From NCBI GenBank assembly GCA_003003615.1, contig PVWD01000019.1, positions 1-42,703 of the forward strand: 42,703 nt of DNA, given 5' to 3'. This stretch comes from a filamentous cyanobacterium CCP2. GTDB lineage: Bacteria; Cyanobacteriota; Cyanobacteriia; Elainellales; Elainellaceae. Both the position numbers and the translations under genes were made by a program. This document shows, one piece after another, positions 1 through 42,703 of the stretch (positions are counted from its first letter, which is position 1; every line of letters starts with the position of its first letter). A model generated the notes under the pieces. It had not been told where the DNA came from and did no database searches. It saw only the letters and a program-made list of their open reading frames with translations.

Positions 1-88
1 GCGTAGCCCGCTCGATAATGCATTTTGCGGAATCGGTTAAGCCTGCTGCACCGTCTAGCCCAATGCCAATCACATGAATCGGAGTCAT
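1..88 (-). CDS. cobL: Precorrin-6Y C5,15-methyltransferase, N-terminal fragment (cut by window edge)
   Basis: Only the first 29 codons are inside the window. They read [20 protein letters not shown] and onward, the N-terminal strand and glycine-rich turn of tetrapyrrole methyltransferases of the CbiE/CobL type. CobL methylates precorrin-6 (C5 and C15) and decarboxylates the side chain in corrin-ring synthesis in the cytoplasm. The ATG overlaps the pcyA stop by one base (TAATG), so translation is probably coupled to pcyA. A partial cobK at the other edge of the window makes a corrin role plausible. Another SAM tetrapyrrole methylase cannot be excluded from so short a piece. Confidence 0.7.
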   Translation of the reverse strand, partial: MTPIHVIGIGLDGAAGLTDSAKCIIERAT

Positions 89-825
89 TAGAGGTTCGGC
101 ATATCAAACAGCACAGTAGTCATGTAGCGGTCTGCCCACTCGGCCCCAAATGCCTTTTCCAGGACGCGACGAGTCTTATCATTTTGCTGCTGTTGGGTGC
201 AGTAGTGATGTTGTCCAGCCAGGATTTCAGAGCGGCGATCGGGCGTTGGGGCAGTGGCAGTGGCTTGCTGACAGTGAATTTCTAAAAAAGCCTTGACCCT
301 ATCTAAAAACTGGGTTTCTTCTTCGGGGCTACTCGGACGAACCAGCACACAAAACTCTGAGAAAATATCACCCCAATTAGGGAGGCTGCGCGATTGGGCA
401 AACTCTAGGTGAGGAAGGGCGTTGAGATGGGATCGGTAAGTTTCTGGAAGCGATCGATCAGCCCTTACTGAAGACAGGTCAGCCACGGCCATGCTGATTT
501 GTCCTCGCCCACCCACCAAATCGCAGCCAAACATCGGTAAATCGTACTCTGGGTTAGGAAACATCACACAGTGCAGAATGTCCAGCGAAGCCCCTAGTTT
601 TGCCAGTTCTAGGTGCAGTTTGCGGAACTGCGGCGTTTGATAACAACGGTTTTCAATGACCAACTTTTCACCTTCTAACCGCCCTTCAACGTAGCCCAAA
701 TCCTCTGGAAGTTGATAAGGCGACAGGTCAAGATGAGTCTGCCAAACGGCTTCGATCGTTTCTGCCAAATTGCGAATTAAAGGGTGTTGTTGTTCGCGGA
801 TGGAGATGGTTGGAGAAGATGACAT
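88..825 (-). CDS. pcyA: Phycocyanobilin:ferredoxin oxidoreductase PcyA
   Basis: This enzyme reduces biliverdin IXalpha to phycocyanobilin with four electrons from ferredoxin, making the chromophore of phycobilisomes and phytochromes. The 245-residue length is normal for the family and the sequence aligns end to end. The known catalytic residues of the Synechocystis enzyme (Glu76, His88, Asp105) correspond here to Glu73 in RKLHLELAK, His85 in [10 protein letters not shown] and Asp102 in FGCDLV, all shifted by exactly three. The start is the ATG at 825; [12 protein letters not shown] precedes the first conserved helix. Its stop overlaps the downstream cobL start (TAATG), an uncommon link of bilin and corrin synthesis in one transcript. 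The divergent kinase gene lies 177 bp away. Confidence 0.97.
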
Positions 826-1002
826 GGTTTTGTAGTTAAATGCTCAAAAACAATGCTAAAAACGTTGAAAAATGAATGCCAGGATAGGTGGTTTCAAGCA
901 GACAGTCTTTAAAGAGTTAGGGACTGGTCTGGTTTGGGCAGGCTGAAATTGATAGGAATCTGCAATTCTCGATTCATTAAGCCAAATTTATCCAGGACGC
1001 AT

Positions 1003-1812
1003 ATGCCAGGTCAGATATTAGGGGATCGCTACGAGGTTGAGCAGCAATTCGGGAAAAAACTGGGTCGCTGGACGCTGTTAGCCCGTGACCTTCGCACAGA
1101 AGACCCGGTGATTCTAAAGCTGCTGTTTATGGATGAAGACACCACACTAGATGAACTCATACTGTTCCAACGAGAAATTGAAGCCCTTCAAACCCTGGCG
1201 CATCCTGCTACACCTAAGTATCTAGAATACTTTGAAATTGACCTTCCAAAAGATGGTAAAGCTCTTACTTTAGTGCAGAGCTATATTGATGGGCTGTCAT
1301 TGCAACAATTCCTACAGCAGAACCGACGGTTGAATGAAACTCAGGCTCTATGGGTTGCCAAGTCCATTCTTGAGCTGCTGTGCTATCTGCACGATCGCCA
1401 ACCCCCAATCATTCACCGAGATATTAAGCCCAGCAATATCCTCCTGACAAATTCTCGTCACCATTTGAATGTTTATCTCGTTGATTTTGGCTCAATTAAA
1501 TCTCTGAATTCCTACAGCGACCATACGAGTTTTACCTTAGTTGGTACAGATGGCTATGCCCCCCCTGAACAAATGGGACGACGAGCTGTGAAAGCTTCTG
1601 ATTTGTATAGTTTAGGTGCCACTTTAGTCACAGCAATCACCGGAATTGAACCGGCTGACTTGCCGCGTCGGGGGATGCACATTGAAGTGGAAACGATCGT
1701 CAACACCAACCCTGCTTTTGCCAAATGGTTAAAGCAAATGGCAGATCCTAATCTCGATCAACGGTTTAAGTCCGCTTCAGAGGCGTTGGCAGAATTAGAA
1801 CAGTTGATGTAA
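1003..1812 (+). CDS. Soluble serine/threonine protein kinase (Hanks type)
   Basis: A 269-residue kinase domain with almost nothing else: no transmembrane segment and no sensor or repeat domain. Visible landmarks are Lys39 in VILKLLF, Glu60 of helix C, the catalytic loop HRDIKPSN (Asp140), the Mg-binding Asp161 in VDFGS and the activation-segment end GTDGYAPPEQ (181-190). The glycine loop (FGKKLGRWTLLA) is degenerate but keeps the overall shape. I start it at ATG 1003 (MPGQILGDRYEV), where family similarity begins; the reading frame extends upstream to a TTG at 934 without recognisable sequence. The target is unknown. A hairpin terminator follows directly after the stop codon. Confidence 0.93.
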   Translation: MPGQILGDRYEVEQQFGKKLGRWTLLARDLRTEDPVILKLLFMDEDTTLDELILFQREIEALQTLAHPATPKYLEYFEIDLPKDGKALTLVQSYIDGLSLQQFLQQNRRLNETQALWVAKSILELLCYLHDRQPPIIHRDIKPSNILLTNSRHHLNVYLVDFGSIKSLNSYSDHTSFTLVGTDGYAPPEQMGRRAVKASDLYSLGATLVTAITGIEPADLPRRGMHIEVETIVNTNPAFAKWLKQMADPNLDQRFKSASEALAELEQLM

Positions 1813-1857
1813 AAACCTGCCAATGCATAGCGGATTGCTAGACGCAGGCAGGTTTAA
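1811..1857. terminator. Bidirectional hairpin terminator between convergent genes
   Basis: Arms AAACCTGCC (1813-1821) and GGCAGGTTT (1847-1855) pair perfectly over 9 bp. Read on the minus strand the hairpin is followed by five T, so it best serves the cupin gene ending at 1913. On the plus strand only three T follow, a weaker stop for the kinase gene. Confidence 0.7.
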
Positions 1858-1912
1858 AAACAGAGTAAAGAGGAGTGGACTTTAAGATGCGTTACCCGTG
1901 TGGGCAAAGGGT

Positions 1913-2332
1913 TTACTTGTCAGTCCGCGCATAGTCATCTTGATAGCGAATAATGTCGTCTTCTCCCAAATATTCACCATTCTGGACTTCAATCAGCACT
2001 AGCGGAATCACCCCAGGATTTTCTAAGCGATGTCTGGTGCAAGCCGGAACATAGGTCGATTGGTTGCAAAACAGCAGCTTTTCTTCATCGCCGCATTCAA
2101 CCTTTGCTGTACCCGACACAACAATCCAGTGCTCACTCCGATGATGGTGCATTTGCAAGCTGAGCCGATGTCCGGGTTTGACTTCGATTCGCTTAATCTT
2201 ATAACCTTGTCCTTCTTCCAGCACGGTAAACGATCCCCAAGGGCGGAGTTCGGTAGCGGCGACCCCCTTGGCAACAACAGGACTTGGAACAGATACAGCT
2301 GTAGGTTGAGACATTTCTTTTGGTTGAGCCAC
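1913..2332 (-). CDS. Cupin protein of the mannose-6-phosphate isomerase type II family
   Basis: This 139-residue protein matches the C-terminal isomerase domain of bifunctional GDP-mannose pyrophosphorylase/mannose-6-phosphate isomerase proteins (MannoseP_isomer), here as a stand-alone cupin. Motifs seen are RPWGSFTVLEEG (about 31-42), cupin motif 1 with metal ligands MHHHRSEHWIVVSG (about 61-74) and a second cupin motif VPACTRHRLENPG (about 95-107). The predicted reaction is fructose-6-phosphate to mannose-6-phosphate, feeding GDP-mannose for glycans. The first 25 residues are low complexity and could be shortened by starting at the ATG six codons in. Stand-alone forms are common in cyanobacteria; an activity is not proven by sequence. 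Confidence 0.88.
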   Translation of the reverse strand: MAQPKEMSQPTAVSVPSPVVAKGVAATELRPWGSFTVLEEGQGYKIKRIEVKPGHRLSLQMHHHRSEHWIVVSGTAKVECGDEEKLLFCNQSTYVPACTRHRLENPGVIPLVLIEVQNGEYLGEDDIIRYQDDYARTDK

Positions 2333-2698
2333 AATTTCTCTCCTTGAGACGAGTAAAAGACAACGCTCGATTGAACGTCGTATTGCCTGAGATGACTGGT
2401 TCAGTCAGTGAGTGGACAGGCCACGCAACGTTCCAACAGGAACACATCTAAGCCCAATACCCACAGATGTCGTAGACACCATTTACCCTGACGGCAAGGA
2501 ATAGCGGTTAGGAATTAGGCACGTTTCAGAATCAGACACATTGAGAGTCGTCCGCCAAGATAACAAAATTTCCCCTGTAGACGGTAGCCTCCAGGAGGGG
2601 AAACAGTCCTTCTACATCGATTCTTTACACGGAAACTCTCTAGTTCAAAGCAGTTTAACGATCGCCAATGATTAGCACACCTTCTGCCTTGGACTGCT
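2333..2698. other. 366-bp intergenic stretch without recognisable gene
   Basis: This lies between the cupin start and the end of the NAGPA-domain gene, both on the minus strand, so it should hold the cupin promoter. I see only a small hairpin, GTTCC-AACA-GGAAC near 2430-2443. No ORF here looks protein-like and there is no clear terminator for the upstream gene. Confidence 0.5.
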
Positions 2699-4633
2699 CT
2701 ACTGTGCCTGAATAAATACACCAATTCCGTTGTGCACTTGAGCCGCAGTACTGGGAATGCGATCGAGCAGTTGCCCTCCCAGATAGAGAGCCGTTGAACT
2801 GCCGCCATCCAGGTTAAGAGCATGAACGGCTCCCAATTGCTGAGCCAGCCGAGCGGTTTCTGCTAAAGTTGGCCCTTGCCCACCCACACGGTTGTGAACC
2901 GTCATCAGCATTAGGGTTCCCTGAGAAGTTGTCGCAATCACGCTGCGAGAGGCTAACTGTCTGCCAAAGGCTTCTTCAAACTGTTCCCTCAACGCATCCA
3001 ACACGATTTGTCTATCTTGAATGAGCAGCGGCCCTGCCCCCAAAATGTGGGGATATTGAATGAATTCGGTTGGGTTGGCAGCCGCTTCCAGCGTGACAGA
3101 TGTGCCCACTGGCAGGCTGTTGAGGGCTGCATCATCCTCTCGAATCACGAGTAAATATCCATCTTCAGGGATCGGTAGGGAATTCTGTCCTGCTCCTTGA
3201 GTTTGTTGATGGGCAATGATTTGGTTGTTGCGAACGGTGAGAATGTGTTCATTGTTCAGAATGGGGGAATAGGTTTCTCCCCAGTCCTGGGTGTGGCGAT
3301 AAATGCCCTTACCGACATAGCCGCTGTTGAGATGCACAATAGGGAGGGTTTTGCCATTGGCAATGAGAGTTTCTTGAAGCGTCAGCCGACCAACGGCAAC
3401 GTCTCCTTGATCATTCCATCCGATCGCCCCCCGGTTCAAAATTGGCCCAGAGAACCAGTGGGTGTCGTGCCGAATTGCGCCTAGCGGAAGCTGGTTATTA
3501 CGGTTAAAAAAGCCACCATTAATTGCGGCGATCGCGTTTTGGTGCTGGGCGGTTGTGGCAAGGGGAGAGGTTCCGACCACCGTTTCCGGATTGCTCACCA
3601 TTGGCTTCAAGCTGACTCCTGGTTGGCGCGGATCAACTTCTAACAGCACCACCGGAAACCGATCGTTCCCTAGACTCACCCACTGCTGCCGCCACCGCAC
3701 CCCTGGTGTCCACAAAATATTACGCTCTATCAGTGAATCAGGACGTAAATCAATTAAAAGGCGATTGGGGTTTGGTACTGACCAGACACGCGGACGGAGG
3801 GTTTGAGGAACGTTCAGCCGAAGTACGGTCTGATTGCCATTAGGAGCCAAAACCAGAGATTGAAGGTATCGAGTGGTTTGGGTTTTGAAGGCTTGCGCTA
3901 GGGCAGGGTTGATCTGGGCATCCAATGTTACGGTCAGTTCACCCGCCTGTTCGCTGATGTGCCAGGGAGTTGCTTGGGTTAAGTCAATCACCAGCCGATC
4001 GCCCCAGGGTTGCCGCCCTTGCCGGATACCGCCAACCCTCGCAGTTGGTGTGGAAATCGTTAAAGAGGTGCCGTTGATTGAAACCTGCCACCCAAATTGC
4101 TGAGTCAGTGCTGAAATGTCCAGGTAGCGATAGGCTCCTGATTGCCAAGTGGAAAGGGCGATCGGTGAACGTTGCGGGTCAGTGAACCATGCGACAGGCT
4201 GTACCGCCGCATCCTCTGTACTCAGCAAATCAACTCCTGCAAGTTGGATCAGCCCTGCGTCTGCAATGCCAATCTGCCCTGTTTCTTGACGGCTCCAAGC
4301 CACTGGGTAAGAATGCCCGTTTAGAACAACCTGAGAACCTTGCTGAACCAGCACTGCTGACTGGAGAAACGGAGCAGTTTGGAAGGCGCGTCCCAATGCG
4401 GCAACTATTTTGAATAGGGGAGGATACGATGATGGCTGGGCCTGCAACGATTGGGCAAAACCGGGCTGCCAGCTTAACAGGAAGCACAAAACCACCAGCA
4501 TTAGCCAGTACGGAAGCAAAAAGCCTGAATGCCATCTTCTTGAAGATCTGTAGGAGGAATAGGGATTTCCACGACTTGAAGATCTGTGATAGGGGCGGTG
4601 CGATCGGCGACGATAAGTTCGAGTCTTAACCAC
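2699..4633 (-). CDS. Membrane-anchored phosphodiester glycosidase family protein (AMIN plus NAGPA domains)
   Basis: A 644-residue exported protein. Residues 1-38 are an unusual Arg/Ser/Tyr-rich cytoplasmic tail, followed by one hydrophobic segment (about 39-60) ending in FAQS, which could be an anchor or a cleavable signal. The middle (about 200-245) resembles an AMIN domain (GGIRQGRQPWGDRLVIDL), which binds peptidoglycan in other proteins. The C-terminal 300 residues are an NAGPA/DUF2233 domain with INGGFFNRN, LGAIRHD, TVHNRVGGQGPTL and the signature LNLDGGSSTALY. Related domains cleave GlcNAc-1-phosphodiesters or occur in exopolysaccharide and sporulation proteins. The substrate is unknown; a cell-wall or envelope polysaccharide role is an inference. 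Confidence 0.9.
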   Translation of the reverse strand: MVKTRTYRRRSHRPYHRSSSRGNPYSSYRSSRRWHSGFLLPYWLMLVVLCFLLSWQPGFAQSLQAQPSSYPPLFKIVAALGRAFQTAPFLQSAVLVQQGSQVVLNGHSYPVAWSRQETGQIGIADAGLIQLAGVDLLSTEDAAVQPVAWFTDPQRSPIALSTWQSGAYRYLDISALTQQFGWQVSINGTSLTISTPTARVGGIRQGRQPWGDRLVIDLTQATPWHISEQAGELTVTLDAQINPALAQAFKTQTTRYLQSLVLAPNGNQTVLRLNVPQTLRPRVWSVPNPNRLLIDLRPDSLIERNILWTPGVRWRQQWVSLGNDRFPVVLLEVDPRQPGVSLKPMVSNPETVVGTSPLATTAQHQNAIAAINGGFFNRNNQLPLGAIRHDTHWFSGPILNRGAIGWNDQGDVAVGRLTLQETLIANGKTLPIVHLNSGYVGKGIYRHTQDWGETYSPILNNEHILTVRNNQIIAHQQTQGAGQNSLPIPEDGYLLVIREDDAALNSLPVGTSVTLEAAANPTEFIQYPHILGAGPLLIQDRQIVLDALREQFEEAFGRQLASRSVIATTSQGTLMLMTVHNRVGGQGPTLAETARLAQQLGAVHALNLDGGSSTALYLGGQLLDRIPSTAAQVHNGIGVFIQAQ

Positions 4634-4765
4634 AGTATTCCAGGATTCGTCTGAACAAGCCTACAAGCCTGCTCTCCAGCATTCCCCAACCTTACGAAGT
4701 TAGCCGCCAATTGTAAACAAATTGTTGTTATTCTGTTGATTGCTTAACTCAATTTCGCGCTCGTG

Positions 4766-4787
4766 TAATCTACCGATCGGCAGATTA
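4766..4787. promoter_or_regulatory. 22-bp near-perfect palindrome in the divergent NAGPA/glsF region
   Basis: The arms are TAATCT and AGATTA around a CCGATCGG core, with a single A/C mismatch at the seventh pair. It sits 133 bp upstream of the NAGPA-protein start and about 370 bp before the likely glsF promoter. The symmetry fits a dimeric regulator site. The core contains the CGATCG word, common in cyanobacterial genomes, so chance is a partial explanation. No hairpin-plus-T-run pattern is present. Confidence 0.4.
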
Positions 4788-5135
4788 GATTAACTTTCTC
4801 AAGGGTATTTCGCCGATTTCCCAGTCAATGTGCCAGCAAATGGACTTATGGCAACCAAGGACAGTATAAACATCAAGTTTATGAGCTAGCCCTAACAAAA
4901 CAGTCACATGAACTACCCTAGAAGTGTGAATTTAGCTTCATAATTGTAGTGTATAGAAATAATAAATTCTTGAAATTCATGTGAACTGATGAGTTTAGAA
5001 CCGGCAAAACGGTGTATCTGACTACCGAAAGCATTGGATGATAAGAGCATTGTCGTTTTGGGCAGGGGCAGCCTGAAGCGATCGATCAAAGGTTTGCTAG
5101 GTAGGTAAAACCCTTACTGCTTAAACTTTTGGGGA

Positions 5136-5162
5136 TTGCCAAGTCTGACCAATTTCTATAAT
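5136..5162 (+). promoter_or_regulatory. Candidate sigma-70 type promoter for glsF
   Basis: TTGCCA (5136-5141) and a perfect TATAAT (5157-5162) are separated by 15 bp, slightly short of the usual 17. Transcription would begin near 5170 and give a leader of about 290 nt before the glsF ATG. I see no GTA-N8-TAC NtcA site at the expected position upstream. Confidence 0.45.
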
Positions 5163-5270
5163 ATTTTTACTCTGTCTGTTTGAGGACACTGCTCTTCGAG
5201 TTTGAATATAGTGCCTCTCTGTAAAGCGTCTAGGTTCCTGACATAGAGGATACTCAGAGCTTTTGAAGGG

Positions 5271-5310
5271 TCAAGTATTCACGGCTGGCGAATCGATGTG
5301 TAATGCTTGA
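5271..5310 (+). other. Leader hairpin upstream of glsF
   Basis: TCAAGTATT (5271-5279) pairs with AATGCTTGA (5302-5310) over nine positions including one G-T wobble. It lies inside the predicted 5' leader, about 65 nt before the terminator-like hairpin at 5375, so the leader RNA could fold into two successive structures. It does not match a riboswitch that I recognise. Confidence 0.35.
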
Positions 5311-5374
5311 TACACCGCGCCTCAAGAGCGTTGGATGAAAGATCGAGTGAAAGGATGAAATAAAGGGGCTAATC

Positions 5375-5414
5375 TGCTTGGCCTTAGCATTTGGGGGAGC
5401 CTCCAAGCATTTTT
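5375..5414 (+). terminator. Terminator-like hairpin in the glsF leader (possible attenuator)
   Basis: TGCTTGG (5375-5381) and CCAAGCA (5403-5409) form a perfect 7-bp stem with a 21-nt loop, directly followed by five T (5410-5414). It stands 46 bp before the glsF ATG, so it must be read through for expression. That placement suggests conditional termination. Alternatively it ends a short unannotated upstream RNA. Confidence 0.5.
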
Positions 5415-5460
5415 AGAGTTGAATTTACCGCATGGGAGTCGTGGAAGCGTGAACCAGAAT

Positions 5461-8400
5461 ATGCAGCACAATCAGGGAATCGATGGAGGATACGCAGGAC
5501 AACGGTGGCTGGTGGAAGAGCGGGATGCCTGCGGAGTCGGTGTAATTGCCGATTTGTATGGACGGGCAAGCCATGATCTGGTTGCCAAAGCGTTGGCCGC
5601 TGCGACCTGCATGGAACACCGGGGTGGTTGCAGCGCTGACCAAGATTCTGGTGATGGAGCGGGTTTGATGACCGCAATCCCCTGGGATGTAATTGGGAGT
5701 TGGCTCACTGAGCAGGGCATCACCACGCTTCCTGCAACGGCACACATGGGCGTAGGAATGTTGTTCTTGCCTCAAGCAGAGTCAGATGCGGCAATCGCCC
5801 GTGAAGCGGTAGAGCGAGTTCTGGCTGAAGCGAATTTACAAGTATTGGGCTGGCGATCGGTTCCAGTTAATCCGTCTGTGTTGGGGAAACAGGCACGGGA
5901 AAACCAGCCGCAGATTGAGCAGGTGATTGTGCAGTCTTCGGAGCAGGGGGAAGTCTTGGAGCGGTTGCTTTACCTGACCCGCAAGCGGATTGAGAAAGCA
6001 GTACTGGCGGCGGGTTCCTCTGCTGGGCTGCAAGACTTTTATATTTGCTCTTTTTCTAACCGGACGATCGTTTATAAGGGCATGGTGCGATCGGAGGTGT
6101 TGGGTACGTTTTACGACGATTTGACCAATCCGGTCTATACAACTGCTTTTGCGGTGTATCATCGTCGCTTTAGTACCAACACCATGCCGAAGTGGCCCCT
6201 GGCTCAACCCATGCGCTTTCTGGGTCACAACGGTGAAATTAACACCTTGCTGGGCAATATTAACTGGATGGTGGCGCGGGAAGCTGACTTGCAGCATCCC
6301 TTGTGGGGTGAGAGTTTGGCAGATTTGAAGCCGATCGTTGATTCTGAGAAAAGTGATTCGGCAAACCTGGACAGCGCGATGGAGTTGCTGGTGCAGTCGG
6401 GTCGTCGTCCCCTGGAAGCAATGATGATTATGGTTCCGGAGGCATACCAGAATCAGCCCGATTTGGTGAATCATCCTGAAATCGTCGATTTCTACGAATA
6501 TTACAGCGGCATTCAGGAACCCTGGGATGGTCCGGCGTTGCTGGCGTTCAGCGATGGAAAATTGGTGGGGGCAACCCTCGATCGCAATGGACTGCGCCCA
6601 GCTCGTTACTGCATCACCCGTGATGGCTTAGTGGTGGTGGGTTCAGAAGCCGGGGTGGTTGACCTGCCGGAAGCAGAGATTATTGAAAAAGGCAGACTGG
6701 GTCCCGGTCAAATGATTGCGATCGACCTGGAAAACCATGAAGTACTGAGAAATTGGGACATCAAACAGCGGGTTGCCCGTGAGCGTCCCTATGGGGAATG
6801 GCTAAAAGCCCATCGCCAAAGTTTACCGCCCCAACCCTTCGCTGAGAGCCAGTCGATCGCCCCTGAAGTATTGCTCCGGCAGCAAACCGCTTTTGGCTAC
6901 ACCACGGAAGATGTGGAAATGATCATTCAGGAGATGGCGGCTCAGGGTAAGGAGCCAACTTTCTGCATGGGGGATGATATTCCCCTGGCGGTGCTCTCCA
7001 CCAAGCCCCGACTGCTGTATGACTACTTCAAGCAACGCTTTGCCCAGGTGACGAATCCGGCGATCGACCCTCTGCGGGAAAGTTTGGTGATGTCGTTGTC
7101 GATTCAGCTGGGGGAACGGGGCAATTTGCTGGATGCCAAGCCGGAGTATGCCCATTTGCTGAAGTTGGACTCCCCTGTACTCAACGATGCAGAGTTGGAC
7201 TATATTCGCCAGTCAGACTTTGCCACCGCCAATCTTTCCACCCTGTTTAAGATTGCCGATGGCCCGAATGGGCTACAACACGCCGTCAATACCCTCTGCC
7301 AACAGGCAACAGCCGCCGTGCGGGAAGGCAAGAAGATTTTGATCCTGAGCGATCGATTAAGCCAAACGGGTGAACCAAACGAACTGAGCCAGGAGTATAG
7401 CTACATTCCGCCCCTGGTCGCCGTGGGAGCCGTCCACCATCACCTGATTCGGCAGGGCTTACGGATGCAGGCTTCTCTGGTGGTAGATACGGCTCAATGC
7501 TGGAGTACGCATCACTTTGCCTGCTTGCTGGGCTATGGAGCCAGCGCGATTTGTCCGTACCTGGTTTGGGAAACGGTGCGCCACTGGTGGGCAGATGCCA
7601 AGACCCAGAAGCTGATGGAAACGGGCAGAATTACCAAGAACAGCCTGGAAGGGGCACAGTACAACTACCGGAAAGCGGTGGAAGCGGGCTTGCTGAAGAT
7701 TCTCTCGAAGATGGGTATTTCCCTACTGTCCAGCTATCAGGGGGCACAAATCTTTGAGGCGATCGGCATTGGCTCGGATCTGCTGCATCTGGCGTTTAAG
7801 GGAACGGCTTCCCGATTAGGTGGTTTGACCGTAGCGGAGTTGGCGCAGGAAATTGTTTCGACTCATCGGCGGGCGTTCCCAGAGTTGACCACCAAGAAAC
7901 TGGAAAACTTTGGCTTCTTTAACTACAAGCCAGGGGGCGAGTATCACATGAACAGCCCCGAAATGGCGAAGTACCTACACAAAGCGGTTTCCAACAAGAG
8001 CTACGACCACTACGAACTGTATCAGCAATATCTGCAACAGCGACCCCTCACCGCCCTGCGGGACTTGCTGGATCTCAACAGCGATCGCCCCTCAATTCCG
8101 GTTGAAGAGGTGGAACCCGTTGAGGAAATCATGACGCGGTTCTGTACGGGGGGGATGTCCCTGGGGGCACTGTCCCGTGAGGCACACGAAACGTTAGCCA
8201 TTGCCATGAACCGGATTGGCGGTAAGTCCAATTCTGGGGAAGGGGGTGAAGATCCGGTGCGCTTCCGGGTGCTGGAGGATGTGGATGAAGCAGGCAATTC
8301 TCCTACCCTGGCTCACCTGAAGGGATTGAAGAATGGGGATACTGCCAGCTCTGCGATTAAGCAAATTGCCTCCGGGCGGTTTGGCGTGACTCCAGAGTAC

Positions 8401-10092
8401 CTGATGAACGCCAAGCAGTTGGAAATTAAGATTGCTCAAGGGGCGAAACCCGGTGAAGGGGGACAGCTCCCCGGTAAGAAGGTCAGTCCTTACATTGCGA
8501 TGCTCCGGCGATCGAAGCCCGGTGTCACCTTGATTTCGCCGCCGCCTCACCACGACATTTACTCGATCGAAGATTTGGCGCAGCTGATTTTTGATTTGCA
8601 CCAGATTAATCCAGTCGCTAAGGTGTCGGTGAAGCTGGTGTCGGAGGTGGGCATCGGTACAGTGGCAGCCGGGGTTGCCAAGGCGAATGCCGATATTATC
8701 CAGATTTCGGGGCATGATGGCGGTACGGGGGCTTCTCCTCTCAGCTCCATCAAACATGCGGGTGTGCCCTGGGAACTGGGACTCACCGAAGTGCATCGGG
8801 TGTTGATGCAAAATGAGTTGCGCGATCGGGTGATTCTGCGGGCAGATGGTGGCTTGAAGACGGGCTGGGATATTGTGATGGCGGCTCTGATGGGCGCAGA
8901 AGAATTCGGCTTTGGCTCGATCGCCATGATTGCGGAAGGCTGTATTATGGCGCGGATTTGCCACACCAACAACTGTCCGGTTGGGGTCGCCACTCAGCAG
9001 GAGAAATTGCGCCAACGCTTTACCGGAACCCCGGAGCATGTGGTCAACTTCTTCTACTTCATTGCGGAAGAAGTGCGCTCCCTCCTGGCACGGCTGGGCT
9101 ATAAGTCATTGAATGAGGTGATTGGACGATCGGATCTACTGAAACCACGTGAGGGTGTTCAGTTCACCAAGACCCAATCCCTGAACCTGGATTGTTTGAT
9201 TAACCTGCCCGATACGCGCACCGATCGCAGTTGGCTCGACCATGAAGCGGTGCATAGTAATGGGGTGGTGCTGGATGACGAGATTTTGGCGGATGCTGAA
9301 ATTCAGACTGCGATTCAGCAGCAGGGAACCCTCAGCAAAACCTATCGGCTGGTCAACACCGATCGCTCCGTGGGGGCGCGGGTGTCTGGGGCGATCGCCA
9401 AGCAGTACGGCAATACGGGCTTTAAGGGACAAATTACCCTCAACTTGAAGGGATCAGCCGGACAAAGCTTTGGAGCCTTTATTCTGCCAGGAATGATTCT
9501 CAACCTGGAAGGCGAATCCAACGATTATGTCGGCAAGGGCATGCACGGGGGCGAGATCATCATCAAACCGTTACCGGAAGCGACCTACGACCCAGCCGAA
9601 AACGTGATCATCGGTAATACCTGCCTCTACGGAGCCACGGGCGGCACCCTGTTTGCCAATGGACAGGCGGGTGAGCGGTTTGCCGTGCGGAACTCCAAGG
9701 GGCAGGCGGTGATTGAAGGAGCCGGAGATCACTGCTGCGAGTATATGACCGGCGGTGTGGTTGTGGTACTGGGTCGAGCTGGACGCAACGTGGGAGCCGG
9801 AATGACGGGCGGTTTAGCCTACTTCCTGGATGAAGACGGCAGCTTCCCCACCAAGGTCAACCCGGAAATTGTCAAAGTCCAGCGGGTGGTGACTCCTGCC
9901 GGAGAAGCGCAATTGAAAGACCTGATTCAAGCACACTTCGATCGCACCCAAAGCCAGCGGGCAAAGCAAATCCTGGAGCAGTGGACGGAGTATCTACCCC
10001 AGTTCTGGCAGGTGGTTCCACCGTCTGAAGCCGATTCTCCAGAGGCAAATCCGAATGCGATCGAGGAGAAGGTATTGAGTCCGGTGCAGTAA
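5461..10092 (+). CDS. glsF: Ferredoxin-dependent glutamate synthase (Fd-GOGAT)
   Basis: This enzyme converts glutamine plus 2-oxoglutarate to two glutamates with electrons from photosynthetic ferredoxin, the second half of the GS-GOGAT cycle. From ATG 5461 it has 1543 residues. The N-terminal amidotransferase nucleophile is Cys24 (DACGVG), exposed after a 23-residue propeptide. A central domain, an FMN-binding synthase domain ([35 protein letters not shown]) and a C-terminal beta-helix domain rich in glycine follow. The 3Fe-4S ligands are Cys1161, Cys1167 and Cys1172 ([15 protein letters not shown]). Ends such as [16 protein letters not shown] and [15 protein letters not shown] resemble the plant chloroplast enzyme rather than NADH-GltB, and no small subunit gene is adjacent. 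GTG 5449 is an alternative start. Confidence 0.96.
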
Positions 10093-10103
10093 GCCGGTAA
10101 TCG

Positions 10104-10156
10104 GTAATGGGTGATGGGTAGTGGGCGATCGGTTGGTCGTCCATTACTTATTTTTG
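10104..10156 (+). terminator. Probable terminator after glsF
   Basis: GTAATGG (10104-10110) and CCATTAC (10141-10147) form a 7-bp stem with a long loop that is G-rich and repetitive, then TTATTTTTG follows. It is 12 bp after the glsF stop codon, the expected place. The long loop lowers confidence. Confidence 0.45.
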
Positions 10157-10179
10157 TATAAAGAGTTTTAATTCAATGT

Positions 10180-10290
10180 GCAGCACTACAAAGGATGATT
10201 AGGACAGCTTTGTGCTCTGAATCCATCCGTTTTGGGTTTCAGCAACCTGAGAGTGTCCTAACCTACTCAGCCGTTGCCATATTGCTTGTT
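10180..10290 (+). repeat. Interspersed repeat, copy 1 of 3 (about 110 bp)
   Basis: Shares its whole length with copies at 32825 and 33022. Common landmarks in order are GCAG-AC, TTAGGACAG, ATC-ATCCGTTT-GGGTTT, a terminal TGTCCTAA complementary to TTAGGACA, and GTTGCCATAT. The inner inverted repeat TTAGGACA/TGTCCTAA spans roughly 70 bp. No transposase is present. It looks like a non-autonomous mobile or RNA-structured repeat, lying between convergent genes. Confidence 0.7.
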
Positions 10291-10441
10291 CGACCTCAAA
10301 CTAACAGTTGCAGTCAACATCTCCCCAGTCTTCCCAGTTGGAAGAACAAGCATAACGTTCCGCCTGAGCGGCAGCAGATCAACTTGAACGGTAGACGAAA
10401 AACCTCTCAACTGTCCGCACCAAGGTAGTTATGAGGCACTT

Positions 10442-11209
10442 CTACCCAAAGAATGTTGGAATGACGACATGAATGATGATATCTGCCGTAATGTGAGCTA
10501 GCATTGCAGCCAAAAGCCCCCATTGCCAGTAAAGCCATCCAAAGATTAGACCAACAACACCATTTTGAAATAGTACAACTCCAATTACGCTGAATGGTAA
10601 GCCACTTGCCATCAGTGCAAACTGGGGTAGATGTGCCGCTCCAAAAAGTAGAGTTGCAACAACATTAGCAGCCCAAAATAAAACTGCGCTTGTCTGAGAC
10701 TGCTTCAATATCCAACGCCCAATTCCAACCAGCCCAGTCAATGCACCCAACCGAAACCAAATCTCTTCATTAACACCTGCCCCAAATGCAGCAAGTACTC
10801 CTGGTAAAGAGCCAGGTAATTCCAGATTTTGGAGTGCAGTTGGAAGAAATGAATAAAAAGCTTTGTCTGATAAAACGACAAAAATCCCGCAAACGCTTCC
10901 CAACCCGATCGCCCAAAACAGCGCAAGAAGCAATCTTTTTTTGATTAATAGCTGTGCAAAACTGGAGTCTTCAATGCCTTGCTTGCTGCGCGACCATAAA
11001 CCTAAACTGGCTAAAGGTGCAGTGACGATCGCGCTTAAAGAACCTGCAATCAGTAAAACCTCAGTCAAGGCAACCGCTTGATGGGTAACAGTTAAACCGT
11101 AGAAAATCGTTGAGATTGAAGCGAAGAATGAAGCAACCAATAAAAGCCCCAAAATTTTAAGCGGAACCCGTGAATGCCCCTGTGCTGTTGAGTTTGCATT
11201 AATGCTCAT
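10442..11209 (-). CDS. CPBP family intramembrane metalloprotease (CAAX/bacteriocin-processing type)
   Basis: A 255-residue integral membrane protein with about seven hydrophobic helices. The family motifs are all present: Glu148-Glu149 and Arg153 in NEEIWFRLG (EExxxR), His193 in LLFGAAHLPQ (FxxxH) and His239/Asp243 in AHITADII (HxxxD). These form the glutamate/histidine active site of Rce1-like proteases. Substrates in cyanobacteria are unknown. The C-terminus ends immediately after the last motif, as in many short bacterial members. It is a single gene read from the right. The promoter would lie in the 287 bp shared with the divergent methyltransferase gene. Confidence 0.9.
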   Translation of the reverse strand: MSINANSTAQGHSRVPLKILGLLLVASFFASISTIFYGLTVTHQAVALTEVLLIAGSLSAIVTAPLASLGLWSRSKQGIEDSSFAQLLIKKRLLLALFWAIGLGSVCGIFVVLSDKAFYSFLPTALQNLELPGSLPGVLAAFGAGVNEEIWFRLGALTGLVGIGRWILKQSQTSAVLFWAANVVATLLFGAAHLPQFALMASGLPFSVIGVVLFQNGVVGLIFGWLYWQWGLLAAMLAHITADIIIHVVIPTFFG

Positions 11210-11496
11210 AGGCGCATTTCCCCTTTACTCTGGAAGACTTCCACCCGATTTTACTCAACTTCTATTGTCTTCCCGATAACTTCAACGTATAGCCCCTACG
11301 AGAAAACTGCGCTGAATAACTAGTTATTCACTGTCGAATCTGTCATCTAATCCGATAATCAGGATGTTAGCCGCCGTTCTTGTCGTGTAGCTCCGATCGC
11401 CTTTTGTTGGGCAACCTCAGCCTAGTCTCCAAGTCGCAACCGCCTGCAACTTTTCTTTACAATAGAGAAGTAATGCCAAATTGAAGCCCCTTAGCC

Positions 11497-12144
11497 ATGT
11501 TGGAATCGACCCAGCGCAGCAAGCTTGACGAAACAGACGATACGCTGTTCTATGATGTCCCGCGCTTTGTGACCCATGTGGATGAATCGTTCATCCAGCA
11601 GTTAACCAATCTGTATCGGGAACGGCTCAAACCGAACTCGGTCATTTTTGACATGATGAGCAGTTGGGTGTCGCATTTGCCGGAGGATATGGAGTTTGAG
11701 CATGTGGAAGGGCATGGGTTAAATGAATCAGAACTGGCTCGTAACCCTCAGCTTGACCATTATTTTGTGCAAAATCTCAACCAGAAGCAGCTTTTGCCTT
11801 TACCCGATCGGTCTTTTGATGCGGTGCTGAATGCCGTTTCGGTGCAGTATCTTCAGCGTCCTGAGGCGGTTTTTGCTGAGATTTATCGGGTTCTGAAACC
11901 GGGTGGCATTGCCATTATTAGTTTCTCGAACCGGATGTTTTATCAGAAGGCGATTCAGGCGTGGCGAGATGGTTCAGAAGACGATCGCGTTGAGTTAGTG
12001 AAACGATACTTTAGAGCCATTCCTGGATTTAGCGAACCAGAGACGATCGTCCGTTTGAGTATGCTGCCCCGCGTCTTGCAATTGATGGGCATTCCGGGGG
12101 GTGATCCTTTCTATGCGGTGATTGCAGAGCGCAAGCAGGAGTAA
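11497..12144 (+). CDS. Class I SAM-dependent methyltransferase
   Basis: A 215-residue protein with a Methyltransf_11-type fold. The acidic-loop region LPLPDRSFDAVLNAVSVQYL and post-I motif IYRVLKPGGIAIISFSNRMF (about 126-150) are clear. Motif I is unusual: VIFDMMSSWVSHLPED replaces the canonical glycine-rich GxGxG, a variant I have seen in a cyanobacterial and plant subfamily of unknown substrate. The ATG at 11497 begins the ORF and no strong Shine-Dalgarno is visible. The downstream gene is convergent with a 19-bp gap and I see no terminator hairpin between them. The substrate is unknown. Confidence 0.9.
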   Translation: MLESTQRSKLDETDDTLFYDVPRFVTHVDESFIQQLTNLYRERLKPNSVIFDMMSSWVSHLPEDMEFEHVEGHGLNESELARNPQLDHYFVQNLNQKQLLPLPDRSFDAVLNAVSVQYLQRPEAVFAEIYRVLKPGGIAIISFSNRMFYQKAIQAWRDGSEDDRVELVKRYFRAIPGFSEPETIVRLSMLPRVLQLMGIPGGDPFYAVIAERKQE

Positions 12145-12163
12145 GTCTGACAACTTCAAGACA

Positions 12164-12376
12164 TCACTGCTCGACCAACCGCTTTAGGCGGAGATATGCT
12201 TCCTCTGGAGTGAGCGGACTACACTGTTGCTCATTGGGAATGTAAAAGATCCAGCTATCGGGAAAGTAATGCACCACAAAACTAGGGATCAAGCCGCGTT
12301 CCATCGCCTGTTTCCCCAATTGCTCTGCTTTTTCTTCGAGGCTGAGTTGGTCGTGAAAGGGTTGCTCAGTTGTCAT
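12164..12376 (-). CDS. Small hypothetical protein (70 aa)
   Basis: I do not recognise a family. From ATG 12376 it is a soluble, slightly acidic protein starting MTTEQPFHDQLSLEEKAEQL. It has an amphipathic N-terminal helix, an aromatic core VVHYFPDSWIFYIP and a C-terminal helix TPEEAYLRLKRLVEQ. The composition and well-formed secondary structure look protein-like. It follows the LuxR-type gene by only 4 bp on the same strand, so the two are probably co-transcribed. The frame stays open ten codons further upstream into the LuxR gene, but those residues look unrelated. Confidence 0.7.
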   Translation of the reverse strand: MTTEQPFHDQLSLEEKAEQLGKQAMERGLIPSFVVHYFPDSWIFYIPNEQQCSPLTPEEAYLRLKRLVEQ

Positions 12377-12380
12377 AGCT

Positions 12381-12632
12381 TTAAACCAAACCTTTTCGTA
12401 TCGCAATTACGGCAGCCTGTATCCGATGATTGACTCCGAATTTGTTTAATATACCGCGTACATGAGCTTTGACAGTATTGGTGCTGAGGTACAAACGAGC
12501 CGCAATTTCAGCGTTGCTTTGCCCTTCCACCAGCAATTCCAAAACCTCTAATTCACGGTTTGAAAGGCTGTGAGCAGGTTCAGAAGGGGATGGGCTGGGC
12601 TGTTCGACCTTCTGTATCGGAGATTCTTCCAT
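12381..12632 (-). CDS. Stand-alone LuxR/GerE-type helix-turn-helix protein
   Basis: An 83-residue DNA-binding protein. Residues 1-20 are Ser/Pro-rich. Residues 23-83 are a complete GerE domain: LSNRELEVLELLVEGQ, AEIAARLYLSTNTVKAHV (the recognition helix) and ILNKFGVNHRIQAAVIAI. It has no receiver or ligand domain, unlike the response regulator at 14120 whose HTH is very similar (LSISESTVKFHVNNILSKLGVNDRTQAVLIAI). It could act alone as a small activator or interfere with the nearby full-length regulator. It is the first gene of a two-gene unit with the 70-residue protein. Length and frame are intact, so I see it as a real gene rather than a fragment, though loss of an N-terminal domain is possible. 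Confidence 0.88.
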   Translation of the reverse strand: MEESPIQKVEQPSPSPSEPAHSLSNRELEVLELLVEGQSNAEIAARLYLSTNTVKAHVRGILNKFGVNHRIQAAVIAIRKGLV

Positions 12633-12701
12633 AGGATGGGAACCAGGTTAGATGTTTGTTGAGATTAAACGCCGCTTCAGTTCATCGGTATTCAACATGA
12701 G

Positions 12702-12716
12702 GTGGGCATTGCCCAC
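12702..12716. repeat. Short palindromic repeat, GTGGGCA-T-TGCCCAC
   Basis: A perfect 7-bp inverted repeat with a single-base centre, followed by TACG. Short GGTGGGCA/TGCCCACC palindromes of this sort are scattered through cyanobacterial intergenic DNA. It lies between the LuxR-type gene and the end of the aldo/keto reductase gene. Confidence 0.45.
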
Positions 12717-12771
12717 TACGTTAGGTTTGAAGGCATGCGATCGAGTTTTGCCTCAGTCCCAGAGTTTACAG

Positions 12772-13881
12772 TTAAGGTGTGGTCGTACTTGCGGCTGGAA
12801 TTAGGACATCGGAGGAGTAGCCTGTTGGTTTGGTGCCAACCGTGCTGCCGTGAATCATGCCTTGATGATTTGGCTCAAAGAAGCTGTAGGGGAACTGAGC
12901 GTCTGGAGCACCGATCGCATTTAGCCGATCGGTTAGTTCGGGGGGAATGGCAAAATCCAGGGCTTGGAGGTTATCGTCTAGCTGGGAGAGCTTTGTTGCT
13001 CCGATGATGACTGAGCCAATTCCTGGGCGGTTGGCAGTCCAATTTACAGCGATTTGGGCCATGCTGCGTCCCAACTCTTTCGCTACAGTTTCCAGTTCTG
13101 CCACAACCTTCCAGTTTCGATCGTTGAATTTTTGAAAGGCTGGGTTTTGGGTGTCTTTCATCATATCCAGCCGTCCGTCGGCGTTCAGAACCCCTTCACT
13201 AGGGCGATATTTACCGCTCAGCAGCCCACTAGCAAGCGGACTCCACACCATAATTCCCATGCCCAGTTCCAACCCAAGCGGCACAAATTCCCGCTCAATG
13301 TTCCGCTCCACCAGCGAATATTCTAGCTGCAACGTATTAATCGGTTCGTAGCCGCGCCATTCTGCCAGGGTTTGGGCCCGTGCAGCATACCAAGCAGGCG
13401 TATCACTCAGCCCAACATAGCGCACTTTACCCGATCGCACTAAATCATCTAGGGTTCGCATCACTTCTTCGACGGGCGTAATGCAGTCCCATGTGTGGAG
13501 AAGGTAAAGATCGATATAATCTGTTCCGAGTCGTTGTAATGATCCTTCAACTGCCCGCAGAATATTCTTGCGTCCATTCCCGCCAGCATTCGGGTTAGGA
13601 GGGGCACCGTTGTAAGAAAACTTGGTCGCAATGACGACCCGATCGCGTAGAGCACGTTCTGCAACAAATTTTCCTATCCAGGCTTCGCTCGTGCCGTTGG
13701 TGTAAAGATCGGCTGTATCAATGAAGTTTCCACCTGCATCGACATAGCGGTTGAAAAGCTGGCGTGCAGTGTCCTCATCTGACCCCCAGCCCCATTCCGT
13801 GCCAAAGGTCATGGTACCAAGGCAAAGACGGCTGACTCGTAAACCAGAACGTCCTAAGGTGTAGTAGCGATCGAGAGACAT
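12772..13881 (-). CDS. Aldo/keto reductase
   Basis: A 369-residue NADPH-dependent oxidoreductase with a TIM-barrel fold, of the YajO/Kv-beta-like group. The catalytic tetrad is Asp55 and Tyr60 (FIDTADLYTNG), Lys87 (IATKF) and His129 (LHTWD). A C-terminal coenzyme segment (PGIGSVIIGATKLSQLDDNL) is present. The start is ATG 13881, preceded by a strong AGGAG 8 bp upstream. The frame extends 14 codons further without conserved residues. The family reduces aldehydes and ketones broadly and often answers reactive carbonyl stress. The exact substrate is unknown. It stands alone, with 238 bp to the neighbouring response regulator gene. Confidence 0.94.
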   Translation of the reverse strand: MSLDRYYTLGRSGLRVSRLCLGTMTFGTEWGWGSDEDTARQLFNRYVDAGGNFIDTADLYTNGTSEAWIGKFVAERALRDRVVIATKFSYNGAPPNPNAGGNGRKNILRAVEGSLQRLGTDYIDLYLLHTWDCITPVEEVMRTLDDLVRSGKVRYVGLSDTPAWYAARAQTLAEWRGYEPINTLQLEYSLVERNIEREFVPLGLELGMGIMVWSPLASGLLSGKYRPSEGVLNADGRLDMMKDTQNPAFQKFNDRNWKVVAELETVAKELGRSMAQIAVNWTANRPGIGSVIIGATKLSQLDDNLQALDFAIPPELTDRLNAIGAPDAQFPYSFFEPNHQGMIHGSTVGTKPTGYSSDVLIPAASTTTP

Positions 13882-14119
13882 AACATTCTCCTGTATCAAT
13901 TCCTTCATTAAAACTGATTGCATCTCAAATGCTGGGAAAGCTTTTTCTCTGGGAGAAGACTCGCTTCAAACAAGTGGGGCTTGTCCTGCGTGGTGACGAA
14001 TTTTCTGGAAAACAAGTTAAATCTTTATGACTTTACTGTTTTAGCCGTTCGCTGGTAACTGTGCAGATGTAGAGATAAATCCTGTCCCATTGGCTAGGTA
14101 GATAAAGGGATGAGGTCAA

Positions 14120-14755
14120 TCACAGTCCAGCTACTCCGCGCTTGATGGCAATTAACACCGCCTGAGTGCGATCGTTCACGCCTAGTTTACTTAGAATATT
14201 ATTCACATGAAATTTGACGGTACTTTCGCTGATGGATAATGCTTCTGCAATTTCCTGGTTGGTTTTGCCATGGGATAAAATTTGCAGCACTTCCCGTTCG
14301 CGATCGGTCAGTTGGGGTTGGCTCATGCGTTCTGCCAGCTTTGCTCCGACCTCTGGTGGAATATATTTTTGCCCTGAATGAACTTTGCGAATCGCATCAA
14401 GCAATTGATTCATTTTGGCATCTTTGAGCAAGTATCCCTTGGCTCCGGCTTGCAACCCGCGAAAAATATCTTCATCGGTGTCATAGGTGGTCAAAATGAC
14501 GATGCGAGCCTCTGGAAATTCTTGACGAATGGTGATGATGGCATCCACGCCGCCCATTTCCTTCATGCGTAAGTCCATTAGCGTCACATCGGGCTGGTGT
14601 TGGCGGTATTGTTCTACTGCTTCCGTTCCGGTTTCAGCCTCAGCAATAACTTCCATACCGTCGGTGAGTTCTACCATGCGAACTAATCCATTGCGAACGA
14701 TCGGGTGGTCGTCGGCAATTAACACACGAATGGGTAAAAACTGAGTTTCACTCAT
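14120..14755 (-). CDS. NarL/FixJ-family response regulator
   Basis: A 211-residue two-domain regulator. The receiver (about 9-125) has the acidic pair Asp15-Asp16, phosphoacceptor Asp61 (VTLMDLRM), a conserved Thr in ILTTYDTDED and Lys in YLLKDAK. The LuxR-type HTH is at about 145-205. Its start overlaps the end of the histidine kinase gene by four bases (ATGA), so the pair is translationally coupled and is a clear cognate two-component system. Targets are unknown. The receiver resembles LiaR/DegU-like proteins, which often sense envelope or redox stress. Confidence 0.95.
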   Translation of the reverse strand: MSETQFLPIRVLIADDHPIVRNGLVRMVELTDGMEVIAEAETGTEAVEQYRQHQPDVTLMDLRMKEMGGVDAIITIRQEFPEARIVILTTYDTDEDIFRGLQAGAKGYLLKDAKMNQLLDAIRKVHSGQKYIPPEVGAKLAERMSQPQLTDREREVLQILSHGKTNQEIAEALSISESTVKFHVNNILSKLGVNDRTQAVLIAIKRGVAGL

Positions 14756-17157
14756 GGTGAAGAATGGGTAAGGGGAACTTGCACATCGATTTTGGTTCCT
14801 TGATTGGGTTGCGTGGTGATTATCAATTGTCCTCCTACGCGATCGGCCCGTTCAGACATTCCGATTAAGCCAAAACCGTCGCTAGGAGCCTTTGGATCAA
14901 AACCGCAGCCATCATCTTGAATCGTGAGACGAATCCCATCAGGAACGTAGATTAGCTCAATCCAGAGATGAGTTGCTTGGGCATATTTCAGTGTGTTGGT
15001 GATGGCTTCCTGCCCAATCCGCAGCAAGTTCTTACCAATGAAGGGCAGAAGCGGATATGGCTCGCCATGAAGGGTGACTTCTGTGTGTAAAGACGTGCCG
15101 CTCGTCATTTGAGTCAGGCAGTGAGACAGCTTTTGGGCCAAATCGGCGTAGTCTTCATCAGCGGGGTAGAGCGTCCATACGGAGCGTCGGGCTTCTGCTA
15201 ATCCGGTTTTGGCGAGTTCACCAATGCGATCGAGGGTGGTGGTTACATCAGATGGGTTTTGCTCCACCAAGAACTTCGCAAGCTCTAGCTGAACGGCAAT
15301 TCCTGTAAACGATTGCGCTAACGTATCGTGGATTTCACCTGCCAAGCGATTGCGCTCCTCAAAAATGGCGGTTTGCTTCGCTTCTTCAAACAGTTGGTTG
15401 AGGTAAACGGCCAGCGTCATTTGCTGGGCAAAGGCATAACCCAGTTCAATTTGGAGGTTGCTAAAGTGCCGATCGTCCGGCAGCCAAATGTCTAGTGCCC
15501 CGACGGTTTTATCATTTAGCCGCAGGGGAATATTTAACAATCGGCTCACCCCCCGTGCCTGATACCATGCATTAATATCAATTTCAATTTGGGCAGAGGC
15601 AGCAAGAATTGCCCGATCGGTGGCAATATCGTCAATTAAAAAACTGGCAGGATAGCCCAGATCATTAGGGCAGATCAGGCTGAGTAGGGACGGAAACGCA
15701 TTGATTCCAGGATGTCCAGGTTGCTCCTCTGGGGTGAGGATTTCACCGTTCCAGTGGGTGAGCTTGAGGTAAGCAGTGCGGTTACAGTCGGAATGCAGCC
15801 AATACTCAACCAAGGATGTATCAAACTGTTCAGCAATGACTTTGAGAATGTGTCCAATAATTTGGTTGGGGTTGGCATCAACGGCAATGGCATTGAGCGA
15901 TCGGGTGAGGGCAGCATTTGCCTTAGCCAGTTCTACAACTCGTTCTTGTTCAGCTTGGAGTAAGGCTTGCTGGGTTTCTCTCAGTTCTGTAATGTCAATT
16001 TGAGTGCCCCACCCCTCCACCAAATAACCATCCTTAATAATGCCCATGCCATTGTTGAGAAAATGCCGCCGGTTACCTTGGCGATCGACCTCCTCTAGCT
16101 CTGCATCACACATCCGGTAGCCGCTTGCAATGAAGCCCCGAATTAAAGATAACTTTTGCTCCAGACTAGACTGGTAAGCCTCTGAGGAAAGCTGCAAACC
16201 CACAACTTTGGTAAAGCCATACATGGCCGCATAGGCAGTATTAGCCTCGGCAATGCGGAAATGGCGGTAGAACCAATCCACCTGCTCTTCAATGGGTAGT
16301 GAAACGGGCATGGGTTGATCGAGTTCCCATCGGTAAATGCCATCACTGCTCAGTTCAAATAATGTCCGATACCGCTCTTCGGATAAAGTGAGACGATCGA
16401 TCGCCTGCTGCAATTCTGCGGCTTTTTGAGCAAGCTGAGTTTCTGACTGCTTGAGAGCTTCTTCAGCCCGTTTTCGCTCTGTGATATCACTGTCAATGCC
16501 TCGGTAGCCCAAAAAATTGCCTTGCAGGTCAAAAATGGGAGTACCACTGGTTTCAAAAATCACAGGATGCCCATCTTTAGCCAAATTAAGATTTTCCAGC
16601 TTTCTAAAGGGTCTTTGGGCAGCGGCAATTTGTGAAAACTCCTGAGCCACCCGGACAGCTTCCTGGGGCGGCATAAAATCAAACGGGGTTTTGCCCAACA
16701 GTTCTTCAGGCAAGTAACCCAAAAACTGATATACCTTCTCATCCACGTAGGTATAAATGCCATTCGCATCAACTTCCCACGCCCAGTCGCTCATGGTTCT
16801 CAGCAGGTCTTGAAGCCGCGTTTGGCTCTGTTGTAGTTCAGCATTCAGGGGATAGCTTTGCTGCACATCTCGATCGGGCTTCTGCAAGAGCTGGTTAATG
16901 CCGAGCAACTGGATATAGGACTGTTCTGAAGCGGTAAATATGGCTTGCCATGCCTGTTCTTTCCGCCTGTAGTTTGCTACCTCTGCCGCCAGCACCGCAT
17001 AAGCAGCTTCCATCTCCACCATGCGGGGATGCAGGGTTTCAACTTGCTTTTGGTAGTTCGCCAACTGCGATCGCAGCATTGCATTTTCCTGCTCCAGGGG
17101 AACGTTCCGCTGTGGTTGAGCCGTTGCACCATTCTCAAGGAAGGGTTCCTGCATCAT
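14752..17157 (-). CDS. Multi-PAS/GAF sensor histidine kinase (HisKA_3, NarX/LiaS type)
   Basis: An 801-residue kinase without transmembrane segments, so a cytoplasmic sensor. In order: a coiled-coil N-terminus (about 20-115), a PAS/PAC domain (about 115-230, ending GIDSDITERKRAEEAL), a second, more divergent PAS (about 262-395, ending WGTQIDITELRETQQ), a GAF domain (about 415-590), the HisKA_3 dimerisation domain with phosphoacceptor His610 (EERNRLAGEIHDTLAQSF), and the ATPase domain with N box (EAITNTLKYAQATHL), G1 (DDGCGFDP) and G2 (GFGLIGMSERA). The cognate regulator overlaps its 3' end. No bilin-binding cysteine motif is evident in the GAF domain; the ligand is unknown. Confidence 0.95.
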   Translation of the reverse strand: MMQEPFLENGATAQPQRNVPLEQENAMLRSQLANYQKQVETLHPRMVEMEAAYAVLAAEVANYRRKEQAWQAIFTASEQSYIQLLGINQLLQKPDRDVQQSYPLNAELQQSQTRLQDLLRTMSDWAWEVDANGIYTYVDEKVYQFLGYLPEELLGKTPFDFMPPQEAVRVAQEFSQIAAAQRPFRKLENLNLAKDGHPVIFETSGTPIFDLQGNFLGYRGIDSDITERKRAEEALKQSETQLAQKAAELQQAIDRLTLSEERYRTLFELSSDGIYRWELDQPMPVSLPIEEQVDWFYRHFRIAEANTAYAAMYGFTKVVGLQLSSEAYQSSLEQKLSLIRGFIASGYRMCDAELEEVDRQGNRRHFLNNGMGIIKDGYLVEGWGTQIDITELRETQQALLQAEQERVVELAKANAALTRSLNAIAVDANPNQIIGHILKVIAEQFDTSLVEYWLHSDCNRTAYLKLTHWNGEILTPEEQPGHPGINAFPSLLSLICPNDLGYPASFLIDDIATDRAILAASAQIEIDINAWYQARGVSRLLNIPLRLNDKTVGALDIWLPDDRHFSNLQIELGYAFAQQMTLAVYLNQLFEEAKQTAIFEERNRLAGEIHDTLAQSFTGIAVQLELAKFLVEQNPSDVTTTLDRIGELAKTGLAEARRSVWTLYPADEDYADLAQKLSHCLTQMTSGTSLHTEVTLHGEPYPLLPFIGKNLLRIGQEAITNTLKYAQATHLWIELIYVPDGIRLTIQDDGCGFDPKAPSDGFGLIGMSERADRVGGQLIITTQPNQGTKIDVQVPLTHSSP

Positions 17158-17434
17158 GACCTGCTCCCTAGTGTGCGTGTTGTCGGAATCAAGGGTTTTC
17201 CTAATCTATACCCGACAATCAGAGTTTCGGCTTCCTACCTATTCAAAGTCTTAAGGTTCTCGATCAAAACGATCGCAGGACGAGGATTAGGCTGTACTGA
17301 AGTGTGGTTAAAACCTAGTCGTTTGTTTAGTTGACTACACCCACTTTAGCTAGCGACATTCAGCCCTTGCCTCTGTATCGTTTCAAGTAACTCTACCCCG
17401 GATGAAACGCTGCGTTTGTCGCTGACCAATTAGA

Positions 17435-17459
17435 AATTGTAGACTTTTTGGATACAATT
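17435..17459 (+). promoter_or_regulatory. Palindromic operator candidate upstream of pirin
   Basis: AATTGTA (17435-17441) and TACAATT (17453-17459) form a perfect inverted repeat with an 11-bp spacer. The T-N11-A symmetry suits a LysR-type regulator. A possible -35 TTGGAT (17448-17453) lies within the palindrome, 17 bp from TAGCAT (17471-17476), so a bound protein would touch the promoter. No LysR gene is in this window. The spacing is wrong for NtcA, which needs GTA-N8-TAC. Confidence 0.55.
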
Positions 17460-17549
17460 AGTCGATAAAATAGCATATTGTCTTTTATTTGGATTCAATT
17501 CATAATAAAGATATTCCTAAAGCAATCTGCTTCCTTGGAGGTATCTGAA

Positions 17550-18254
17550 ATGATTACCCTTCGATCGGCTCAAGAACGTGGTGCTGCAAACTTTGGATGG
17601 TTAGATAGTCGTCACACTTTCTCGTTTGGCAATTATTACGATCCCAACCACATGGGCTTTGCAGATCTGCGTGTCATCAACGAAGACAAAGTTAGTCCTG
17701 GGCAAGGGTTTGGCAAGCATGGACACCGAGATATGGAAATTATTTCCTATGTCCTGGAAGGTGCCTTAGAACATAAAGACAGCATCGGGACAGGTTCCGT
17801 GATTCGTCCGGGAGATGTCCAGCGAATGTCTGCTGGGACAGGCATTTTCCATAGCGAATTCAATGCTTCCACAACTGAGCCTGTGCATTTTCTGCAAATC
17901 TGGATTCTGCCAGATACGAAAGGGATTGAACCAGGCTACGAGCAAAAAACATTCTTTGAAGCAGAAAAGCGCGGCAAGTTGCGGCTGGTTGGTTCCCGCG
18001 ATGGGCGTGAAGGTTCCATTACCATTCATCAAGATGTGAATCTTTATGCAACATCTCTACAGGCAGGCGATACCGTAAACTATTCCCTGGCAGAAGGCCG
18101 GGTTGCCTGGTTGCAGGTTGCTAAAGGGGCAGTCCAACTCAATGGCCAAACACTAACGGCTGGTGATGGGGCTGCTGTTGCAGAGGAACCCCAAATCACA
18201 CTGCAAGGAACTGCAAACAACGCTGAGGTGTTACTGTTTGACATGGCAGCCTAA
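17550..18254 (+). CDS. Pirin family protein (bicupin)
   Basis: A 234-residue bicupin of the pirin/YhaK type. The metal-binding residues of human pirin correspond to His57 and His59 (GKHGHRDME), His101 and Glu103 (GIFHSEFNA). Related proteins show quercetin 2,3-dioxygenase activity or act as redox-responsive partners of transcription factors. The start is ATG 17550, eight bases after TTGGAGG; the frame extends 24 codons upstream into an AT-rich stretch without family similarity. A palindromic operator candidate lies 90 bp upstream. The azoreductase gene follows in the same direction, suggesting one stress unit. The sequence does not settle the substrate. Confidence 0.94.
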
Positions 18255-18264
18255 TCGTAATCAT

Positions 18265-18288
18265 AGGGGTGGGATCTTTCCCGCCCTT
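18265..18288 (+). terminator. Hairpin after pirin
   Basis: GGGTGGGA (18267-18274) pairs with TCCCGCCC (18279-18286) through eight pairs including one wobble, with a TCTT loop, followed by TTTGTTG. The stem is strong and the T-run short. It may partly separate the pirin transcript from azoR. Confidence 0.6.
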
Positions 18289-18359
18289 TGTTGATTCCTA
18301 TCTGGATCATGTTTTGTTTCCATTGATTGTGTTCACCATTACTGAAAGAGATTCAAACT

Positions 18360-18977
18360 ATGGCGCATATTCTTCACATTGATGCGAGTCCTCGTGGCGA
18401 TCGTTCTGTTTCACGTTCCCTAGCAAACCAATTCATCACTGAGTGGAAAGCGGCTCATCCAGACGATACCATTACCTATCGCGATCTGGGGCATCATCCT
18501 GTTCCTTTCGTCAGTGAAGCCTGGATTGCGGCTGCCTTTTCATCTCCTGATCAGTATTCACCAGAAATGGCAGAGGCGATTCGGATTTCTGATGAATTAA
18601 TTGATGAGTTTTTGGCTGCTGATCAATACGTTTTCAGCATTCCCATGTACAACTTCGGCATTTCTGCAAATTTCAAAGCCTACATCGACCAAATTGTGCG
18701 GGCAGGACGCACCTTTGCAGTGGATGAAACTGGCTACAAAGGACTCGTTCACAACAAAAAGGCTGTCCTCATTCTGTCGCAGGGTGGGCTGTATGCTGAG
18801 GGGAGTCCGGCTCAATCCTACGACTTGCAAACTCCTTATCTGCGGCTGATTTTGGGCTTTATGGGTGTTACAGATGTGGAATTTATTTATGCCGACAGCT
18901 TGAATATGGGAGATGAGGCCCGGAGCCAGTCGATCGCCAAAGCTGAGTCTACCCTAAAGGAGGTTGCCTTGCGCTGA
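18360..18977 (+). CDS. azoR: FMN-dependent NADH-azoreductase AzoR
   Basis: A 205-residue flavodoxin-fold quinone/azo reductase that makes two-electron reductions with NADH and FMN and protects against quinone and electrophile stress. The phosphate-binding start HIDASPRGDRSVSRSLA and the FMN motif IPMYNFGISANFKAYIDQI (about 95-113) are characteristic, as is LSQGG (about 140). It starts at ATG 18360 with GAAAGAG upstream. It follows pirin by 105 bp, with a hairpin between. The shared direction and a single upstream operator suggest joint control, which is an inference. Confidence 0.94.
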   Translation: MAHILHIDASPRGDRSVSRSLANQFITEWKAAHPDDTITYRDLGHHPVPFVSEAWIAAAFSSPDQYSPEMAEAIRISDELIDEFLAADQYVFSIPMYNFGISANFKAYIDQIVRAGRTFAVDETGYKGLVHNKKAVLILSQGGLYAEGSPAQSYDLQTPYLRLILGFMGVTDVEFIYADSLNMGDEARSQSIAKAESTLKEVALR

Positions 18978-19285
18978 TTGCCCCAAAGCCTGCTTTGAAA
19001 AAAACCTAGAGACCAATCTAGGGACAATCTTCCCTAAAGCCCATTACTGTCTACTGGGTGAGTAGTCAGTAGGGGGCTGTCTCGGTATATTGGTCAATAT
19101 GGCAACGAATGAAAAGGTTAGGGTAATTTTCAGGTTGCTGAAACCCAAGAATTTGAAACCCAAAATGCCTGACTCTTTTTTCGGACTGCTTTGCCTAGCG
19201 AGAATGTCTAGTGAGAGTAGCTTGTGAGCCAGAGGCAGTGTCTTTCGCAGTTGTCGGCCCTGTTTATGAGAGGAGTGAATGAGCG
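18978..19285. other. Intergenic region before hpnH with small hairpins
   Basis: Two short stems are visible: CCTAGA/TCTAGG with a 6-nt loop (near 19005-19022) and CTACTG/CAGTAG (near 19050-19071). Neither is followed by a T-run. A promoter for hpnH presumably lies here, but I cannot place it with confidence. Confidence 0.35.
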
Positions 19286-20308
19286 ATGTCGATTCATTGG
19301 TTGCAAGCCCTAGAGGTGGGAAAATATCTGGTTTCACAACGCATTAAGGGCCGCAAAAGGTTTCCTTTGGTGTTAATGCTGGAACCTCTGTTTCGCTGCA
19401 ATTTGGCCTGTTCGGGGTGCGGCAAGATTCAACATCCTGCTGAAATTTTGCGACAGAACCTTTCCCCGGAGGAATGTTTTGCGGCGGTTGAAGAATGTGG
19501 TGCTCCTGTGGTTTCGATTCCAGGCGGAGAGCCACTTTTACATCCTCAAATTGCTGAAATTGTGCGTGGACTGGTCGATCGCAAAAAGTTTGTCTACCTT
19601 TGCACCAATGGGTTGCTCCTTGAAAAGAGTTTGGACAAGTTTCAGCCTTCACCCTACTTTTGCTTCAGCGTTCATCTAGATGGACTACGAGACTTACATG
19701 ATAAATGCGTCGATCGCAAAGGAGTATTTGACACTGCCATCAAAGCGATTCGGGCGGCCAAGGCAAAAGGATTCCGCGTTACAACAAACACGACCATCTT
19801 TGAGGGAGCAGACCCCCAAGCAATGCAGGAATTCTTTGATTTTCTCAGCGAATTGGGCGTAGATGGCATGATGGTTTCTCCGGGCTACAGCTATGAATGG
19901 GCCCCTGATCAAAACCATTTCCTCAAGCGAGAGCAAACTCGTGCCCTGTTCCGCGAAATTCTGATGCCGTACAAACTGGGCAAAAAGTCCTGGAACTTTA
20001 ACCACAGCCCCCTGTTTCTGGACTTTTTGATCGGTGAAAAAGACTATGAATGCACCCCTTGGGGCAGCCCCAGTTACAGCGTTTTGGGTTGGCAGAAGCC
20101 CTGCTACTTACTGAATGAAGGGCACTACAAAACCTTTAAGGAGTTGTTAGAACTCACCGATTGGGAACAGTACGGTTCTAAGAGCAACAATCCGAAATGT
20201 GCTGACTGTATGGTGCATTGTGGTTATGAGCCAACCGCAGCAATGGATGCAATGGAACCTGGCAATATTGGCCGATCGATTGGGGCATTGTTAGGAATGG
20301 GGACATAG
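19286..20308 (+). CDS. hpnH: Adenosyl-hopene transferase HpnH (radical SAM)
   Basis: This enzyme joins the 5'-deoxyadenosyl radical to diploptene, the first step of the C35 side chain of bacteriohopanepolyols. The 340-residue length is typical. The radical-SAM cluster ligands are Cys38, Cys42 and Cys45 (CNLACSGC). Other family features are [10 protein letters not shown], the long conserved C-terminal half with WKP-like GWQKPCYLL, and a second cysteine group [13 protein letters not shown] near 302-315. The start ATG is 10 bp after AGGAG. The glycosyltransferase hpnI follows by 242 bp, so this is a small hopanoid locus. Squalene-hopene cyclase and hpnG are not in the window. Confidence 0.96.
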
Positions 20309-20330
20309 GATGTAGAGAAGATAGAGCGTA

Positions 20331-20354
20331 CAGGGCATGACGTTGGGTGCCCTG
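20331..20354. other. Inverted repeat after hpnH
   Basis: CAGGGCA (20331-20337) and TGCCCTG (20348-20354) make a perfect 7-bp stem with a 10-nt loop, 23 bp after the hpnH stop. There is no T-run in either direction, so it may stabilise the 3' end or attenuate rather than terminate. Confidence 0.4.
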
Positions 20355-20550
20355 CTTGCGTTCTCAGCATTGATGAAGAATTAAGAAAAAAAGCTGCTAG
20401 CGATGTGCTTAGCTGAAACTTTTGGCATGACATCAAGCCGTAAATTGAGGACAATATTTGTAGTACCAAGCCGATTCGCCACGGGTTTTGGTGCATTCAG
20501 TTGTCCTGATTTTTTCATTTTCACCTTAAGAATTTGCCATACTCCAAGAC

Positions 20551-21693
20551 ATGCTTCTTCCCTTCCTGTTCGTTTGCTTGATCCTAATCGCAGGCTCGAT
20601 CGTTTTCTATCTCGCATGTGCTGTTTTAACATGGCAATTTGCTGCAACTCCTGTACCGTCTGCTAATGCATTCTCGACATCGGGTGTTTCAATTTTGGTT
20701 CCAGTTTGTGGCTTAGATGCAGATGCCTGGGAGAATTGGACATCGCTGTGTCAGCAAGATTATTCTGATTATGAAGTGCTATTTGGAGTCGTTGATCCAA
20801 CTGATCCGGCGGTTCCCCTATTGAAACAGCTTGCCGAAACCTATCCCGATCGCGTGCGTTTGTTCATTGGTTTAAAGCCTCGTGGGGTCAACCATAAGGA
20901 CAGCACCCTGACCTACTTGCTGGAAGAGATTCGTCATGATTGGATTATTTTTATTGACAGCGATATCCAGGTCAGCCCAGACTACATTCGTACCGTGACG
21001 GCTCCTCTGACAGATCCAACCGTGGGAATGGTGACGTGTGCTTTTGTGGGGCATGATCCACAGTTTTTGGGGGCGGCTTTGGCTTCCCTCGGTCGCTGCT
21101 GCGATTTTATTCCTAGTGCCTTGATTGCGCGGACAATGGATGGTGGTTTGCGGTTTGCAGTTGGAGCTACGATCGCCATGCGAAAAGAAGCCTTACTGGC
21201 AGCCGGTGGACTGCATCTCAATCGGATTGGTTCAGATTACAACCTGGGTAAACGCACCGCCCAAGCGGGCTATCGGGTGGAGCTATCCCATTACTTGCTG
21301 GAGTCAGATACGGGGCGGGAAAGCATCAGCCAAGTTTTTCAGCGAGAATTACGCTGGGCCAGAACGATTCGCTTTAATCGCGGAAATATCTACTACACAA
21401 TGATTTTTTGTTATGGCGTGGTTTTCTGCGTGCCGTTGCTGCTGCTTACCGGAGGACAACCTTGGGCAGTGGCCTTAACCCTAATAACGATCGCAACTCG
21501 GCTCATTCAGGCGATCGTGACCATGCGACTACTCAACTGCCCTAAACTTTTACGCTGGGTCTGGCTACTGCCTCTGAGAGATCTTTTAAGCCTGTTGATT
21601 TGGGCATTTGGGGCGTTTGGCAGCAAGGTTCGCTGGCGCGGTCGGCAACTGCGGATTGAAGGAGATGGTTTGATTCAGGCAATAGAAACGTGA
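20551..21693 (+). CDS. hpnI: Hopanoid glycosyltransferase HpnI (GT21, ceramide glucosyltransferase-like)
   Basis: A 380-residue membrane glycosyltransferase of family GT21. HpnI adds an N-acetylglucosamine headgroup to bacteriohopanetetrol. An N-terminal hydrophobic anchor (about 1-30) is followed by a GT-A domain with Asp136/Asp138 in IDSDIQ, Asp229 in IGSDYNLG and the processive signature Gln264-Arg265-xx-Arg268-Trp269 (FQRELRWAR). Two or three hydrophobic C-terminal helices follow (about 283-355). Position after hpnH supports the assignment over a ceramide enzyme. The companion deacetylase hpnK and epimerase-like hpnJ genes are absent here. The next gene is convergent after 40 bp. Confidence 0.92.
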   Translation: MLLPFLFVCLILIAGSIVFYLACAVLTWQFAATPVPSANAFSTSGVSILVPVCGLDADAWENWTSLCQQDYSDYEVLFGVVDPTDPAVPLLKQLAETYPDRVRLFIGLKPRGVNHKDSTLTYLLEEIRHDWIIFIDSDIQVSPDYIRTVTAPLTDPTVGMVTCAFVGHDPQFLGAALASLGRCCDFIPSALIARTMDGGLRFAVGATIAMRKEALLAAGGLHLNRIGSDYNLGKRTAQAGYRVELSHYLLESDTGRESISQVFQRELRWARTIRFNRGNIYYTMIFCYGVVFCVPLLLLTGGQPWAVALTLITIATRLIQAIVTMRLLNCPKLLRWVWLLPLRDLLSLLIWAFGAFGSKVRWRGRQLRIEGDGLIQAIET

Positions 21694-21733
21694 ATTTCGG
21701 GTTTGTACGAGGAAGCAGGATTCTCTTGTTCAG

Positions 21734-22741
21734 CTATGAGTCTCCTAAAACCCTTTCATAGGTGTTGAGCAAGTACTTTGGCCAAATGGATGTGATTAAA
21801 TATCCGGCATAAATCAAAAGGGCAGAAACGAGGGCGATCGGTAAGGCCGCAGGTAAATAAAGTAAATGCCAGGGATTGTTTTGCTGCATTTTATAGAGCC
21901 GATCGCCAAATACACCCAATTTTCCTGCCCAGCCAGCGAATGACCGATCGGGAACTAAATCCTCCTGTTCAATGTTCAGGTTTGGGTTCTCAGCTTCCTC
22001 TGAAATCAGCCGCTTTTGCCAGTAGTAATCATGTCCAATTAACAGGAACCGCCAGAAAAAATGAGAGAACCCATTGGGAGGAGCATGGACAACTTTAGCA
22101 TTGGGATGTTGCCAAATTGTGTAGCCCTGACTCAATAGTTGATGAGCGTGAACAACACAGTTTCCTCGATAAAGCGGCAGGCTCGTAGGAATGGGGTTTT
22201 GCAGAAGAAACTCTCGTCGGAATGCAACATTGTTGAGAAAGTACTGAGTGGTGGGTATCAATTGGGTTTGTTGGGAAAACTGCGGGAAGATGTACGTTAA
22301 TGCCATTGCCGTTCCATAGGCTCCCCGTCCTCCTGTTGTGGTTTCGCCAGCAACAATTTGAACGGTATGATCCTGAAATGGAGTCAGAATTGTTTGTAGC
22401 CAATCTGGAGTATAAAGACAATCTGAATCGTAATAAATGATTATTTCCCCGGTTGCAAGCTTTGCTCCTAGCATTTTGGCTTGATAATAAGTCGTTCCAT
22501 TGGGAGCATAATGTACTGTAATCCAGGGGTAAGTTTCCCTAAGTTGTTTCAACAATTCCGCAGGTGTATCACCACTTTCAACGAGCAATACTTCGTTTGC
22601 GTAGGTTGGTGATGGGTCTTGGGCAGCAAGGGAAGCGATCGATCGCACCAGTCCATGAGCATCCGCATTGGCTAGATTTTCTGTTTCTAGGACAATTGAA
22701 AAGCTAGGACAACGATTGGGTATTAGTTCCTGATTCATCAT
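21734..22741 (-). CDS. Family 2 glycosyltransferase with C-terminal membrane segment
   Basis: A 335-residue GT-A fold enzyme. Visible parts are the N-terminal nucleotide-binding strand FSIVLETENLANA, the DxD-type YYDSDCLYTPDWL (about 103-115) and an acceptor segment NNVAFRREFLL. A single strongly hydrophobic stretch, LPAALPIALVSALLIYAGYLI, lies near the C-terminus (about 295-315). It is probably a cell-envelope or exopolysaccharide transferase; its sugar and acceptor are unknown. It converges on hpnI, so it need not belong to the hopanoid pathway. The start has two adjacent ATGs; GAGG lies 11 bp upstream and a minimal ATG-CAA-TGA frame directly precedes it. Confidence 0.87.
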   Translation of the reverse strand: MMNQELIPNRCPSFSIVLETENLANADAHGLVRSIASLAAQDPSPTYANEVLLVESGDTPAELLKQLRETYPWITVHYAPNGTTYYQAKMLGAKLATGEIIIYYDSDCLYTPDWLQTILTPFQDHTVQIVAGETTTGGRGAYGTAMALTYIFPQFSQQTQLIPTTQYFLNNVAFRREFLLQNPIPTSLPLYRGNCVVHAHQLLSQGYTIWQHPNAKVVHAPPNGFSHFFWRFLLIGHDYYWQKRLISEEAENPNLNIEQEDLVPDRSFAGWAGKLGVFGDRLYKMQQNNPWHLLYLPAALPIALVSALLIYAGYLITSIWPKYLLNTYERVLGDS

Positions 22742-22884
22742 TCATTGCATCACCTCACATTCGTATTATGCCGTGTGGTTTATATGTAGTTAGAAAATCC
22801 CCCGAAAACTACTCATTTACATGAAGAATTTGATAACAATCTGCCTAAATACAGACGAATCAGGCAGGCGGAAGCGATCGAATT

Positions 22885-22900
22885 TGTGACTTTAGTAACA
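22885..22900 (+). promoter_or_regulatory. CRP/FNR-family-like binding site candidate
   Basis: TGTGA-CTTTAG-TAACA matches the CRP consensus TGTGA-N6-TCACA at nine of ten positions. Cyanobacterial SYCRP1 uses the same consensus. It is 272 bp upstream of the hydrolase start and about 145 bp upstream of the divergent glycosyltransferase. A single near match can occur by chance. Confidence 0.35.
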
Positions 22901-22943
22901 CTACCAACATTTGTTTTAACTCTAAGAAAGAGGTGATGCCGCT

Positions 22944-22964
22944 ATGATTTTTGAATCACGCTAA
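22944..22964 (+). other. Possible 6-codon leader peptide (MIFESR)
   Basis: ATG 22944 opens a six-residue frame ending at TAA, preceded by AAAGAGGTGAT, an extended match to the 16S anti-Shine-Dalgarno, 10 bp upstream. A small hairpin (GTGCAA/TTGCAC, 23000-23015) follows. The hydrolase gene starts about 190 bp further on. Such a strong ribosome site before so short a frame could be a leader or a degraded gene start. Confidence 0.3.
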
Positions 22965-23156
22965 GCAAACTCAAATTTCACTAAACAAATCAATTTCAAG
23001 TGCAATAGTTTGCACCTAACTCAACCAGATTCAAGCGACAGATTTTTAATTTCCATGAACGGGTTGAAATCCTTCTCTACTGCCATTCTAATCAAAGCCA
23101 AATTTCCAGTTTCGCCTGTGAGACTTGTCTAGCGTATTATCAAAACGTTGCTTCTA

Positions 23157-23783
23157 ATGAATGCCCTTATGGAATCACTCATTCGCCCCTTGCCTGCTCA
23201 CAAGCTTCATTCTGCAAACACTGCCCTACTCGTCATCGATATGGAACGTGATTTTGTTGATGCTGGAGCCATTCAAGAAACGCCAGGAGGACGCGAACTC
23301 ATACCAACGATCAATCGGTTGATTGCTTGGGCTAGACAAAGCTCCATTCCCGTTATCTTTACCCACGAAATGCACCGCAGTGATAAAAGTGACTATGGTA
23401 TCGAGTTGGAATATGATCCGGTACACTGTCTTGAAGGAACTCCAGGTTGTGAACTGACAGATGGTTTAGATGTACAATCTCACGACTATCGCATTCTCAA
23501 TAAGCGACGTTATGACTGTTTCCTGGGTACGGATTTAGATCTTTTATTACGATCGCTGCGAATCGAAAATTTAATCTGTTGTGGCGTTACAGCCCACGTT
23601 TGCGTCATGAGTACAGTCTTCACCGCCCGAAACCTTGACTACCGGGTAATTGTGCCGCGCGATGCCATTGCCGGAGTCACCCCAGATCACTATGCGGCAG
23701 CACTGCTCTGCATGAGTGATGTTTTTGCCTACATTTCTACGACAGATACGGTTTGCGCGATCGGCATTGCTGCAAAAACCTGA
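23157..23783 (+). CDS. Isochorismatase-fold cysteine hydrolase
   Basis: A 208-residue cytoplasmic hydrolase. The catalytic triad of the family is seen as Asp28 (LLVIDMERDF), Lys116 (LNKRRYDCF) and Cys149 (CCGVTAHVCV). Relatives hydrolyse C-N bonds (N-carbamoylsarcosine, ureidoacrylate, biuret, nicotinamide). The segment FTHEMHRSDKSDYG occupies the place where nicotinamidases carry their metal-binding histidines. The order with two binding proteins downstream (129 bp to the first) suggests uptake and breakdown of a small nitrogenous compound; this is inference. ATG 23157 and 23169 are both possible starts; no strong Shine-Dalgarno separates them. Confidence 0.88.
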   Translation: MNALMESLIRPLPAHKLHSANTALLVIDMERDFVDAGAIQETPGGRELIPTINRLIAWARQSSIPVIFTHEMHRSDKSDYGIELEYDPVHCLEGTPGCELTDGLDVQSHDYRILNKRRYDCFLGTDLDLLLRSLRIENLICCGVTAHVCVMSTVFTARNLDYRVIVPRDAIAGVTPDHYAAALLCMSDVFAYISTTDTVCAIGIAAKT

Positions 23784-23912
23784 AGTAGGAATGTGTCTAT
23801 GAGCAACGTGTACATCTAAACGAGTAATGGTGTGAACATAAACGAGTAGTGATTGACACTTTTTTCTCATTGAGATATATTCTTGGCGCATTTACCCTTG
23901 AAAAGCCTAAAC

Positions 23913-24962
23913 ATGAAGTCAAAACGTATACCTGCTCAAACCCTTCAACCTTGGACACGTCGTCAAGCGATTTATTTTTTAGCTGGAGCAGTCGGAACGG
24001 TTACTTTAAATGCCTGCACCCAGGCTGGCAGAAATTCTTCAACCTCTAATGCTTCAGGGCAGACATCTGCTGCAATGGGCGTGAACCCCTGGATTGGCCA
24101 AGCTCCCCTGCACATTGCCCATGAAAAGGGTTTTTTCCGCGAAGCAGGATTAGATCTGGATGTGAAAACGTTTGGAACGAACCTGGAAATGATTCCCGCC
24201 TTCTCTGCGGGGCAGCTTCAAGGCTGTTCGGCGATGCCCTCCTCAGAAGCCGTCCTGATGGCGGCAAACGGGGCAGACTATCGAGTAATTGGAGTTATGG
24301 ATCTTTCTTCGGGCGGTGATGCCATCTTGGCACGAAACAGTATTACTGATATTCAAGATTTTAGAGGCAAGCAAGTTGCTGTACAAGAAGGTGGGCTGGG
24401 GCACTTCTTTGTGCTGCAAGTGCTCAAAGAAGCAGGCTTGAGCGGAGAGGATATCACCATTGTCAATGCTGGCCCCGATGCTGCTGCTGCTGCTTATCAG
24501 GCTGGAAATGTTGAGATTGCCTTCACCTATTCACCCTATCTGGAAAAAGCAAACGCAGAACAGCCCGATGGACGCATTATCTACGATACGTCTAAGATGC
24601 CAACGGCAATTATTGATTTAAACATCGTCAGCACTGAATTCGCTGAAAACCATCCTGAGGCAGTGCAGGCTTTTCTCAAGGGCATTTTTAGAGCGCAGGA
24701 GTTTTTGCAAACAAATCCAGACGAAGCCTATGCGATCGTGGCTGAACCTTTGGGCATCCAGCCAGAGGAAGTTGGGGAACAGCTTCAAGGGGTGCAGTTG
24801 CCTGATCTGGAAACCAATCTGGAGATGATGAACAACCCTCAAAGTGATCTTTACTTGCTCAATGCGCTAAATGACATGGCCGAGTTTCTTCAAGCTCAAG
24901 GTCAAATTGATACCATTCCAGAGTTGTCTAGCTTTGTTGATCCACAGTTTCTTTCAGCCTAG
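23913..24962 (+). CDS. ABC transporter substrate-binding lipoprotein, NMT1/SsuA-like (copy 1)
   Basis: A 349-residue extracytoplasmic binding protein. The signal region has twin arginines (16-17, WTRRQAIYFL), a hydrophobic core and a lipobox LNAC with Cys35, so it should leave by the Tat route and be lipid-anchored. The mature part is the THI5/NMT1 type-2 fold: NPWIGQAPLHIAHEKGFF, PSSEAVLMAANGADYRVIG, DFRGKQVAVQEGGLGHFF and VEIAFTYSPYLE. Relatives bind nitrate, alkanesulfonates, taurine or pyrimidine precursors. No permease or ATPase gene is nearby. It is followed by a strong terminator. The ATG at 23913 is chosen because the upstream TTG adds non-signal residues. Confidence 0.92.
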   Translation: MKSKRIPAQTLQPWTRRQAIYFLAGAVGTVTLNACTQAGRNSSTSNASGQTSAAMGVNPWIGQAPLHIAHEKGFFREAGLDLDVKTFGTNLEMIPAFSAGQLQGCSAMPSSEAVLMAANGADYRVIGVMDLSSGGDAILARNSITDIQDFRGKQVAVQEGGLGHFFVLQVLKEAGLSGEDITIVNAGPDAAAAAYQAGNVEIAFTYSPYLEKANAEQPDGRIIYDTSKMPTAIIDLNIVSTEFAENHPEAVQAFLKGIFRAQEFLQTNPDEAYAIVAEPLGIQPEEVGEQLQGVQLPDLETNLEMMNNPQSDLYLLNALNDMAEFLQAQGQIDTIPELSSFVDPQFLSA

Positions 24963-25027
24963 TAACTCTAGGAAAGAGAATTAGGACAAGTTCCGTCTTT
25001 ACCCAAAATCTTGGTTATTTGAGAGAA

Positions 25028-25062
25028 GGTCGCTGGATACTGTACCAGTGACCTTTTTATTT
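25028..25062 (+). terminator. Rho-independent terminator after the first binding protein
   Basis: GGTCGCTGG (25028-25036) pairs with CCAGTGACC (25045-25053) over nine positions including one wobble, with an 8-nt loop, and TTTTTATTT follows. This is the clearest terminator in the window. It separates the hydrolase and first binding protein from the second copy. Confidence 0.85.
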
Positions 25063-25164
25063 GTAGATGAATAATTTATAGATGAAAAATTCACAGTTTT
25101 TTCTTTATTTAAAGTTTTAGTCAAGTTTAACCAGACTGTTGTTCACTATTAGTTACATTAAATG

Positions 25165-25218
25165 TCAGCGAATCATTTCAGCGAACCATTTCAGCCAACC
25201 ATGATTTAGCGAATCAGA
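25165..25218. repeat. Tandem 13-bp direct repeats before the second binding protein
   Basis: Three contiguous 13-bp units, TCAGCGAATCATT, TCAGCGAACCATT and TCAGCCAACCATG, are followed after 2 bp by TTAGCGAATCAGA. The first three differ by one to three bases. They lie about 240 bp upstream of the second binding-protein gene and downstream of the terminator, so they may be regulator sites for that gene, or simple slippage repeats. Confidence 0.55.
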
Positions 25219-25459
25219 TGGAGCTATCTACCGCTACATTCCTGTAGGGAGCCTACCCGTTTTATCAGAGTCAGTGGACTCACAACCAAAATTTTTGTAG
25301 CCAATGTTGCCCCTTTGTGTGGTTGCTAAGGGGTGCAATTGTCGAGCGAACTTACAGTAATTTCGTAGAAGCCGGATAACGACATTCTTCTTTTTAGGGA
25401 ATGGCGAAAATTCGATCGCTTCAAAAAATCTGATGCTTTTCTCAACTGGAAAATAGTTC

Positions 25460-26524
25460 ATGAATCGGTTTTCATTACAGAAAAAATCTCGCCACTGGAC
25501 ACGTCGTCAAGCCCTTTGGTTAATGGCTGGAGCGGCAGGTAGTTTTGGTTTACACGCTTGTACTCCATCTTCCACAACTTCCTCAGAGTCAACCTCAACG
25601 GCTTCAAACCTGACATCTGCCACTTTTGGAATCAACGCTTGGATTGGACAAGCCCCTCTCCACATTGCCAGGGAAAAGGGATTTTTCCAAGAAGCAGGGC
25701 TAGATGTAAGTGCCAGAGCCTATGGCACAAACCTGGAAAGCATTCCTGCCTTTTTGGTCGGACGGATCGAAGGATGTACTGCAATGCCCTCATCTGAAGT
25801 TGTTTCGATGGCATCTCAAGGAGGAGATTTTCGGATTGTTGGTGTCATGGATTTTTCATCGGGAGGAGACGCAATCCTGGCGCGCAACAGTATTGGCGAT
25901 CTTCAGGACTTTAGAGGCAAAGCAGTTGCCGTTCAGCGAGGTGGGCTGGGGCATTTCTTTTTGCTTCAGGTTTTACAAGATGTTGGGTTGGGTGAGAGTG
26001 ATATCAGGATTATTGATTCTGGCCCTGAGGTGGCGGCCCAAGCTTACCAGGCTGGAAATGTCGAAATTGCTTTCACCTATTCGCCCTACCTGGAAACCGC
26101 GAATGCAGCCCAACCCGATGGACGCATTATCTATGACACGTCTCAAAAACCAACAGCAATTATTGACCTGAATTTGGTCAGTACCGAGTTTGCTCAAAAT
26201 TATCCTGAAGCAACCCAAGCTTTTGCCAGGGGAATCTTTCGAGCGCAGGAATTTCTAGAATCTAATCCTGATGAAGCACATGCTATTGTCGCTAGACCGT
26301 TGGGACTTCAGCCGGATGAGGTCAGAGAACAGCTTCAAGGAGTCGAATTCCCCAACCTTCAAACTCATTTGGAGATGGTGAATGATTCTCAAAGTGAACT
26401 CTATTTACTGAATGCACTGACTGCAATGGCAGAGTTTCTTCAGGAGCAGGGACAGATTGTGACAATTCCAGATTTATCTAGCTTGATTGAGCCTCAATTT
26501 TTTGCCAGTCTCAGTCAAAGTTGA
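25460..26524 (+). CDS. ABC transporter substrate-binding lipoprotein, NMT1/SsuA-like (copy 2)
   Basis: A 354-residue paralogue of the preceding binding protein and alike over the entire length, including WTRRQA (twin arginines 15-16), a lipobox LHAC with Cys34, INAWIGQAPLHIAREKGFF, GCTAMPSSEVVSMAS, FRGKAVAVQRGGLGHFF and NVEIAFTYSPYLE. Differences cluster in the Ser/Thr-rich linker after the lipid cysteine and at positions such as FLVGRIEGC (copy 1 FSAGQLQGC). It is a tandem duplication that has diverged, so the pair may bind related but different ligands. It has its own upstream region of 497 bp with direct repeats. It starts at ATG 25460, and no transport partners follow. Confidence 0.92.
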   Translation: MNRFSLQKKSRHWTRRQALWLMAGAAGSFGLHACTPSSTTSSESTSTASNLTSATFGINAWIGQAPLHIAREKGFFQEAGLDVSARAYGTNLESIPAFLVGRIEGCTAMPSSEVVSMASQGGDFRIVGVMDFSSGGDAILARNSIGDLQDFRGKAVAVQRGGLGHFFLLQVLQDVGLGESDIRIIDSGPEVAAQAYQAGNVEIAFTYSPYLETANAAQPDGRIIYDTSQKPTAIIDLNLVSTEFAQNYPEATQAFARGIFRAQEFLESNPDEAHAIVARPLGLQPDEVREQLQGVEFPNLQTHLEMVNDSQSELYLLNALTAMAEFLQEQGQIVTIPDLSSLIEPQFFASLSQS

Positions 26525-26568
26525 ACGATCGAATCCTAGTCGCCAGACAAGCTGATCGTCAGACAAAG

Positions 26569-26650
26569 GTAAGGGCAGGTTTGCCAAATTGAGGACTGCA
26601 AACGAATCATAAACGGCAGGCTACTCCTAAATGGGGGAGCTTGCCCTTAC
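26569..26650. repeat. Widely spaced inverted repeat (GTAAGGGCA/TGCCCTTAC)
   Basis: Perfect 9-bp arms at 26569-26577 and 26642-26650 bracket an 82-bp unit, with GGTTTGCC just inside the left arm. It resembles the family of GTAGGGGC-AGGTTT palindromic elements that I know from filamentous cyanobacterial intergenic DNA; membership is by eye. It lies after the second binding-protein gene and might act as a terminator-like structure. Confidence 0.5.
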
Positions 26651-26887
26651 AGAAACTTGTCACTTGTCATAAGATAGCTCTGACTGCAATGGAATCTTTG
26701 CAAACTGAAGCGCGTATTTCCCATCAGGGCTTGATTAGTGCGCTGCAATTGCTGCATTTTTAGGTGTGATATTGCAATGTGGGGCTACTTTAAAAGTCGG
26801 TTCCCAATCATGGTTAAGAATTTTCTGATGTTCATTCAGAAATTGAGTTTTAATTAATTCGCATTATGTCGCGAACGAGGGCATTTC

Positions 26888-28333
26888 TCAATCTAATTCG
26901 CTCTCTAATACGGCCGCAATTGCTTTCCTGGAGTTATCCTGAAACTCTCTAACATTGACCCGATTCAGAAACCAAACGGCTGTCACCATGCCGATCGCCT
27001 GTATCGCAAATACTAGCCCATAGGAAAGAACCGCATTGCTGAATAGCTGCCGCCCCAGGGACAAAACAGCACCCCCTGTCACCGTGGCGATCGCCCGTGC
27101 CAAAGCCTGCGACAATCCCCATGCCCCAATAAAGGTTCCAGCCGTTTCAGCCGCCGTTAGATCCAGCATCATGCTGATGGCTCCGGTGGTGGTGACTCCA
27201 GAGGCTAGTCCAAACAGTAAGAGCGCGCCCCGCAGGAGGGATGGGTTTTGGGTAAAGCCGGAGAGAATAATTAGGATAAAACTGAAGGCAACAAACCAAC
27301 AGCCGATCGCCGCAGTGCGCTGTTTGCCCAAGCGAGGCACAACCAAAAATCCCGTTGAACTGAGTCCCAACAAGGTGCCCATTCCCCAAAAGGCATTTAA
27401 CCGCGTGGTTTCAGCGTAACTCATGCCAAACACCTGTCCCCCATAGGGTTCTAGGACGGGTTCCTGCATGAATAGGCTAATGGTCATAACCAACAGGAAC
27501 GTAAAAAATAGTCCGGTTTGCCGACTGGCCGTTAAGACTCTTAAAGCAGTTCCCAGCGTAATTTTGTCTTCCCGGTTGGCTAATGACGATCGGTTTTCAA
27601 AGCGAGAATATTTTTGCTCAATGCCGGCCGTCCCCAGGATTACCAGCAGGATTACCAAGGCAGGCACAATGATGAACAGACGATTAATCGAGGCTTGCAG
27701 ATCGGCAATTGGGGCATCGGCTTCCAGTTGCTGGAGCAGCCCTCCACTCAAGATCGCTCCAATCACAATCCCCACCATTAACATTGACCAAACCACGCCA
27801 ACGAGTTGCGATCGATTATCTTCATCTGATACATCCACCAGCAAGGCAGCAAAAGGGGTAGAACCAGCACTGAGAGCCAACCCGTAAAAGGTAAACAAAA
27901 GGGCCAAAAACCCTGTCCACCCAGCAATTTGCGCTGTCAACGTCCAGCCGCCTGCCGCATCAATTCCGCTCCCCACTTGCCAGGTCACTTGAACTGCAAG
28001 GAAGGAAATCAGTGTAAAAAAGAGGGTTCCTATCCAAACATAGCCACTGCGGTGAAGTCCAAAAAGCGGCTTTGAATCGGACATTTGCCCAAACCAGACC
28101 CGCGCCGGAGCCACAAACTGATGCATTGCAATCACCCCCGCAGCAATGACCGCAGGAATCGCAAGCCCATCGATCAAAACTCGGTTCAACACTCCTAAAG
28201 TCAGGATAGACATGATCCCCAAGCCCATCTGAAAAAGGCCCAGACGAAACATGGTCAGTAGGGTGGTTCTAGGACGAGGCTTTGGAGGAGTGGTTTGCCT
28301 GGAGTTAGGGTCGGAATATTGCTCAGTTGTCAT
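26888..28333 (-). CDS. BCD-family MFS transporter (PucC-like chlorophyll carrier)
   Basis: A 481-residue protein with about twelve hydrophobic segments. It belongs to the bacteriochlorophyll delivery family, shown by the N-terminal LFRLGLFQMGLG-type start (here MFRLGLFQMGLGIMSILTLG), LNRVLIDGLAIPA, FVAPARVWFGQMSD and PLFGLHRSGYVWIG. Purple bacterial members assist light-harvesting complex assembly; cyanobacterial members are thought to handle chlorophyll or its delivery, with limited evidence. It sits in the cytoplasmic or thylakoid membrane. Neighbours give no pathway clue. The ATG at 28333 precedes a Pro/Arg-rich cytoplasmic stretch of about 22 residues. Confidence 0.93.
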   Translation of the reverse strand: MTTEQYSDPNSRQTTPPKPRPRTTLLTMFRLGLFQMGLGIMSILTLGVLNRVLIDGLAIPAVIAAGVIAMHQFVAPARVWFGQMSDSKPLFGLHRSGYVWIGTLFFTLISFLAVQVTWQVGSGIDAAGGWTLTAQIAGWTGFLALLFTFYGLALSAGSTPFAALLVDVSDEDNRSQLVGVVWSMLMVGIVIGAILSGGLLQQLEADAPIADLQASINRLFIIVPALVILLVILGTAGIEQKYSRFENRSSLANREDKITLGTALRVLTASRQTGLFFTFLLVMTISLFMQEPVLEPYGGQVFGMSYAETTRLNAFWGMGTLLGLSSTGFLVVPRLGKQRTAAIGCWFVAFSFILIILSGFTQNPSLLRGALLLFGLASGVTTTGAISMMLDLTAAETAGTFIGAWGLSQALARAIATVTGGAVLSLGRQLFSNAVLSYGLVFAIQAIGMVTAVWFLNRVNVREFQDNSRKAIAAVLESELD

Positions 28334-28540
28334 AGTGGTTTTAGTCTCGATCGCCCAACAGTCAACAGTTCTAGAAATTTGTTATCTAACGCACAAGAAG
28401 TCAGCAGACCAGACAAAAAACTTCATCCAATGGTGGACGAGCCATTGTGAGTGATCCCCTGACTCTTTATATTGTCCTTCTTTATAAAGATAAAACTGTC
28501 TGCACCCCAATGCAGGCCGTTTTACGATTTCCCTACAAAA

Positions 28541-28855
28541 CTAGATGCCATAACGCCACCAACTGAGAACAGTGGTGATGAGGTAAAGGACGATCGCACA
28601 GCCAATGATTGCTGGAATAATCAACACACCTTGGATATTCCAGGTAAGAAATACAAAGTCAATGCCAAACTGATGCCGTAAAAGCTGAAAGCTCCACTCT
28701 CCCAGCAATACACCAGCCATCCCAATTAAAATCAACCCCGCAAACTTGCCTGGAATACTTCTAGGAACAAGAACGCCGGCTGCCCCAGCACAAACCACTG
28801 CAATCACAAGTTTAATTAATACATTTGCGAAATTAGAAATATCCATATTTCCCAT
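28541..28855 (-). CDS. Small membrane protein, GlsB/YeaQ-like (transglycosylase-associated)
   Basis: About 104 residues with three hydrophobic segments. The pattern VIAVVCAGAAGVLVPR, then FAGLILIGMAGVLLGEW, then a C-terminal helix VLIIPAIIGCAIVLYLI, resembles the YeaQ/YmgE/GlsB family of very small inner-membrane stress proteins. Function is not known; the family name derives from gene context only. Starts at 28855 (ATG) and 28846 (ATG) are both possible, and neither has a clear Shine-Dalgarno. The gene is monocistronic by spacing. Confidence 0.75.
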   Translation of the reverse strand: MGNMDISNFANVLIKLVIAVVCAGAAGVLVPRSIPGKFAGLILIGMAGVLLGEWSFQLLRHQFGIDFVFLTWNIQGVLIIPAIIGCAIVLYLITTVLSWWRYGI

Positions 28856-29072
28856 CACTTAAAGAAGGGTAAAGCGAGTCGTAAAGAGAGATAAAGCGAG
28901 TTGAAATAAAGTAGAAGCGGCTTTGAGGATGTGGTCTTAACCTTTTCGTCCGTTGCCACGCTCAGCAACCCTCAGCCCACCCTGAATGCACAAAATTGAA
29001 ATTCTGCTATTAGTTTACCCGCAGAATTCCAGTCTTAAACGCAACCGCGTCATGATCTTACGACTTGTAGCT

Positions 29073-29873
29073 TTACTGCCCTAATTCTTTAGAGCGACGG
29101 TAAGCAGTACGCACTGCTTCGATGAGAGCCGACCGAAAGCCAGATTTTTCCAGGTGGGCAATGCCTGCGATCGTTGTGCCACCGGGACTCGTTACCCGGT
29201 CTTTGAGTTCAGCCGGATGTAAATGGGTGGTTTGCAATAGTTCAGCCGTTCCACGTACGGTTTGTAATGCCAATTTTGTGGCGATCGGTCTGGGCAAGCC
29301 AGCAACAACCCCGCCATCAATGAGAGCTTCAACCATCACAGCAACAAAGCCTGGCCCTGATCCTGATAGCCCTGTAACGGCATCCATCAACGATTCAGGA
29401 ACCTCTACAACCTCACCCACTGCCTCAAAGATTTGTTGGGCAATCTGGACATGTTCAGGTTGAGCGTGCTGTCCGGAGGTAATGGCTGTCATACCAGCCC
29501 CGATCGTTGCTGGAGTATTGGGCATTGCTCGAATCACAGGTTGTTCGGGAAAGGCAGTTTCTAACCGTTGCAGCGGCACGCCTGCCAAGATGGAGATTAC
29601 CACTTGCTCAAGGTTGCGCTGATGAAGGGCAGATGCCACCGCATCAAAAACTTGTGGCTTGATGGCAAGCAACAAAACAGACGCTTCTGAGGCAACCGTT
29701 TGATTATCAGCCGTTACCCCTACGCCATATTGTTGCGCGAGTAAATTCCGTCGTTGAGCCGTCGGATCACTCACAATAACTTCGTCTGGTAAATATACCT
29801 GCTGAGCAATAAGGCGGGATAGTAGGGCTTCCCCCATTACCCCGCCACCAATCACACCAAGTCGTACAGACAA
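29073..29873 (-). CDS. proC: Pyrroline-5-carboxylate reductase
   Basis: This enzyme makes the last step of proline synthesis, reducing pyrroline-5-carboxylate with NAD(P)H. The 266 residues are the full family length. The nucleotide fold begins GVIGGGVMGEALLSRL (7-22). The PROSITE-type C-terminal signature is visible in TVRGTAELL and DRVTSPGGTTIAGIAHLE (about 226-243). Residues AMPNTPATIGAG and GLSGSGPGFVAVMVEAL are also typical. It follows sepF on the same strand by 181 bp. The pipY-sepF-proC order is a frequent neighbourhood in cyanobacteria and other bacteria. Confidence 0.97.
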   Translation of the reverse strand: MSVRLGVIGGGVMGEALLSRLIAQQVYLPDEVIVSDPTAQRRNLLAQQYGVGVTADNQTVASEASVLLLAIKPQVFDAVASALHQRNLEQVVISILAGVPLQRLETAFPEQPVIRAMPNTPATIGAGMTAITSGQHAQPEHVQIAQQIFEAVGEVVEVPESLMDAVTGLSGSGPGFVAVMVEALIDGGVVAGLPRPIATKLALQTVRGTAELLQTTHLHPAELKDRVTSPGGTTIAGIAHLEKSGFRSALIEAVRTAYRRSKELGQ

Positions 29874-30054
29874 CTGATCGTCTTCCTCTAAAAATTAGCT
29901 AACACACCATTGTGACAGAAGCGTAAACCTTTGACAGCAATCCTCTTTTCAACTTCAGCCTGAATTAGCCTGATGCAAACCGAAACTGGTTGCCAAGGAC
30001 TACTTAAACCCGAATTGCATCAGAGGATCGCTGTCCAACATGACTAAATTCAGT

Positions 30055-30651
30055 TCATGCCATTCTGACTTGTTCGGAAGTCCAAGCCGGAGCGGGGGTG
30101 GAACGAGGTGTGCGGACAGAGGGTTGCTGCATGATCGGCTCTGTTGCACCTTGCTGAGTGCTGACCTGAACGCAGTTTGGAGTGAACAAGAAAATGCTTT
30201 CACCAATCCGCTCTTGGTGTCCGTCGATCGCGTAGGTTCCACCCGCCACAAAGTCTACTGCTCTTTGGGCTTGATCAGGATCCATAATCGTCAGATTTAG
30301 CACCACCGACTTACGCTCCCGCAGTGCCCGAATCGCTTGAGGCATCTCCTCAAACGTGCGAGGCTCCATCACAACAACTTCAGACATTCCATTCACCGCA
30401 CCAGGCATTCCAATCACATTATTCACAGCTCCAACTCCAGACGAGGATGACAACGATTCAGTAGATAGGGTAGGGCGATCGCGTAGCCGACGACGACGAG
30501 GCTCTTCCTCCGTAACGACCGGAGGTTGAGGATGCTCTTCCTGATACAGGTTTTGATAGTCTTCTCCATCTACTTCGGCGTATTCATATTCATAATCCAT
30601 TGGATCATTCAGTCCAACAAAATCCTTTAGCTTGGAAAAGATAGTATTCAC
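30055..30651 (-). CDS. sepF: Cell division protein SepF
   Basis: A 198-residue protein that binds and aligns FtsZ filaments at the division ring (also called Cdv2 in Synechococcus). The N-terminal membrane-binding helix [14 protein letters not shown] is present. A variable acidic and Arg-rich linker (about 18-85) follows. The SepF core (about 90-165) has [49 protein letters not shown] and [10 protein letters not shown]. The C-terminal 30 residues are low complexity. It lies between pipY and proC, though 947 bp of non-coding DNA separates it from pipY, so it probably has its own promoter. Confidence 0.96.
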
Positions 30652-31182
30652 AGTTCACGCTCCGTCACAACTAGGGTTAACTTGAAACACCTAAGGCCAG
30701 CCTAGTAAAAACACTCTTTGACCAGCACACCAACATAGAGAAGAAAATTGTAAAGCGTTCTGGAAGAATAAACCTTAAATTTTCAAAACTTCCAAAACAA
30801 ACACCGCAAAAAATCTAGCCATTGGCTTGAATCCAGATATACGCTTCATTTCAGCACCCCATTCAGCCCTGGCTCATTCGATTTGAGTGAACAGTATACA
30901 TCAATTCCCTATAGCAAACCGTTCAACTAAAATTTAATCAAACGATCGCAAACTGTCACTTTTTTACTTACTAACAACAGTGACTAATCATTTAGAAATG
31001 TTACCAAAACCCACTGTTGTAACGTATTAAGTTGTGCGCTGATAGAGCCAATGGCCCCAAATCGCTTCGATACTTTGAGTGCTGAATGTAAGTGAGTCAG
31101 CATTGTTCAATATAGGATATTCAGCTTCGGGATTAAAGAATAAAACCTGAATAAAACCTTAAAATGCGACAAAAATAACCCA

Positions 31183-31198
31183 ATTTGCAATTGCAAAT
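31183..31198. promoter_or_regulatory. Perfect 16-bp palindrome ATTTGCAATTGCAAAT
   Basis: A spacer-free perfect palindrome in the pipY-sepF gap. Its AT-rich flanks and full symmetry fit a dimeric DNA-binding protein. There is no gene start immediately beside it, which weakens a promoter role. Confidence 0.4.
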
Positions 31199-31400
31199 GG
31201 TGCACATCAACCAAAGTAACGATTGCATGAATGGCTTGCCAGGAGCAACATAAAGCTCCTTATTCGAGTTCCTTCTCTTTCATAGTCTACGCTATATGTA
31301 GTGTTTAGGTGCCTTGTGGTTGGCGCATGTAGAGTATAGCTTGGAAAACAAAAAATGCAACAACGTTAAGAAAAAATGTATTTTGTTTAATACAACAGCA

Positions 31401-31469
31401 ATGGATTATAAACCAGTAGGCGGCAAAGTTCTAGCTATTGCTGAAGAAAATCTTAAATACGATGGGTAA
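31401..31469 (+). other. Possible 22-residue peptide or gene remnant
   Basis: ATG 31401 to TAA 31469 reads MDYKPVGGKVLAIAEENL and ends KYDG. The composition looks protein-like (balanced charge, amphipathic helix), but there is no strong Shine-Dalgarno and no similarity that I recognise. It could be the stub of a decayed gene in this long gap. Confidence 0.25.
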
Positions 31470-31598
31470 ACAGATTGGTAAGCTGCTTAACGTTTACTTA
31501 TCCTTTTGCAACACTGCGATGTCATTTATCGGTTTCGTTAGGGTGGTCATTCCGTTAGAGCAGCAGCCATAAGCAGCAGTTTTAGCCAAGAGAGAGCT

Positions 31599-32282
31599 TC
31601 ATCGGCGTTCACCAAAGAGTGTGCGCCCTAGCCGGATCATGGTGGCACCTGCTTCGATCGCCAAAGGATAGTCCTCAGACATGCCCATTGAAAGCTCCTC
31701 CATTTGAAGATTTGACCAGTTCTGCTGTTTGATTTGCGTTGCCAGTTCGCGAGTTTGGGTAAAGACGGCTTGTGTTTCATCTGTCCGCAGCCCATAGGGA
31801 GGGATGGTCATTAAACCTGAGATCCCAAGATGGCTGCATTGGTCTAACTGGGGCAGGTCGTTTAGTAGCTCAGCAACTGTCCATCCATATTTGTTGGGAT
31901 CGGGCAAAATTTTTACTTGCAAGCAGGTTTTCAAGTTTATTGACTGGTTAGCCGCAAGCTGCTCTAATCGCTGTGCTAGTTTTAAGCTATCAACCGAATG
32001 AATCCACTGGAAAAGCTCGATCGCCTTTGCGGCCTTGTTGCTTTGCAAATGACCGATCAAGTGCCAAGTGATATCCGACAAGTCTTGAAGCTGTAACTGT
32101 TTCGCTTCGGCTTCTTGAATTCAGCTTTCACCAAAATCACGAATACCAAATTCATAAGCAACGCGCATCAACTCGACTGGAACCTGCTTTGTCACAGCGA
32201 TCAATCGAACTGAGTTAGGAAGCGTTTGGTAAACCTGCTCAAGGCGTTTGGCGATCGTTTCAGCAGAAAGGAAACTAGTCAT
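31599..32282 (-). pseudogene. pipY: PipY (YggS-family PLP-homeostasis protein), interrupted by an in-frame TGA
   Basis: Reading from ATG 32282, the family sequence runs without frameshift: VRLIAVTKQVPVELM with the PLP lysine Lys32, then EFGIRDFGES. Codon 54 (32121-32123) is TGA, and IQEAEAKQLQLQ follows directly. Relatives have FGEN/S-R-IQEA here, so one C-to-T change (CGA Arg to TGA) explains it. The rest is complete: WHLIGHLQSNK, KVNILP-like KILPDPNK, SMGMSEDYPLAIEAG and IRLGRTLFGERR. The only later start is a TTG at 32081, which would lack the PLP lysine. The ATG overlaps the pipX stop by four bases. A recent nonsense mutation or a base-call error is most likely. Confidence 0.88.
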
Positions 32283-32548
32283 TGAAACGTGCGTTTGTGG
32301 GTCGCTTGAAGTTCGTTATACTGCTGCTGCTGCCCTGAGCGGCGAAGCTCTCTCATGCGGCTCTCCACCATAATTCGGGCATCTCCTCGGCTGACGGGTT
32401 CAAACTGAATCCCTTTTGGCCCAGTGGTGACAATAAAAAACAGCCGTTGAGCATAGAGCGTCGCAAACAGTTCTCGGTTCTCTTCAACTAAACAGATTCT
32501 GAATAGCAGCCCAAATGTCGGATGATTTAAATAAGTTTCCGTATTCAT
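32279..32548 (-). CDS. pipX: PipX, PII-interacting co-activator of NtcA
   Basis: An 89-residue cyanobacteria-specific regulator. It binds 2-oxoglutarate-loaded NtcA to boost nitrogen genes and is sequestered by PII when nitrogen is ample. The Tudor-like domain is plain: ENYLNHPTFGLLYRICLVEENREL in relatives matches NHPTFGLLFRICLVEENREL here (positions about 7-26), then FATLYAQRLFFIV and GIQFEPVSRGDARIMVESRM. C-terminal helices RELRRSGQQQQYNELQATH follow. ATG 32548 is chosen because MNTETYLNHP fits the family start; an upstream extension has no similarity. It overlaps pipY by ATGA, the usual cyanobacterial pair. Confidence 0.96.
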   Translation of the reverse strand: MNTETYLNHPTFGLLFRICLVEENRELFATLYAQRLFFIVTTGPKGIQFEPVSRGDARIMVESRMRELRRSGQQQQYNELQATHKRTFQ

Positions 32549-32824
32549 TTGAACTTTGGCTGCCTTAGGAACAAGCGGGTCTATCATCAAGGAAAACAGC
32601 ACGAATACTAGGATAAAGTAAAAGCAAAAACAGCAGGCAATTGATCGATTAAAAGTGAGATATCAATTGCTTCAAAGATGAGATATCAAGTCCACTAGAA
32701 AAACGCCTAGTTGAACTGAGTGAAAGATCGATCGCTAACACTTCTAGTTTAAAAGAACGAGGCAACTTGCAAAAACAGTCGATCGTGACACTAATTTAGT
32801 TTTCGGCAATCTGTGCGAGAAAAG

Positions 32825-32935
32825 GTATAGCAGTACGAAGGCACGTTAGGACAGTTTTATATTTTTAAACCTATCTGTTTCGGGTTTTCGTCACCTGAAA
32901 TTGTCCTAACTTTTCCATCCGTTGCCATATTACTG
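32825..32935 (+). repeat. Interspersed repeat, copy 2 of 3
   Basis: The most diverged of the three copies. It keeps TATAGCAGTACGAAGG, TTAGGACAG, CTATCTGTTTCGGGTTTT, TTGTCCTAAC and CCGTTGCCATAT in order. Its middle is AT-rich (TTATATTTTTAAAC). It lies upstream of pipX, 87 bp before copy 3 and in the same orientation. Confidence 0.7.
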
Positions 32936-33021
32936 AAAAAGTATCACAGCATCACAAAAATTCTAACGTTTTTTACCGCTCATTTCTCCATCAAAGTGAT
33001 TAATCGCTTACTTCTGCTCAT

Positions 33022-33130
33022 ATATAGCAGCACGAAAGATGATTAGGACAGTTGTGTGCGCCAAATCTATCCGTTTCGGGTTTCAACACCCTGAGATTGT
33101 CCTCACCTACTCATCTGTTGCCATAGCAGC
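33022..33130 (+). repeat. Interspersed repeat, copy 3 of 3
   Basis: Close to copy 1: ATATAGCAGCACGAAAGATG, TTAGGACAG, CAAATCTATCCGTTTCGGG, TTTCAACACCCTGAGATTG, then TCCTCACC and GTTGCCATAGC. The inner right arm (TGTCCTCA) has decayed by one base. It lies between pipX and the end of the ecfT gene. Translated, copies 1 and 3 give similar peptide starts only because the DNA is shared. Confidence 0.7.
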
Positions 33131-33201
33131 AATTAACCAGGATGGGATCAACGCTCAACCAGAAAATCAACCTGATCCCCAACGAAAAAGGACCGATGAA
33201 C

Positions 33202-34170
33202 TTATCTTCCTAAGAGGAACCGCGCACTCCAAAACACTCCAATTCCTGCGAGTGCAACCCAATCTCGAAAGCGAAGCCGAAACTGATGCCATTTCACTTG
33301 ATGTTGATCGGGGCTAGTAAATCCCCGAACTTGCATGGCGTTAGCGATTTGTTCAGCCCGCACTAATAGGTTGTCAATGAGCCGTTCAGCAATCATCAGC
33401 CAGACTTGAGCGGAGCCACGAAATCCTAGCTTTCTCCAGTTGATGGCTCTGGTTCGCACTGAACGAACTAGGTTTTGCACTTCTTCCAAAACAAGAGGAA
33501 TAAACCGCAGGGATAGAGTAAGGGTCAGCACTGTTTCTGTCACTGGTAAATTAAAGCGACGCAATGGAGTCATGAGATTATCAAGTCCTGCGGTAATCTC
33601 TTCTGGGGCTGTTGTCATTAGATATAAATTGGAACTGTAAATCAGCGTGAAAATTAACGTTCCAATCCGAATGGCTAACTCTAGCGATCGACGGGTAATG
33701 CGAATAATGCCTTGTTCAAACAGGACATATTGATAGCCAGTTGGCTGGGGTAACTTTTCCAGAGACGGTGAAGCTTCAGAGGCGGCTATTTCATCGGGTG
33801 CGTCTTGGTTGGTCGCTTCGTTTTCTAATGCAGATGGAGGAGCATTTAAAGCAAACTCATGGGCGGGAAGACGCGGTTGCCTCGGCACATTCAGCCCATC
33901 AGGGGCAAGCATTGTAATGACAAACAGCAGCAGGCTAAACAGCAGAATTAACCCCATTTGCCGCCGCCATGCTCGGAAGGGCAAGAAAGAGGAGAGCGTT
34001 AGCAAAATTAGCCATCCAACGATCGACAGTCGCCATTCAGGGCTAGCGGAAATTGTAGTGAGCATAAAGCTCATCAGCCAGCCTAACTTCACTCTGGGGT
34101 CAAGCTTGTGGAGCCAGCTTACGGGTTGTTCGAGGTAAAGTCCAATCGGAAGTGATCGCAGTAAATCCAT
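33202..34170 (-). CDS. Energy-coupling factor transporter transmembrane protein EcfT (CbiQ family)
   Basis: A 322-residue membrane scaffold that couples ECF ATPases to a vitamin or metal-binding S component. Features are the N-terminal SWLHKLDPRVKLGWLMSFML, five or six hydrophobic segments and the cytoplasmic coupling helix ending RAEQIANAMQVRGF with the conserved Arg. It is longer than typical (about 265) because of an acidic, Pro-rich insert at about 95-145 between the third helix and the coupling domain. No ATPase or S-component gene lies in the window. It begins 17 bp after der on the same strand, a pairing I recall from other cyanobacteria. The substrate is unknown. Confidence 0.92.
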   Translation of the reverse strand: MDLLRSLPIGLYLEQPVSWLHKLDPRVKLGWLMSFMLTTISASPEWRLSIVGWLILLTLSSFLPFRAWRRQMGLILLFSLLLFVITMLAPDGLNVPRQPRLPAHEFALNAPPSALENEATNQDAPDEIAASEASPSLEKLPQPTGYQYVLFEQGIIRITRRSLELAIRIGTLIFTLIYSSNLYLMTTAPEEITAGLDNLMTPLRRFNLPVTETVLTLTLSLRFIPLVLEEVQNLVRSVRTRAINWRKLGFRGSAQVWLMIAERLIDNLLVRAEQIANAMQVRGFTSPDQHQVKWHQFRLRFRDWVALAGIGVFWSARFLLGR

Positions 34171-34187
34171 GCCAGCTGCTTAGTCCG

Positions 34188-35549
34188 TTAAATCTTGGTT
34201 GCCCGATTGGGGTTGTTTCGCTCAACTTCACGGAGCTTTTTGCCCCGCCAGAAAATGCGGATGGGGGTTCCGGTGAAGCCAAGCTGCTGGCGAAACTGTC
34301 GTTCAATATAGCGACGGTAGTTATCGTTGAACAGTTTGGGGTCGTTCACAAATAGGGCGATCGTGGGGGGTTGGCTAGCCACCTGAGTTCCATAGTAAAT
34401 TTTGCCCTGCCGTCCCTGTCGTGTGGTGGGCGGTGTATGCCAATTTAGGGCTTCTTCTAAAACTTCATTGAGGACAGCGGTGCTGACTCGGCGTTTGTGC
34501 TGTTCAGCAGCAGTGTTTACCAACTCCAAAATTTTATCGATCCGTTGCCCGGTCATAGCACTGACATAGATGGTTGGGGCCCATTCTGTAAAATGCAGCC
34601 GATCTTTTAGATGTCGTTCATATTCATAGATGGTGTGGGAATCTTTTTCGATCGCATCCCATTTATTCACCACCACCACGCAAGCTCGTCCATCTTCAAT
34701 GATGCGACCTGCCAGCTTTTGGTCTTGCTCCGTGATCCCATCCAGGGCATCGACCACCAGCAGCACTACATCTGCCCGTCGAATTGCTTTAAACGCCCGG
34801 TTAATGCCAAAAAATTCAGGGCCATATTCCACGTTTTTCTTTTTGCGAATGCCTGCCGTATCAACTAAGCGATAGCGATGCCCCCCCTGCTCCACGACCA
34901 TATCGATCGCATCACGAGTCGTTCCTGAAATCGGGCTAACAATCGATCGTTGCTCTCCCACAAACGCATTCAGCAGGCTAGATTTTCCTACATTCGGTCT
35001 TCCCACGATCGCCACTCGAATTTCGTCTGGTTCTTCTAGCTCTTCTGTTGGCGGGAGGTGGGCTAACAGGGCATCCAGCAGTTCACCTGTTCCATTTCCA
35101 TGAATTCCAGACACTGCAAACGGTTCGCCGATGCCCAAACGCCAAAACTCCGAAGCTTGAACCAAGCCCTGATCTGGCGATTCACACTTGTTGACCGCCA
35201 ATAAGACGGGTACAGTTTGCTGCCTTAGCCAAGCGGCGATCGTTTCGTCAGCTCCTGTCACGCCTGCCTGACCGTCCACGACCAAAATTGCGGCACTTGC
35301 TTCTGCCAGAGCCATTAAAGCTTGCTCTCGGATCAGGGGCAGAAACTCTGTATCATCGTCAAAGACGAGTCCTCCGGTATCCACCACCAAAAAATCGCGG
35401 TCTTGCCAGTATGCCTGCCGATAGGTACGATCGCGGGTTACGCCCGGTTCATCGTGGACGATCGCATCTTTTCCACCCGCCAAACGATTGACCAAGGTAG
35501 ATTTACCGACATTAGGGCGACCAATTATGGCAACAACAGGTAAAGGCAT
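34188..35549 (-). CDS. der: Ribosome biogenesis GTPase Der (EngA)
   Basis: A 453-residue essential GTPase for 50S subunit maturation. Two consecutive G domains are visible: the first with [14 protein letters not shown] (about 10-23), [12 protein letters not shown] and NKCE; the second with [14 protein letters not shown] (about 182-195), [14 protein letters not shown] and NKWD. A C-terminal KH-like domain (about 360-440) ends [14 protein letters not shown]. The start ATG at 35549 is at the usual distance from the first P-loop. It leads a two-gene unit with ecfT. The J-protein gene is 109 bp upstream on the same strand. Confidence 0.98.
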
Positions 35550-35658
35550 AGCAAGAAAATCAGAAGTAAAGGGGGGAGCGGAACCATAATTGGATCTAGC
35601 CCTTCCCTATTCTTGCTTAAAAAGGTTGGACTGGGGGCTGTAGGAAATGAATCGATGC

Positions 35659-36393
35659 TCAATAGAGTTCTCGGATGGCGGCTTGTGCTTCTCGTCGCAA
35701 TCCTTTAGCGATGCGGAAAAGTTCTTGTCCCGTATGCAAATAGTGGTCATCATAGCTGGAGGTGAACCGCTCCAAATCATCAATGCCATCGCCAATTTGG
35801 TTCAGGCAGTAGTAAAGATGAGCCGCGACCCCCGCAACGTTAGAAGGGTTTGGCATGGAACGAAAGAGGCGTTGAGCTTGCTGAAGATCAGTTCGGCACT
35901 CGTCTAGATAGGCTTGAAAATCTTCTAACAGTTCATCATCAAAGGGGTCTGCTGCCAGTTCATCAATTTGGTCTTGCAGCGGGTTCACAATCTGGGAAAT
36001 GAGCCGATTGATGGGTTGATAAACTCGACTTAGCCAAAGCTGAAGCTGTTCATCTACACTGCGTCCTGTTTTGCGCCGTTGATATTCGGCTTGGGCCGCT
36101 GCCGTGCGCGTTTGGCGATCCTGCCGGACTTCATCGTAAATTTTAGAATCAACGCCTACCCCATATCGTTGATGGGTGGAATACTCTAGCTGACGATCGT
36201 AATGTCTGCGCTGCTGGGGGTCGCCCAAAATTTCATAGGCAGCATTGATTGCAGCAATGCGATCGTGGTTCAGTATTTTTTGGTTGCTGTCTGGGTGAAA
36301 CCGTTTTGCTAAGCGACGGTAGGCTTGCTTCACCTCCGCTTGGCTGGCGGCTGGGCTCACTTCTAAAGTGTCGTAATGGTTGGAATGTGCCAT
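35659..36393 (-). CDS. J-domain co-chaperone
   Basis: A 244-residue protein. Residues 5-68 form a complete J domain with YDTLEVSPAASQAEVKQAYR, the essential HPD tripeptide in RFHPDSN (about 32-38), and YEILGDPQQRRHYDRQ. It lacks the zinc-finger and CTD domains of DnaJ, so it is a type III member that directs Hsp70 ATPase activity toward a specific client. The remaining 170 residues are mostly helical and of unknown type. ATG 36393 is chosen; the frame goes on to a TTG at 36447 without similarity. It follows cysK by 54 bp and could belong to its transcript. Confidence 0.92.
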   Translation of the reverse strand: MAHSNHYDTLEVSPAASQAEVKQAYRRLAKRFHPDSNQKILNHDRIAAINAAYEILGDPQQRRHYDRQLEYSTHQRYGVGVDSKIYDEVRQDRQTRTAAAQAEYQRRKTGRSVDEQLQLWLSRVYQPINRLISQIVNPLQDQIDELAADPFDDELLEDFQAYLDECRTDLQQAQRLFRSMPNPSNVAGVAAHLYYCLNQIGDGIDDLERFTSSYDDHYLHTGQELFRIAKGLRREAQAAIRELY

Positions 36394-36447
36394 ACGCCTA
36401 TTGTATAAGCGATGGGAGGATAAAGGGATGACAACGGTGACACCCAA

Positions 36448-37401
36448 TTACATCGGCGCAAGCAGTTCTGGATCTTGGAAGAGGGGCGTGCTGAGGTAGC
36501 GTTCTCCAAAGCTGGGTTGGATCATGACAAGCAACTTGCCTTCATTCTCAGACCGACGCGCGACTTGAATGGCGGCTGCCAGAGCGGCTCCACTCGAAAT
36601 ACCAGATAATAATCCTTCTTCGCGGGCGAGGCGGCGGCCATAGCCAATGGCATCCTCATCTGTTACGGTAATGACTTCATCAATCAGATCAACCCGCAAC
36701 ACAGGTGGGATAAATCCAGCCCCAATCCCTTGAATTTTGTGAGGCCCCGGTCTTCCTCCGGTCAGCACAGGGCTGTTGGCAGGTTCCACTGCGATCGTCT
36801 TAAATTCTGGCTTGCGCTGTTTAATCACTTCCGAAACGCCGGTGATGGTTCCGCCTGTTCCCACTCCAGCCACCAAAAAATCAACTCGTCCGTCCGTGTC
36901 TTCCCAAATTTCGATCGCAGTAGTTTCCCGATGAATTTTGGGGTTGGCTGGGTTGCTGAACTGCTGCAACATATAGGCATCAGGCGTAGATTCTACAATT
37001 TCCTGGGCTCGTTGAATGCATCCCCCCATACCTTCGATTCCCGGAGTCAGTTCCAACTCAGCACCATAGGCACGCAACATAGCCCTGCGTTCTGAACTCA
37101 TTGTTTCTGGCATTGTTAAAACCAGTCGATACCCCTTTGCCGCCGCCGCCATTGCCAGGGCAATTCCAGTATTGCCGGAGGTGGGTTCCACTAAGACAGT
37201 TTTTCCAGGAATAATCAGCCCTTCTTGCTCAGCCGCTTCAATCATGCTGATCCCGATCCGATCTTTGACAGAAGCAGAAGGGTTCATGCCTTCTAACTTG
37301 ACCACAATTTGAGCAACACATCCTTCAGCCTGAGGAATGCGATTAAGCTGCACAAGGGGTGTACGCCCAATCAGTTCTGTAACATTGCTGGCAATACGCA
37401 T
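36448..37401 (-). CDS. cysK: Cysteine synthase A (O-acetylserine sulfhydrylase)
   Basis: This PLP enzyme makes cysteine from O-acetylserine and sulfide. The 317-residue length is normal. The PLP lysine is Lys46 in [10 protein letters not shown], the substrate loop is [11 protein letters not shown] and the phosphate-binding loop is [10 protein letters not shown]. The C-terminal [13 protein letters not shown] is typical. An Rrf2-family gene sits upstream on the same strand (98 bp) and a J-protein gene downstream. The arrangement is like CymR-CysK control in Bacillus, where CysK binds the regulator. The start is ATG 37401 ([20 protein letters not shown]). Confidence 0.97.
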
Positions 37402-37499
37402 AAGTTCAATTGAGTAAGGTAAGGATCAAACGCAGAGGGATGGTAGAAATCTTTGTTAGCTGGGTCAATCTATCTGAAGTCTTCTGAAAGTCCAAGGAG

Positions 37500-37943
37500 C
37501 TAAATGTAATACATGATGTCCAATTGCCGCTTGACATCACGCTTATCTGCCAGATCTTGAAGGGTATATTTTTGCAAAATTGCATCTGCCGCTTCCCCAG
37601 CTTCTTGCCAAATTTCGCGAATTACTGTGCCTTCAACGGATTTTGCTTCTCTGCCCGTTTCAGATGATTTAGCATCTGCTCCTTCAATACAGTTGACCAC
37701 TTCTAGTAAGGTAATTTTCCAGGGTTCTCGCGATAGTAGATACCCTCCCTTAGCACCCCGTTGACTGCGGACTAGCCCCGATCGCCTCAGGGTAGCCAGC
37801 AGTTGCTCCAGGTACCGATCAGGAATATTCTGCTCGGCTGCAATCTGGCGAATTTGTAATGGTTCACCATCGCTGTAGTGAATCGCTAGCTCAAGTAAGG
37901 CTAACAAGGCATATTCACTCTTACAAGAAAGTTCCACGGGCAA
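37500..37943 (-). CDS. Rrf2-family transcriptional regulator, CymR-like
   Basis: A 147-residue winged-helix regulator. The start MPVELSCKSEYALLALLELA, the recognition region RQIAAEQNIPDRYLEQLLATLR and the wing GLVRSQRGAKGGYLLSREP are standard Rrf2. It has a single cysteine near the usual cluster region (VVNCIEGADAKSS) instead of the three that bind a 2Fe-2S cluster in IscR. That, together with the adjacent cysK, favours a sulfur-responsive CymR-type repressor. Residues 90-147 contain a helical dimerisation region. A role in cysK control is inferred from context. Confidence 0.93.
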   Translation of the reverse strand: MPVELSCKSEYALLALLELAIHYSDGEPLQIRQIAAEQNIPDRYLEQLLATLRRSGLVRSQRGAKGGYLLSREPWKITLLEVVNCIEGADAKSSETGREAKSVEGTVIREIWQEAGEAADAILQKYTLQDLADKRDVKRQLDIMYYI

Positions 37944-38032
37944 AAACAGTATGATTGTTTCTCCAGTATACCCCGGTTCTCCACTGGGGTTTGCAGGTTT
38001 ATTTGTAATCTGGCTGAATTCGCTGTTGCATC

Positions 38033-38061
38033 AAAAAAGCTCAAGCCACGGGGACTTGAGC
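38033..38061 (-). terminator. Rho-independent terminator after the porin gene
   Basis: On the minus strand GCTCAAG and CTTGAGC (38055-38061 and 38039-38045) form a 7-bp stem around a 9-nt loop, followed by six T (38033-38038). It lies about 80 bp after the porin stop codon. Confidence 0.85.
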
Positions 38062-38142
38062 GAATGAACTAAATTGATGAGCAGAATTGATATCGCTTAC
38101 TTGACGAAGCGAACAACTCAACCCGCACTGATAAAGCAGGAG

Positions 38143-39969
38143 TTAGAAGGAGAAGGTGGTACGGATTGCCCCAGCGAACGAGTCACTGATGTCCGTATCG
38201 CCACCGGGGTTGTTCAACCAGACCACACCGGGGGTGATGGAAATGCGGTCAGTTACACGGAAGCGGTAGAAGCCTTCAATGGCGAACGGGATCTGGTCTG
38301 CGCCTCGGGTTTCTGAGAGTCCGGAGAAGAAGATGCCATCACCGAAGCCTCTAGCGTAGAGGGGTGCACCAAAGAGGATACCGAGCAAGTTGCCTTCACC
38401 ACCCAAATCAGGGAACGCGACGGTACCCTGATAGCTCCACACGTCGTAGTCTCCCCGTCCAATTACACGAGTGGGGATGTAGGCAATCCCTCCTCCAATC
38501 TGAACGAAGTCTGCCAGTTTGAAGTTGACCTGAGCACCGTAGACGTTGAGCACCTGTGGACGGTCTTCTTCCAGGAAGAAGCTGTCGTTGAAGTAGCTAT
38601 TGGAGTACATCAGGGCGGCATCAAACGCTTCGCTGAGGAAGCTTAGCTGCACGATTGCACCATAGTCTCCATTGAACAGACCTGCACCATCAGCAGAGGT
38701 ACCGGCTTCACCGGAAGCATAGCCAAAGTCAAGGCTGAGGTTTTCAGAGAACTGCACAATTGCACCCGCACCAAAGCCACCTGGAATTACAGAGTACTGT
38801 GGAGGAGCACCGAAGTTGGTCAGAGACCCTTGACCGCTGCTGTCAAAGGGGCTAACAGTGGTTGCCACGAAGTCAGAATCACCGATGCTGTTAGCACCAA
38901 TGATGAACTGGATGTTGCCAACCGGGAAGGTGTACAACAGGTCATCTAGGGCGATGTTGTTGTTGGCGGGGCTACCTTGACCGAACGACCAACCCAGACC
39001 ATTGATGTCCAGAGAGTCAAAGCTTTGGAAGTTACGAGCTTGAAGGCGTGCTCTCAACAAGTCTTCGCCAGTGAAGCTGGTGTCAAAGTTCAGTCGAACG
39101 CGGTAGCCGCCAATTGCCTGAGAGTTGTCAAAGACATCTTCGTCGTAGTCAAAGGGGACAGCGACAGCGAAGATGGTTTCACCTCTGAGCTTGGTGGTGG
39201 TGGAGAACTGGTTGGCTTCGAGTTCAGCGACACGGGCTTCGAGGTTATCCACCCGACCGCGGAGGGTTGCCAGTTCAGCGGCGAACTCTTCTTGGAGTCG
39301 CTGGAGGGTAGCGAGGTCTTCGCGAGTAGCTAAGTCAGCGGTGCTTGCTGCGATCAGTTCGCTGATGCGGTCTAAACAAGCGTTCAAACCTGCCGCAAAC
39401 TCGTAGCGGGTCATGGCGCTTTGACCGCGATAGGTGCCATCGGGATAACCTACAATACAGCCGTATCGTTCAACCAAAGATTGAAGAGCTTGGAAAGCCC
39501 AGTCTTCAGGACGAACATCGCTCAGTTGCGTGATGGACGTGACCTGAGAGAGGGAATCTTGGTTGTTGCTGTACTGGAGGATTTCGTCGAGGGAAGAAAC
39601 CTCAGATGCAGGCTGCTCAGTCGCGGTTTGGGCGAGTTGAACAGGTTGAGAGACAACTGGCTCATCAACTGCAACAGTCGTTTCGTCTACGGTTAGCTCG
39701 TCTACAGAAACGATCGCATCCACGCTTTCCTGAGCTTCGGGGGCTGTGCTCTCAAGGGAGGCTGCACCAATCTCAACGGGAGCAACTTGCGTAGAGAATG
39801 AATCAGAAGCCTCTACATCGATTGAAATATCTGAAATATCCGTAAACAGAGAATCTGCTTCTGCATTGGGTTGCAATTCCACTGCAACAGCAGAAGTAGA
39901 CATGATCAAAGCTGCACCAAGCAGAGTTGGTGTAGCCAATAGAGCGTTCCAAAGAACTTTGGTTGCCAT
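38143..39969 (-). CDS. SLH-domain outer-membrane porin (SomA/SomB, iron uptake porin family)
   Basis: A 608-residue exported porin. The signal peptide (about 1-30, ending in AVAVELQ) is followed by an acidic/Val-rich linker. An SLH domain (about 150-205: RPEDWAFQALQSLVERYGCI, GYPDGTYRGQSAMTRYEFA) binds cell-wall polysaccharide. A coiled coil (about 215-255, LRGRVDNLEARVAELEANQ) and a C-terminal OprB-type beta-barrel ending with the aromatic FSF follow. It is the major cyanobacterial outer-membrane channel for small solutes and inorganic ions including iron. The start ATG 39969 has GAGG 11 bp upstream. Both a terminator after it and a complex region before it support a strongly regulated single gene. 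Confidence 0.94.
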   Translation of the reverse strand: MATKVLWNALLATPTLLGAALIMSTSAVAVELQPNAEADSLFTDISDISIDVEASDSFSTQVAPVEIGAASLESTAPEAQESVDAIVSVDELTVDETTVAVDEPVVSQPVQLAQTATEQPASEVSSLDEILQYSNNQDSLSQVTSITQLSDVRPEDWAFQALQSLVERYGCIVGYPDGTYRGQSAMTRYEFAAGLNACLDRISELIAASTADLATREDLATLQRLQEEFAAELATLRGRVDNLEARVAELEANQFSTTTKLRGETIFAVAVPFDYDEDVFDNSQAIGGYRVRLNFDTSFTGEDLLRARLQARNFQSFDSLDINGLGWSFGQGSPANNNIALDDLLYTFPVGNIQFIIGANSIGDSDFVATTVSPFDSSGQGSLTNFGAPPQYSVIPGGFGAGAIVQFSENLSLDFGYASGEAGTSADGAGLFNGDYGAIVQLSFLSEAFDAALMYSNSYFNDSFFLEEDRPQVLNVYGAQVNFKLADFVQIGGGIAYIPTRVIGRGDYDVWSYQGTVAFPDLGGEGNLLGILFGAPLYARGFGDGIFFSGLSETRGADQIPFAIEGFYRFRVTDRISITPGVVWLNNPGGDTDISDSFAGAIRTTFSF

Positions 39970-39987
39970 TTGTTTTATCCTCACACC

Positions 39988-40013
39988 TAATCTAAAGGGA
40001 CTTTAGACTATTA
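39988..40013 (-). other. Hairpin in the porin 5' UTR
   Basis: TCTAAAG and CTTTAGA (39991-39997 and 40001-40007) make a 7-bp stem with a 3-nt loop, extendable by TAAT/TTA on either side with a small bulge. It is only about 20 bp before the porin ATG and just upstream of its ribosome site, so it may modulate translation or protect the mRNA. Confidence 0.45.
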
Positions 40014-40143
40014 ATCATTCCGAACCGTAAGCCTGAGAAATTCGATCGAATGGAATCAACGAAAACTTCGTTAGATAATTCTTTCGACTTTGTCTTCCCA
40101 GTGCTGCGAATAGTCGCCTGTCTGAAGGATTCCCATTCGCCTT

Positions 40144-40222
40144 AAAAAACTATCCGCTCTCACCAGGCTGCCATTTGGAGAGAAAATAAAAATCTATCCA
40201 TCATGTCAGAAAGTGAGAGCGG
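40144..40222 (-). terminator. Long-range hairpin with T-run upstream of the porin (terminator or attenuator)
   Basis: On the minus strand CCGCTCTCAC and GTGAGAGCGG (40213-40222 and 40154-40163) are a perfect 10-bp inverted repeat with a 49-nt loop, followed by ATAGTTTTTT. It ends about 175 bp before the porin ATG. It could end the transcript of the short upstream ORF or act as an attenuator for the porin. The large loop is unusual for a simple terminator. Confidence 0.55.
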
Positions 40223-40268
40223 TGTAGCGGGTCTTCAGATTGAAACCAGACTGCCGGGAGGAACGATA

Positions 40269-40325
40269 GACCAACCCAGCCCACTCATCTAAAATGCCGA
40301 GACATTTTGGCTAAGCGATTTGGTC
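40269..40325 (-). other. Structured RNA element with nested helices downstream of the short leader ORF
   Basis: Three nested pairings are visible: GACCAA/TTGGTC (outer, 40320-40325 with 40269-40274), AGCC/GGCT (40309-40312 with 40278-40281) and AAAATG/CATTTT (inner, 40303-40308 with 40291-40296). The element starts six bases after the stop codon of the short ORF at 40331. It does not match any RNA family I recognise. Confidence 0.45.
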
Positions 40326-40330
40326 GGCTA

Positions 40331-40402
40331 CTAAAGAGCAGCCCCGGCACACAGCCAGCTTACTCCAACCTGATGACCCATCCGTTTACTACTATCTTGC
40401 AT
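40331..40402 (-). CDS. 23-codon small ORF with a near-perfect Shine-Dalgarno
   Basis: ATG 40402 opens MQDSSKRMGHQVGVSWLCAG and ends AAL at TAG. AAGGAGGTGATG immediately upstream is an almost full complement of the 16S rRNA 3' end, with AAGGAGG spaced 8 bp from the ATG, the strongest ribosome site in the window. Residue content (Lys/Arg/His N-half, hydrophobic C-half with Trp and Cys) could be a regulatory leader peptide. It lies between tldD and the porin gene, followed by a structured element and a terminator-like hairpin. I do not recognise the peptide. An in-frame ATG two codons upstream is too close to the Shine-Dalgarno. Confidence 0.5.
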   Translation of the reverse strand: MQDSSKRMGHQVGVSWLCAGAAL

Positions 40403-40536
40403 GGGCATCACCTCCTTGTTCCCTTAACGGTTTAGCTCTTAGAACATGGGAGCAGTAAGCGTTTAACACTTACTTACCTGAAAGTCAGAATAGCACAGAA
40501 ATTTAGGAGATGGTAGGAGACAGTTCAAGATGTGGT

Positions 40537-41937
40537 CTATTCAGCGGCTTCTCCACCGACAACAACACTGCGAATTCGTAGACTGGGGCCGCCGCAACCA
40601 ACGGCCAGACCACTTTGCCCGCCTTTGCCGCAGCCACCAGACTCATCCCAGAAAAAGTCATCTCCGATCGCCTCAATATCTGCCAGGGTCGTAAATACAT
40701 TGCCGGAAAGATTCACATCTCTAACGGGTTCTGCAATCTCGCCATTACGAATCATCCAGGCTTCTCCAGCGGCAAAGGTAAACATTTCACCGTTGGTCAT
40801 ACCGCCCAGCCAGTTTCGAGCGTAAACACCCTCTTTGATGTCGCTGAATAACTCTGAAACAGGAGTTTTACCTCGCTCAATCCAGGTATTGGTCATGCGG
40901 ACGATCGGCGGATAGTGATAGTTAAGGCAGCGGGCATTTCCGGTGGGGGCTTCTCCAAGTTTGCCTGCGGTTTCGCGAGAGTGAAGCCGACCGACCAGCA
41001 CCCCGTCTTTGATGAGTTGAGTGGTACTTGCCGGAACCCCTTCATCGTCATAGTAATAGCTGCCCCGATGCCCTTCGGGAGCCGCTCCGTCGTAAATTTG
41101 TAGCTCTGAGGAGCCAAACCGCCGTCCTAGCGTCATGACCTCCAGCAAATCAGGATTTTCGTAGGCCATGTCTGCTTCCGAGAGATGCCCAAAGGCTTCA
41201 TGGACAAACAGCCCGGAAAGGATAGGGTCAATAACGACGGTATAGGTATTGCCTTTAACAGGGGGCAATGCCAGAGCATCTACGGCTCGTTGGGCAGCAC
41301 CACGCACCTGAGCATCTAAGGTTTCCAGGTCTTGATAAGCTTTGCGCGAACCAGTGGTTTCTCGTCCGGTTTGGACGGTTTCACCATTGCGGGCAGTTGC
41401 CGCAAACCGCATTTCCAGGTCAATCCAGGATTGCTCAATCAAAGTGCCTTCGGAAGTAGCGATGATGATTCGTTGGGCACTGTCTCCATAGCGGACAGAG
41501 GTTGTGGTGATCCGATCGTCTACACTCCTCAAGATTTCAGCATAGTGACTGCACAAGGCCTTCTTTTGTGGCAGTGGAATTTGGCGAGGATCGGTTCCAG
41601 TCAATGGAATTTGGCGGCTGTCTTGAATCGGAGCAATGGGAGCCAGCAACGTTTCTTCATCTCCAACCAACCGTGCAGCTGCGATCGCCTCTTCAATTCG
41701 TTCCTTCAGGCTGGACAAACGGTTAAAGCTGGCAAACCCCCATCCACCCTTATGGCAAGCCCGGACTTGCCCCCCAATCGAAATTCCCTCGCTGAGCGTT
41801 TCGACTTTGTAGCCTCGTAGCAGAATGTCAGTTCCTTCTGCCTCCTCCAAGCGAACCGCCAGATAATCCACCTGCGATCGATACTGGGCAATGAGTTCAG
41901 TCAATATATTCTTGGCATCAGACAGCACCGTAGCCAT
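40537..41937 (-). CDS. tldD: TldD-family metalloprotease
   Basis: A 466-residue zinc protease subunit of the TldD/PmbA family. The metal-binding HExxxH is at His246-Glu247-His251 (FVHEAFGHLSEAD). Also visible are an N-terminal substrate domain beginning after about residue 15 and the conserved NTWIERGKTPVSELFSDI and VYARNWLGGMTNGEMFTFAAG. In E. coli TldD pairs with TldE (PmbA), unfolds and degrades short peptides, and matures microcin B17. No tldE partner is adjacent here. The ATG at 41937 fits the family start. The stop is followed by the porin leader region on the same strand. Confidence 0.95.
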   Translation of the reverse strand: MATVLSDAKNILTELIAQYRSQVDYLAVRLEEAEGTDILLRGYKVETLSEGISIGGQVRACHKGGWGFASFNRLSSLKERIEEAIAAARLVGDEETLLAPIAPIQDSRQIPLTGTDPRQIPLPQKKALCSHYAEILRSVDDRITTTSVRYGDSAQRIIIATSEGTLIEQSWIDLEMRFAATARNGETVQTGRETTGSRKAYQDLETLDAQVRGAAQRAVDALALPPVKGNTYTVVIDPILSGLFVHEAFGHLSEADMAYENPDLLEVMTLGRRFGSSELQIYDGAAPEGHRGSYYYDDEGVPASTTQLIKDGVLVGRLHSRETAGKLGEAPTGNARCLNYHYPPIVRMTNTWIERGKTPVSELFSDIKEGVYARNWLGGMTNGEMFTFAAGEAWMIRNGEIAEPVRDVNLSGNVFTTLADIEAIGDDFFWDESGGCGKGGQSGLAVGCGGPSLRIRSVVVGGEAAE

Positions 41938-42139
41938 AGCGAACCTTCCGTTGGCTGAGTTGTTGGCTTAACTGATCCTATTTGTATCAGACTTTGTAGC
42001 AGAGATTATGGGAGGTACGAAAGCGGTTTTTGAGCATTGCTAAAAATGTGGTTCAATCAGGTGGTTCAGTCAAGTAGTTTAATCAAACACTGTTTGAGCC
42101 AAATCAACAAAAGCTTGTAATGGTAAAACTCAAAACTTT

Positions 42140-42409
42140 ATGCCGAAATATGTGATGTGGGGCAGCTATTGTGAGGATGTCTTGGAAAAACGGGTTCCCT
42201 ATCGGCAAGCTCATCTCGATCGCCTGGCAGAACTAAAAGAAGCAGGAGCCATGATCACGATCGGGCCAACCAAAAATTTGCAGAAAGTATTTGGTGTCTA
42301 CGAGGCAGACGATGAAGCCGCTGCCCGCAAGCTGATTGAAGATGATCCTTACTGGCAAAACGGAATTTGGACAGAATATAGCTTGGAGGAGTGGATTCAA
42401 GCTTTTTGA
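42140..42409 (+). CDS. YciI-like (YCII-related domain) protein
   Basis: An 89-residue single-domain protein with a ferredoxin-like alpha-beta fold. The family His and Asp pair is seen as His25 in YRQAHLDRL and Asp69 in IEDDPYWQNGIWT. The N-terminus MPKYVMWGSYCEDV forms the first strand. YciI relatives are small enzymes or dehydrochlorinase-like proteins with mostly unknown substrates. It is a single gene convergent with cobK, 64 bp apart. A weak hairpin (AGATGC/GCATCT, 42422-42438) lies in that gap without a T-run. Confidence 0.88.
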   Translation: MPKYVMWGSYCEDVLEKRVPYRQAHLDRLAELKEAGAMITIGPTKNLQKVFGVYEADDEAAARKLIEDDPYWQNGIWTEYSLEEWIQAF

Positions 42410-42473
42410 TTGAGCGGGAAGAGATGCAAATCGCATCTGTACAGCGCTTTTGATGCGTTGTTGGGCTGCGGGG

Positions 42474-42703
42474 CTAAGGGAGAGGCGGCAAATGGAATTG
42501 GGTGCAGAAGGCAAGGGCAGCCTCAATACTGCTAGTTTGCTGAGGGTAAGCGATCGACGGACGATCGATCACGATTAGGGTTACGCCTAGCTCTTTGGCG
42601 ACCTGTTGCTTCACATCCTCACCGCCTGCCTTGCCAGAAGCTTTCGTCACCACCATTGAAATATTCCACTGTTGCCAGAGGGCCTTTTCCAATGCGGCTG
42701 AAA
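42474..42703 (-). CDS. cobK: Precorrin-6A reductase, C-terminal fragment (cut by window edge)
   Basis: The last 75 or so codons of a CobK/CbiJ reductase, which reduces the macrocycle of precorrin-6A with NADPH before CobL acts. Visible are VVTKASGKAGGEDVKQQVAK (the family KxSGxxGG nucleotide segment) and LIVIDRPSIAYPQQ near the C-terminus. The frame stays open to the window edge (SAALEKALWQQW), so the start is outside. It lies on the same strand as the partial cobL at the other end, though the two are far apart here. Confidence 0.88.
   Translation of the reverse strand, partial: SAALEKALWQQWNISMVVTKASGKAGGEDVKQQVAKELGVTLIVIDRPSIAYPQQTSSIEAALAFCTQFHLPPLP

Follow-up and report, generated by a model that had tools for sequence, protein, structure and literature searches.

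A conserved, structured RNA gene with a 23-codon reading frame upstream of a porin gene in the filamentous cyanobacterium CCP2

The minus strand of the analysed DNA of the filamentous cyanobacterium CCP2 (42,703 nt of contig PVWD01000019.1, called the window here) contains, upstream of a porin gene, a real and well-conserved RNA gene that is both translated and structured, ordinary in its identity and interesting in its anatomy. For positions 40144 to about 40480, an autonomous RNA gene rather than a leader of the porin is part of the explanation which we consider the best; taken as a whole, including the switch proposed below, this explanation is held to be fairly probable. From its ORF, synteny and distribution, the RNA almost certainly belongs to the published ncl0160 / Sye_sRNA1 family. 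In the original prediction, a 23-codon ORF, a nested RNA element and a terminator-like hairpin were read as a translation-coupled attenuator of the porin gene. A minus-strand reading of 39900-40700 together with the ORF listing located all of these parts where they had been placed. The parts of the locus are as follows, with the basis of each assignment in brackets.

40487..40497, minus strand: extended -10 promoter motif TGTGCTATTCT (comparison across homologs)
40407..40417, minus strand: Shine-Dalgarno (SD) sequence AAGGAGGTGAT (11 nt complementary to the 16S 3' end)
40331..40402, minus strand: 23-codon ORF MQDSSKRMGHQVGVSWLCAGAAL, from ATG to the stop TAG (start and stop usage in 171 loci)
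40401..40409, minus strand: hairpin H0, 5' arm GATGCCCAT, comprising the end of the SD and the start codon (folding of the 5' half)
40372..40381, minus strand: hairpin H0, 3' arm ATGGGTCATC, overlapping the P1 5' strand (folding)
40375..40379, minus strand: helix P1, 5' strand GGGUC, within the ORF (covaries with GACCC)
40229..40233, minus strand: helix P1, 3' strand GACCC (covariation)
40364..40372, minus strand: helix P2, 5' strand, within the ORF (covariation)
40236..40244, minus strand: helix P2, 3' strand (covariation)
40343..40358, minus strand: helix P3, 5' strand CUGGCUG[UGUG]CCGGG, at the end of the ORF (covariation)
40246..40260, minus strand: helix P3, 3' strand CUCCCGGCAGUC[U]GG, containing an anti-SD-like CCUCC (covariation)
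40269..40326, minus strand: variable nested-hairpin domain GACCAA...TTGGTC, 58 nt, present here and diverged or missing in homologs
40154..40222, minus strand: 3' hairpin PT, 10-bp stem and 49-nt loop (covariation)
40213-40222 and 40154-40163, minus strand: perfect 10-bp repeat CCGCTCTCAC/GTGAGAGCGG (sequence reading)
40144..40153, minus strand: tail ATAGTTTTTT / AUAGUUUUUU with the conserved part GGAUAGUUUU, probable terminator (alignment)

With transcription starting near 40480, as the position of the -10 motif suggests, a unit of about 335 nt is predicted for the window.

Conservation of the RNA and of its reading frame

The 287-nt stretch is a single copy in its own genome, and BLAST detected it in 73 of the 98 relatives searched across the class. 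A covariance model, R1, was built from 42 homologs and found matches in 294 of 390 genomes, representing 137 of the 160 genera of the class, nearly everywhere with one copy; homologs score about 130-240 bits with it. When genomes were drawn from the whole phylum, the RNA again turned up in cyanobacteria of this class; beyond the class, among the non-photosynthetic members, only four weak R1 matches were obtained (E 6e-4 to 1e-2 per genome, rough values since the calibration of R1 was short), and for the one that was inspected, L173, the likeness is limited to the SD and start-codon region. The phage and plasmid collections searched contained no match to the RNA. Conservation of the region is far beyond chance. 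A lack of conservation of the ORF or the stems in relatives, considered in the original prediction, is the opposite of what was seen, both being conserved and the stems covarying.

Divergent copies were identified at the margins of the family. In two marine-type Cyanobiaceae loci (L160:1498-1671 and L161:1486-1661), strongly diverged copies have retained P1 and P2 and contain 17-codon ORFs, MSHSCKKQGLLIAENAG and MSHSCSIKGLLIAENVG; marine-type Cyanobiaceae genomes have so far been omitted from surveys of the RNA. In the small Microcystaceae-like genomes L095-L099, the SD, the start and the D-S-S motif alone are clearly conserved; divergence or loss has affected the rest of the ORF as well as the 3' domain.

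The 23-codon ORF at 40331-40402 was confirmed, and so was its SD as the strongest in the window: it is an 11-nt match and the sole run of at least 9 nt that is complementary to the 3' end of 16S rRNA, whose tail sequence was assumed from general knowledge. At least 10 nt of this complementarity are kept in 137 of 171 homologs. Across the 171 loci, ATG and GTG are used exclusively as start codons, the stops are TAA in 91, TAG in 73 and TGA in 7, and the ORF is mostly 23-24 amino acids long; TAC or TAT was found at the stop position in none of the homologs examined. The lack of in-frame stops arises partly by construction, because 23-codon ORFs were selected, so that the informative observations are which codons occupy the stop position and how many stops the other two frames hold, namely 0.83 and 3.5 per ORF. 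Indels are in frame, the N-terminal motif M-x-D/E-S-S-K is conserved, and codon 3 keeps Asp or Glu with a free third position. Codons 2, 7 and 13 encode widely varying amino acids, and the sequence of the peptide's second half tracks base pairing. Translation of the ORF is well supported by these comparisons, which point to selection on translation as such and on the exact peptide only in part.

A covarying fold with the reading frame as one strand

In an alignment of 57 homologs (A1), the conserved structure consists of the long-range helices P1, P2 and P3, which join the ORF to 40229-40260, and of the 3' hairpin PT. Of the cells in its 39 pairs, 97.2% are paired, and compensatory changes were found in 29 of the pairs (220 cells), a level reached in none of 500 shuffles; sliding the partners by one column lowered the pairing to 48-49%. 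For 62 held-out loci outside the structure derivation (A4), 97.8% of cells are paired with 241 compensatory cells and again 0 of 500 shuffles as high, in an alignment which was fitted to the model and is hence biased towards it. Compensatory changes affect 7 of 8 pairs of P2 in A1 and 8 of 8 in A4, 9 of 12 pairs of P3 in A1, and 8 of 11 pairs of PT in A1, where the CCG/CGG base of the stem is invariant. For P1, such cases are GAGUC/GACUC in L055 and GGGUU/AAUCC in L049, and further ones identified by eye are GCCAGG/CCUGGC in L007 and GUCGGG/CCCGAC in L044. Taken from the alignments, the fold is well supported.

The long-range pairing of the ORF with 40229-40260 had been missed in the original prediction. 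Its nested element of 57 nt does exist (58 nt, 40269-40326), but is the least conserved part of the RNA and is absent in homologs such as L061 and L063. The perfect 10-bp repeat followed by a T-run was likewise found, but its loop is 49 nt long and an AUAG spacer separates the stem from the U-run, and because of these features a standard terminator scan misses it and was negative. The PT stem and the U-run are conserved, and the tail GGAUAGUUUU is kept in all homologs of the 57-homolog alignment. The anti-SD-like CCUCC was predicted to pair with the SD of the RNA itself at negligible probability only.

The combination of a selected reading frame with a covarying fold has to be set against two simpler readings. 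According to the first, which we regard as rather unlikely, the RNA is a trans-acting regulator and selection acts on its fold; the ORF would be translated incidentally, its start and stop codons being retained only because they help to shape or clear the RNA. This would agree with the wide variation of the amino acids at the unpaired codons 2, 7 and 13, with a W/R exchange at codon 16 which tracks a covarying pair, and with the shortening of the ORF to 17 codons, with the fold intact, in Synechococcus elongatus-like and putative Thermosynechococcus genomes. It is difficult to reconcile with the exclusive use of ATG or GTG and of TAA, TAG or TGA, with the in-frame indels, with the preservation of Asp/Glu at codon 3 and its free third position, and with the RNAcode-based view in the main text of PMC4734099 that ncl0160 is translated.

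According to the second reading, the gene is a plain small-protein gene whose product is the peptide, the RNA fold merely protecting or tuning the mRNA. The alternative named in the original prediction, a small-protein gene that is independent and has a terminator of its own, holds in essence, since the unit has its own -10 motif, a selected start and stop, and a 3' hairpin; the strong SD and the conserved N-terminus also speak for a small-protein gene. What this description leaves out is that the ORF forms part of a covarying RNA fold: base pairing accounts for the C-terminal half, C-termini are unrelated in L096 and L097, the most divergent homologs, and the covariation of the 3' domain exceeds what the protection of an mRNA needs. 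As a full account of the locus, this reading is judged to be clearly improbable.

A predicted start-codon hairpin in competition with helix P1

Within the preferred explanation, an additional hairpin, H0, was predicted at the start codon. Pairing is possible between the start region GAUGCCCAU and codons 8-11 (AUGGGUCAUC), whose UGGGUC also provides the 5' strand of P1. For 92 homologs, folding in the absence of the 3' domain gave a mean predicted probability of 0.84-0.85 for H0, with the AUG unpaired at 0.18-0.20; in the full RNA, P1 was predicted at 0.92, H0 at 0.07 and an unpaired AUG at 0.52. Shuffling of the ORF and spacer reduced H0 to 0.01, and the window RNA itself folds likewise, with H0 in its 5' half. 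The folding programs used ignore ribosomes, proteins and cotranscriptional kinetics. The columns of H0 are nearly invariant, with pairing of at least 90% at seven positions, and for this reason its covariation support is thin, amounting to about two compensatory cases, a number not above column shuffles. In the full RNA, too, some pairing between the SD and the leader persists (SD unpaired 0.32). Sequestration of the SD by the leader was considered and rejected, since the value of 0.46 compared with 0.33 in shuffled leaders is a small excess.

From these predictions, a sequence of events can be proposed. In the nascent RNA, H0 would pair the start codon with codons 8-11 and keep ribosomes off. 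Once the 3' domain is made, P1 (GGGUC with GACCC) would capture the shared strand, so that H0 opens and the very strong SD could recruit a ribosome. Translation of the 23 codons would then peel P1-P3 apart and free the 3' strands CCUCCCGGCAGUC and CAAUCUGAAGACCC, and refolding after translation would reset the RNA. With moderate confidence, we infer that the start codon is closed until the 3' domain exists and that translation then unfolds this domain. Since the ORF is itself a strand of P1-P3, translation and the structure of the 3' domain would be mutually exclusive, as would be expected of a dual-function RNA with a peptide and a regulatory part; the estimate given above for the best explanation as a whole applies here.

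For the function, we favour, as a guess, a 3' domain which acts in trans depending on the translation state; the peptide may be an additional product. The trans-acting role is called a guess, one that the fold would allow, because the 3' strands gain only a modest degree of exposure when the ORF is masked; the accessibility of CCUYCC rises slightly, from 0.33 to 0.39. A complete self-gated switch, in which the 3' domain unlocks a start codon that is closed in the nascent RNA, and which would report the translation state of the cell to targets or park ribosomes on the extended SD, is put forward tentatively as a possible but doubtful extension. If it were true, one of the most abundant cyanobacterial RNAs would be a self-gated sensor of the translation state. 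With a covariation-backed fold, a covariance model and the hypothesis of competing hairpins, the function would be directly testable by a few point mutations.

Two copies of the hexamer GATAGT are present in the RNA on the minus strand, in the loop of H0 (AGATAGTAGTAAA, 40388-40396) and in the tail (GCGGATAGTTTT, 40150-40156). Both copies are strongly conserved in the 57-homolog alignment and may represent a common binding site.

Gene neighbourhood and relation to known RNAs

The unit appears to be a separate gene, a view well supported by its own -10 motif, SD, ORF and 3' hairpin. Of 171 homologs, 109 have the motif TGTGNTA (TGTGYTATNNT), in most cases 70-85 nt 5' of the SD, against 7 expected in shuffled sequence. 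Upstream of the RNA lies psbD in 74 of the 171 loci and cobB in 9; the window copy follows tldD, not psbD. Draft contigs often break at psbD, a few hundred bases 5' of the RNA, and psbD commonly has a second, near-identical copy. In the putative S. elongatus-type homologs L080 and L083, the RNA lies between psbD and a SomB-type porin.

Downstream, the attenuation of a porin leader by coupled translation can be examined directly. The order of elements in the window, with SD and ORF, hairpins and a terminator-like hairpin followed by the porin, agrees with this proposal, as does the presence of a same-strand porin in 85 of the 167 loci with enough flanking sequence and never of one on the opposite strand. 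However, the porin is absent in the other 82 of the 167, and in 30 of these the first long downstream ORF is convergent; because a leader which controls the next gene cannot sit at porin-less or convergent loci, the proposal fails for the family. Other genes often lie between the RNA and the porin, such as that of a pterin dehydratase, which was found in 58 loci. No antiterminator helix in competition with the terminator hairpin was found in the homolog alignment, and masking of the ORF made no difference to the predicted formation of this hairpin. Attenuation of the porin as the role of the RNA is thus very improbable.

Neither the peptide nor the RNA had been recognised in the original prediction; they correspond to two published descriptions, which we take to concern one family. 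For ncl0160, the main text of Brenes-Alvarez et al. 2016 (PMC4734099) describes a transcribed RNA with a predicted secondary structure and a conserved ORF of 23-25 amino acids, always preceded by an SD and present in 83 of 89 non-marine cyanobacteria, where it starts with ATG or GTG and ends with TAA in 47, TAG in 34 and TGA in 2 of the 83. The window family shares its ORF length, its start and stop usage (171 loci) and its spread (137 of 160 genera), whereas the main text of PMC4734099 gives neither a function nor long-range helices between ORF and 3' domain nor a start-codon hairpin. Sye_sRNA1 is described in the main text of PMC6091082 as the most abundant sRNA of Synechococcus elongatus UTEX 2973, a free-standing RNA with a transcript of about 200 nt and 53 homologs of conserved secondary structure, most of them downstream of psbD or cobB, gene contexts which both occur in the window family as well. 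Its counterparts are TU475 in PCC 6803 and TU2045 in PCC 6714, and members of the family are reported among the most abundant cyanobacterial transcripts and as down-regulated in high light. In contrast to the window family, it is treated in the main text of that paper as an sRNA with the ORF unmentioned; the predicted window unit also differs in its length of about 335 nt and in its location after tldD.

This published abundance and light response, together with the complementarity to 16S rRNA of at least 10 nt in 137 of 171 homologs, could suit a decoy whose SD of 10-11 nt titrates or parks 30S subunits under the H0/P1 gate, but the selected stop codon and reading frame indicate complete translation, and we regard the decoy as very improbable.

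In the literature searched under the names ncl0160 and Sye_sRNA1, no function was found. No earlier report was found there of the 3' half of this ORF as a strand of long-range helices, or of a start-codon hairpin competing with P1. With Rfam release 15, at gathering and relaxed thresholds, neither the window nor ten homologous loci gave a match; the models below threshold in these sequences include Downstream-peptide, glnA, cyano-1/2 and psaA. Thus a family found across most oxygenic cyanobacteria, with highly abundant members, is yet without a match in this release. The Downstream-peptide RNA, Yfr6 (RF01704), is also a structured cyanobacterial RNA with a short ORF, but its ORF comes after the structure; it was rejected as the identity of the window RNA for this different layout and the Rfam scan without a match. 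Dual-function RNAs such as SgrS/SgrT and SR1/SR1P offer another comparison. If the preferred reading is right, the likeness to them is that one RNA provides a peptide and a structured part (PMC5126843); there is no homology, and the window family differs in using its ORF as one of the strands of the regulatory fold.

For the porin, a conserved control site of its own, separate from the RNA gene, is recognised from the sequence. All 10 nt of GGTGTGAGGA, at 39978-39987 on the minus strand, are complementary to the core of the small RNA Yfr1. The stretch covers the putative ribosome-binding region of the porin, just before the start (39969) of this SomB-type 'iron uptake porin'. In 79 of 85 loci, against 0.6 expected, the 8-mer GTGTGAGG is found ahead of the porin, and the source genome contains one Yfr1 core, at C392. 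Known targets of Yfr1 in Prochlorococcus MED4 include two porins (PMC6778093).
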